From Helicobacteraceae bacterium (GTDB taxonomy: Bacteria > Campylobacterota > Campylobacteria > Campylobacterales > Sulfurimonadaceae): a DNA stretch of 47,481 nt. A model generated the notes under the pieces. That model saw only the letters and a program-made list of their open reading frames with translations. It was not told where the DNA came from and did not search any database. Made by a program: the position numbers and the translations under genes. Shown here in pieces: positions 1 through 47,481 of this stretch; within the stretch, counting starts at the first letter, position 1, and every line of letters begins with the position of its first letter. The DNA is taken from NCBI GenBank assembly GCA_015488775.1, contig WFNF01000115.1, forward strand, positions 1 through 47,481, written 5' to 3'.

Positions 1-1646
1 ATATATAGAAGCTCAAATAATTCTAATGTTTGCATCTTTAAATTTGATAAAAAAGCATACTGAAGCAATTTATATTCAATAAAAACATTTGCTTTTATAC
101 TATAAGTAATTTTACTCATTTTGGTTAATGTTACTAATTTATCAATAATTTCACTTTTAAGTTTTGTATCAGAGTTAATCAAATCATTATAAATTGAGTT
201 ATGTTCCTGATCAGATATATCAAATTGAGCTTGTAAAAGTTCTAATTCACTTTGATTTATACTAGTATGTTTATCTATGTACGCTTTTAATATTCTTTTA
301 TACCCATCTAACTGTCTATGTTTTTCAGCTGAGTTCATAAAAGTGGCTTCATTAAAATCGCAGTACTCTTTTTTCACTTCGCTAATGATTTTTTGATGTT
401 CATCTTCACTAAGTTCCATCTGTTCACGCATAACTTCAAGCATAGAAAATGAATTTGTATTAATAATACCATCTCTGATAAGTTCAATAACACTAGACTT
501 ATAGTTTGATAGTCTTTTTTGCTTATCTTTTTTCGCATTTACATAAGTGTAATATATCTCTTTTAAATTTATATTTGATATATCAGAAACACCTTGACGT
601 TTCAAAATATTTCTTGCAAATCTTTCTTGAAGAAAAAATGCCTGAGACCTAAATAATTCTCTATATAAAAATGCAGTGGATACAGATATAACAATAAAAT
701 GAAAAAATGCATACAAAAAAGGATAATTTGAGTAAGATGGAGCTCCTGCAAATATATAAAAAATATTAAAAGCAACATATCCACTAAGCACTCTCATTTT
801 ATGCATAAAAGTTGAAATATCCTCTACTTTTACAAAATCAATAATCATACGCTCTATTAAATAAAAAATCATATAAGATGCTATAGAGAAAAACGATAAT
901 GTAAAAAATGCAGCTACTGCGATGTTATAAGTTGAATCAAAATAAAAACCAATATCATATATTGAAAAAACTTCGCTTGTCCATGAACCTCCAAAATAAT
1001 AATTCCATGAACCATCTTTAAGGTAATAGTACACATAAAAACCAAGAACTAAGCCACTAAAGGCATAAAACAAAGACTGCTTTGATTTTAAAGAATCATC
1101 TTTCCAATATGAGTTTTCTATATCTATATCTGGACAGTTTTTTTTACATGCGCTACAAGTTGAACATGCTGAATCATAACCGTATCTCGATGTATTTGAA
1201 AGAGTATATAATTTTTCAACAAAACCAACTGGACATAAAAAGTTACACCATGTCTTTCCAGATATAAAGACAGATGTTAACATAGCTATAATACTTACTA
1301 AAATAAAAAAGATACCAACATACATTGAATTATTATTTAATAAAATCAACCTTAAATAAAAAGCAATAAAAAGAAGTGAAAATTGTAAATAATAGTAATT
1401 ATTTTCTAAAAATAATCCAACTTTTCTTTTTTTTACTATATTAATATTCTGAGCTAATTTTGAAATATATGCTAAAGGGCATATATTCCTAAATCTATTA
1501 TATCCACCAACTACCATCAATAGAGGTAATAATGGTATAACTATAGTCCAAATCCAAGACACCGAATTTTCAAATGTAAATAGTGATACAATCAACCCTA
1601 TATAAATAGTAAGTGAAATATATGATAAAACTTTATCTAATTTCAA
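1..1646 (-). CDS. 4Fe-4S polyferredoxin-like membrane protein, partial (3' end outside window)
   Basis: An open frame on the minus strand runs without a stop from a TTG at 1646 off the left edge, giving 548 residues. The TTG overlaps the rhodanese stop in a TTGA arrangement, which suggests translational coupling. Residues 1-130 hold several membrane segments and a C56-P motif. Residues 134-138 carry WCxxxCP, as in NapH/NosR/CcoG-type membrane ferredoxins. Residues 161-171 carry CxxCxxCxxxCP, enough for one 4Fe-4S cluster. Further membrane helices lie around 192-208, 241-264, 287-301 and 311-328. From about 335 the protein is soluble and helical, with two similar units (381-430 and 447-492) that each end in a short 'SxxEH' motif. 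Membrane electron transfer is inferred. The partner is unknown, and the C-terminus is not in the window. Confidence 0.8.
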   Translation of the reverse strand, partial: MKLDKVLSYISLTIYIGLIVSLFTFENSVSWIWTIVIPLLPLLMVVGGYNRFRNICPLAYISKLAQNINIVKKRKVGLFLENNYYYLQFSLLFIAFYLRLILLNNNSMYVGIFFILVSIIAMLTSVFISGKTWCNFLCPVGFVEKLYTLSNTSRYGYDSACSTCSACKKNCPDIDIENSYWKDDSLKSKQSLFYAFSGLVLGFYVYYYLKDGSWNYYFGGSWTSEVFSIYDIGFYFDSTYNIAVAAFFTLSFFSIASYMIFYLIERMIIDFVKVEDISTFMHKMRVLSGYVAFNIFYIFAGAPSYSNYPFLYAFFHFIVISVSTAFLYRELFRSQAFFLQERFARNILKRQGVSDISNINLKEIYYTYVNAKKDKQKRLSNYKSSVIELIRDGIINTNSFSMLEVMREQMELSEDEHQKIISEVKKEYCDFNEATFMNSAEKHRQLDGYKRILKAYIDKHTSINQSELELLQAQFDISDQEHNSIYNDLINSDTKLKSEIIDKLVTLTKMSKITYSIKANVFIEYKLLQYAFLSNLKMQTLELFELLY

Positions 1647-2521
1647 CGTTTAAAAACTTCCCACTTAAATTTTTGAATAGGTGTATCATCACGATTTCCC
1701 CATTCTCGCATAGAAGCGTCATATATTTTTGCTTTTTTAAAGCCTAAATATCTATTTATTAGAAACCAGTTCATAGATGCTTCAAGTCCACCAGTACAAT
1801 ACATTATTATCTCTTCATCTTGCTTAATATCATAATTATAAAAAATCTCTTCAATTTCATCTTTATCTTTTAATGATTCATCAACAAGAAATTTATCCTT
1901 CCAATTTGAGCTCATAGCATGCGGTATATGCCCTGCTCTTTTTACACCCTTACTTCTAATTGTTCCATAATAAAATTCAGATGGTCTTGCTTCAATCATT
2001 GGAACTTTACCAATCTTGCTTAAAACATACTCTCTATCTACCACAATGTCATTTCTAGGTTTTACAACAAATAAACTTGATTTAACATTTTTTATTTTTG
2101 ATGTAATCTCAAAATCCTCATATTTCCATTCTAAAAATGCACCATTTAAGATTTTTACATTTTCTAAACCCATATTAATAAAGGCTAAAGCAATGTATGA
2201 AGATTTCAATATCTCTTTTTTCTTATTATGTCCATAAATAACAATTTCAGAATTTTCATCAATACCATACTTACGAATAATTTTTTGTAATTCGGCAGGA
2301 GTTCTTAAAAGTTGATACTTTCCATGTTGTGCTCTAAATAAACTTATATCAGTATGAAGAGCATTTGGTATATGCTCCTCAAGATATTCACTTTTAGTGC
2401 CTACATCCAATAAAACCAAGTTACCATTATTAATTTTTTCTTTAAGTTCATCTACACCAATAAATGGTTCAGATGCAAAAGAATAAACTGAAAATAATAA
2501 AATTAAAAATAATTTTTTCAT
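1643..2521 (-). CDS. Periplasmic tandem-domain rhodanese (sulfurtransferase)
   Basis: This 292-aa protein starts at the ATG at 2521, which has an AGGA ribosome site six bases upstream and opens straight into a signal peptide (MKKLFLILLFSVYSFA). The frame stays open 32 codons further upstream, but that part reads into the repeat element and is unlikely to be translated. There are two rhodanese domains, roughly 20-150 and 165-292. The second has the active-site loop starting at C242 (MYCTGGLEAS). The first has no cysteine in the equivalent loop (VIYGHNKKKE), the usual inactive-plus-active layout of thiosulfate/mercaptopyruvate sulfurtransferases. Export implies periplasmic sulfane-sulfur handling. 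The gene is coupled to the downstream iron-sulfur membrane protein, so the two probably work together. The physiological sulfur donor cannot be read from sequence. Confidence 0.88.
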   Translation of the reverse strand: MKKLFLILLFSVYSFASEPFIGVDELKEKINNGNLVLLDVGTKSEYLEEHIPNALHTDISLFRAQHGKYQLLRTPAELQKIIRKYGIDENSEIVIYGHNKKKEILKSSYIALAFINMGLENVKILNGAFLEWKYEDFEITSKIKNVKSSLFVVKPRNDIVVDREYVLSKIGKVPMIEARPSEFYYGTIRSKGVKRAGHIPHAMSSNWKDKFLVDESLKDKDEIEEIFYNYDIKQDEEIIMYCTGGLEASMNWFLINRYLGFKKAKIYDASMREWGNRDDTPIQKFKWEVFKR

Positions 2522-2547
2522 AGTGTTCCTATCATATTTATTTATAA

Positions 2548-2578
2548 GGGCACCTCTAAAAACCCTAGTGCCCCTCAG
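2548..2578 (+). repeat. Left terminal inverted repeat
   Basis: Left end of the 300-bp element. It begins GGGCACCTCTAAAAACCCTA and differs from the right end at three positions. Confidence 0.75.
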
Positions 2579-2816
2579 CATTACATAGGAGTTTACAATC
2601 AAGGCAATCTTTTGCACCCCAAGGGCATTTTGTCGCTACGCTCGGGCACATACCTAGCCAAAGCTAAGTCAAAAAAGATTAACGCGGAGTGTAAGCTCCT
2701 ATGTAATGCCCAAAGGGAGGGATAAAAAAAGCGATATTTCATAAAACTTTTAATCGCCATAGCTACGGCTATGACTCATAAAAGCTTTTACAAAATCTCA
2801 TCTTTTTTTCTTCCCT

Positions 2817-2847
2817 CTGAGTGGTACTAGGGTTTTTAGATGTGCCC
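2817..2847 (-). repeat. Right terminal inverted repeat
   Basis: Right end of the 300-bp element. Read on the minus strand it begins GGGCACATCTAAAAACCCTA. A TAA follows directly on the plus strand, mirroring the TAA before the left end. Confidence 0.75.
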
Positions 2848-2900
2848 TAAAGTAGATTTTATCACTTTTTTAAATTCAAATGCTTAAAAAAGTTAAAAAC

Positions 2901-2930
2901 TTGACAAAGATAAGTTAAACTAGGTAAAAT
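2901..2930 (+). promoter_or_regulatory. Sigma70-type promoter for rho
   Basis: TTGACA at 2901-2906 and TAAAAT at 2925-2930 are separated by 18 bases. They lie outside the repeat element, about 70 bases before the rho start codon. The match to consensus is good for this AT-rich genome, but the start site is not proven. Confidence 0.6.
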
Positions 2931-3000
2931 TACACAATAATTAAAAGATACTTCTAAATCGTCTCACAAAATCCTCCAATATCATAAGGCAAACTCGAAC

Positions 3001-4353
3001 ATGGCTACAGAGCAAAACAATAAAACAAGTAATCCAAACTCAAAAAATAATAATCATAGAAAAAATACAAAACCAAAAACACATATTCCTGTAAAAGGTC
3101 ATAATGTTGAAGAGTTGCGTGCAAAGCCACTTGAAGATTTAGTAACTATAGCACTTGATTTAAAAGTTGAACATCCAAATGAGCTTAAACGTCAAGATCT
3201 TATTTTTGAAATACTAAAATCGCAAGTTGCCCAAGGTGGATTTATCTTATTTACTGGGATATTAGAAGTTATGCAAGATGGCTATGGCTTTTTAAGAAGT
3301 ATTGATCAAAGTTTTTCTGACTCGTTAAATGATGCTTATGTTTCATCAACACAAATTAGACGTTTTGCATTAAGAAATGGTGATGTAGTCACTGGACAAG
3401 TTCGTCCTCCTAAAGATCAAGAAAGATATTACGCTTTACTTAAGATAGAAGCTATAAACTACATGCCACCAGAAGAGAGTAAAAAAAGACCTCTATTTGA
3501 AAATCTAACTCCTTTATATGCACTAGATCAGTTGAAATTAGAATATAAGCCAGAAAAACTTACGGGTAGAATGATGGATCTTTTTTCACCAATTGGTAAA
3601 GGTCAACGTGGTCTGATAGTTGCTCCTCCTCGTTCTGGTAAAACTGAACTTTTAAAAGATATTGCACATGGTATAAGTACAAATAACCCTGATGCAGATT
3701 TAATGGTTTTACTTGTTGATGAAAGACCGGAAGAAGTTACAGATATGGAAAGAAGTGTTAAAGGTGAAGTTTACAGTTCTACTTTTGATATGCCAGCAAA
3801 AAACCATGTAAAAGTTGCAGAAATGGTAATAGAAAGAGCTAAAAGACGTGTTGAATTAGGTAAAGATGTTGTTATCCTACTAGATTCAATAACTAGACTT
3901 GCTCGTGCATACAATACAGTAACTCCATCTAGTGGAAAAGTTCTTTCAGGTGGTGTTGATGCTAATGCTCTACATAAACCAAAAAGATTTTTTGGTGCAG
4001 CTAGAAATATTGAAGATGGCGGTTCATTAACTATTATAGCTACGGCTCTTGTTGATACTGGTAGTCGTATGGATGAAGTTATATTTGAAGAATTTAAAGG
4101 TACAGGTAACTCGGAAGTTGTTTTATCAAGAGCAATTGCAGAAAGACGTATATTTCCAGCTATTGATATACTTAAATCTGGAACAAGAAAAGAGGAACTT
4201 TTACTTGGAGCTGATGTTTTACAAAAAGTTTATATATTAAGATCAATGCTACATAAACAAAGTGATGAGATAGAAGCACTTAAATTTCTTTACACAACAA
4301 TGCAAAAACATAAACTAAATGAAGAATTTTTAGAAAGTATGAATGAGAAGTAG
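3001..4353 (+). CDS. rho: Transcription termination factor Rho
   Basis: This is the hexameric RNA-dependent ATPase that ends transcription (450 aa). The N-terminal 35 or so residues are an Asn/Lys-rich low-complexity extension, which makes it about 30 residues longer than E. coli Rho. A Rho N-domain with the '[13 protein letters not shown]' helix follows, then the cold-shock-like RNA-binding fold with GYGFLR near residues 97-102. The ATPase core has the Walker A loop PPRSGKT (209-215, K214) and Walker B VVILLDS (D295). The ribosome site is weak (AAGG about 12 bases upstream). The gene converges on alr with only 5 bases between the stop codons, so neither has room for its own intrinsic terminator. 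Identity is secure. Confidence 0.98.
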
Positions 4354-4358
4354 TTTAG

Positions 4359-5357
4359 CTACTTCACTTCACGTTTTATCTTACAGTTTAAGGCTGTTAA
4401 TATCTCATAAGATATAGTTTCACACTTACCACTAACTTCCCTAACATCATCAAAAATAGATATTACTTTACTTTTACCTAGAAAGCTAGAATTATCCATT
4501 GAAATTCTTCCAACAAGCTTTTCTCCACTTTTAGCAGTAAAATCATTACTAAGAGATCTTCTAAAACCATCTGCATACCCAAAATCATAATTACTAACTA
4601 CACAGTGTTCCTTACTCTTAAAACTAGCACCATAACCAACTATATCACCCTTATCTATTGTTCTAGTACTGATTATATTTGCTTCCAATGATAAAACTGG
4701 TTTAAAATCGTATGGACATAAGTTTTTTGCTATCTCGATTGCACCATATGCCGCAATGCCAACTCTGGCTAAATCATCACTAAAACCTCTAATAGTTCCA
4801 GCCGAATTTGCAATATGAAAACGTAATTTAGAACTATATAAATTTTTAACAATCTTTTTAATCTTATCAAATTGTTTTTTTTGTATATCAAAATCTTTAC
4901 TATCAACATCTGCATTAAAATAATGAGACATTACTCCAATTAATTTCAACTCTCTAGCATTTATAATTTCAAAAGCTTCTATAATCTGATTAAAAGATAT
5001 TCCATTACGCCCCATGCCAGTGTCGACTTTCAACTCAATATTAACTTTATCTGAAATCTTACTTAACATAGAAATATCATTAACTACATAAGAAAAATTA
5101 TTTTCTGCTTTTGATGGAAAATCATTTAAAATAATTATAGATTTAAATTTATCTTTAATTTGTAAAGCTTCAAATTCATCTCTTACTACAGCATTCATTA
5201 CACCGTAAGAAGATGCAAGTTCACTTATTATATCGAGAGAATGACCATAAGCATTATCTTTAAGAACTATTGCAATTTTATTGACATCGTTTGTTAATTT
5301 TGTGATAATATCTAAATTAGTATAGAAATTATTTTTATCTATATATATTTTTGCCAT
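4359..5357 (-). CDS. alr: Alanine racemase
   Basis: A PLP-dependent enzyme that interconverts L- and D-alanine for peptidoglycan (332 aa, slightly short for the family). K33 in VLKDNAYGHS is the PLP lysine. The second catalytic residue is the tyrosine in IVGYGASF. The RVGIAAYG and GRISMDNSS signatures are also present. It is cytoplasmic and probably transcribed alone. It converges on rho and is divergent from the agmatine deiminase gene, with only 13 bases between the start codons, so both promoters must overlap neighbouring coding sequence. No frame disruption is seen. Confidence 0.96.
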   Translation of the reverse strand: MAKIYIDKNNFYTNLDIITKLTNDVNKIAIVLKDNAYGHSLDIISELASSYGVMNAVVRDEFEALQIKDKFKSIIILNDFPSKAENNFSYVVNDISMLSKISDKVNIELKVDTGMGRNGISFNQIIEAFEIINARELKLIGVMSHYFNADVDSKDFDIQKKQFDKIKKIVKNLYSSKLRFHIANSAGTIRGFSDDLARVGIAAYGAIEIAKNLCPYDFKPVLSLEANIISTRTIDKGDIVGYGASFKSKEHCVVSNYDFGYADGFRRSLSNDFTAKSGEKLVGRISMDNSSFLGKSKVISIFDDVREVSGKCETISYEILTALNCKIKREVK

Positions 5358-5370
5358 AAGGAATTATACA

Positions 5371-6366
5371 ATGAAAAGACTGATATCTGAATTTGAAGAG
5401 AGTTCATACGTTCTATTAGCATTTCCTCATGAAAAAAGTGATTGGAAAGATTTATTAGAAGAGGTTACAATCACATATATAGATTTAATTCAAAAAATTT
5501 CAAAATATCAAAAAGTTATAATAATATGTAATGACATAGTAAAAGTAAAAAGTTTCTTTAAAGATAATACAAATATGATTTTTATTGAATATGAGACAGA
5601 TGATACATGGATAAGAGATTTTGGATACTTGAGTTTATTTGAAGATGGTCGTATTGTTTTATATAATTTTGAATTTAATGCTTGGGGTGACAAGTTTAAT
5701 TATAAAAAAGACAATTTATTTAATAATTATTTAGATAAATATATAAAAAATGATACTTATAATTTTAATTTCATCCTAGAAGGAGGTTCAATAGAATCAA
5801 ATTCTAATGGATTACTATTGAGTACATCTGAATGCATCTATAATAATAATAGAAATAGTTCATACACAAAAAGTGATATAGATAATTTTTTAAAAAAAAC
5901 TTTTTCTATAAATAATTTTTTGATTTTAGAACATGGTTATATAAAAGGTGATGATACAAACTCACATATAGATACATTAGTTAGATTTACAGATGAAAGT
6001 ACATTAGTATATGTACAATGTAATGATATAAATGATGAACATTATATTGAGCTGAAATATATGGAAGATGAGCTAAAAGTTTTTGAATTAGAGTATAAAT
6101 TAAAGCTATACCCAATACCTTTGCCAAAGGCAATATATTTTAATAAGCAAAGATTACCAGCAACATACGCAAATTTTTTGATTTTAAATGACGTAGTATT
6201 TATGCCAACATACAATTGTGAGACTGATTCCGAGGCATTAAATGTACTAGAAAAAGTTTTTAAAACAAAAGACATAATAGAAGTTGATTCAAGAACTTTA
6301 ATCAAACAAGGTGGATCTTTACACTGTTCTACAATGCAATTAGCAAAAGGTGTTGAACTTATTTAA
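5371..6366 (+). CDS. Agmatine deiminase / peptidylarginine deiminase-like protein
   Basis: A 331-aa member of the PPAD-type amidinotransferase superfamily, which converts agmatine to N-carbamoylputrescine in polyamine synthesis. The motifs run in family order: DDTWIRDFG near 75-83, NAWGDK near 103, LEGGSIESN near 136, the GDDTNSHIDTLVRF loop near 194, and a C-terminal QGGSLHCSTMQ with the nucleophile C319. The start has an AAGGA ribosome site eight bases upstream. The gene is Asn/Lys/Asp-rich, in line with the AT bias. Agmatine is the likely substrate by analogy with other Campylobacterota, but PPAD members with other arginine-like substrates exist. Confidence 0.9.
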   Translation: MKRLISEFEESSYVLLAFPHEKSDWKDLLEEVTITYIDLIQKISKYQKVIIICNDIVKVKSFFKDNTNMIFIEYETDDTWIRDFGYLSLFEDGRIVLYNFEFNAWGDKFNYKKDNLFNNYLDKYIKNDTYNFNFILEGGSIESNSNGLLLSTSECIYNNNRNSSYTKSDIDNFLKKTFSINNFLILEHGYIKGDDTNSHIDTLVRFTDESTLVYVQCNDINDEHYIELKYMEDELKVFELEYKLKLYPIPLPKAIYFNKQRLPATYANFLILNDVVFMPTYNCETDSEALNVLEKVFKTKDIIEVDSRTLIKQGGSLHCSTMQLAKGVELI

Positions 6367-6461
6367 GTTCCACTTAGCATTGCAAAACCTTGAAATATAA
6401 ACAATGTAGACAAAACAAATATAAAAGTTATAAAAATTAATTTTTTAGTATTTTGTTTCAT
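6363..6461 (-). CDS. Possible 32-aa single-pass membrane peptide
   Basis: A short frame starts at the ATG at 6461, five bases after the fliW stop, and ends overlapping the agmatine deiminase stop. It encodes a basic N-terminus (MKQNTKK), about 20 hydrophobic residues and a short tail. Position and composition suggest a small membrane protein translated with fliW. The Shine-Dalgarno is poor, so a chance frame is quite possible. Confidence 0.35.
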   Translation of the reverse strand: MKQNTKKLIFITFIFVLSTLFIFQGFAMLSGT

Positions 6462-6466
6462 TTGAA

Positions 6467-6847
6467 TTAAATATTTAAGTAACCTGATATAGGCTCAGAT
6501 ATTGAATATTTATTTGAATCGCTTAATATAATTTGAACCATTTTTTTATTGTCTGTATTAAATATCATTGGTGCAGCAAAATTAATTGTTGACTTTTCCA
6601 TTTGAGTTGTAATAATAACCATATTTAAAATAAGTAAATTACTAGAATCATTTATCTGCATTGAATCTTGAATAGAAGTTGGAATATCAAACTCATAATC
6701 TCTCAAAATAAATGGATTTATCAAAGTAAAAGATGGCTCTTCTTTATCTATAGCTTTTAATCTCATAAAAATATCATCAATTTTTTCTAACTCAAATTGC
6801 TTAAAATTTTCAAAACCTAAAAGTGGAGTATCTACATCAAATACCAT
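6467..6847 (-). CDS. fliW: Flagellar assembly factor FliW
   Basis: A 126-aa protein of the FliW family, which binds flagellin and antagonises CsrA so that flagellin translation matches secretion. Visible family features are the N-terminal 'DTPLLGFENFKQFELEKID' pattern, the central 'SFTLINPFILRDYEFDIP' segment, and 'LLILNMVIITTQ...STINFAAPMIFNT' toward the C-terminus. Length is normal for the family. It is divergent from bamD across about 100 bases. No other flagellar gene is in the window, as expected for Campylobacterota, where flagellar genes are scattered. Confidence 0.93.
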   Translation of the reverse strand: MVFDVDTPLLGFENFKQFELEKIDDIFMRLKAIDKEEPSFTLINPFILRDYEFDIPTSIQDSMQINDSSNLLILNMVIITTQMEKSTINFAAPMIFNTDNKKMVQIILSDSNKYSISEPISGYLNI

Positions 6848-6950
6848 TTTGAACCCTATTTTTTTAAGTATTGTAGCACAAAACTCATCTATTTACCTAA
6901 AAATTAGTTTAATAGGATAAAATAGGAGCTAAATTTATTAAGGTCATTAC

Positions 6951-7730
6951 TTGTTAATCAAAAAAATTATTTTATCGCTAATCGCTCTCCTGCTTTTTTC
7001 ATCTTGTTCAAAAGATTTAGAAGAATTCAACAAACCTGCTATTTATTGGTATTCAAAAATAATAGAAAATGTTTCCAATGGAAACATTGATAAGGCTGAC
7101 ACCTATTACTCATCTTTACAAAGTGAACACATAGGCTCAATTTTACTTCCAAATGCTACTATGATACTTGCAATTTCACATATGCACTATGAAGAGTATT
7201 TGCTTTCTCAACATTTTTTAAATGAATACGATTCAAGGTATGCAAGTATAAATGAAAAAGAGTATGTTGAGTATATGAAAGTTAAAGCAAAATATATGGC
7301 CCTACCTAATCCAAGGCGAGATCAGGGTCTGATAGCTGCTGCAATATTAGAAGCTAGTAAGTTTAAAGAGAATTATCCAAATTCAATTTATTTTCCAATA
7401 GTAGATACTATATTAACAAGATTGTTTATGGCTGAAAATGCATTAAATGAGTCTATAGCATCGTTGTATAACAGAATAGATAAGCCAAAGGCTAGTAAAT
7501 ACTATAGAGATTTAAAGCCTCAGCCATGGATAGATTGGTCAAAAGTTAATAAGGCAAATTCACCTTTTTATAGAGAGATGTTTGAAGGTGATGGGACAGG
7601 GTCATGGTACGGCTTTATGTTACCAGATACTAGAAGTGTTGTTTCAAGGAATTCTATGGAACAAGAACAGAAGCTTCTTAACAAAAATGTTGGTGGATCT
7701 TCAAATGATTCATCTGGCTTATATAAATAA
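6951..7730 (+). CDS. bamD: Outer membrane assembly lipoprotein BamD
   Basis: The lipoprotein subunit of the BAM complex that inserts beta-barrel proteins into the outer membrane (259 aa). The TTG start at 6951 has AAGG seven bases upstream. It gives a lipoprotein signal with the lipobox LFSSC, so C19 is lipidated. The body is a TPR-like helical repeat domain of the BamD/ComL type (ALYWYSKII-like opening, FKENYPNSIYFP near 143). The C-terminal tail is Ser/Asn-rich. It lies 60 bases upstream of lon and is probably cotranscribed with it. A TAAAAT -10-like hexamer sits about 30 bases upstream of the start, with no good -35. Confidence 0.88.
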   Translation: MLIKKIILSLIALLLFSSCSKDLEEFNKPAIYWYSKIIENVSNGNIDKADTYYSSLQSEHIGSILLPNATMILAISHMHYEEYLLSQHFLNEYDSRYASINEKEYVEYMKVKAKYMALPNPRRDQGLIAAAILEASKFKENYPNSIYFPIVDTILTRLFMAENALNESIASLYNRIDKPKASKYYRDLKPQPWIDWSKVNKANSPFYREMFEGDGTGSWYGFMLPDTRSVVSRNSMEQEQKLLNKNVGGSSNDSSGLYK

Positions 7731-7790
7731 CTACTATACATACTTTAGAAATTTCTGTAGCATGTATATACTAAAAAAAGAAGGAATAAA

Positions 7791-10205
7791 ATGCAATTAA
7801 AAAATTATGGAGATTTTCCTGCTGACTTACCAGTAATAATAGAAGATGAACTTTTTCTATACCCTTTTATGATTTCACCAATATTTCTGAGTGATGAAAA
7901 CAATATAGCTTCTGCTTCACTTGCAATAGAAGAGAACACACTAGTTTTAGTTTGTGCAACAAAACCAAATAAAGAGGGTTCTAGATCATATGAAGATATG
8001 TATGATGCTGGTGTAATAGGAACAGTAATGCGTAAAGTTGTTTTGCCAGATGGGCGTATTAAAGTATTATTTCAAGGTTTGGCACGTGGTAGAATATTAA
8101 ATAAAATAAGCGAAAGCCCACTTAAAGTACATGTTGATCAAATTAAAAATCCAATTGTTAATGAGTTAAAACTTAATGCAATACTTGAAGTTGTGCGTGA
8201 AAAAGTTAAAACATTATCAAGTGTAAGCAACTATTTTCCACCTGATTTACTTAAAACAATTGAAGAAAATCATGAATACAATAGAATTGTTGATTTAATA
8301 TGTAGTTCAATTAAAATAAAAAAAGAGCAAGCATACAAACTATTTATAGAGGAAAATCTAGAAAAAAGATTTTTATCTTTAATAGATTTACTAATAGAAG
8401 AGATTGAAGCTAATAAACTTCAAAAAGAGATAAAATCTAAAGTACATTCTAAAATTGATAAGGTTAATAAAGAATATTTTTTAAAAGAACAATTAAAACA
8501 AATTCAAAAAGAGTTAGGTACTGATACACAAAGAGAAGAGGAAATCCAAGAATATTTTGATCGTCTTGATAAACTTAAGTCAAAAATGGATGAAAGTGCA
8601 TATAAAGAAGTGAAAAAACAATTAGATAGATTTTCTAAAATGCATCAAGACTCAAGTGAAGCTAGCATGACGCAAAGCTATCTTGATTGGGTTTTAGATA
8701 TACCTTTTGGTTCATATTCAAAAAAATCATTAAAAATTGAAGATGTTCAAAAACAGCTAGATAAAGATCATTTTTCATTAGATAAACCTAAAGATAGAAT
8801 AGTTGAGTACTTTAGCGTAAAAGAGTTACTTGAGTTACGTGGATTAGAAGATGATTCAAAAGGTGCTATACTTTGTTTTGCAGGACCTCCAGGTGTAGGT
8901 AAAACTTCATTAGCAAATTCAATAGCTGAAGCTCTTAAAAGACCGTTAGTGAGAATAGCACTTGGTGGACTAGAAGATGTAAATGAACTTAGAGGGCATA
9001 GAAGAACTTATGTAGGAGCAATGCCAGGACGTATAGTTCAAGGTGTAATTGATGCTAAAACTATGAACCCTGTTATAGTACTAGATGAGATAGATAAAAT
9101 TTCTATGTCAAATAGAGGAGATCCAACTGCTGTTCTTTTAGAAATATTAGATCCAGAACAAAATACTCATTTTAGAGATTTTTATACTAATTTTAATCTA
9201 GACTTATCTAAAGTAATCTTTATTGCTACCGCAAACGATGTAGGACGCATACCCGGTCCACTAAGAGATAGAATGGAGTTTATAAGTGTAACGTCATATA
9301 CACCAGAAGAAAAATTTCAAATTGCTAAGCAATATTTACTACCACAAGAAATAAAAAAGCATGGCCTTAGAAAAAATGAAGTTAGTATCTCTAAAAGTGC
9401 TTTAGTTGAATTAATACATTCTTACACTAGAGAGGCTGGAGTTAGAAACCTTAGAAGAAGAATAGCTGATGTTGTAAGACGTTCAGCTAAAAAAATATTA
9501 CTTGATCCATCTATAGAAAAAGTTTCTATAAGTTTAAAAAATCTAGATTCATTTCTTGATAAAAAAGTTTTTGAGATTGATATTACTGACAAAAAACCTA
9601 AACTTGGTGTTGTTAATGGACTTGCATGGACAGCTGTTGGTGGTGATGTTCTAAAGATAGAGTCTATACGTATAAAAGGTAAAGGAAACATGCAATTAAC
9701 TGGTAGCCTTGGCGATGTAATGAAAGAAAGTGCAAGAATAGCTATGAGTGTTGTAAAAACTCTTATAGATGAGAATAAGCTAGATATAGACGCATCAATT
9801 ATACCTTTAACTCCAAAAGAGAAAGAAGAATCAATTAAAGTGTCAAACTCTGAAGTTTATAAAAGATACGATCTTCATATTCATGTACCAGATGGGGCAA
9901 CACCAAAAGATGGTCCAAGTGCTGGTATAGCCATGGTTACAACTATATCATCTATCTTGTCAAATAAGCTTATAAAAAGTGAAATAGCCATGACTGGTGA
10001 AGTTTCACTAACAGGAGATGTTCTTCCAATTGGAGGGCTGAAAGAAAAATTGATAGCAGCACATAAAGCTGGGATGACACTAGTTATAATTCCACAAAAG
10101 AACTATGAACGTGACTTAGAAGATATACCAAAAAGCGTAAAAGACGATGTTGAAATTGTTGGGGTGGATAGGATAGAAGAAGTATTAAAACTTGTTTTAA
10201 TATAG
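7791..10205 (+). CDS. lon: ATP-dependent protease Lon
   Basis: The cytoplasmic AAA+ serine protease that degrades misfolded and regulatory proteins (804 aa, full length). The N-terminal substrate-binding LON domain covers roughly 1-205, followed by a long coiled-coil segment. The AAA+ module has Walker A GPPGVGKT (365-372, K371) and Walker B VIVLDEID. The C-terminal protease domain has the Ser-Lys dyad S710 (PKDGPSAG) and K753 (GGLKEKL). The start is supported by AAGGA seven bases upstream. A perfect 13-bp hairpin overlaps the stop codon. Confidence 0.98.
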   Translation: MQLKNYGDFPADLPVIIEDELFLYPFMISPIFLSDENNIASASLAIEENTLVLVCATKPNKEGSRSYEDMYDAGVIGTVMRKVVLPDGRIKVLFQGLARGRILNKISESPLKVHVDQIKNPIVNELKLNAILEVVREKVKTLSSVSNYFPPDLLKTIEENHEYNRIVDLICSSIKIKKEQAYKLFIEENLEKRFLSLIDLLIEEIEANKLQKEIKSKVHSKIDKVNKEYFLKEQLKQIQKELGTDTQREEEIQEYFDRLDKLKSKMDESAYKEVKKQLDRFSKMHQDSSEASMTQSYLDWVLDIPFGSYSKKSLKIEDVQKQLDKDHFSLDKPKDRIVEYFSVKELLELRGLEDDSKGAILCFAGPPGVGKTSLANSIAEALKRPLVRIALGGLEDVNELRGHRRTYVGAMPGRIVQGVIDAKTMNPVIVLDEIDKISMSNRGDPTAVLLEILDPEQNTHFRDFYTNFNLDLSKVIFIATANDVGRIPGPLRDRMEFISVTSYTPEEKFQIAKQYLLPQEIKKHGLRKNEVSISKSALVELIHSYTREAGVRNLRRRIADVVRRSAKKILLDPSIEKVSISLKNLDSFLDKKVFEIDITDKKPKLGVVNGLAWTAVGGDVLKIESIRIKGKGNMQLTGSLGDVMKESARIAMSVVKTLIDENKLDIDASIIPLTPKEKEESIKVSNSEVYKRYDLHIHVPDGATPKDGPSAGIAMVTTISSILSNKLIKSEIAMTGEVSLTGDVLPIGGLKEKLIAAHKAGMTLVIIPQKNYERDLEDIPKSVKDDVEIVGVDRIEEVLKLVLI

Positions 10206-10230
10206 TGAAACTGTAATCAGTTTCACTATA
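10201..10230 (+). terminator. Hairpin terminator overlapping the lon stop
   Basis: A perfect 13-bp stem (10201-10213 with 10218-10230) and a TAAT loop include the lon stop codon. The following T-tract is weak (TCACTTTAT). It may end bamD-lon transcription and could also act on the opposing phosphorelay operon. Confidence 0.65.
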
Positions 10231-10269
10231 TCACTTTATAAATAGAGATATATTTTAGAAACTAATTAT

Positions 10270-10647
10270 TTAAAAAATAATTACTTCTAAAATTTTTTTC
10301 TTTACATCATCTTGCTTGACTGGTTTCATTAAAAATCCATTTGCTCCACACTCTAGTGCTTCAGCTTTTTTAGTTTCATCAGTAGTCAAAACAACGATAG
10401 GAAGTTGCCTAAGATTTTCATCTGCGCGAACAACCTTAAGCATCTCAATACCACCCATAACAGGCATAATGATATCGAGTAATATAATATCAAAATCACT
10501 TTGAGTTTTTATAATAGCAATTGCATCAGCACCATTACGTGCTTCAACAACTTCAGATACAAAATCAAATTTTTTCAACATAGACTTTAGCAGTTTTAAG
10601 TTAATCATATCATCATCAACAGCTAATATTTTCAATTGTTTAGACAT
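10270..10647 (-). CDS. CheY-like single-domain response regulator
   Basis: A stand-alone receiver domain of 125 aa with no output domain. The acidic pocket is D11-D13, the phospho-acceptor is D58 (IILLDIIMP), the switch Thr is in VVLTTDE and the conserved Lys is in LMKPVK. It begins nine bases after the stop of the hybrid kinase and is the last gene of the phosphorelay run, so it is probably the terminal acceptor. Its output (chemotaxis motor, enzyme or another partner) cannot be read. It is not the chemotaxis CheY by context, since no che genes are nearby. Confidence 0.92.
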   Translation of the reverse strand: MSKQLKILAVDDDMINLKLLKSMLKKFDFVSEVVEARNGADAIAIIKTQSDFDIILLDIIMPVMGGIEMLKVVRADENLRQLPIVVLTTDETKKAEALECGANGFLMKPVKQDDVKKKILEVIIF

Positions 10648-10656
10648 TATTTACCT

Positions 10657-13600
10657 TTAAATAAATTTTTCAAATACAAGACGCATAAGGTCTTTATTTA
10701 CAACATTTTTGATAATCTCATGTACATACTTCTCATCTTCAGCACTTGCCTTGTTAGATGGATCAATCATCATAACTAATGAGGAGTCTAACTCTTTATC
10801 GTTAATTGTAGACGAGATAGACATTATATCAAGTCCTAATAATTCTTTGTCAAAAACTACAACTTTATATGCTTTTTCTCTTGCAAGTGCTACTAATTCA
10901 TCATTATTTTGTGCTATATCATAAGTATAACCTAAATCAGTCAATAGAGACTCAAATATTTTAGATTCAATTTTGCTTTTTTTAGCTAGCAATATATCCG
11001 AATCATATTTTGATTTTTTTTCAATTTTATTTTCAACTTGAATATCTTCCAAACTAAAGTCATCATCAAGGCCTAAATTTTCTTCTACAATAGGTTCAGT
11101 ATTAAGTTCATCTTCTAAGTCATTTAAGTCTAATTCGGATTCTGCTTCTGCTAAAGCATCATCAAGATTAAAATCATCGTCTAATGTAAATTCATCTTCA
11201 ATTTTAGTCTCTAATTTAGGATTAGCCATAGGAACATGAATTTGTTTAACTGGTTCAACTACATTTTTTATCTCTTTAGCTATATTATCATCAGAAATTC
11301 TTGCGTGAGTATCAATAATTTTATGAGATAAAAAGTGATTTAGAAGAGATATAATTTCACTTCTAACCAATGGCTTAGTTGTATATTCATCCATACCAGC
11401 AGCTAAGAATCTCTCTCTATCACCCTTAAGTGCATTAGCAGTTAAAGCGATAATTGGAACATGTGGAGACTCAAAATCTTCTTCATAATCAAGAATTTCT
11501 TGAGTAGCCTCAACTCCATCAAGAACTGGCATTTGAATATCCATAAAAACAACATCAAAATTACCATTTTTACGTTTTTCAAAAGCTTCAAGACCATTAT
11601 TTGCTAACGTAACAGTAAGTCCAAGATCTTCTAATGTTCTCTTGATAAGTTTTTGATTAATAATATTATCTTCAGCAATTAAACAGTTTGCTTCAAATTT
11701 TGAAGATTTTTCATCAAATTTACGTTTTTTAATTTTTGCTTTAGATTTTTTTGCAGCAAAAGCATCTGCATCATATGATTCTAGTGCAAGTTTTACTTTT
11801 GATGAATTCATTGGCTCATATATAGTTTTAAGAACATCAAGTTTTAATGAGTCAATTTTTTTCATATAATATGATTTAGTAATAAGGACTAATTGTTGCT
11901 GACCTTTATCATAAGCGGCAAGTTCATCCTCACTTGTATAATCATAATCAACAAAAATCATATCAAAATTTACACTAGATTCTAATCTTTGCAGTTCTGA
12001 TTCATCATGGAATATATTATATGATACACCAAAGTAATCTAAATACTCTTTTAGGTAAGTATCTTGAGTTTTCTTTTTAGATTTAGACTCTAATATAAGT
12101 GCATTATAATTGGAGAATGTACCTTTAACTAAATCGTTAAGTGACTCGATCTCTTCAAATTCAAGTTCGAAGAAGAAAGTTGTACCTTCACCAGACTCAC
12201 TTTCAAGATCAAGTTGTCCACCCATAAGTTCAACAAAACGAGATGAAATTGTAAGACCAAGACCTGTACCACCGTATTTTCTTGTAATAGATGTATCAGC
12301 TTGAGAAAAAGCTTCAAATATCTTATCTTTTTGTTCACTAGTAACACCGATACCACTATCTTGAACTTGAAATCTAACTTTAGCGGTATTTGGTTGATCT
12401 GTTTCAACTCTTCTGATATCAACATTAATTGAACCACCACTGTTAGTAAACTTAACAGCATTAGAAAGAAGATTAATAACAACCTCTTTAATTTTAGTAG
12501 GGTCACCTTTAATTGGACGTTCTAGCGATGGATCTATGAAACAACCAAGGTCGATGTGTTTTTCAGATGCACGAACAGCATAAACTTCAACAGCACTTTC
12601 AAACTCATCAATAGGATTAAACGCGATATCTTCAATCTCAAGTTTATTAGACTCAATTTTTGAAAGGTCAAGAATATTATTAATAATTTCAAGAAGATTC
12701 TCTGATGATTTTTCGATAATATCAATAAATTCTCTTTGTTCATCTTCAAGATTAGTATCTTTAAGTAACTCAGTAAATCCAACAATACCATTTAGTGGAG
12801 TTCTAATCTCATGTGACATATTTGCTAGGAACATAGATTTTGCTTCACTAGCATCTTGAGCTGCAAGTTTATCCTCACGAGTTTGATCAATAATACTCTC
12901 AAGTAATTTATAGGCTTGTGAGGTACCCTTAGCTGTATCAAGATTAATTTTTCTATCTAAAGTAGAATCATCATCAGCTGTATCTTCTGCAACACGAACA
13001 AGAACAAGTTCAAGATTTTTAATATTTTTAGCAATATCATTAGAAAGTAAAAATCCAAGAATACCAATTAGTAATGAAACAATCCAAACAGAAAATGAAA
13101 CAGTAAGAATTTGTATTGCTTGAGCTTGGACTTTAATTGCTCTTGCATCCATAGCATTTAAAACAATTTTTTCAGCATCATCTATAACGTTAACTTTTTC
13201 AGAAAGCATTGTAAACCAAATGCCTGATTGTGTTGCATATAGACCATCTTTAATTGCTTGTAAAATATCTGCACGTTCAATCGTAATATCTTCAATAAGT
13301 TCTTGATTATCTTCATTTTTGAATAAAGCATTCAATTTTGACTTAACTAAAGTGTCATTAATAGCATCATATGATATTGCATCTGCCTTACCAAGAAGTG
13401 TTAACCATACATTTAACTCTTCAGAATCCAGTTTAGTACTTCTAGCAAGTGCGTAAGATATATAGTCACGCTCTGCAGCTGTATACTCTTTAGCTTGAAC
13501 AAAGTTAAGATATACAGATGCGAGTGTTGAAATCTCTTCATCAAAACCGTAATCAGTAAGTCTTTCAAGATGTTGAATCATTTTATTTTGATACGCACCA

Positions 13601-14055
13601 TACATATCATAGAAAACTTCATCAAATTCAACTTCTTGCTTATCAACTTTTGGTCTAAATTCCTTTAAGTCAGCAATAAGTTTTTTTGCATTTTTCACAT
13701 CATTACATGCACCACACGATGAAACACCTTTTGAATGATCATGTAACTCTTCATCAGATTTTACATGTGCAATATATTTGTTTAATGTCGAAGTAACAAT
13801 ATCTCTTTGCGCTGTAAGAGATTTATGCGTAGTTGGAGAGGAATTACCCAAATACATTACAGTCATACCACGTTCACGTGAAAGATTTGTAACTAAATTA
13901 TTTACCTTTTTATTCTCATTAAGTCTGTGTTTTAGCTCATTTGCACCCTGATAACTCAAGAAAGAGTTATAAACATAAAATGACGCTATTGAAAACAGAA
14001 TCAGAATTGGAAAAAGAGATATCAGTCTAAGACGATTTTTTAACCCTATATTCAT
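10657..14055 (-). CDS. Hybrid sensor histidine kinase with NIT-type sensor and receiver domains
   Basis: An 1132-aa inner-membrane hybrid kinase. Membrane segments near 11-32 and 318-340 enclose a helical periplasmic sensor. The sensor's opening (LSRERGMTVMYLG) matches nitrate/nitrite-sensing (NIT) domains. It also has an H105-x-H107...C114-x2-C117 cluster that could bind metal or act in redox. After a HAMP-like linker come HisKA with H415 (FLANMSHEIRTPLNG) and a HATPase with GxG motifs. A degenerate receiver follows, then a canonical receiver with D839 (VVFMDIQMP). A long acidic linker (about 940-1010) leads to a third, weak receiver-like domain. The start has AAGGA upstream. It is cotranscribed with the Hpt gene upstream and the CheY-like gene downstream. 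Nitrate or nitrite as ligand is an inference. Confidence 0.9.
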   Translation of the reverse strand: MNIGLKNRLRLISLFPILILFSIASFYVYNSFLSYQGANELKHRLNENKKVNNLVTNLSRERGMTVMYLGNSSPTTHKSLTAQRDIVTSTLNKYIAHVKSDEELHDHSKGVSSCGACNDVKNAKKLIADLKEFRPKVDKQEVEFDEVFYDMYGAYQNKMIQHLERLTDYGFDEEISTLASVYLNFVQAKEYTAAERDYISYALARSTKLDSEELNVWLTLLGKADAISYDAINDTLVKSKLNALFKNEDNQELIEDITIERADILQAIKDGLYATQSGIWFTMLSEKVNVIDDAEKIVLNAMDARAIKVQAQAIQILTVSFSVWIVSLLIGILGFLLSNDIAKNIKNLELVLVRVAEDTADDDSTLDRKINLDTAKGTSQAYKLLESIIDQTREDKLAAQDASEAKSMFLANMSHEIRTPLNGIVGFTELLKDTNLEDEQREFIDIIEKSSENLLEIINNILDLSKIESNKLEIEDIAFNPIDEFESAVEVYAVRASEKHIDLGCFIDPSLERPIKGDPTKIKEVVINLLSNAVKFTNSGGSINVDIRRVETDQPNTAKVRFQVQDSGIGVTSEQKDKIFEAFSQADTSITRKYGGTGLGLTISSRFVELMGGQLDLESESGEGTTFFFELEFEEIESLNDLVKGTFSNYNALILESKSKKKTQDTYLKEYLDYFGVSYNIFHDESELQRLESSVNFDMIFVDYDYTSEDELAAYDKGQQQLVLITKSYYMKKIDSLKLDVLKTIYEPMNSSKVKLALESYDADAFAAKKSKAKIKKRKFDEKSSKFEANCLIAEDNIINQKLIKRTLEDLGLTVTLANNGLEAFEKRKNGNFDVVFMDIQMPVLDGVEATQEILDYEEDFESPHVPIIALTANALKGDRERFLAAGMDEYTTKPLVRSEIISLLNHFLSHKIIDTHARISDDNIAKEIKNVVEPVKQIHVPMANPKLETKIEDEFTLDDDFNLDDALAEAESELDLNDLEDELNTEPIVEENLGLDDDFSLEDIQVENKIEKKSKYDSDILLAKKSKIESKIFESLLTDLGYTYDIAQNNDELVALAREKAYKVVVFDKELLGLDIMSISSTINDKELDSSLVMMIDPSNKASAEDEKYVHEIIKNVVNKDLMRLVFEKFI

Positions 14056-14072
14056 TTCATTGTATCCTTAAA

Positions 14073-15962
14073 TTAAAGTTGACCAATTAGGTCGTAAGTT
14101 TTATCTAGTGCCGCTTTTGCACCACCGTTTTTTAGTTCATTTAAAGCATTAGAGATATCAGTAATACGTAAATTATCACTTATACCTTTTAATTCAAAAA
14201 TATATCTATTTAAGACATCATTATCATTCATAAGTATTGCTTCATCCATTTTGTCTCTAAGGCTAAATGAGTAAGATTTAAAATCTTCAATAAGCTCATT
14301 AACCAATAGGCTATCGAGTCCAAGTTCATTTGCAGCTCTCTCTTTATCAAAAGATAAAAGCACTGATGGGCTTTTCTTTGGCTCATCCACAACTAGGATA
14401 GATGTATCATCATCTTTTATATCAATATTATATAAATCATCATCATTAAGATCTTCTTCAATCTTTTCATTAGAAGGTGATACAACAAGCTCTTCATCTA
14501 AATCAAATGCATATAAATCATCATCTTTATCTTCTATAGTGTCATTTGTATCTAAGTCTGTGCTAGCTTCTGAAACAACACTTGTCTCATCTTTAAGACC
14601 TAAATCATACATATCATCGTCATCATCAAGCGATATGTCTAATTTATCATTTTCTACACTTGGAAAATCTTTTAATAAATCATCGTCAATATTAAAGTCA
14701 TCTTCAATAGAATTTTCTATTTCATCCTTAGGTTCCGAAATCAGATCAGAGATATCATCAAATTTGTCTTCATTTTGAGCAACTACTTTAGGTGTAGGTT
14801 CTTCCGCCTTAACTTCGGATTCAGGTTCAGGTTCTTTTCCTTCTAGAACATTTAGAAGAGTATAAAAGTGGTTTAAGTTTGCAGATATTTCATCAAAATC
14901 AGCAGAACTATTTATATTACTTAGAACTTCAAAAGAATCTTCAATTCTAAGGTTTGCAGCAACGCCTTTTAATTTATGTGAAAGAACTTTTACTTCATCA
15001 CTATCATGAGCTTCAACTGCTTGGTGCAATTCATCTTTAAATTCATGAGCCTGTTGTATAAAGTCACCAATAAACTCTTCAATTAAATCAACTGGCAAGC
15101 CTAGTTCATCTGCAGCTACTTTAGGGTTGTACCTATAATCTTTAGGCGTTTTTAATTCACTAATAAATTCATTGTCACTAGCATCAGTGATAGTAGAATT
15201 TGAATTATTTATATAATCACCAAGCATAGGTTTATCATCAACATCTTTATCCATTTGTGGTAAATTAAAATCATCATCTAGCTCAAAGTCTTCACCTAAA
15301 TCTGGTTCTTCATCTTCATCCATATCATCACTAAAAACATTACCAACATCTAGAGCAGTTGCAAAATGGTCATCTTCCTCTTCAACTTGAAAATCATCAT
15401 CTATCTCTAAAGGTTCATCTGCAAAGCTATTGCTGTGATCATCATATGGATCAAAAGCAGTTGCTGAATTGTCATCTGGAATATCCATTGGATTAGGTTC
15501 GCTAAGTTCTGTTGCACTATCATCACTAAAGTCTGGAATCTCATTATTACTTGAAGCAGACACATCAGGTTGACTCATTACAGGTAATATTGGAGATGTA
15601 ACTAAATCTTTAGCAACCTCTGCATCCAATGTAGCACTTACTTGTTTTAGTTTATTTAAAGTAATAACATAAGAATCATCACTTGGTGTTTCTATTAAAA
15701 GTATTTGAGATATATCTAATTCACATGAATAATTTTTGCCCTTAGCATGAATGATAGCCTTAGTATCTTCACTTTCAGCATGTAGGACAAAGTCTATCCA
15801 CTCAAAATTTTTAAAATTATGTATAAAACCTGGTTTTTTTACAAATAAGTCTGCAATGTCATTACACTCGCTCAGCAATTCTGGTAAAGATGCATACCCT
15901 AAAGTATTTAAGTCACTTTGATCTATACCTATAAATTTTTTATTACTATTATATATTAGCAC
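14073..15962 (-). CDS. Large acidic Hpt-domain phosphotransfer protein
   Basis: A 629-aa protein starting at a GTG directly after the stop of the PAS gene, with AAGGAG six bases upstream. The first 110 or so residues resemble a small PAS-like or FIST-like input fold. A very acidic, probably disordered region contains repeated DDDF-type motifs (near 187, 227 and 417). An Hpt domain at about 280-375 carries the phospho-histidine H329 in LSHKLKGVAANL. A second Hpt-like domain fills the C-terminus (about 545-629). There the matching helix reads YIFELKGISDNL, with no histidine, so it should not be phosphorylated and may only bind. It probably relays phosphate between the hybrid kinase and the CheY-like protein. 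Confidence 0.85.
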   Translation of the reverse strand: MLIYNSNKKFIGIDQSDLNTLGYASLPELLSECNDIADLFVKKPGFIHNFKNFEWIDFVLHAESEDTKAIIHAKGKNYSCELDISQILLIETPSDDSYVITLNKLKQVSATLDAEVAKDLVTSPILPVMSQPDVSASSNNEIPDFSDDSATELSEPNPMDIPDDNSATAFDPYDDHSNSFADEPLEIDDDFQVEEEDDHFATALDVGNVFSDDMDEDEEPDLGEDFELDDDFNLPQMDKDVDDKPMLGDYINNSNSTITDASDNEFISELKTPKDYRYNPKVAADELGLPVDLIEEFIGDFIQQAHEFKDELHQAVEAHDSDEVKVLSHKLKGVAANLRIEDSFEVLSNINSSADFDEISANLNHFYTLLNVLEGKEPEPESEVKAEEPTPKVVAQNEDKFDDISDLISEPKDEIENSIEDDFNIDDDLLKDFPSVENDKLDISLDDDDDMYDLGLKDETSVVSEASTDLDTNDTIEDKDDDLYAFDLDEELVVSPSNEKIEEDLNDDDLYNIDIKDDDTSILVVDEPKKSPSVLLSFDKERAANELGLDSLLVNELIEDFKSYSFSLRDKMDEAILMNDNDVLNRYIFELKGISDNLRITDISNALNELKNGGAKAALDKTYDLIGQL

Positions 15963-16382
15963 CTAATCTCCTTCATTTTCACTCTCTATCATACTTTTAT
16001 ATAAAAGAGCTGTCTCTTCAATATTTTTTCTTGCAGCTGGCTTTCTTGCAGCTATGTACCCTGTAATATCGCCATTTTCATCTTTAACGGGAGTTATTTC
16101 TGTCTCTACCCAGTAATAAAGTCCATCTTTGCGTAAATTCTTCACAAGTCCATGCCACATTTGACCACTTTTAACAGTATCCCACATTTTTTTAAATGCA
16201 GCACGTGGCATATCTGGATGTCTGATAATATTATGTGGTTTTCCAGTTAATTCACCATATTCGTATCCAGATATTTCACTAAACTTTCTATTTGCAAAAG
16301 TTATAATACCTTCAGTATCAGTCTCACTAATAATCACACGTCCTTCAAAGAAAAACTCTTCGTCAATAACTTTTATAGCCAT
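15963..16382 (-). CDS. Aer/CetB-type PAS domain protein
   Basis: A 139-aa protein that is almost entirely one PAS domain of the Aer type. Features are 'GRVIISETDTEGIITFANRKF', the 'IIRHPDMPRAAFKKMWDTV' stretch typical of FAD-binding Aer PAS domains, and 'YYWVETEITPVKDENG'. The ATG at 16382 is preferred because AAAGG lies six bases upstream; a TTG two codons earlier is also open. It has no membrane or output domain, so it is a cytoplasmic redox/energy sensor module that must signal through a partner. As first gene of the run leading into the Hpt protein and hybrid kinase, it probably feeds that phosphorelay. Bound FAD is inferred from the family. Confidence 0.9.
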   Translation of the reverse strand: MAIKVIDEEFFFEGRVIISETDTEGIITFANRKFSEISGYEYGELTGKPHNIIRHPDMPRAAFKKMWDTVKSGQMWHGLVKNLRKDGLYYWVETEITPVKDENGDITGYIAARKPAARKNIEETALLYKSMIESENEGD

Positions 16383-16484
16383 TTCCAACCTTTTTTTAGG
16401 GGTTTAAACAACCCATAAGTGAACAATATTTTATAATTTACATAAAACTGAGCTTAATATAACATAAAGTTTTCTAATTATCAC

Positions 16485-18278
16485 TTATTTGTACGATTTT
16501 TTTAACGCTAAAGCATCAACATGGTTCAAAATGGAAGATATTTCATCAATATTTGCATCTTTAATCGCTTGAAATGTTCCAAAATGTAAAATCAGTTTTT
16601 TAACTTTTGCCTCAGATATTCCATAAGAATTTAAAAGCTTAGATTCTTTATCCTCATTTAGTTTTCTTTTTCTATGAAATTGAATTGCATGATTATGAGC
16701 TTCATCTCTAAGATTTTGTATAAAATGTAATCTCTTATCATCAACACTTAATTTCAATTCTTTACCATCAAAATGAAGGATATCATTTGCACCGCCCTTT
16801 GATCGGTTTGATCTTTTGTCAATTTTTTCTTTTGATATACCTATCACATCTAAATTAACACCTGAAGAGTTTATAATATCTAAGGCTAATGATCTTAATG
16901 TTTTTCCACCATCTATAACCCATAAATCTGGTGGTGGATTTTTCTCAAAACTTTCAACTCTTCTGATCAACAACTCTCTCATTTGTGAATATTCATCTTT
17001 TGATTCAAGTATATAGTTTCTATAATCACTTTTAATAAAAGTATCTTCATCATAAACGACCATAGCCCCTACAGTTGAGCGTCCTGACATATGTGAGTTA
17101 TCAAAACATTCTACTCTAAAAGGTGTATTTTCAAGTTCTAGTAACTCTCTGATCTCCTGTTTTAACTTTAATTTCGGTGTTGATCTATCTTTTAGTGTTA
17201 GACTAGCATTTAATTTTGCTAAGGATGTTAGTGATTTTTTTTCACCACGTTTTGGATTAATAATTTTTATTTTTTTGCCTAACAATTCATGCAAATACTG
17301 TTCAATAAAAGATTTTTCTATAAAATCGTCTGCAACAAGTATATCTACAACTATAGGAGGTCTATGCTTAGTATAAAACTCTACTATAGCTCTTTCATAA
17401 ACTTCATCAATATCAATTCCATTTTTAAGTTGTATAAAATCATAAGAGGTAGATACTATTTTGCCATCTCTCATAAATATTCTGTATATAGAAGCTTCAA
17501 GTTCATTATAATCAAGTGCAAAAATATCAAAATTTTCACTCTTTGCAAAATCAATTTCTGAATTTAATGATGATTTCAAGATACGATTCGCTCTATCTCT
17601 AAGCTCTGCAGCTTCCTCAAATCTAAGAGTTTCAGCATAAAAAAGCATCTTTTCTTCTATCTTTTTTACTAAACTTTTTTTATTTTGTATAAATTTTCTC
17701 GCCTTTTGAACCTCTTTATCATATTGTTCGTCTGTAATATTAAACTCACAAGGTGCCAAACATTTTTTTATTTGATAATACAAACATGCTTTTTTTCCAT
17801 TTAAACAAGATTTTTTTTGAACCAACATACAAACTTCATATATAGATTCTAAAATATCTCTTGCACCAAGAGCAAATGGCCCAAAGTACTCTATGTCACC
17901 ACTTTTAATAACTTTTCTAGTTATGTCAAAGCGTCCAAACTTAACACTTTTATCAAAGTAAATGTAAGGGTACGTTTTATCATCTCTAAGTAAAATATTG
18001 TATTTTGGTTTAAGTTGCTTGATCAAGGAATTTTCCAAAATTAAAGCATCATTTTCACTTTTAACAACAATATAATCAAAATTTTCAGTTTGTTCAAGCA
18101 TTCGTACAATATGAGATGTTAACTTGAGATTTGCTTTTAATGTTGGAGTAAAAGTCCAATACGACTTCACTCTATTTTTAAGATTTTTGGCTTTCCCAAC
18201 ATAAAGAAGTTTACCATTTTTATCAAAATACTGGTAAACTCCCGCAGAATTTGGTAAGTTTTTAATTTTATTAATCAT
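16485..18278 (-). CDS. uvrC: UvrABC excinuclease subunit C
   Basis: The dual-incision nuclease of nucleotide excision repair (597 aa). An N-terminal GIY-YIG domain (AGVYQYFDKNGKLLYVGKAK) makes the 3' cut. A cysteine-rich stretch around 150-175 is followed by a UVR domain (EEKMLFYAETLRFEEAAELRD). The C-terminal RNase H-like nuclease domain includes 'VECFDNSHMSGRSTVGAMVV' and 'DLWVIDGGK'. Helix-hairpin-helix residues close the protein. The start overlaps the end of the DciA-like gene by 8 bases, so the two are translationally coupled. Confidence 0.97.
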   Translation of the reverse strand: MINKIKNLPNSAGVYQYFDKNGKLLYVGKAKNLKNRVKSYWTFTPTLKANLKLTSHIVRMLEQTENFDYIVVKSENDALILENSLIKQLKPKYNILLRDDKTYPYIYFDKSVKFGRFDITRKVIKSGDIEYFGPFALGARDILESIYEVCMLVQKKSCLNGKKACLYYQIKKCLAPCEFNITDEQYDKEVQKARKFIQNKKSLVKKIEEKMLFYAETLRFEEAAELRDRANRILKSSLNSEIDFAKSENFDIFALDYNELEASIYRIFMRDGKIVSTSYDFIQLKNGIDIDEVYERAIVEFYTKHRPPIVVDILVADDFIEKSFIEQYLHELLGKKIKIINPKRGEKKSLTSLAKLNASLTLKDRSTPKLKLKQEIRELLELENTPFRVECFDNSHMSGRSTVGAMVVYDEDTFIKSDYRNYILESKDEYSQMRELLIRRVESFEKNPPPDLWVIDGGKTLRSLALDIINSSGVNLDVIGISKEKIDKRSNRSKGGANDILHFDGKELKLSVDDKRLHFIQNLRDEAHNHAIQFHRKRKLNEDKESKLLNSYGISEAKVKKLILHFGTFQAIKDANIDEISSILNHVDALALKKSYK

Positions 18279-18705
18279 TATCTATAATATCTCTAATTTT
18301 TTCTAGTGTATTGTGATTTTTTTCACTTTTTATATTGTTATTAAACTCTGCATGGGAACGTTCTTCATATAAAGGTGGTTCTTTATAAGCAAAAAGCTCT
18401 TTTTTATGAAAGTTAAAGTCAACATAGGCTTTAATTTCATCAAATTCAATACCCTCACATACATCTGGAGGATAAAGTTTTAATGGAGTTTTAATAGATT
18501 CTATTATAATATTAAACTCCTGCTTGGCAGATGGATGAGAGAGAACAAAAGTAATTTTATTTTTATTTATATATCCAAAAAGTACCATCTCTTGCAAGTG
18601 CAGAGGAAAGAGTGTAATAATTCTTTTTATACACTTGTGAGAGTTTAATTTACCAAACTGAGGTTGACTTTGAAGAGAACCAATAATTTCAAAAGCTTTT
18701 TTCAT
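18271..18705 (-). CDS. DciA/DUF721-like protein
   Basis: A 144-aa basic protein. Its middle (about 40-80) has the pattern 'QEMVLFGYINKNKITFVLSHPSAKQEF', alternating strands and a helix resembling DUF721/DciA proteins, which load the replicative helicase DnaB in most bacteria. The C-terminal third is charged and probably disordered. It overlaps uvrC by 8 bases and lies antisense to the start of a small lipoprotein gene. The DciA assignment rests on the fold pattern alone and is tentative; otherwise it is a conserved hypothetical. Confidence 0.55.
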   Translation of the reverse strand: MKKAFEIIGSLQSQPQFGKLNSHKCIKRIITLFPLHLQEMVLFGYINKNKITFVLSHPSAKQEFNIIIESIKTPLKLYPPDVCEGIEFDEIKAYVDFNFHKKELFAYKEPPLYEERSHAEFNNNIKSEKNHNTLEKIRDIIDND

Positions 18706-18810
18706 ATAGCTATTATAACACTTATCTTGTTAAGTTTTACATCATGTGGATACAAAGGTGATCCATTTTATAGTAGTAAAGTTAAAGAGCAGGTGTTAGA
18801 TGCAGTATGA
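18670..18810 (+). CDS. Small LptM-like lipoprotein
   Basis: A 46-aa frame with a TTG start at 18670, preceded by GAGG with six-base spacing. It encodes a basic n-region, a hydrophobic stretch (IAIITLILL) and a lipobox LSFTSC. The C-G-Y-K-G-D-P-F-Y that follows closely resembles the CGxKGPLY start of mature LptM/YifL, the lipoprotein that helps assemble the LptD outer-membrane translocon. Mature length is only about 21 residues. It overlaps the DciA-like gene antisense at its 5' end and nadB by 11 bases at its 3' end, so nadB translation is probably coupled to it. ATA at 18706 is an alternative, less likely start. Confidence 0.7.
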   Translation: MKRTNNFKSFFHIAIITLILLSFTSCGYKGDPFYSSKVKEQVLDAV

Positions 18811-20242
18811 TGTAGTAATAATTGGTGCTGGTGTTGCTGGTTTATATGCTAGTATGCAGTTTAGTACAGATAAAAAAGTTCTTATAATCAACAAGGCTTA
18901 TCCTTGGGAGTGCAATACATATTATGCTCAAGGTGGAGTAACTACAGCGCGAGATAGTAATGATATTGATTTACATGTAAAAGATACTATTACAGCAGGT
19001 GCTACACTGTGTAACGAAAAAGCAGTGCGTGTTATGAGTGAAAACTCAATAGATGTGATTGATAATCTTATAAAAAGTGGTTTTGAGTTTGATAAAGATG
19101 ATAATGGTGAACTTTTATATACTAAAGAAGCTGCACATTCCACTGAAAGAATTTTACATGCTGGAGGAGATGCAACAGGAAGATACTTACATCATTTTTT
19201 ATTAAAATCTACAAAACACCCTATGTTAGCAGATACAACAGTAATAGATTTAATTTTTGATAATGATAGATGTATTGGTGTTTTAACATCCACACGAGGG
19301 AAACAAAAAGCAATTTATGCTAACAATATTATCATAGCGAGTGGAGGTATTGGATCACTTTTTGATGTACATACAAATGCAAAAAAAATATCGGGAGAGT
19401 TACAAGGTATAGCTGCACTTCATGATATTGAATTAGAGATGATGGAGATGACCCAATTTCATCCTACCGTTTTTGTTTCTAACTCTAACGCACAAAAATT
19501 ACTATTAACTGAAGCATTAAGAGGTGAAGGGGCTAAAATTGAAGATGAAAGTGGATATAGATTTTTAAAAGATTATCATAAAGATGAAGAGTTGGCACCT
19601 AGAGATATAGTAAGTCGAGCTATATTTTCATATGCAAAAAATCATTCAACTCAAGTTTACTTAAATTTTGAAAATTTTTCAAATGAATATTTTCAAAAAA
19701 GGTTTCCAAATATTAGTGAAAAATTTAAATCTTTAGGTTTTAATGTTCCTGAACAAAGAGTTCCAATTTCACCAGCATTTCATTATTCAATTGGTGGTAT
19801 AAAAACTGATCTTAACGGGAAAGTTATAAACAAAAAAAATCTATATGCCATAGGTGAAGTAGCATCAACTGGGGTTCATGGAGCTAATAGACTTGCATCA
19901 AATTCATTACTAGAGGGTTTAGTTTTTGCTAGTCTAGCTTCTAAAGAAATTTTGAGAGATGAGAAGTTACCATTGCAAAAAAGTATTGTATTTAGTAACA
20001 AATTACTCTTTGTAGATGGTGACATAGATAAAAAGAATGAACTTCGAGACATAATGTGGCATAATGTGGCTATTGAAAGGACTACTGAAGGTTTACTTGA
20101 AACTTTAGAGTTCATAAACAAAACACTTAACAGTAATATTGGTTGGCTTTTAAAGCTTAGACTAATAACTGCAAAAGAGATTGTACAAAGTGCAATAAAA
20201 AGAAAAAAATCCATTGGGGTACATTTTATTAAGGAGTCATAA
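18800..20242 (+). CDS. nadB: L-aspartate oxidase
   Basis: The FAD enzyme that oxidises L-aspartate to iminoaspartate, the first step of de novo NAD synthesis (480 aa, shorter than the E. coli enzyme). The N-terminal dinucleotide fold is VVIIGAGVAGLYA. Fumarate reductase/succinate dehydrogenase flavoprotein family motifs follow: HTERILHAGGDATGR-like, MEMTQFHPTVF, and LRGEGAKI with APRDIVSRAI. The YAIGEVASTGVHGANRLASNSLLEG loop marks NadB rather than SdhA/FrdA. It is cytoplasmic. It overlaps the small lipoprotein gene upstream and shares one base with the nhaD start downstream. nadA is not in the window. Confidence 0.95.
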   Translation: MQYDVVIIGAGVAGLYASMQFSTDKKVLIINKAYPWECNTYYAQGGVTTARDSNDIDLHVKDTITAGATLCNEKAVRVMSENSIDVIDNLIKSGFEFDKDDNGELLYTKEAAHSTERILHAGGDATGRYLHHFLLKSTKHPMLADTTVIDLIFDNDRCIGVLTSTRGKQKAIYANNIIIASGGIGSLFDVHTNAKKISGELQGIAALHDIELEMMEMTQFHPTVFVSNSNAQKLLLTEALRGEGAKIEDESGYRFLKDYHKDEELAPRDIVSRAIFSYAKNHSTQVYLNFENFSNEYFQKRFPNISEKFKSLGFNVPEQRVPISPAFHYSIGGIKTDLNGKVINKKNLYAIGEVASTGVHGANRLASNSLLEGLVFASLASKEILRDEKLPLQKSIVFSNKLLFVDGDIDKKNELRDIMWHNVAIERTTEGLLETLEFINKTLNSNIGWLLKLRLITAKEIVQSAIKRKKSIGVHFIKES

Positions 20243-21564
20243 TGACTAGAGCTGTTGAAGGTCACGCTATTGATTTAGCTACTGAGCCTGTAGGTTTTCT
20301 ACTACTTGCTATATTTATAATAGGATATTATTTTATAGCTACAGAGGAAAAATATGAATTAAACAAGGCAAAACCTGCCTTATTTACGGGTACACTTATG
20401 TTTATAATTTTAGGAGGATACTATGCCTACCAAGGTTTAGATTTTTCTATGTTTGAAACAGAAATATCACATCTAGTATTAGAGATTGCAGAGATATTTT
20501 TCTTTTTATATGTTGCTATGACATATATTGAAGCTTTAATAGAGCGTGGAGTTTTTAATGCACTAAAATCTAAGCTTATAGCGAAGGGGCTTGGGTATAA
20601 ACAACTATTTTGGGTTACTGGTCTTTTAGCATTTTTTATATCACCAGTTGCTGACAACTTAACAACAGCACTTATATTATCAACCGTTCTTGTAACTATT
20701 GAAAAAGATAATCATAAATTTTTAGTTCCAGCAGCTATAAATGTTGTTGTAGCGGCAAATGCAGGTGGGGCATGGTCACCATTTGGAGACATAACTACTC
20801 TTATGGCTTGGGCAGCACACAAAGGTGAATTTGTTGACTTTTTATACTTATTTCCAGCATCAGTAATTGGTTGGGCAACTACAGCATATATCTTAAGTCG
20901 TTTTGTTCCAGATGAGTTTCCTAACAAAGGTAACGAAAATAATGGCGAGGACATTAAAATACTTAAAGGTGGAAAAATCATTATCACACTTGGTGCTTTA
21001 ACAATACTATTTGCTGTTATTGGTAAACAAGTTATGCATTTACCACCAATGTGGGGTATGTTATTTGGTCTCTCGCTTCTAAATCTTTACGCTTTTTCAC
21101 ATAAACGCCGTCACGATGAAGATTTAAATGTATTTTCTGCAATTGCAAAAATTGAAAATGACACTTTACTTTTCTTTTTTGGTATTTTAGCCGCTGTTGG
21201 AGCATTACATTTTGCTGGTTTCTTGGCACATGCAGCAAAATTATATGAATTATTTGACCCAACAATAGTAAATATAGGAGTTGGTTTTGTATCTGCAATT
21301 GTAGATAATGTTCCGGTAATGAGTGCAGTACTTAAGGCTAATCCAGACTTAGGTGTTGATCAATGGATGTTAGCAACTTTAACAGCTGGTATTGGTGGTT
21401 CACTAATATCTTTTGGTTCAGCAGCAGGCGTTGGTGTAATGGGTAAACTAAATGGTATTTATACTTTTGGATCACATCTGAAGTATTCTTGGGCCATACT
21501 TATAGGTTATATAATCTCCGTTTCTATATGGTACTTTCAATTTCAAATTTTAGGTTTATACTAA
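20242..21564 (+). CDS. nhaD: Na+/H+ antiporter NhaD
   Basis: A 440-aa polytopic inner-membrane protein of the NhaD/ion-transporter superfamily, with about 11-12 hydrophobic segments. Signature stretches are 'SPVADNLTTALILSTVL', 'AANAGGAWSPFGDITTLMAW' and 'SAIVDNVPVMSAVLKANPDL'. They contain the Asp/Thr residues expected for cation binding in NhaD. It exchanges cytoplasmic Na+ (or Li+) for H+, in keeping with a marine or saline habitat. Its ATG shares one base with the nadB stop, so it is in the same operon. A perfect 11-bp hairpin lies just downstream. Confidence 0.93.
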   Translation: MTRAVEGHAIDLATEPVGFLLLAIFIIGYYFIATEEKYELNKAKPALFTGTLMFIILGGYYAYQGLDFSMFETEISHLVLEIAEIFFFLYVAMTYIEALIERGVFNALKSKLIAKGLGYKQLFWVTGLLAFFISPVADNLTTALILSTVLVTIEKDNHKFLVPAAINVVVAANAGGAWSPFGDITTLMAWAAHKGEFVDFLYLFPASVIGWATTAYILSRFVPDEFPNKGNENNGEDIKILKGGKIIITLGALTILFAVIGKQVMHLPPMWGMLFGLSLLNLYAFSHKRRHDEDLNVFSAIAKIENDTLLFFFGILAAVGALHFAGFLAHAAKLYELFDPTIVNIGVGFVSAIVDNVPVMSAVLKANPDLGVDQWMLATLTAGIGGSLISFGSAAGVGVMGKLNGIYTFGSHLKYSWAILIGYIISVSIWYFQFQILGLY

Positions 21565-21572
21565 ATCTAAAT

Positions 21573-21598
21573 CATACAAGACATATCTGTCTTGTATG
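21573..21598 (+). terminator. Hairpin terminator after nhaD
   Basis: A perfect 11-bp stem (CATACAAGACA at 21573-21583 with 21588-21598) has a TATC loop. It is followed by a short T-rich run (CCTTTCATTT). It sits between nhaD and an unrelated gene that has its own ribosome site. Confidence 0.7.
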
Positions 21599-21622
21599 CC
21601 TTTCATTTAATCAAGGATCATT

Positions 21623-22300
21623 ATGAAAAACCTCATTATCATTTTATTATTTTTAAACTTTTCAATTCAACTTTTTGCACTAGATATATCAAAATCAAAA
21701 ATATTTACTGAAACACTAACCAGCACAAAGTTAAAATTAAACATTAACATAACATTAGACTCTTACCAAAGAGGTACTATTGAAAAAAGATTTGAATATG
21801 TCAGCGATGATGTTGAAGATTCTGAATTATGTATAGGTGGTACTTACAATATATTTATACTAAAACAAAACAGTATATCAAAAAAAGTAAATAAGCTTTT
21901 TAATTCAGATACATTAACATATAGAGGTAATATATCTTATGAATGTATTTTTAAAGATAAAAAAAAGATGGAAGATCTTATAGACAAGCTTACAATCATT
22001 AAAGATATAGAGATAAACCAATCACCAATCACAAATGTACTTGATCAGAAAAAAATAAATATTAAAAATAAAATTTTAGAAAAAAGAGCTTATGCTTTTG
22101 CAAATAAAGAGTCAAATAATTACTCTATAATTACAAATAAAAAATGTACAACAAGTTCTATAAAATTTAGTCAAAGCTATAGACAACAAGCACATAGAGC
22201 CTTAGTAAACTCAAAATCTTCATCTAGTAATATTATAGAACCACTAAATAAAAATGTTGAAATAAAGTTAAATGTAGCTTATATATTTACTTGTAAATAA
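21623..22300 (+). CDS. SIMPL/DUF541-like exported protein
   Basis: A 225-aa protein with an N-terminal signal peptide (MKNLIIILLFLNFSIQLFA). The mature part has a pattern reminiscent of SIMPL (DUF541) domains. A first strand pair is followed by a 'YRGNISYECIFKDKKKMEDLIDKL' strand-helix unit, then a long helix with 'KRAYAFANKE', and a final strand reading VEIKLNVAYIFTC. Three cysteines (about 71, 106 and 173) plus the near-terminal one could form disulfides. It is probably periplasmic. The ribosome site is AAGGA. It converges on msrB with only 3 bases between stops. Function is unknown. Confidence 0.6.
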   Translation: MKNLIIILLFLNFSIQLFALDISKSKIFTETLTSTKLKLNINITLDSYQRGTIEKRFEYVSDDVEDSELCIGGTYNIFILKQNSISKKVNKLFNSDTLTYRGNISYECIFKDKKKMEDLIDKLTIIKDIEINQSPITNVLDQKKINIKNKILEKRAYAFANKESNNYSIITNKKCTTSSIKFSQSYRQQAHRALVNSKSSSSNIIEPLNKNVEIKLNVAYIFTCK

Positions 22301-22303
22301 TAT

Positions 22304-22738
22304 TTATTTTTTATTTGCTTCAAATTTTAAAGCTATAGAGTTAACACAATGTCTTGTATTTGTTGAAGTAAATTTTTCACCCTTGAAAACATGACCTAAA
22401 TGTGCTCCACAATTACTACAAGTTATCTCAATTCTATGTCCATCAGCATCTCTTGTATGTTTAACAGCACCTTTTATCTCTTTATCAAATGCTGGCCATC
22501 CGCAGCCTGAATTAAATTTTGAGCTAGATTTATAAAGTGGAGCATTACATCTTTTACAATGGTAAACGCCCTCTTTATAAAATTTATTGTACTTACCACT
22601 ATATGGTCTCTCCGTACCCTTATAAACAATTATTCTTTCCTCTTGTGGTGTTAATGATTTCAATTCGCTAAGCTTCCAACTCTCATTAGAGAAAGAAACA
22701 TTCACCAAAGCAAATAATATTAGTATTAAAGTTTTCAT
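22304..22738 (-). CDS. msrB: Periplasmic methionine-R-sulfoxide reductase MsrB
   Basis: Reduces methionine-R-sulfoxide in proteins (144 aa). An N-terminal signal peptide (MKTLILILFALVNVSFS) indicates export, unlike the usual cytoplasmic MsrB. Structural zinc is bound by C61-x2-C64 and C107-x2-C110. The catalytic cysteine is C131 in TRHCVNSIAL, and C79 in SGCGWPAF may act as resolving cysteine. Family motifs 'RPYSGKYNKFY' and 'GAHLGHVF' are intact. A periplasmic form fits protection of exported proteins against oxidants. The electron donor is not encoded nearby. Confidence 0.95.
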   Translation of the reverse strand: MKTLILILFALVNVSFSNESWKLSELKSLTPQEERIIVYKGTERPYSGKYNKFYKEGVYHCKRCNAPLYKSSSKFNSGCGWPAFDKEIKGAVKHTRDADGHRIEITCSNCGAHLGHVFKGEKFTSTNTRHCVNSIALKFEANKK

Positions 22739-22776
22739 GCAAGCAGTTTAAAACATCAACATAAATATATTATAAA

Positions 22777-24054
22777 CTATCTACTATCTCTTTTTGTAGT
22801 TTTCCTTTTTTTACCAGTTCTAGATCTAGTCTCTTTTTTTATATATGGTTTTTTTTGAGATTTTTTTGCATTATTTCTCATCTCATCTGTTATATTGTCA
22901 TGAGTTGGCCTTTTTCCCATCTCATGCTCATAACCATCCATAGGATTTTGTTCTAACTTCTCTTTTATAAGATTTTCTACAGATTTAAGCCTAAAAAACT
23001 CATCTTTACAAATTAAAGATATAGCTTCACCACTCTCACCAGCCCTTCCAGTACGTCCAATTCTATGCACATAATCTTGTGGATTATCAGGTAATTCAAA
23101 ATTTATAACTAAAGGCAATAATTCTATATCAATTCCACGAGATGCAACATCAGTAGCAACTAAAACTTTTGCTGTTTTTTCCTTAAAAGAGTTTAAAGCT
23201 TTTAGTCTAGCAGCTTGTGTTTTATCACCATGAATACTTACAGTTTTCAAACCATCAAGCTTTAGATGTTTAACTAACTCTTCTGCTTGAAGTTTCGTTC
23301 TAGCAAAAACCATAACTTGCTGATTTCTAATCCCAATTAAATGAGATAAAAGTTCCATCTTTTGTTCACTAACTACGGGTATTACACTTTGTTTAACATT
23401 TAAAGATGTTCTATTTTCTCTAGTTATCTTAACTTTAACTGCTTGAACTAAAATAGCATTTGCAAGTTTTTTCACAGCTTCATTTTGAGTTGCTGAAAAC
23501 ATTAAATTTTGTCTTTTTTTAGGTAGCCTAGATATTATCTCTTGAATCTCTTTAGAAAAACCCATATCAAGTATTCTATCTGCTTCATCAAGTACTAGAA
23601 CCTCTACTTCATCTAGCTTAATGCTACCAGAATTAATATGTTCTATTAACCTACCTGTTGTTGCTACAACAATTTGAGGTTTTTTTTCTAACTCTTCTTT
23701 TTGAGTATTTTCACTTACCCCACCATAAATAACTGTAGATTTCAAACTTAGATTTGATCCATAAGTTTTTACAAAATTGTGTACTTGTATGGCTAATTCA
23801 CGAGTTGGAACTAAGATTAAGGCTCTTGGAGAATCTTTTGAATCTTTCCTTTTTGACTTTTTTCCTAAATTTTGTAATATTGGAAGAACAAATGCAGCAG
23901 TTTTGCCGGTACCAGTTTGAGCTGTAGCAAATACATCTCTTAAAGCCAGTATCATCGGTATTGTTTGCATTTGAACTGGTGTAGGTTCTGTATAACCCTC
24001 TTTTTTGACTGATTTTAAAATCTCATTAGATAGATTTAGTTTTTCAAAGCTCAT
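22777..24054 (-). CDS. RhlE-type DEAD-box RNA helicase
   Basis: A 425-aa ATP-dependent RNA helicase. The ATG at 24054 (MSFEKLNLSNEILK) is chosen because AAGGGA precedes it and the family starts here; an open extension upstream is hydrophobic and not conserved in type. Motifs in order: Q motif (PTPVQMQTIP), motif I ATAQTGTGKT, Ia PTRELAIQ, II LDEADRILDMGF, III SAT, and VI HRIGRTGRAG. The C-terminal 50 residues are very Lys/Arg-rich, typical of RhlE/CsdA-type RNA-binding tails. It probably acts in ribosome assembly or mRNA turnover. It is not placed in an obvious operon. Confidence 0.93.
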   Translation of the reverse strand: MSFEKLNLSNEILKSVKKEGYTEPTPVQMQTIPMILALRDVFATAQTGTGKTAAFVLPILQNLGKKSKRKDSKDSPRALILVPTRELAIQVHNFVKTYGSNLSLKSTVIYGGVSENTQKEELEKKPQIVVATTGRLIEHINSGSIKLDEVEVLVLDEADRILDMGFSKEIQEIISRLPKKRQNLMFSATQNEAVKKLANAILVQAVKVKITRENRTSLNVKQSVIPVVSEQKMELLSHLIGIRNQQVMVFARTKLQAEELVKHLKLDGLKTVSIHGDKTQAARLKALNSFKEKTAKVLVATDVASRGIDIELLPLVINFELPDNPQDYVHRIGRTGRAGESGEAISLICKDEFFRLKSVENLIKEKLEQNPMDGYEHEMGKRPTHDNITDEMRNNAKKSQKKPYIKKETRSRTGKKRKTTKRDSR

Positions 24055-24267
24055 ATTTTCCCTTATTTGTATTGCAACTTTTTGCATAATATATATGTAA
24101 TTATAGCAGAGTATAAAATTAATCAATAAATATTGACATATAAGTATTACTATTTTAAACATTATGCAATAAAATATTATTTTACATTAGTTTAAAGTAT
24201 TTAATTAAAGCTAAAAAGTTATAATAAATCAATAATTTAATGGTGAAGCCATTTATTGGAGAGATAT

Positions 24268-25134
24268 ATGATAAAAATTTTCATTTTAACCTTACTAGCA
24301 ATAAATTTAATTGCTCAACCCTTGTTTAGTAATCACAACCAGATGGATACAAGTAACTACATCACATCACTAAAAGATTTACTTATTGCTACACAAAAGA
24401 CAAGAGGTATGACTTACACTTATCTTAAAGGTGATTCATCAGTAGTTTTTATTGTAATGAACTTCAGAAAAGAGATGAAAAAAGCTCTCATGGAACTTGA
24501 AGTTTCCCAGCTTGGTGGAGATAAAGTTCTAAAAAGTAGAGAAGAGAGACTATCTGATAATCTAATTAGACTAAATAGAAACGCAATGAATATGAATCCA
24601 GAAAAAATGTTTCAGGAATATACTATTGAGATTGAAAATATTTTGGTATTGGCAAATTTAGCAGAGATTAGAAGTTCTGAAAATTTAAATGAACTTGGAA
24701 AACTTAGTGTAGAAAATCTTTTAAAAACTGCTTTGCCTTTAACAGAGGACATAGGTCAGCTAAGAGCATTAGGCGCTGGAAGTATAGCTACACTAAATGA
24801 AACAGGTTCGTTAGATGAGTCCAAAATAAAATCTATGCAAATATTACTTCCAGAAATAGAATCAGTGCTAAGAGAGTTTGAAATTGGTTCTGCCTCAGTA
24901 TCCGCTCACTACTCAAAACCTATGGATATTGATCTAAAAACAGTTCTTAGTACAAACAGAGCGGATATAGATACATTCATGCAACTTACAGATAAAATCT
25001 TTTTAAAAGGTGAATCAACGACTTTGACTCCACAAGAGTATTTCGAAATGGGAACTAATTGTATCAATAATCTTTTAAAGATTTTTAAACTACAAAACAA
25101 AGCAATTATGGCTTCATCTAAGGGTTGGTTCTAA
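24268..25134 (+). CDS. Exported NIT-like (nitrate/nitrite-sensing type) helical protein
   Basis: A 288-aa protein whose ATG at 24268 is preceded by GGAGAG. A TTG four codons earlier is less likely. It begins with a signal peptide (MIKIFILTLLAINLIAQ). The rest is almost all helical. The first helix carries 'TQKTRGMTYTYLKGD', matching the RG-M-x-x-x-YL signature of NIT sensor domains. The same signature occurs in the hybrid kinase at 10657-14055. No transmembrane anchor or output domain follows, so it is probably a free periplasmic protein that binds a ligand or a partner. It converges on and overlaps the MIP18-like gene by 4 bases. Nitrate or nitrite binding is inference. A TATAAT hexamer at 24220-24225 may be its -10. 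Confidence 0.7.
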   Translation: MIKIFILTLLAINLIAQPLFSNHNQMDTSNYITSLKDLLIATQKTRGMTYTYLKGDSSVVFIVMNFRKEMKKALMELEVSQLGGDKVLKSREERLSDNLIRLNRNAMNMNPEKMFQEYTIEIENILVLANLAEIRSSENLNELGKLSVENLLKTALPLTEDIGQLRALGAGSIATLNETGSLDESKIKSMQILLPEIESVLREFEIGSASVSAHYSKPMDIDLKTVLSTNRADIDTFMQLTDKIFLKGESTTLTPQEYFEMGTNCINNLLKIFKLQNKAIMASSKGWF

Positions 25135-25445
25135 GAACCAATTCCTGTCGCCTTTAACTTTTCCTTTACACTCTCATCAGCTAAATCTATACTCCAAACA
25201 GGTTCCCATACAATTTCAACTGCACAAAACTCACTTTTTGTTTCCCTTTCAACTGCTTCTTTAACCCATGTTTGCATCATCTGATGAAGAGGGCAACCTC
25301 TTGTAGATAAAGTCATCTTAACACTTACATGATTATTTTTTAAAATTAGCACATCATATATAAGTCCCATTTCAACTAAATTAAACCCAACTTCAGGATC
25401 TATCACCGTACTAATAGCCTTATAAACTTCATCTTTAGTTACCAT
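25131..25445 (-). CDS. MIP18/DUF59 family iron-sulfur cluster protein
   Basis: A 104-aa member of the MIP18/PaaD/SufT-like family, which helps mature iron-sulfur or other metalloproteins. Visible features are the DPEVG loop (residues 16-20), 'NLVEMGLIYDV' and the conserved cysteine C51 in TRGCPLHQMM. An ATG at 25445 follows the upstream stop closely, with AAGGAG seven bases before it. It is the last gene of a three-gene unit behind the Fnr-type box, so it may service a metal centre in the heme-copper-like membrane protein or a partner enzyme. Similar genes are often found with nitrogen-oxide metabolism genes; this is context, not proof. Confidence 0.88.
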   Translation of the reverse strand: MVTKDEVYKAISTVIDPEVGFNLVEMGLIYDVLILKNNHVSVKMTLSTRGCPLHQMMQTWVKEAVERETKSEFCAVEIVWEPVWSIDLADESVKEKLKATGIGS

Positions 25446-25447
25446 AA

Positions 25448-26689
25448 CTACGCTCCTTTTGAATAATTCATCATCTCTTTTACACTTAGCACTAAATATA
25501 TTGAACCAACCAATAAAAAAGATATTCCACTTTTAAACATAAAATCATTTTTAAATAAAAATGAAAATCCAATCACTACCGTACCTATCATGCTAAACGT
25601 CATCTGAGCACTAGCTTTTAATCTTGGAACCATATCATTTAGTAGTGGTACTTTTTGCTTTCCAACCAAAGGAGCGAATCTTTCAAACCAAACCAAGAAT
25701 GGAATGATTTTATATAAATGTGCAGTAATTAAAAATCCTACAAAACCTACCATCAAAAACCAAGTAGCACTTACTAACCAAAATTCTCTACCACCAAGAA
25801 TATTAATAGTAAAAAATACCAAACTTATGATTAATGAAAAAAAAGCAAAAGCCAAAGATTTAACCCAAATATCATTCATTTTTCTTGCTCTACTTTTTGT
25901 TACAAGATATATTTGATAAAAATATATCAACATAGATATAAAGCTAAATACAATAGCTATTTTTTCAAAGTACCTAAATTCAAATAAAGAAGAAACTATC
26001 ATTAAACTAATACTAGCAATCATTATGTAAAATGCATATTTAATAGGCTTATCGTTAAATCCATGTGACAAACCGAACATTGGCAAAAGAACCATAGATA
26101 TACCCATTATAGTTATAATTACATATCCTCCAAATACAGCGAAAACATGTGCTTTTAACCAGAGTATTGGATTAAACTCAATAAGACCACTAAAACTCAA
26201 ACTCATAACAAAGCCACTCAAAATTCCAAGAATCAAAAAGAGATTACTTATAAGCATAGAATTAACAACAATAGATTTATGTTCACCTTTTTTTATTGTT
26301 AAAAGCAAATCAAGTGCAAATATCATCATCGACATCAAAACTATAGTTCCACCAAATGGTAAAACACTAAGATTTACAGTAAATCCAATCACCATTAACA
26401 CAGTTCCAAGCAATAAAGTTGGCCAAATTATATAAAATAGTTCAACCATAGAGTGCCCTGTTTCTATAACTACAGGTACAAGTTGTGCCATAGCTCCAAA
26501 AATCACCATCATTACAAAACCAAGCATATAAAGATGAACCCACCCTACTACCTTAAAGTCAGTAATACTTATATTTGTATCAAAAGTAAACAAAGATAAA
26601 ACTGCTAAAAAATATATAATAGTACCTATAAAAAAATATGGTGCTATTAGTTTAAATGGAGGGGCAAAGTCTCTTGATATATTACCCAT
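25448..26689 (-). CDS. Polytopic heme-copper-oxidase-subunit-I/NnrS-like membrane protein
   Basis: A 413-aa protein with about 12 membrane helices. Conserved-looking histidines fall within helices: H52 (GWVHLYMLGF), H181 (KAHVFAVFGGY) and H324 (ITAHLYKIIPFLVW), plus H209 at a helix end. This layout resembles the short heme-binding relatives of cytochrome oxidase subunit I and NnrS proteins, which protect against or respond to nitric oxide. The full catalytic HCO set (copper-B histidine trio, cross-linked Tyr) is not evident, so oxygen or NO reductase activity should not be assumed. It is the middle gene of a tight leftward operon under the Fnr-type box. Confidence 0.7.
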   Translation of the reverse strand: MGNISRDFAPPFKLIAPYFFIGTIIYFLAVLSLFTFDTNISITDFKVVGWVHLYMLGFVMMVIFGAMAQLVPVVIETGHSMVELFYIIWPTLLLGTVLMVIGFTVNLSVLPFGGTIVLMSMMIFALDLLLTIKKGEHKSIVVNSMLISNLFLILGILSGFVMSLSFSGLIEFNPILWLKAHVFAVFGGYVIITIMGISMVLLPMFGLSHGFNDKPIKYAFYIMIASISLMIVSSLFEFRYFEKIAIVFSFISMLIYFYQIYLVTKSRARKMNDIWVKSLAFAFFSLIISLVFFTINILGGREFWLVSATWFLMVGFVGFLITAHLYKIIPFLVWFERFAPLVGKQKVPLLNDMVPRLKASAQMTFSMIGTVVIGFSFLFKNDFMFKSGISFLLVGSIYLVLSVKEMMNYSKGA

Positions 26690-26698
26690 AATTAAATG

Positions 26699-27043
26699 TT
26701 ATCCACAAGTCTTATCAGACAAATCTGCCTTTTCACTATCTCCATCTTTATAAGAAAAAATAAGTTTAACCTTTCCATCTGCTAATATACTCTCTTCAAT
26801 ATCATAATTCTCACCTATTTTTGCTATAAGCCCACCTGGTGACTTATGGTTTATCATAACAAGTTTTTTGTTTTTATCTGTAACTAGGTTCAATCCTACC
26901 ATTGCATTTACCATCGGTTCTGGAGGTCCTGTCATAGATGAATCGAACTGAAAATATATATTTTCACCTATAGTATATGTATAAAATTCAAGACTAGAAC
27001 CCTCTACTTCAATTTTTTTTGCATTTTCTGGTAATAAACTCAT
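26699..27043 (-). CDS. Small acidic conserved protein in the Fnr-box operon
   Basis: A 114-aa soluble protein with no signal peptide or membrane segment. Notable are 'SSMTGPPEPMVNAM' near the middle, 'MINHKSPGGLIAKIGENYDIE', and a C-terminus ending in Cys-Gly (DKTCG). The ending CG and the PPEPM motif suggest metal or thiol chemistry, but no family is recognised with confidence. It is the first gene behind the leftward Fnr-type promoter, with an AAAAGG ribosome site. It sits 9 bases from the heme-copper-like gene, so a shared function is likely. Confidence 0.7.
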   Translation of the reverse strand: MSLLPENAKKIEVEGSSLEFYTYTIGENIYFQFDSSMTGPPEPMVNAMVGLNLVTDKNKKLVMINHKSPGGLIAKIGENYDIEESILADGKVKLIFSYKDGDSEKADLSDKTCG

Positions 27044-27065
27044 ATAAATCCTTTTAGTTTTAAAA

Positions 27066-27071
27066 ATAATA
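27066..27071 (-). promoter_or_regulatory. -10 element (TATTAT) of the leftward Fnr-type promoter
   Basis: On the minus strand TATTAT starts exactly 22 bases after the TTGAT-N4-ATCAA box. That puts the box centre at -41.5, the geometry of a class II Crp/Fnr-activated promoter. Transcription would start near 27059. Confidence 0.65.
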
Positions 27072-27093
27072 CCATTATGTTAAAAATCTACAT

Positions 27094-27107
27094 TTGATAT
27101 ATATCAA
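27094..27107. promoter_or_regulatory. Perfect Crp/Fnr-family operator TTGATATATATCAA
   Basis: The 14-base palindrome matches the Fnr/Nnr consensus TTGAT-N4-ATCAA at every fixed position. It lies between the divergent small acidic protein gene and the di-heme cytochrome c gene, 21 bases before the cytochrome start codon and 50 before the leftward start codon. Which Crp/Fnr paralogue binds is unknown. Confidence 0.8.
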
Positions 27108-27128
27108 TCAATTAGATATACTATCTTT

Positions 27129-27677
27129 ATGATTATAAAATATATACTAATACTAATAACTGCATTTACGTACTCTCAAGCCTTTGATCAAGAGTTATAT
27201 GACAGAGGAAAACTTATATATGAGCAACGCTGTACATTTTGCCATAAACAAGATGGAACTGGCACAAATGCATTTTCAGCAAACTTACAAGAGAGAATAT
27301 CTTTTGAGAGTACAATAAAAGTTATTAAGTACGGTTCACATAACTTCAAAAAAAAATATCCCCTTGGTATGCCACCTTTAGTTTCTGATCCAAAAGATGT
27401 CTATCTTATAGGTGCATATATATCATTAGGTATGCCTCCAGCACATCCAGGAAAAAAATTATATAAAAAATATAAATGTTTTATGTGTCATGGTAATGAT
27501 GGTAGTGGTATAGAGGATGTAGCTCCAAACATCTCATTTTTCAATAAAGAAACTTTAAAAACTATACTTACAAATGGTAAAAAAGGCTCAATTGGAACTA
27601 TGCCAAACTTTTCATATTTAGGTGATAATGGGATTGAAGCAGTATCTGAATATATTATATATTTTGATGAGAAGTAG
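27129..27677 (+). CDS. Di-heme cytochrome c (c4-like), periplasmic
   Basis: A 182-aa exported cytochrome. A signal peptide (MIIKYILILITAFTYSQA) precedes two c-type domains with heme sites C35-x2-C38-H39 and C117-x2-C120-H121. Likely axial methionines are M81 (PLGMPPL) and the one in GTMPNF near 160. Two fused single-heme domains suggest a c4-type electron carrier or a small dehydrogenase subunit. There is almost no 5' leader. TATACT at 27117-27122 would start transcription at about the ATG, so the mRNA may be leaderless, and no Shine-Dalgarno is visible. The Fnr-type box lies immediately upstream. Confidence 0.9.
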   Translation: MIIKYILILITAFTYSQAFDQELYDRGKLIYEQRCTFCHKQDGTGTNAFSANLQERISFESTIKVIKYGSHNFKKKYPLGMPPLVSDPKDVYLIGAYISLGMPPAHPGKKLYKKYKCFMCHGNDGSGIEDVAPNISFFNKETLKTILTNGKKGSIGTMPNFSYLGDNGIEAVSEYIIYFDEK

Positions 27678-27721
27678 TACTAATATAGAATCATTTAAAA
27701 ATTTAGCAATATTTTCAGATA

Positions 27722-28837
27722 TTATAATTCCAAATTTATTTGTATAGTATTTGATTTTTCACCTCTAAACGTAAAGTAAAAATCATAAACACCACTTGAT
27801 AAAGGTTTTGCGAATAGCTTTTGTATTTCTCTATTTAGATACTTTCTCTTTTTTTGATATAAATAAACTTTTCCATCCTTAAATTTTGTTATATCCCTAT
27901 AATCTCCACTTATTTTATTTACAGTATAAAAAACTTTACTTTCATTAAAAGAGCCATCTTTAGATTTCAAGTATAAAACAATGTCATCATCTTTATAATT
28001 ATAGTCCACATTTATTTTTGCAAAAATAGAAAAATCAAAACTACTATAAGTTTTAGGAATGTTAATAAAAACACCTAATTTCCTTATACTTATTCTTTTA
28101 TTTCCAATAATCGGGTTAAAATAGCATTTATTCCTTCGCACTCCACTTAAATTTTTAAAATCACATCCATTTTGATAGCTAATTAGTTTACTTGTACTAA
28201 TTAAGTTCAATATAGGGCTGTTGTCAATATTTCCATTTTTATCATACAAGGGTTCTTTTCTATAAAATTCTAAAATACTAATATCTATCGTAACTGTATT
28301 TGATTTTTTACCCTTATATGTGAAATACAAATCATATAAACCATCTTTTGGCAATTTAGGAAACAAATCTATTAATCTAAAACTACGCATTTTTTTGATT
28401 CTAGTTTTTGATATATTTTTATCATTTTTTAAATATATTTTACTTTCTTTAGACAAAAATAATGATGATTTACTATATAATCCATCCTTCTTTTGTAGAT
28501 GTATAGAGATATCCTCATCCCTATAACCTGAGTTAATATTAATATAAGCCAATATATGAAAGTTTCTATACTCATATTTAGATGGAATACTGATAAAAAC
28601 ACCATTTTGTTTACAAATATCTGTTTTATCTGTTTTATATGATAAACCTACACATGGAAGTAATTCTTTTGAAAGTTTATCTTTAGATGAAAAAAGAACA
28701 TATATTTCAGATTTTTTTTGCAGTTTTTGTACAATATCTGCGTTTATAGGCATACAATAAAAAATTGTAATAATAAAGCTATATATTAAGCGTACAAAAA
28801 TATATCTTATCTTCTTTTGGATTGTAAAATTATTCAT
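27722..28837 (-). CDS. Exported protein with two tandem homologous domains
   Basis: About 371 aa from the ATG at 28837, which sits one base after the stop of the cyclase remnant. A start 12 codons upstream (28873) has a better ribosome site (AAAGG), so the choice is open. A basic N-terminus and hydrophobic segment suggest export. The mature part is two copies of one domain of about 150 residues. Copy 1 has 'GVFISIP', 'YRDEDISIHLQKKDG' and 'YDLYFTYKGKKSNTVTID'. Copy 2 has 'GVFINIP', 'YKDDDIVLYLKSKDG' and 'YDFYFTFRGEKSNTIQIN'. Beta-rich content suggests Ig-like folds. Each copy has a cysteine pair upstream of the GVF motif. No family is recognised. Confidence 0.6.
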   Translation of the reverse strand: MNNFTIQKKIRYIFVRLIYSFIITIFYCMPINADIVQKLQKKSEIYVLFSSKDKLSKELLPCVGLSYKTDKTDICKQNGVFISIPSKYEYRNFHILAYININSGYRDEDISIHLQKKDGLYSKSSLFLSKESKIYLKNDKNISKTRIKKMRSFRLIDLFPKLPKDGLYDLYFTYKGKKSNTVTIDISILEFYRKEPLYDKNGNIDNSPILNLISTSKLISYQNGCDFKNLSGVRRNKCYFNPIIGNKRISIRKLGVFINIPKTYSSFDFSIFAKINVDYNYKDDDIVLYLKSKDGSFNESKVFYTVNKISGDYRDITKFKDGKVYLYQKKRKYLNREIQKLFAKPLSSGVYDFYFTFRGEKSNTIQINLEL

Positions 28838-28838
28838 T

Positions 28839-29019
28839 TTAATAGTGAACACTATAAATTTCAACCTCTTCATATTTACCTTTTACTTTTACAGTATCTA
28901 AAAACTTTACATTAAAACTATCTTCCAATAATTTAGACGTATATTCTACCCCAAAACTTCCTAACAAAATAATAAAAATAGTAGAAATAATTAAAAAAGA
29001 GTATAGTCTTGTTAAACAT
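28839..29019 (-). pseudogene. Collapsed class III adenylate/guanylate cyclase remnant
   Basis: The last 37 codons of this frame read FGVEYTSKLLEDSF followed by VKFLDTVKVKGKYEEVEIYS. This is the typical C-terminus of class III nucleotide cyclases (FRELDxVxVKGKxEPVxIYEV). Just before it lies an N-terminal-looking hydrophobic segment (LIISTIFIILLGS). Its ATG at 29019 (MFNKTILF) is out of frame by one base in a T6 run, and the whole catalytic core is missing. The simplest reading is a large internal deletion plus a frameshift. It lies between the tandem-domain gene and a divergent FecR gene, a common partner of CHASE2-type cyclases. Confidence 0.7.
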
Positions 29020-29051
29020 TAACTTATGATATAATAATAACTAGGAAAATA

Positions 29052-29624
29052 ATGCTTAAAAAATTAATATTATTCTCAACTTTCTCATTTTTAGCTATTG
29101 CTGATCAAAATATATATTTTGAAGGGGATGTTAAAGTTAATGGAAAACCTATAACTAAAACAAGTAAAATCACAAGTGGTGACATAGTACAAACAAGTAA
29201 AAATTCAAAAATAAAATTTAATATAGGTAAAGATGCTTTTATAGCAAAAGGTAAAAGTAAATTTACACTTAAAAAAACTAATACACAAAAAGTTTTAGAG
29301 GTTATAGATGGAGGTGTAGTTGCTGTGTTTAATGGAGATGGTAAACATTCAATAGAAACTAAAAACATGACTGCAGGTATAAGAGGAACGGGAACTTACA
29401 CATTAGTTAAAGATAATAAAACATACTTTTGTACTTGTTATGGTGAAACAGAGTTAAAATCAAAATCTACACATAAGTCTTTAGCTTTAAAGACACATCA
29501 TCATAAAATGGTTTGGGTAACAAAAGATAGTATAAAAAATGCTATGACTATGGAAGGCCACAGTGATTCAGACCTATATGAAGCAGAACATTTTGTAAAT
29601 TCAAGTCCGGATTTTCGTAAATAA
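29052..29624 (+). CDS. FecR-domain exported protein
   Basis: A 190-aa protein with a signal peptide (MLKKLILFSTFSFLAIA) and a FecR-like beta domain. Features are 'KVNGKPI', 'ITSGDIVQTSKNSKIKFNIG', 'VIDGGVVAVFNG' and 'TAGIRGTGTYTLV'. After the domain come C127-x-C129-Y-G and H149-H150-H151, possible metal ligands. The protein is periplasmic or cell-surface associated. It is not the TonB-linked FecR sigma regulator, as no sigma factor or TonB receptor is near. The start has AGGA upstream. The stop overlaps the SDR start by one base. In related genomes such proteins are often paired with CHASE2 cyclases, and here that partner is decayed. Confidence 0.82.
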   Translation: MLKKLILFSTFSFLAIADQNIYFEGDVKVNGKPITKTSKITSGDIVQTSKNSKIKFNIGKDAFIAKGKSKFTLKKTNTQKVLEVIDGGVVAVFNGDGKHSIETKNMTAGIRGTGTYTLVKDNKTYFCTCYGETELKSKSTHKSLALKTHHHKMVWVTKDSIKNAMTMEGHSDSDLYEAEHFVNSSPDFRK

Positions 29625-30451
29625 TGGATACTAAAACTATACTTATAACGGGCTGTTCAAGTGGAATAGGACTCGATACTGCATTAAAACTCAAAGATGA
29701 TGGATATAGAGTTTTTGCAAGTGCAAGAGATTTAAAAGATGTTCAAATACTTAAAGAAAAAGGTTTTGAAGCTTTTTATATTGATGTGACTAAAAAAGAG
29801 ACTATAACTAAAGCTTTAGAAGAGATATTAGAGATTACCAATGGAACTTTATATGCTCTTTTTAATAATGCAGGATTTGGACAACCAGGAGCTTTAGAGG
29901 ATGTTCCAACACAAGCTTTACGTGAGCAGTTTGAAACAAATCTATTTGGTTTACATGAACTTACCACTCAAGTTATACCAATTATGAGAAAACAAGGTTA
30001 TGGTCGCATAATGCAACACTCTTCTGTTCTTGGTATTATATCTCTAAAATTCAGAGGAGCTTATAACTCTAGTAAATATGCGATAGAGGGGCACTGTGAT
30101 ACTTTAAGATTAGAGTTAATGGATACAAATATATTTGTAAGTAGTATAAATACAGGACCTGTTACATCAGATTTTAGAAAAAATGCTACAAAAAAGTACT
30201 ATCAGTACATACATAAACAAGATACAGTATTTAGAGATGAGTACAATAAGGATCTACTTGGACATGAAACTAAAAAAGAGAAAGACCCATTTACTAGAAG
30301 TTCAAAAGTTGTTATAAAAAACATAAAACATGCTTTAGAATCTAAAAAACCTAAAGCACGTTATTACAATACAGAAGCAACATACCTACTAGGAACACTC
30401 AAAAGATTATTATCAGCATCATTGTTGGATAAAATTTTAATGAAAATTTAA
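29624..30451 (+). CDS. Short-chain dehydrogenase/reductase
   Basis: A 275-aa classical SDR. The cofactor motif is TGCSSGIG (residues 9-16), with NNAG in LFNNAGFGQPG. The catalytic Ser is in HSSVLGIIS and the Tyr-Lys pair in YNSSKYAIEG. The arginine in VFASARDL, just after the second strand, suggests NADP(H) preference. A tail beyond residue 190 (KYYQYIHKQ... KARYYNTEATYLLGTLKRLL) resembles retinol-dehydrogenase-like or YbbO-type members. The substrate is unknown. It overlaps fecR by one base, so it is cotranscribed with it. Confidence 0.9.
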   Translation: MDTKTILITGCSSGIGLDTALKLKDDGYRVFASARDLKDVQILKEKGFEAFYIDVTKKETITKALEEILEITNGTLYALFNNAGFGQPGALEDVPTQALREQFETNLFGLHELTTQVIPIMRKQGYGRIMQHSSVLGIISLKFRGAYNSSKYAIEGHCDTLRLELMDTNIFVSSINTGPVTSDFRKNATKKYYQYIHKQDTVFRDEYNKDLLGHETKKEKDPFTRSSKVVIKNIKHALESKKPKARYYNTEATYLLGTLKRLLSASLLDKILMKI

Positions 30452-30546
30452 ATATCTAAAGACTTTTAGGGCATAGTCTATGAATATTTATTTAGTATTA
30501 TCTTTAATAAAGTAAACTACTTAAAATTAATTAAGGATAAATATTA

Positions 30547-31266
30547 ATGTTAAATACAAAAATCACACTTTCAATTCTAACTGCTGGAATTTTAGCACTA
30601 GGTTTTACCTCTTGTAATGATAATAAAAAAGTTGAAGAAAAAACTCTTACACTTACAACTCTTAAAGATAAAGCTGGTTATGCTTTTGGTCGTAATATTG
30701 GTGAACAAGTTACAAAACAAGCTGATATGATTAATACTAAGGCTTTATTACTTGGTTTAGAAGATGCTTTAGCAAAAAAAGATTCTAAACTTTCAAAAGA
30801 AGAGATGAAAAAGACTATGCAAGAGTTCGGTGCAAAAGCTCAAGCAAAAGCTATGGAAGAGATGAAAAAAACTGCTATGTCAAACAAACTAAAAGGTGAG
30901 ACTTTTTTAGCTGATAATACAAAAAAAGATGGTGTGGTAACACTTCCAAGTGGATTACAATATAAAATAATCACCAAAGGTACTGGTAAAACTCCTAAAG
31001 CAACTGACACTGTTGAGACAAACTATAAAGGTACTTTGATTGATGGTAGAGTTTTTGATAGCTCTTATGAAAGAGGTAAAAGTGTGTCTTTTCCTGTTAA
31101 TGGTGTAATCAAAGGTTGGACTGAAGCACTTCAACTAATGAAAGAGGGAGCAAAATGGGAGCTATATATTCCAAGTGATTTAGCTTATGGTGAGCAAGGT
31201 GCAGGACAACTTATAACTCCAAACTCAACACTAGTTTTTCAACTAGAACTACTAAAAGTTAAATAA
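30547..31266 (+). CDS. Mip/FkpA-like FKBP-type peptidyl-prolyl isomerase, lipoprotein
   Basis: A 239-aa exported isomerase that speeds proline isomerisation of envelope proteins. A lipoprotein signal with the lipobox LGFTSC makes C23 the lipidated residue. An N-terminal helical dimerisation domain (about 40-125, with 'LKDKAGYAFGRNIGEQV') precedes the FKBP domain. That domain has 'YKGTLIDGRVFDSSYERG', 'VIKGWTEALQLMKEGAKWELYIPSDLAYG' and 'LVFQLELL'. The layout matches Mip/FkpA. It has its own AAGGA ribosome site and is followed by a hairpin terminator. It converges on ccoS. Confidence 0.92.
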   Translation: MLNTKITLSILTAGILALGFTSCNDNKKVEEKTLTLTTLKDKAGYAFGRNIGEQVTKQADMINTKALLLGLEDALAKKDSKLSKEEMKKTMQEFGAKAQAKAMEEMKKTAMSNKLKGETFLADNTKKDGVVTLPSGLQYKIITKGTGKTPKATDTVETNYKGTLIDGRVFDSSYERGKSVSFPVNGVIKGWTEALQLMKEGAKWELYIPSDLAYGEQGAGQLITPNSTLVFQLELLKVK

Positions 31267-31284
31267 TAATTTGGGTTAAAACTA

Positions 31285-31317
31285 CTAAGAGTGTAAAAAT
31301 TACACCTTAGAGTTTTT
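31285..31317 (+). terminator. Intrinsic terminator after the FKBP gene
   Basis: The stem pairs 31285-31296 with 31300-31310 (CTAAGAGTGTAA with TTACACCTTAG, one bulge). It is followed by AGTTTTTAT, a good T-tract. It lies between convergent genes. Confidence 0.75.
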
Positions 31318-31329
31318 ATAAAATACTTA

Positions 31330-31548
31330 TCACTCTGGCTTATAGTTTCTCTTTTTTAACTCTTCCTTTTTTTTATCAGCATCTGCTCTTGCGTTTAACT
31401 CTTTTTCATCATCATACATCATAGCACTCATCATTTTTGATTCATCATCAAATTGTCCATTTTTTATGCCCCACATAAAAGCAAATAGAGCTATTGCTCC
31501 AAGAAAAAGTGATGCTCCAAGCATCATAGCTATTACCCATCCGTCCAT
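31330..31548 (-). CDS. ccoS: cbb3 oxidase maturation protein CcoS
   Basis: A 72-aa single-pass membrane protein of the CcoS/FixS family, needed to insert cofactors into cbb3-type cytochrome oxidase. One N-terminal membrane helix (WVIAMMLGASLFLGAIALFAF) is followed by the family's 'WGIKNGQFDDES' turn. A charged Lys/Glu/Asp tail completes it. It starts five bases after the ccoI stop and is the last gene of the asparaginase-ccoI-ccoS unit. The structural ccoNOQP genes are not in the window. Confidence 0.93.
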   Translation of the reverse strand: MDGWVIAMMLGASLFLGAIALFAFMWGIKNGQFDDESKMMSAMMYDDEKELNARADADKKKEELKKRNYKPE

Positions 31549-31553
31549 AATTT

Positions 31554-33959
31554 TTATCCTTTTTTATTCCAAGTATATCTTATTCTCATTGAGTTTGCTA
31601 CTACTAAAAGTGAGCTTACACTCATAGATATAGCAGCTATAAGAGGTATGATGAAACCAGCCATTGCAAGTGGTATAGTTATAGCGTTATACAATAAAGA
31701 TAAAGCCAAGTTTTGTTTGATCAGTTTAAATGTAGTTTTAGATATCTTAAACGATTCATATAAAGCTTGTAGAGAGTCATTTAAGAGTATGGTATCACTT
31801 ACATCTATTGCTATATCACTACCACTTCCCATAGCTATAGAGATATCACTTAAACCTAAGGCTAATATATCATTTACACCATCTCCTACCATAACTACTA
31901 TTTCACCATTTTTTTGAAGTTTTTTAACATACTCCTCTTTATCTTGAGGAGTTAAGTTTGAGTAAGCTTCATCTATGCCAACCTCATCAGCTATATACTC
32001 AACAACTGAACTATTATCCCCTGATAACATTACAGTTTTTATACCAAGTTTCTTAATTTTATCTATATATAATTTAGCATCTTTTTTTGGTGTATCTTGT
32101 AGTTTAAACTCAGCCAAAAGTTCATCATTTTTTGCAAAATAAAAACTTGTAAAATGAGTATCAACTGAAGTTTTTATACCATTTTCGTTCATATAAACTG
32201 AACTTCCACCAATATATTTAACACCATCTAACTCTAATTCTATGCCTCTTGCTTTAACCTCTTTAATATTATCTATATTTAAAACTTGTAAGTTGAGATT
32301 ATCATTAAGTAAATAATTTTTTATCCCATTTGAAACTGGGTGTGTTGAGTTAGAAACCATAGAAAAAAGTATCTCTTTATACCCACTTGAAAGAGAAGGT
32401 GAGTCTATAACCTCCATATTTCCATTTGTTATAGTTCCTGTTTTATCTAAAAGTAATGTTGTAGCTTTTGCCATACTTTCTAAATTTGATGCCTCTTTAA
32501 ACAAGATACCTCTTTTAGCTCCTAAAGATAAACCAACTAAAGTTGCAACTGGTGTAGCCAAAGCTAAAGCACAAGGACAAGCTATAACTATAACAGATAT
32601 CGCAACCATAAAAGATGTTTCAAAATTATGTGGCCAAAAAAACCAAACTAAAAAAGTTAAAAATGAAAAAATCAAAATAGCACTTGAAAAATGTTCACTT
32701 AAACGGTTTGCTAAAATCTCAATTTTAGGTCTATTTTTCATAGATTTTTCAAGAAGAGTAATAAGATTTGAAATAGTTGAGTTTGAAAAGTCTTTTGTTG
32801 TTTTATACTTAAGTATAGCATCAACACTAGTAGTTCCACTGATCAATGATTTACCTAGACTTTTATATATAGGAGTTGATTCCCCAGTTAAACTAGATTC
32901 ATCAAAGCTACCCTCACCCTCGACTACAACTCCATCTATGGCAACTCTTTCACCAACTTTTATAGAGATAACCTCACCCTCTTCAACATCTTCAACCTTT
33001 TTAGAAAAAATGTCATCTCCATCAACTACATTGACCTCAATTGGTATATGTTTACTAAGAATATCAAGAGTATCAGCAGCATTTTTTTTACTTAAAACTT
33101 CTAAAAATTTACCAAGTAAAACAAATGTTATAATCATAGAAACAGAATCAAAATAAGCTTCCCCATGTTCCATAAAAGTTATATATATAGAATAAATATA
33201 AGTAAGAGATGCTCCAGTAGCAACTAATATATCCATATTTACCACTTTGTTTTTTATACCAAAGTAAGCACCCCTAAAAAATATACTACCACTATAAAAT
33301 AGAACAGGAGTAGCTAAAACCCACTCTGCAACATTTAGTATATTTTTAATGTTTTGTTCTATCCCACTAAAGTAACCAGCATATTGAGCTACTGCTATCC
33401 ACATAATATTCATAGATGAAAATGTAGCAACGGCCATTTTTAGATAATACTCTTTTCTTAAAGAGTTTACACCACTCTCCTGAAGAGCTTTATCGTAAGG
33501 AAAAGCGTCATAACCTATGCTTCTTATCATATCTATAATCTGTGAAAGTTTTACAATATCATCTGCCCAAGTTATAAAAGCTTTGTTGTTTGTGTAGTTT
33601 ATATGAACATCAACAACACCCTCCATTTTATAAAGAGCTTTTTCATTTAGCCACACACAAGCACTACAATGTATTCCCTCTATAACAAGAGCAACCTCAC
33701 TAAATCCATCTTTATCTTTTTTTACAAACTTATCATAAAAAGCATTTGAATCGAAGTTTGAGCTATCTTCAAACTGGTTTTTAGGCGCAGATAATGCTTT
33801 ATTTCCAACTTTATCATAAAAACTATCTAAGTCACTATCTTTAAGTAGGTGATATATCCCTTGACAACCCTTGCAACAAAACAGTAACTCTTCATCTTTT
33901 ATTAAAACATCTTCCTCAAATTCAAGATGACAGTGACTACATTGTTTTTGCAAGTTCAA
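31554..33959 (-). CDS. ccoI: Copper-exporting P1B-type ATPase CcoI/FixI
   Basis: An 801-aa inner-membrane copper pump that supplies copper for cbb3 oxidase assembly. An N-terminal zinc-ribbon-like region (CSHCHLEF ... CCKGCQGIYHLL) precedes the heavy-metal-associated domain with GIHCSACVW. Eight membrane helices include the ion-site motif CPCALALATP. The phosphorylation site is D505 in DKTGTITNG. The TGES (SLTGEST), HP (NSTHPVS) and GDGVND motifs are all present. It overlaps the asparaginase-like gene by 23 bases and is followed by ccoS. The cysteine-rich N-terminus and the ccoS neighbour identify it as CcoI rather than CopA. Confidence 0.95.
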   Translation of the reverse strand: MNLQKQCSHCHLEFEEDVLIKDEELLFCCKGCQGIYHLLKDSDLDSFYDKVGNKALSAPKNQFEDSSNFDSNAFYDKFVKKDKDGFSEVALVIEGIHCSACVWLNEKALYKMEGVVDVHINYTNNKAFITWADDIVKLSQIIDMIRSIGYDAFPYDKALQESGVNSLRKEYYLKMAVATFSSMNIMWIAVAQYAGYFSGIEQNIKNILNVAEWVLATPVLFYSGSIFFRGAYFGIKNKVVNMDILVATGASLTYIYSIYITFMEHGEAYFDSVSMIITFVLLGKFLEVLSKKNAADTLDILSKHIPIEVNVVDGDDIFSKKVEDVEEGEVISIKVGERVAIDGVVVEGEGSFDESSLTGESTPIYKSLGKSLISGTTSVDAILKYKTTKDFSNSTISNLITLLEKSMKNRPKIEILANRLSEHFSSAILIFSFLTFLVWFFWPHNFETSFMVAISVIVIACPCALALATPVATLVGLSLGAKRGILFKEASNLESMAKATTLLLDKTGTITNGNMEVIDSPSLSSGYKEILFSMVSNSTHPVSNGIKNYLLNDNLNLQVLNIDNIKEVKARGIELELDGVKYIGGSSVYMNENGIKTSVDTHFTSFYFAKNDELLAEFKLQDTPKKDAKLYIDKIKKLGIKTVMLSGDNSSVVEYIADEVGIDEAYSNLTPQDKEEYVKKLQKNGEIVVMVGDGVNDILALGLSDISIAMGSGSDIAIDVSDTILLNDSLQALYESFKISKTTFKLIKQNLALSLLYNAITIPLAMAGFIIPLIAAISMSVSSLLVVANSMRIRYTWNKKG

Positions 33960-34428
33960 ACCTTCCTAACTCTCTATTTTTAACTAATTCATCATATTTT
34001 TTTATATAACCACTCATACAGATATATACACCAAAGTCATGCTCTTTTTGTAAAAATCCGTATGCCATAGCAAGATTACAAGTTGCTTCTCTTTGATCAA
34101 TACTATAAGGAATCATACTCCCAGTTATAACAATAACCTTATCATCAAAAATGGTATCTAAAAAGGTAGCTGTAATATCCATAGTATCAGTCCCATGAAC
34201 AAGTAGAACCTCTTTTTCATCATTATGAGCTATGATAGAACTTATCATCTTTCTATCATCTAAATTCATCTCTAAAGAGTCTTTATACACTACTCCTGCT
34301 ATTTCAACATCGTAAGAGAATGAACTAAAGATATCCTCTAAGGCAAGATTATCAAAAGGGATTTCAAGCTCACCATTTAATGGGTTGTATCGTTTGTTAA
34401 AGGTTCCACCAGTATTTAATATAAACAT
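33937..34428 (-). CDS. Short asparaginase-domain protein
   Basis: A 163-aa protein covering only the N-terminal domain of type I/II L-asparaginases, which are usually about 330 aa. The catalytic Thr motif TGGTF (residues 6-10) and the HGTDTMD loop are both present, as is 'VIVITGSMIPY'. The C-terminal domain that completes the dimer active site is missing. The gene ends inside ccoI with a 23-base overlap and no trace of lost sequence, so this is probably a stable short family and not a fresh truncation. Asparaginase activity is not assured. Confidence 0.82.
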   Translation of the reverse strand: MFILNTGGTFNKRYNPLNGELEIPFDNLALEDIFSSFSYDVEIAGVVYKDSLEMNLDDRKMISSIIAHNDEKEVLLVHGTDTMDITATFLDTIFDDKVIVITGSMIPYSIDQREATCNLAMAYGFLQKEHDFGVYICMSGYIKKYDELVKNRELGRFELAKTM

Positions 34429-34505
34429 AATTGTATTATATAATAGACTTATAAATTAGTTTCTGAAAAGTTATGCTAAAATTTCAAAAAATTTAAAGTT
34501 GATAT

Positions 34506-34901
34506 ATGGCGATTTTTGCTTTACAATCACCAGCAGGTGGTTTTTTAGATGAGGACTTAGAGAAGTTTAATAAATATTTTGATGATTGGTGTGTACAGTT
34601 TGACTCATTTGATGATGCTCAAATCATAGTTAACACTTTAGAAGATCCAAGAAGTGTTGATATTGTTGAGATAACACCACTGAGTTACCCAAAATATTTT
34701 TTTTATAAACTTCAAGGTGAGATACACTCTACAAGAGCTATAAAAAATAAAATAATATGTATAGTTGAACCCTCAATGGGAGCTGCCTACCGTATAGCTA
34801 TTTGCGATATAAATACTAAAAATATTATATTTACTGCAACAAAATATAAAAGTGCAGTAGCTGTAGAGGGTGTCTTTAATCACTTTGAACTAAAAGATTA
34901 A
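34506..34901 (+). CDS. Conserved protein of unknown function
   Basis: A 131-aa soluble protein, acidic at the N-terminus ('GGFLDEDLEKFNKYFDDWCVQF'), with alternating strand and helix patterns. It has no signal peptide, membrane segment or recognised catalytic motif. A single cysteine lies at 29, with two more at 86 and 100. It is divergent from the asparaginase-like gene and overlaps the end of the thiF-like gene by 4 bases. Codon use matches its neighbours, so it is an ordinary resident gene. Confidence 0.65.
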   Translation: MAIFALQSPAGGFLDEDLEKFNKYFDDWCVQFDSFDDAQIIVNTLEDPRSVDIVEITPLSYPKYFFYKLQGEIHSTRAIKNKIICIVEPSMGAAYRIAICDINTKNIIFTATKYKSAVAVEGVFNHFELKD

Positions 34902-35569
34902 ACTTTTGGAAGATTAAACTTTTGAGTTACTAACTCCCCATCATCATTAAAATATAAATAATAAAGTTTATCTTTAACAACACTATAACCAGCTAAATAC
35001 CTTAGAGCTAAATTTGCTTGAAGAGAAGCTATATGCATCACTATAGGTGCTGCTATACCTGCTGGCGTTTTAGCACTTATCTTAAATACATCCTCAAAAG
35101 ATGATTGATCAAAAAAGCACACTTGACCATGAAAAGCCTCTACACTTCCATAAATCCATTTAGCATTTATGCTTTTAGCATAGGTGTTTATCTCAGCTCT
35201 TGTAAAAAGATTATCTGTAGCATCTATAATTAGATCAACCTCAATCCCTTTTTCACTCCAAGTTTTAAAATCCATATCATAAGCTATAGCCTTTGTATAT
35301 GGACATCTATCTTCTATATTTTTAGCATTAATTTCAGCTTTATTTTTACCCTCATCACCAACTTTAAAAGCAATTTGTCTATGGATATTGTGAACACTCA
35401 CCTCATCAAAATCTACTAAATGAAACTCACCTATACCACTTGCACCAAGTGCGTAAGCTAAAGATGAACCAAGTCCACCACAACCAATAATAGCAACTTT
35501 TTTATTTTGTAAAGATTTTTGAGTATCCTCACCCCAAAGTTGAACCTGTCTATGAAAGTATTTTAACAT
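34898..35569 (-). CDS. ThiF/MoeB/HesA-family adenylyltransferase
   Basis: A 223-aa E1-like enzyme that adenylates the C-terminus of a sulfur-carrier or ubiquitin-like protein, or modifies a tRNA (TcdA-like). Visible are the nucleotide loop GCGGLGSS (29-36), 'VDFDEVSVHNIHRQ' with the conserved Asp and Arg, and IIDATDN. It lacks the paired CxxC zinc motifs of MoeB and most ThiF proteins. No carrier protein gene (thiS or moaD) is nearby, so the partner is open. It is the last gene of the long leftward run from ileS. Confidence 0.85.
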   Translation of the reverse strand: MLKYFHRQVQLWGEDTQKSLQNKKVAIIGCGGLGSSLAYALGASGIGEFHLVDFDEVSVHNIHRQIAFKVGDEGKNKAEINAKNIEDRCPYTKAIAYDMDFKTWSEKGIEVDLIIDATDNLFTRAEINTYAKSINAKWIYGSVEAFHGQVCFFDQSSFEDVFKISAKTPAGIAAPIVMHIASLQANLALRYLAGYSVVKDKLYYLYFNDDGELVTQKFNLPKV

Positions 35570-35579
35570 TTTAGTATCC

Positions 35580-37502
35580 TTATAAACTTTTAAATTTTAT
35601 TGTAAACTTTGCACCATGCTCAGTATTTTCAACATCTATCTCACCATCTGCATTTCGCTCTATTATTGACTTTGACATATAAAGCCCTATTCCACTACCA
35701 AATTCAGCTTTTTTAGTTGAAAAGTAAGAGTCAAAAATTTTATGCATAATCTTATCATCAATTCCACCAGCATTATCCTCTATCTCTATAAATATCTCTT
35801 TATCAATAAGATGAGAGGATATAGAGATAATTGGTTTTTTAATATCATTTGATTTTATCGCATCAATAGAATTTTTAATTATATTCATAAAAACTTGAAC
35901 TAACTCGTTTTTATTTGCAGATATTAAATTTGTTTCACCACACTCACATTTTACTAGTATATTTGAAAACTTTAAAACTGCTTCATTTAAAGATATAGAT
36001 ACTCGAATAACATCTTCAATAGCTACAGGAACTTGAGCAGTATCACCAAGATGATACTCTCTTAAATCATTAATAGTATTTGACATATAAGCTACACTTT
36101 CATCTACTTTAGTATGAAGTTTTTCTATATCTTCAGTTTTTAAAGTGGAAAGTTGAGATTTAAAATATATATCTTGATTTAACAAAGAGATAGTGTTTAA
36201 AGGTTGTCTCCATTGATGAGCAATTTGCTCTATCATCTCACCAAGTGCAGCTAACCTAGATTGTGAGATTATCATATCATCTTTTGCTCTTGCGTCGTTT
36301 ATTGCAGATTCAATCTCATCTTTTAAAACCACATTATTGTTTTCAATCTTTTCTAAGTACATTTTTTTACTCTCAGCCAATTTATATGATATAGACCAAG
36401 ATAAAAATATCATCTCAAAAGCTGAACCAATTTGTTGTGCACTAGTCAATATATCAAAACCATCAATAAGACCAAATTTATGCAAAGAAAAAAGTAAGTT
36501 AGCAAGTAAAAAAGACAACCAACCTAATGAAAAATATAATGCAGCTTTTTCACCTTGCATATATCTAGCTACACCCAAAATAAATATAACCAACATTGTT
36601 ATAAACGAAATAAAGATAATTATCTGAACCATATATTTATATTCAAGTAAAAATATTAAAACAAATATAAATAAATTTAGAACAACATACATATCTATAT
36701 ATTTTTCAATACTCTTCATATTGTTTGAAATATCTAAAAAGTATTTACTAAATAGTACAGAAAAAATTATAGAAAATTGCATAAAGTACAAAGCACCATA
36801 CTGAGTTATAATTTCAAAGTCACTCCATATATAAGTACTACCAATACCATTTAAAAGAAGTTGCCACAAAGAAAAACTAAATACAAAAGAGATGTAAAAG
36901 ATATATTGTTTTTCTAAAGTTTTGTAGTATAGAACAAGATTATAAAAAATTATAATAAATAATATACCAAAATAAAAACCTTGCATAATATAACTAATTG
37001 CTGAGTCTTCCATAAGTGTAGTTGAATCCATAATATAACAAGGCAATTGTAATGAACCACTTGTTTTGACTTTTAACACAATTTGTTGAGCAGATGAATC
37101 AGAAAAATTTAATTTAAAAAGTATATCTTTGTTTTTAAACTGTTTTTTAGATGCATCTATCATATCTCCATCTACATAATGAAGAGTATTATTCTGATCA
37201 GATATATAGATATCTACTTTATCAAGTAATGGGTATTCAATCTTAAGATACCAATCTTTCTTTTTTGCATTTTGAGTTAAATTTACATCTAAAACAAACC
37301 AATAAGCTGAGTCAACAATACCAAAATTTATAATATTATTGTTTGAGTATTTAAGGTTTTTTAGATTATTGAACTCCAAATTATTATCTTTATCTTCAAC
37401 ATATTGAATCTCATTATTAAATGAATACTTTTTATCTTCATCTAAAGTTAAAGAGTATAAAAGATTAAAAGATAAACAAAAAAGTAAAATTATTTTTATC
37501 AT
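35580..37502 (-). CDS. 7TMR-DISM sensor histidine kinase
   Basis: A 640-aa inner-membrane kinase. A signal peptide leads into a periplasmic DISMED2-type beta domain (about 20-165; 'NNIINFGIVDSAYWFVLDV'). Seven membrane helices follow (about 170-375), then a coiled coil. The DHp helix carries the phospho-histidine H429 (IEQIAHQWRQPLN), and the HATPase has GGIDDKIMHKIFDSY and GSGIGLYMSK. The HQWRQPL form is common in Campylobacterota kinases. No response regulator lies next to it, so it is an orphan. It overlaps the nitrilase-like gene by 4 bases. The ligand is unknown; DISMED2 domains are thought to bind carbohydrates. Confidence 0.92.
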   Translation of the reverse strand: MIKIILLFCLSFNLLYSLTLDEDKKYSFNNEIQYVEDKDNNLEFNNLKNLKYSNNNIINFGIVDSAYWFVLDVNLTQNAKKKDWYLKIEYPLLDKVDIYISDQNNTLHYVDGDMIDASKKQFKNKDILFKLNFSDSSAQQIVLKVKTSGSLQLPCYIMDSTTLMEDSAISYIMQGFYFGILFIIIFYNLVLYYKTLEKQYIFYISFVFSFSLWQLLLNGIGSTYIWSDFEIITQYGALYFMQFSIIFSVLFSKYFLDISNNMKSIEKYIDMYVVLNLFIFVLIFLLEYKYMVQIIIFISFITMLVIFILGVARYMQGEKAALYFSLGWLSFLLANLLFSLHKFGLIDGFDILTSAQQIGSAFEMIFLSWSISYKLAESKKMYLEKIENNNVVLKDEIESAINDARAKDDMIISQSRLAALGEMIEQIAHQWRQPLNTISLLNQDIYFKSQLSTLKTEDIEKLHTKVDESVAYMSNTINDLREYHLGDTAQVPVAIEDVIRVSISLNEAVLKFSNILVKCECGETNLISANKNELVQVFMNIIKNSIDAIKSNDIKKPIISISSHLIDKEIFIEIEDNAGGIDDKIMHKIFDSYFSTKKAEFGSGIGLYMSKSIIERNADGEIDVENTEHGAKFTIKFKSL

Positions 37503-38287
37503 CTATTTTTAATAGCCTCAGTAAACTTCCAACTATCGCGTGAATCTTTTAATACTTTTTTATCTATTTTAAAAATTAAAAGCTCTTCTGTGTCTTTTAA
37601 AGATGCAACAATCTCACCATTAGGATCACTAACCATAGAATCACCATAAAACTGCCAAGAGTATTTACCATCTTTATACTCACCTACTCTGTTTGCTCTT
37701 GCAACATAAACATTATGAGTAAATGCTCTTATCTTAAGTAGTTCTCTCCATCTATTGTGTGAACCAAAAGTTGAAACACTTGGGATTAGAACTGCATCAA
37801 CATTTTTTCTACTTGTTTGAAGCCAAATATCATCAAAATGTAGCTCAAACCCACTCATAACTGCAAACTTAAACTTTCCAACTTTAAACACAAGTCCAGA
37901 ACTAAACATACCTGTATCATTTGCAAAAAACTTCTCTTCATTCCAATGATCATAGTTTATAAGTGCTTGTTGTTCATAGTAAGATATAGATGTTGGTGCA
38001 ACTTTAGCTATTACTTTATAAGGCTTTGATTTTTTAACTATTACAACAGAAGCTACTATAAATATATTGTATTTCTTAGCCATATTTTTAAGTACATTTA
38101 TTTGATGTGCAGATTGCTCTTTTATCATTGAGATACTAAGTGTTTCTAACTCTTTAAAAAATGGGTTTAAAACATATTCACCTAAAACTACAAGTTTTAC
38201 ATTTTTAGAAGAAGCAGCACTAATATAATAATCAAGTCTTGAACTACTCATACCAAGAGCAGGTAGTTGTAGAAGCGCAATATTCAT
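37499..38287 (-). CDS. Nitrilase-fold protein lacking catalytic Lys and Cys
   Basis: A 262-aa member of the carbon-nitrogen hydrolase superfamily by fold. The opening strand is MNIALLQLPA, the catalytic-type Glu is E37 (VLGEYVLNP), and the later 'RANRVGEY' and 'FYGDSMVSDPNGEIVA' segments are typical. The catalytic Lys (usual YxKxHL) is replaced, reading YEQQAL around 104-109. The usual ICYDxRFP nucleophile loop reads VMSGFELHFDD, with no cysteine. It is therefore probably a non-hydrolytic member. The frame is intact and overlaps its neighbours on both sides by 4 bases, so it is maintained. Function is unknown. Confidence 0.82.
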   Translation of the reverse strand: MNIALLQLPALGMSSSRLDYYISAASSKNVKLVVLGEYVLNPFFKELETLSISMIKEQSAHQINVLKNMAKKYNIFIVASVVIVKKSKPYKVIAKVAPTSISYYEQQALINYDHWNEEKFFANDTGMFSSGLVFKVGKFKFAVMSGFELHFDDIWLQTSRKNVDAVLIPSVSTFGSHNRWRELLKIRAFTHNVYVARANRVGEYKDGKYSWQFYGDSMVSDPNGEIVASLKDTEELLIFKIDKKVLKDSRDSWKFTEAIKNR

Positions 38288-38472
38288 GACTTTTTAATCT
38301 CTTCAATTTGTAAGGTAGCATCTTCTAAAATTTTTTGAGCTGCCTTTAACTCTTTCATCCCATCTTCATAAGCTTTTATGCTTTCATCAAGTGGGATATC
38401 TTGCAAAGACAACTTCTCTAAAAGTTTTTTTGCACCATCGATTTTATCTTCAAAATTAACTTTTTTCGCCAT
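38284..38472 (-). CDS. xseB: Exodeoxyribonuclease VII small subunit
   Basis: A 62-aa, almost fully helical protein of the XseB family. Its pattern is 'FEDKIDGAKKLLEKLSLQDIPLDESIKAYEDGM' in two parts, the usual helical hairpin that binds XseA. With XseA it degrades single-stranded DNA to oligonucleotides. Its start lies inside the metX end (17-base overlap) and its stop overlaps the nitrilase-like start by 4 bases. xseA is not in the window. Confidence 0.92.
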   Translation of the reverse strand: MAKKVNFEDKIDGAKKLLEKLSLQDIPLDESIKAYEDGMKELKAAQKILEDATLQIEEIKKS

Positions 38473-39574
38473 CTAATACACTCCTAATATAATCTTCAAA
38501 TTTATCTACTTCCACCAAGAAAGCATCATGTCCATAATCACTATCAATCTCAAGATATCTATGATTACTTTTTCCTAAAGATGTTAAAGAGTCTGCAATC
38601 TCTTTCATCTCAGATGGGCGAAATAACATATCACTTCTAAATGATATAAGGTGTAACTCACTTACTATTCTAACAAGTGCATTTTTAATATTGTCATAAC
38701 CACGACTTAAATCAAAAATATTTATTGCCTTAGTAATATAAAGATAAGATAGTGGATCAAACCATTTTGTAAAATTTATACCATTGTACTCTAAATATGA
38801 CTCAACTTGAAACTTACCAAAAAGTTCAAATAAACCATCATCTTTTTTATACTCTCTACCAAATTTTCTTCTCATAGAATCATGAGACAAAAAGCTTATA
38901 TGTCCAGCCATACGACCAACAGCCATACCACTTAAACCATGCTCTTTTATATACTCACTATCATAATACCCATTTTTAAAATCTTTGTCATTTAAAATAG
39001 CTTCTTGAGCTATTTTATTAAAAGCTATAGCCCATGGTTGAGTTTGAGAAGTTGTAGCTAATGCTATGATTTTTTTAGCAAAATGTGGGAAAGACACTCC
39101 AAATTGCAAAGCTTGCATACCACCCATAGAACCACCAATAATGGCTTCCACTCTATTTATACCTAGTTTATCAAAAAGTATTCTTTGTGCTTTTACCATA
39201 TCTTTAATGCTTACAACTGGAAATTTATATCTATACTCACTATCGTAAGGGTACATCTTAGAAATGGGGCCAGTTGAGCCAAAACATGAGCCTATAACAT
39301 TTGTAGATATAACAAAATATTTATCTGTATCAACAGCTTTACCACTACCTACAAGATCATCCCACCAACCAGCTTTTCTTTCATCTGCGTAAAAACCAGC
39401 TGCGTGATGAGAACCAGTAAGAGCGTGAGTTAAGACAATAACATTATCTTTTTGCTCGTTTAACTTACCATAAGTTTCATACACAATATCATACGGCTCT
39501 AATATACGCCCACTCTCTAAATATAGTGGGTTTGTAAAGTGTTCAGTAAAAGTTTTAATATTTAAAGTTTCTAT
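38456..39574 (-). CDS. metX: Homoserine O-acetyltransferase (probable AUA start)
   Basis: An alpha/beta hydrolase that transfers acetyl from acetyl-CoA to homoserine in methionine synthesis. The nucleophile loop is GGSMGGMQ and the C-terminal Asp-His pair lies in 'DSDYGHDAFLVE'. The conserved N-terminal segment (FTNPLYLESGRILEPYDIVY, then ETYG) is encoded upstream of the first ordinary start codon, the GTG at 39484. Between the RDD stop at 39578 and that GTG the frame is open but has no ATG, GTG, TTG or CTG. An ATA at 39574 has GAGGA seven bases upstream and gives 372 aa, the normal family length. AUA initiation is therefore inferred; starting at GTG would delete about 30 conserved residues. 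Confidence 0.88.
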   Translation of the reverse strand: METLNIKTFTEHFTNPLYLESGRILEPYDIVYETYGKLNEQKDNVIVLTHALTGSHHAAGFYADERKAGWWDDLVGSGKAVDTDKYFVISTNVIGSCFGSTGPISKMYPYDSEYRYKFPVVSIKDMVKAQRILFDKLGINRVEAIIGGSMGGMQALQFGVSFPHFAKKIIALATTSQTQPWAIAFNKIAQEAILNDKDFKNGYYDSEYIKEHGLSGMAVGRMAGHISFLSHDSMRRKFGREYKKDDGLFELFGKFQVESYLEYNGINFTKWFDPLSYLYITKAINIFDLSRGYDNIKNALVRIVSELHLISFRSDMLFRPSEMKEIADSLTSLGKSNHRYLEIDSDYGHDAFLVEVDKFEDYIRSVLDGEKS

Positions 39575-39577
39575 TAC

Positions 39578-40069
39578 CTAATCCTCATATATAACAATCG
39601 TATCTGCCATTAAATCGTGCAAGCCTCTTTTATCATCTCTAAAACCTACCATTAAAAAGCCTATCATTAAAGTAAACATAGAAACAATGTAACCTAATGA
39701 ACGTGTAATTGCAGCACTATTGCTTATCTCACCTAAAGTTTTAGCATCCACAATCTTAATTTTCATTATACTTTTTCCAGGTGTTGCACCCTTAAATCTT
39801 TTCCAAAAAAGTATAATAGTTACAAAAGATAAAACTTCAAAAATCATCTCCCAAGTAAATGATGTTCTTACAGGGTTAGATAAAGCTCTTTCAACGTCTC
39901 CAGCTAACGCGGCACTTAATTGATTTGAGTAAGCAGAAAAATCAAACCAAGCACCATCACTTAGAAAGTATATAACAACACCCAAAGGCAATGCTAAGAT
40001 AATAGTATCTAGCAAAGAGGCTATAAATCTAACCCAAAAACCAGCATACCTTATATCTTTTTTTTTCAT
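39578..40069 (-). CDS. RDD-family membrane protein
   Basis: A 163-aa integral membrane protein of the RDD family. The first helix carries the Arg-Asp-Asp-type signature as 'GFWVRFIASLLDTIIL'. A second helix region follows near 70-90, then 'KGATPGKSIMKIKIVDAKTLGEIS', the loop typical of RDD proteins. A last helix ends the membrane part and 'DDKRGLHDLMADTIVIYED' the protein. Some RDD proteins have Na+/H+ or osmolyte roles; none can be assigned here. It lies between guaB (11-base gap) and metX (3-base gap) in the long leftward run. Confidence 0.88.
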   Translation of the reverse strand: MKKKDIRYAGFWVRFIASLLDTIILALPLGVVIYFLSDGAWFDFSAYSNQLSAALAGDVERALSNPVRTSFTWEMIFEVLSFVTIILFWKRFKGATPGKSIMKIKIVDAKTLGEISNSAAITRSLGYIVSMFTLMIGFLMVGFRDDKRGLHDLMADTIVIYED

Positions 40070-40080
40070 ACAATCTCTAA

Positions 40081-42871
<2,791 letters not shown>

Positions 42872-42872
42872 G

Positions 42873-43001
42873 TTATTTCCCCTCTTCTTTTAATTTTCTT
42901 TTTGAAATTTTAACACCAAGTATACCAAGACCAATAATCACAAATATTAGAGCAATACTTAAAAATGTAAAGCTAAGAGGAACCTCTTGTGTAAAATCCA
43001 T
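42873..43001 (-). CDS. Small single-pass membrane protein between ileS and gatA
   Basis: A 42-aa frame whose ATG overlaps the ileS stop (TAATG) and whose stop lies one base before the gatA TTG. It encodes a short polar N-terminus ([10 protein letters not shown]), about 22 hydrophobic residues and a basic tail ([12 protein letters not shown]). Its ribosome site is GAGGG inside ileS. Exact packing on both sides and a clean membrane-protein profile argue that it is real. Function is unknown. Confidence 0.7.
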
Positions 43002-45757
43002 TATGCTACTACACCCTCACATCTTTTACAAAGTTGATCAACTTCACTAACATTTTGTTTCCAACATCTAGGACATTTTTCATTTGTAGACAATACAATA
43101 TCAAAACTATCATCATCAACTTTAAAAGATGCCACAACTTCATTATTGTTTGTATCACTTACACCTGAAACAACAAACCAATCTTCAGCTTCATTAAAAC
43201 CAAAATCTTTTATTTTAGATGAAGATGTTTTTATCTCAAGCTCAAGAGTAGCTTTAATAATTTTCTCTTTTTTAAGTTTATCAACTTGCTCAGAAAAAGC
43301 TGTTCTAGCATTTTTAAAGTATTCTTCATCAAAATTACTATCAACTACTTCTAAAGCTTCATAACTCATAGCAAATATATCAGATGCGTCACCCTTTATA
43401 AGAGTTGGAGCATTTTCTATAATCTCATCAGCAGTATATGTAAGTATAGGTGCGATTAGAAGTAACATAGCTTTTGTAATCATTGTCATTGCACTTTGAG
43501 ATGAGCGTCTATGTGATGAGTCCATTGCGTCACAATAAAGTCTATCTTTAGTAACATCAATATATATACCACTAAGTTCATTTACTATAAAGTTATTGAT
43601 CAAAGACATTGCATGAACAAAATTGTATTCATTAAATGATTTATGTGCCTCATCAAAAATAATTTGTGCCTTAGATAAAATCCACTTATCTAACTCACTC
43701 ATCTCTTCAACAGGAAGTAAGCTTTCTAAATCATCTATATTTGCAAGCATAATTCTAAAAGTATTTCTAAGTTTTCTGTATTGTTCTGCTGTTTGTTTTA
43801 AGATATCATCAGATATTTTTAAATCACCTTGATAATCACTTAAAGAAACCCATAGTCTTAAAATCTCTGAACCATATTGTTTTACAACTTTTTCAGGTGC
43901 AACAACATTACCCTTAGATTTTGACATTTTTTCACCCTTAGAATCAACAGTGAAACCATGAGTTAAAAGTGCTTTATATGGTGCTTGTTTTTCAACAGCA
44001 CTACTTAAGAACATTGAACTTTGAAACCAACCACGATGTTGATCAGAACCCTCAACATATAAATCTGCTTGATATTTACCAGCATCATAATTACGAGATT
44101 TTAGAACTGAGTACCAAGTTGAACCAGAATCAAACCAAACATCTAAGATATCTGTAACTTTTTCAACTTCATCTGCTTTATATCCAGAACCTGGGTAAAG
44201 AAGCTCTTCGTTACTCATAGAGTACCAAGCATCACTACCTCTCATCTCAAAAATCATAGCAGTATAGTTTAAAACTTTTTCATCAAAAATAACTTTACCA
44301 GTCTCTTTAACTCTAAAAAATGCAATAGGTACGCCCCAATCTCTTTGACGTGATATACACCAATCTGGTCTATTCTCAACCATAGATCGTAAACGATTTT
44401 CACCCCACTGCGGATAAAATTTTGTTTTTTTAATCTCACCCAAGGCTACATCTCTTAAAGTTATATCACTATCTTTAAACTTTTCATCAACAGATATAAA
44501 CCATTGAGGTGTTGCTCTAAATATTAGAGGAGTATGTGATCTCCAACAATGTGGATAAGAGTGTGTAAATTTTGATTCTTTTAATAAAGCATCACCAATT
44601 AATTCCAATATTGCATCATTAGATTTGAATATATGTTTACCAACAAAATCTTCTGCATTAGGTATAAGATTTTCACTTACTATAGTTTGATCAAAACATC
44701 CAGTTTCATCAACAGGCATAATAACCTCTAAAGAGTAGTTTAATCCAACTCTATAATCATCTTCACCGTGACCAGGAGCAGTATGTACACAACCAGTACC
44801 ATTATCCATAAGAACATGATCACCTAAGATAACTTTAGACTCTCTACCATTTAATGGATTTATTGCTTTTTGATTTTCAAGAAGAGTTGATTTAAAAGTT
44901 TTAACTATCTCACCTCTTACAACTTCTTGCTCAATCATCGCTGTGTAAAGTGCTTGTGCAACTATATAGCCATCTGATGTTAAAACATAATTCTCTTCAG
45001 GATTTAAAGCAATACCCGTATTTGATGGGATAGTCCAAGGTGTTGTAGTCCATATAACTAAAGCAGCTTTAGAAGTGATATCTGCAACTTTTTTAGCTTC
45101 ATCACTTAATTCAAAGGCAACATATATTGAGTGAGACTCTTTATCCTCATACTCAACCTCTGCTTCTGCTAAAGCGGTTCTCTCAGCCCAAGACCAATAA
45201 ACAGGTTTACTTCTCTCTACTAAAAGATTATTTTTTGCAACTTCACAAAGAGTTCTATAGATATTTGCTTCAAATTTATAGTCCATAGTTACATAAGGGT
45301 TTTCCCAATCTGCAATAATACCAAGAGTTTTAAACTCCTCTTTTTGTATATCAACAAATTTTGCAGCATGTTCTCTACATAACTTTCTAACTTTAGAGTT
45401 TTCTAAAAGCTCTTTTTTCTTTTTACCGCCAAGTTTTTTCTCAACTTGTTGCTCTATTGGTAAACCATGACAGTCCCAACCTGGAGTAAATCTAACTGAT
45501 TTATTATTAAAATAATTTTGTTTAACAATGATATCTTTAAGAACCTTGTTAAGTGCATGGCCAATATGAATATGACCATTTGCATAAGGAGGTCCATCAT
45601 GAAGAGTAAAGCTTTCGCAACCTTCTCTTGCAGTTTTCATTTTAGAATAAACGTCGCTATCAAACCACTTTTTGTAGCGTTTAGGCTCATTTTGAGCTAA
45701 GTTACCACGCATTGCGAAGTTTGTTTTAGGTAAAAGTAAAGTATCTTTGTAGTCCAT
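43001..45757 (-). CDS. ileS: Isoleucyl-tRNA synthetase
   Basis: Class I synthetase that charges tRNA-Ile and edits misactivated valine (918 aa from the ATG at 45757). A 14-codon upstream extension is open, but the family starts with MDYKDTLLLPKTNFAMRG. The HIGH motif lies in 'GPPYANGHIHIGHAL' and KMSKS in 'GEKMSKSKGN'. The CP1 editing domain is complete ('IWTTTPWTIPSN', 'HTAPGHGEDDY'). A C-terminal zinc finger has CPRC and CKRC. It heads the ten-gene leftward run. Confidence 0.98.
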   Translation of the reverse strand: MDYKDTLLLPKTNFAMRGNLAQNEPKRYKKWFDSDVYSKMKTAREGCESFTLHDGPPYANGHIHIGHALNKVLKDIIVKQNYFNNKSVRFTPGWDCHGLPIEQQVEKKLGGKKKKELLENSKVRKLCREHAAKFVDIQKEEFKTLGIIADWENPYVTMDYKFEANIYRTLCEVAKNNLLVERSKPVYWSWAERTALAEAEVEYEDKESHSIYVAFELSDEAKKVADITSKAALVIWTTTPWTIPSNTGIALNPEENYVLTSDGYIVAQALYTAMIEQEVVRGEIVKTFKSTLLENQKAINPLNGRESKVILGDHVLMDNGTGCVHTAPGHGEDDYRVGLNYSLEVIMPVDETGCFDQTIVSENLIPNAEDFVGKHIFKSNDAILELIGDALLKESKFTHSYPHCWRSHTPLIFRATPQWFISVDEKFKDSDITLRDVALGEIKKTKFYPQWGENRLRSMVENRPDWCISRQRDWGVPIAFFRVKETGKVIFDEKVLNYTAMIFEMRGSDAWYSMSNEELLYPGSGYKADEVEKVTDILDVWFDSGSTWYSVLKSRNYDAGKYQADLYVEGSDQHRGWFQSSMFLSSAVEKQAPYKALLTHGFTVDSKGEKMSKSKGNVVAPEKVVKQYGSEILRLWVSLSDYQGDLKISDDILKQTAEQYRKLRNTFRIMLANIDDLESLLPVEEMSELDKWILSKAQIIFDEAHKSFNEYNFVHAMSLINNFIVNELSGIYIDVTKDRLYCDAMDSSHRRSSQSAMTMITKAMLLLIAPILTYTADEIIENAPTLIKGDASDIFAMSYEALEVVDSNFDEEYFKNARTAFSEQVDKLKKEKIIKATLELEIKTSSSKIKDFGFNEAEDWFVVSGVSDTNNNEVVASFKVDDDSFDIVLSTNEKCPRCWKQNVSEVDQLCKRCEGVVA

Positions 45758-45879
45758 TTTCAACCAATAATTAAATTTTTGCCGATAGTATAAAAACACT
45801 ACCTGCTTTATAAAAGTTTTGCATTATATCTATAATGCTTTTAAAGTCTTATAAAGATGAAATATTAAGGATAATATAT

Positions 45880-46968
45880 ATGAAAAACAACATAATATTT
45901 GTAGGAAATATATTTAAAACAAATCAAATTTTAAATAACTATATACTTAGGACAAGTAAACTTGCTTTTAATGACATAGACTACATAGAATACTTTCAAG
46001 ATTCAGACAAAGAGTTACTTTTATTTTTAGAAAAGAAATTTCATGAAAATATAAAATTACTAATAGTTACATCTAAAAATAATTTTCCACTTATTGGAAA
46101 ACTAATATCTACAATTACAGAAGATAATCAAGTTTTAAAGGATGGTAATTTAATTCCATCATCTTGTAGCGTCTATGAAAAAAATTCATACCTTCTTGAA
46201 AAAAACAATACAAGCATAAATGTAATTCAAGTAAATGAGATGCAAGAGTTACCAAAAATACTTTTACAAGCCAATAAAAACAAAGCAAAAGTACAAATAT
46301 TTGATGAGACAGTAGATGATGCAAAAGCTTTACTTAATCCAATAGCACAAAGTTCTGATGTAAAACTACAATTTACACAAATAACTTTTGAGTGGATAGA
46401 GTTAGAGATTACATCAAAAAAATTTGGTAATATAACCCATTTTATTAATTCTTCAAAACAATTAATGCCAAAATCTCTAATCGCTTCTACAAATATCCCT
46501 GCATACATAATTAGTATTCTTCAAAAAAAATCAAAGAAAATATCCTTTGCTGAATCATGTACTGGTGGACTTTTAGCATATATGATTACTCAAAACTCAG
46601 GTGCATCAGCAGTTTTTGATGGTTCATTAGTAACTTATTCAAATCAACTAAAATCAAATTGGCTAGCAGTTGAAGATGAGACGTTAGATGAAAAAGGTGC
46701 TGTATCATACGAAGTTGTAGAAGAGATGAGTGATGGTGTTTTAAATGTATCATACTCAGATTATGCCATTAGTATTAGCGGTATTGCAGGACCAGGTGGA
46801 GCTACAGAGTCCAAAGATGTTGGAACTGTATTTATAAGCACCAGATCTAAAGAAAAAGTTTTAAGCAGAGAATTAAACTTCAATGGAGATAGAATATATA
46901 TCCAAGAACAGAGTGCTTTATATGCCTTAAAACTCCTATTAGAACTTGATAAAAACACTTTTTTTTAA
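45880..46968 (+). CDS. CinA-like protein (degenerate MoCF domain plus PncC amidase domain)
   Basis: A 362-aa protein; the ATG at 45880 is favoured by AAGG upstream. The N-terminal 200 or so residues follow the CinA/MoCF layout but are divergent, with few of the usual glycine-rich motifs. The C-terminal domain (about 215-355) is a typical nicotinamide-mononucleotide amidase domain. It has 'FAESCTGGLLAYMIT' with the catalytic Ser, 'GSLVTYSNQLK' and 'SISGIAGPGGATESKDVGTVFI'. It probably recycles NMN to nicotinate mononucleotide, which fits NAD upkeep (nadB is also in the window). It is divergent from ileS and upstream of the tRNA cluster. Confidence 0.9.
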   Translation: MKNNIIFVGNIFKTNQILNNYILRTSKLAFNDIDYIEYFQDSDKELLLFLEKKFHENIKLLIVTSKNNFPLIGKLISTITEDNQVLKDGNLIPSSCSVYEKNSYLLEKNNTSINVIQVNEMQELPKILLQANKNKAKVQIFDETVDDAKALLNPIAQSSDVKLQFTQITFEWIELEITSKKFGNITHFINSSKQLMPKSLIASTNIPAYIISILQKKSKKISFAESCTGGLLAYMITQNSGASAVFDGSLVTYSNQLKSNWLAVEDETLDEKGAVSYEVVEEMSDGVLNVSYSDYAISISGIAGPGGATESKDVGTVFISTRSKEKVLSRELNFNGDRIYIQEQSALYALKLLLELDKNTFF

Positions 46969-46985
46969 ATTCTTTTAAATATCTC

Positions 46986-47014
46986 TTGACATTAAAATAA
47001 AAACAGACTATAAT
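46986..47014 (+). promoter_or_regulatory. Consensus sigma70 promoter of the tRNA cluster
   Basis: TTGACA (46986-46991) and TATAAT (47009-47014) are both perfect matches, with a 17-base spacer. They lie 29 bases before the first tRNA. This is the strongest promoter match noticed in the window, as expected for stable RNA. Confidence 0.85.
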
Positions 47015-47043
47015 TCCGTCCTCATAAGCAATTATGACAGCTT

Positions 47044-47119
47044 GTCCTGTTAGCTCAGCTGGTAGAGCACCTCACTTTTAATGAGGTGGCCGATGGTTCG
47101 AATCCATCACAGGACACCA
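47044..47119 (+). tRNA. tRNA-Lys (anticodon TTT)
   Basis: 76 nt including an encoded CCA. Acceptor GTCCTGT pairs with ACAGGAC, discriminator A. The anticodon loop is CTTTTAA with TTT at positions 34-36. The T-loop TTCGAAT is canonical. All stems are sound. Confidence 0.97.
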
Positions 47120-47161
47120 TATATAAGTTTATATTTGTACTTGACAAATAATATTTACGGT

Positions 47162-47238
47162 GCGGCGGTAGTTCAGTTGGTTAGAATACCTGCCTGTCAC
47201 GCAGGGGGTCGCGAGTTCGAATCTCGTCCGCCGCGCCA
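47162..47238 (+). tRNA. tRNA-Asp (anticodon GTC)
   Basis: 77 nt with encoded CCA. The seven-base GC-rich acceptor GCGGCGG pairs perfectly with CCGCCGC, discriminator G. The anticodon loop is CTGTCAC with GTC. The T-loop is TTCGAAT. Confidence 0.97.
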
Positions 47239-47254
47239 TTTATTTTGTAGTCTT

Positions 47255-47330
47255 GACCCTTTCGTCTAGTGGCCAAGGACACTATCACTTCATGGTAGGA
47301 ACATAGGTTCAAATCCTTTAGGGGTCGCCA
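47255..47330 (+). tRNA. tRNA-Glu (anticodon TTC), atypical copy
   Basis: 76 nt with encoded CCA. It aligns base for base with ordinary bacterial tRNA-Glu and has discriminator G. The anticodon loop reads ACTTCAT, so position 33 is C where U33 is almost universal. The anticodon stem CTATC/GGTAG has a T-G wobble. The T-stem ATAGG/CCTTT has a T-T mismatch at 50:64. The acceptor GACCCTT/AGGGGTC is acceptable. It may be a weakened or decaying copy; another tRNA-Glu begins at 47453. Confidence 0.85.
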
Positions 47331-47352
47331 AACTTAAGTATAGTAATTTCAT

Positions 47353-47428
47353 GGGCGTTTAGCTCAGTTGGTAGAGCGCTACCCTTACAAGGTAGATGTC
47401 ACAAGTTCGAGTCTTGTAATGCCCACCA
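47353..47428 (+). tRNA. tRNA-Val (anticodon TAC)
   Basis: 76 nt with encoded CCA. Acceptor GGGCGTT pairs with AATGCCC (one G-T wobble), discriminator A. The anticodon loop is CTTACAA with TAC. The T-loop TTCGAGT is normal. Confidence 0.96.
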
Positions 47429-47452
47429 TTTGTACATTGTGAGAAACTACTT

Positions 47453-47481
47453 GACCCTTTCGTCTAGTGGCCAAGGACACT
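47453..47481 (+). tRNA. tRNA-Glu, second copy, partial at window end
   Basis: The last 29 bases repeat the first 29 of the tRNA-Glu at 47255 exactly (GACCCTTTCGTCTAGTGGCC and on). The anticodon arm lies outside the window. Confidence 0.85.

Follow-up and report, generated by a model that had tools for sequence, protein, structure and literature searches.

Organization of the locus

The window analyzed here, a 47,481-nucleotide stretch of a Helicobacteraceae genome, contains three leftward open reading frames of 114, 413, and 104 amino acids, separated by gaps of 9 and 2 nt. Gene 1 (positions 26699 to 27043, reverse strand) encodes P114, which appears to be a divergent protein of the DUF2249/TusA fold; gene 2 (25448 to 26689, reverse strand) encodes HCO413, a membrane protein with 12 helices and a predicted COX1 fold; and gene 3 (25131 to 25445, reverse strand) encodes a DUF59/MIP18 protein similar to SufT and PaaD. 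Read from sequence, the three genes are one operon. The order gene 1-gene 2-gene 3 was held in most of the Campylobacterales loci compared, so the genes stay together as the original prediction had proposed; the DUF59 gene was absent from a few loci and was adjacent in 33 of those first compared. Recurrent neighbors of the operon were napA, napG, napH, napB, met8, nirDL, and genes for hemerythrin, FmdE, a DUF1858-DUF2249 protein, and Crp/Fnr regulators. The operon is likewise carried, with 47% identity to that of the window, by a metagenome record (L180) whose title, Helicobacter pylori PMSS1, looks like that of a mislabeled bin.

Upstream of gene 1 lies a predicted activator box of the FNR/DNR/Nss type, TTGATATATATCAA (27094 to 27107, reverse strand), which scores 10/10 against TTGAT-N4-ATCAA and, in agreement with the earlier description of a perfect Fnr-type box, is the sole perfect match inside the window. 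Reading leftward, a TATTAT -10 element (27066 to 27071, reverse strand) starts 22 nt past the box, which places the center of the box at -41.5 for a transcription start that class II geometry predicts at approximately 27059 (an A). A leader of 15 nt holding the putative ribosome-binding site AAAAGGA (27049 to 27055, reverse strand) then leads to the ATG of gene 1 at 27043. Nevertheless, the perfect box alone is weak evidence, since 0.26 perfect matches are expected by chance per shuffled window and since pattern searches of the 2.7-Mb genome gave 9 perfect boxes against 18 for a reversed control pattern, that is, no enrichment genome-wide. For this reason, the box count was dropped as evidence.

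The genes flanking the operon were also inspected. On the right, a rightward gene (27129 to 27677) encodes a 182-amino-acid protein with two CXXCH motifs, consistent with the di-heme cytochrome c described before. As a divergent gene coactivated with the operon it was rejected, because only 21 nt separate its start from the box, too short a distance for activation of the class II type, and because it does not stand beside the operon in relatives; it is therefore no longer counted in the unit. A -35/-10-like pair overlaps the box, so occupancy of the box could repress the cytochrome c gene rather than activate it. The convergent protein encoded at 24268 to 25134, formerly regarded as periplasmic and NIT-like, gave no match to the NIT family up to an E value of 1 and has no relatives beside the operon elsewhere, so both its name and its place in the unit were given up. 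Likewise, the 383-amino-acid neighbor (27722 to 28873) was discarded as an operon member because it has no relatives beside the operon in other loci. This protein, flanked by the cytochrome c on one side and by a FecR-like protein (29052 to 29624) on the other, consists of two halves that look alike, and it matched no family. Farther away, at 31330 to 33959, what looks by eye like a copper-type P-ATPase of 801 amino acids is followed by a small CcoS-like protein; CcoI and CcoS are the usual pairing for the assembly of cbb3 oxidases.

Conservation of the box and its spacing

The comparison of promoters covered 100 distinct regions upstream of gene 1, taken from whole-genome loci and from 80 named loci with titles including Sulfurimonas, Sulfurovum, Hydrogenimonas, Nitratiruptor, Nitratifractor, Sulfurospirillum, Arcobacter, and Helicobacteraceae, among others. 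A box scoring at least 9/10 was present in 82 of these 100 promoters and was perfect in 57, against 8% of 700 unrelated genes from the same loci that reach 9/10. In 76 of the 80 promoters that could be measured, a TAnnnT element followed at a distance of exactly 22 nt from the box; every other spacing between 10 and 35 nt was found in at most 17%. The half-sites were 95% identical, compared to an average of 34% for the flanking DNA, and boxes were present in all 10 of the families sampled. Several of the promoters that fell short of 9/10, among them those of three of the four nearest relatives, carried TTGAC-N4-GTCAA, which is the palindrome of the box with one change per half. The NssR site of C. 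jejuni, TTAAC-N4-GTTAA, had no consistent match among the orthologous promoters and was on these grounds ruled out as the box of the operon.

Therefore, it is the conservation of both box and spacing among orthologous promoters that gives the box its significance and, judged by this comparative evidence, it is a real, functioning site. The box is thus kept at orthologous loci, and the class II geometry of the original prediction is conserved across the order. A chance box that arose in AT-rich DNA and plays no part in regulation would agree with the 0.26 matches expected per window and with the genome-wide counts. However, such a box would hardly be conserved with its exact 22-nt spacing in ten families, nor would the full motif stand in its own genome only at nitrogen-oxide genes (see below), and we regard the probability of this explanation as negligible.

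Properties of the encoded proteins

The assignment of gene 1 rests on its homologues and on a structure model. PF10006 (DUF2249) was matched by 15 of 37 gene 1 homologues, with a best E value of 2e-8, and TusA by 2 of 37. P114 of the window had no significant Pfam match and the gene 1 family profile found none in one DUF2249 set, which is why we term the protein DUF2249-like. The model (pLDDT of 92) matched a SirA-like protein, and a sequence search of the PDB with gene 1 returned nothing useful. Kinship to the DNase I fold, raised by Foldseek matches to genotoxin subunits and TDP2, was rejected on account of low TM-scores and the fraction of the targets covered, and these hits are taken as partial topology matches.

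HCO413 was predicted by AlphaFold2 to have 12 helices (pLDDT of 93), and Foldseek matched the model to bo3, cbb3, and NO reductase chains; PF00115 was matched by 12 of 43 gene 2 homologues. In the family, H52 and H181 are invariant, H324 is conserved in 98%, and H209 in 90%, and neither the helix 7 histidine pair (CuB or FeB) nor the helix 10 HxH of true oxidases was found. Profile alignments placed helices 1 to 4 on helices 9 to 12 of CcoN, with H52 on a low-spin heme ligand; a weaker alignment placed helices 5 to 8 on helices 1 to 4 of CcoN, with H181 on the other low-spin ligand. Helices 5 to 8 also aligned with helices 1 to 4 of NnrS (profile-profile E value of 2.6e-6), and HCO413 had no PF05940 (NnrS) match up to an E value of 1. 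The histidine conservation, together with the alignments to CcoN and NnrS, suggests one bis-histidine heme and no binuclear site. HCO413 is thus probably a single-heme homologue without a CuB site, and from its profile it looks like a distant relative of NnrS. The protein was described earlier as heme-copper-like; the COX1 fold supports the name, but the CuB ligands are missing. For gene 3, the DUF59/MIP18 identity proposed before was confirmed by PF01883 (E value of 9e-14; 51.9 bits, with a cutoff of 23.5), and in its family Cys51 and His54 are invariant.

A regulon shared with nitrogen-oxide genes

The 2.7-Mb genome was searched for the full motif, i.e., the box (TTGAY and RTCAA allowed) followed after 22 nt by TAnnnT. 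Exactly three sites matched without mismatch, preceding this operon, nnrS (C5), and napA (C97). By a rough estimate from base composition, chance alone would supply two to three of them, so their number is uninformative; what is telling is their location, as all three precede nitrogen-oxide genes. Upstream of the C97 napA (L183:8257-11876), the site reads TTGACTCAGGTCAA, with TATTAT 22 nt on; this napA also has a Crp/Fnr gene of its own upstream, with an AxxSR helix in place of the ExxSR of other regulators. With one mismatch, the search detected ATGATATATATCAA, with TAAAAT 22 nt on, before a second copy of genes 1 and 2 (C98). In addition, TTGACATATATCAA stands before a hemerythrin gene that is followed by a third HCO paralogue (C96). 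Both are short units: the C98 pair (L041:6229-7799) lacks a DUF59 gene, and the C96 pair (L042:397-2125) consists of the hemerythrin and HCO genes. The occurrence of three HCO paralogues under one motif suggests functional diversification.

In other genomes, the box was found in the promoters of napA (21 of 26), met8 (21 of 27), and nirDL (21 of 23), compared to 8% of unrelated genes; these genes were sampled as neighbors of the operon, and a few boxes were perhaps counted for two divergent genes. Siroheme decarboxylase is the product of nirDL. Overall, these comparisons make a strong case that the operon belongs to a nitrogen-oxide regulon of Campylobacterales.

Candidate regulator

In all four of the nearest relatives (L102 to L105; 57 to 64% identity), gene 1 is paired with a divergent Crp/Fnr gene, which takes the place of the window's cytochrome c. 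A 216-amino-acid Crp/Fnr protein encoded elsewhere in the window's own genome (C18) groups with these four regulators, with support of 90/71 and on a long branch, so that the grouping is tentative. Two Crp/Fnr proteins of this genome carry an ExxSR recognition helix, namely, the C18 protein (KPETLSR) and one on C17 (REVISR), and PETLSR or PETFSR stands at this position in almost every regulator linked to the operon. The ExxSR helix is used by FNR and DNR proteins for TTGAT sites. By these signatures, the regulator of the operon is probably an Nss/DNR-like Crp/Fnr protein and, in this genome, most likely the C18 protein with the KPETLSR helix.

An operon for microaerobic respiration under the oxygen control of a true FNR, with no specific link to nitrogen oxides, would account for a box that equals the E. 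coli FNR consensus and for the terminal oxidase fold of HCO413. Nevertheless, we consider it very unlikely, given that the same box stands at nap, nirDL, met8, and nnrS genes, that the oxidase active-site ligands are missing in HCO413, and that the operon-linked regulators are Nss-like Crp/Fnr proteins.

Phyletic distribution

Of the 200 genomes sampled from the order, 113 had homologues of gene 2, distant paralogues included, and 105 had gene 1. Gene 1 was present in 72 of the 77 genomes with strong cd1-type genes (NirS/NirN/NirF-like), in 72 of the 79 with NosZ, in 70 of the 79 with NorB, and in 81 of the 103 with NnrS. Each of these co-occurrences had a Fisher P value of <1e-14, not corrected for phylogeny; the counts took in 104 of the 105 gene 1 genomes, 103 of the 104 with NnrS, and 199 of all 200 genomes. 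Together with the box at napA, met8, nirDL, and nnrS, they bear out the link to nitrogen oxides that had been proposed from the window. The operon family was absent from some sampled genomes with NirS, NorB, or NosZ. Conversely, 20 gene 1 genomes of the approximately 200 sampled had none of the three denitrification enzymes (NirS-type, NorB, and NosZ), suggesting that the operon tracks nitrate and NO metabolism generally and not denitrification alone. The window's genome (95% complete) is likewise without NirS-type, NorB, and NosZ genes and has NapA and NnrS. Given the conserved switch that it shares with genes for nitrate respiration and the NO response, the operon is very probably part of how Campylobacterales cope with nitrogen oxides.

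Within the same regulon, the operon might instead be an accessory or maturation unit that aids the assembly, cofactor supply, or electron supply of Nap, NirS, NorB, and NosZ and has no part in NO protection. The position of the operon in or beside nap clusters would fit such a role, as would the action of DUF59 proteins in Fe-S assembly and the requirement of the Thermus DUF2249 proteins DrpA and DrpB for nitrate reductase activity (PMC6282519), and the present findings in no way separate a defense or repair role from a maturation role. However, the 20 sampled genomes and the window's genome carry the operon without NirS-type, NorB, and NosZ, the operon is often distant from nap, and the kinship to NnrS and the hemerythrin-paired paralogue point to NO. 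We therefore hold the maturation role to be possible, if somewhat unlikely.

Proposed function

We give an even chance to the reading that the operon is a unit of a nitrogen-oxide regulon, under class II control of the Nss/DNR type, which combines a single-heme NO binder with metallocenter service. An Nss/DNR-type Crp/Fnr protein would be activated during nitrate respiration or exposure to NO, bind the box at -41.5, and recruit RNA polymerase as a class II activator. HCO413, as a relative of NnrS, would probably bind or buffer NO at the membrane via its single heme. The DUF2249/TusA-fold and DUF59 proteins would act as small, probably cytoplasmic partners, which probably service iron or iron-sulfur centers, either damaged by NO or required by respiratory enzymes. 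These roles are suggested by the NnrS kinship, the hemerythrin pairing, the DUF59 protein, and earlier links of DUF2249 proteins. A more specific version is unlikely as a whole: the trio would form a dedicated and so far undescribed machine at the membrane, in which NO is trapped by the single-heme HCO homologue and electrons or iron are handed on to the DUF2249-fold/DUF59 pair, and this pair rebuilds nitrosylated iron-sulfur centers, beside NnrS and hemerythrin, in nitrate-respiring Campylobacterota.

A sensor module is also conceivable, in which HCO413 and the DUF2249-like gene 1 product would detect nitrate or NO and adjust the regulator accordingly, much as has been suggested for DrpAB, the proposed nitrate sensors of Thermus (PMC6282519). 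The DUF2249 kinship of gene 1 and the regulator gene that adjoins the operon in many loci agree with this. Nevertheless, a one-component Crp/Fnr regulator requires no membrane sensor, DUF59 has no obvious sensing role, and neither an HCO-like nor a DUF59 partner has been reported for DrpAB, making a sensor quite improbable.

Under the regulon reading, the conserved switch is a firm tie between the operon and nitrate/NO metabolism and indicates the conditions under which the operon should be expressed. The operon occurs in about half of 200 Campylobacterales genomes, among them those of major nitrate-reducing bacteria from vents and sulfidic waters, and HCO413 would add a relative of heme-copper oxidases devoid of the active site to the few proteins thought to handle NO.

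Comparison with known systems

HCO413 shares with CcoN (cbb3) and NorB the fold, with TM-scores of about 0.6 to 0.7, and with CcoN the position of the low-spin heme ligand. It differs from both in lacking the ligands of CuB and the high-spin heme, and the operon has no partner subunits. Families of heme-copper oxidase homologues (HCOH) outside the true oxidases, including NnrS (PF05940), were reportedly described by Pei et al. in 2014, who are said to have defined them by COX1 homology and about two conserved histidines for one heme. The 12-helix COX1 fold, the few conserved histidines, the nitrogen-oxide context, and the NnrS profile match liken HCO413 to these proteins, but it has no PF05940 match and its conserved positions differ. 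PMC11218638 cites the HCOH work for an association with DUF2249. Thermus DrpA and DrpB and the DUF2249 proteins of Haloferax are induced together with nitrate respiration or with denitrification (PMC6282519, PMC11218638). The similarity is remote, and no HCO-like or DUF59 partner has been described for DrpA and DrpB. A literature search found no paper on the three-gene operon and none joining DUF2249 and DUF59. Thus, the suggestion of an undescribed system holds for the operon itself, but HCO-homologue families and links between DUF2249 and denitrification had been noted before.

As for regulation, excerpts of two papers describe systems in the same phylum: NssA, NssB, and NssC of Wolinella succinogenes respond to nitrate, NO, and N2O (PMC6682613), and in Nitrosophilus labii exact TTGA-N6-TCAA sites start 48 to 49 nt before the starts of nap, nor, and nos (PMC11539149). 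These Nss regulons resemble the operon in phylum, site, distance to the start, and nap targets; the targets named in the excerpts are nap, nrf, nor/nir, and nos, and the three-gene operon is not among them (PMC6682613, PMC11539149). The DNR regulon belongs to another phylum, and the putative regulator of the operon is termed DNR-like. A further link runs through COG4309, presumably the DUF2249 family. In Pseudomonas and beta-proteobacteria, nnrS is a member of the DNR regulon and COG4309 is cotranscribed with nor genes, so that the TTGATnnnnATCAA motif, nnrS, and the COG4309 link are shared with the operon (PMC1274295). Set against these systems, the operon joins a familiar kind of promoter to established protein superfamilies, in a widely conserved combination that is as yet uncharacterized.
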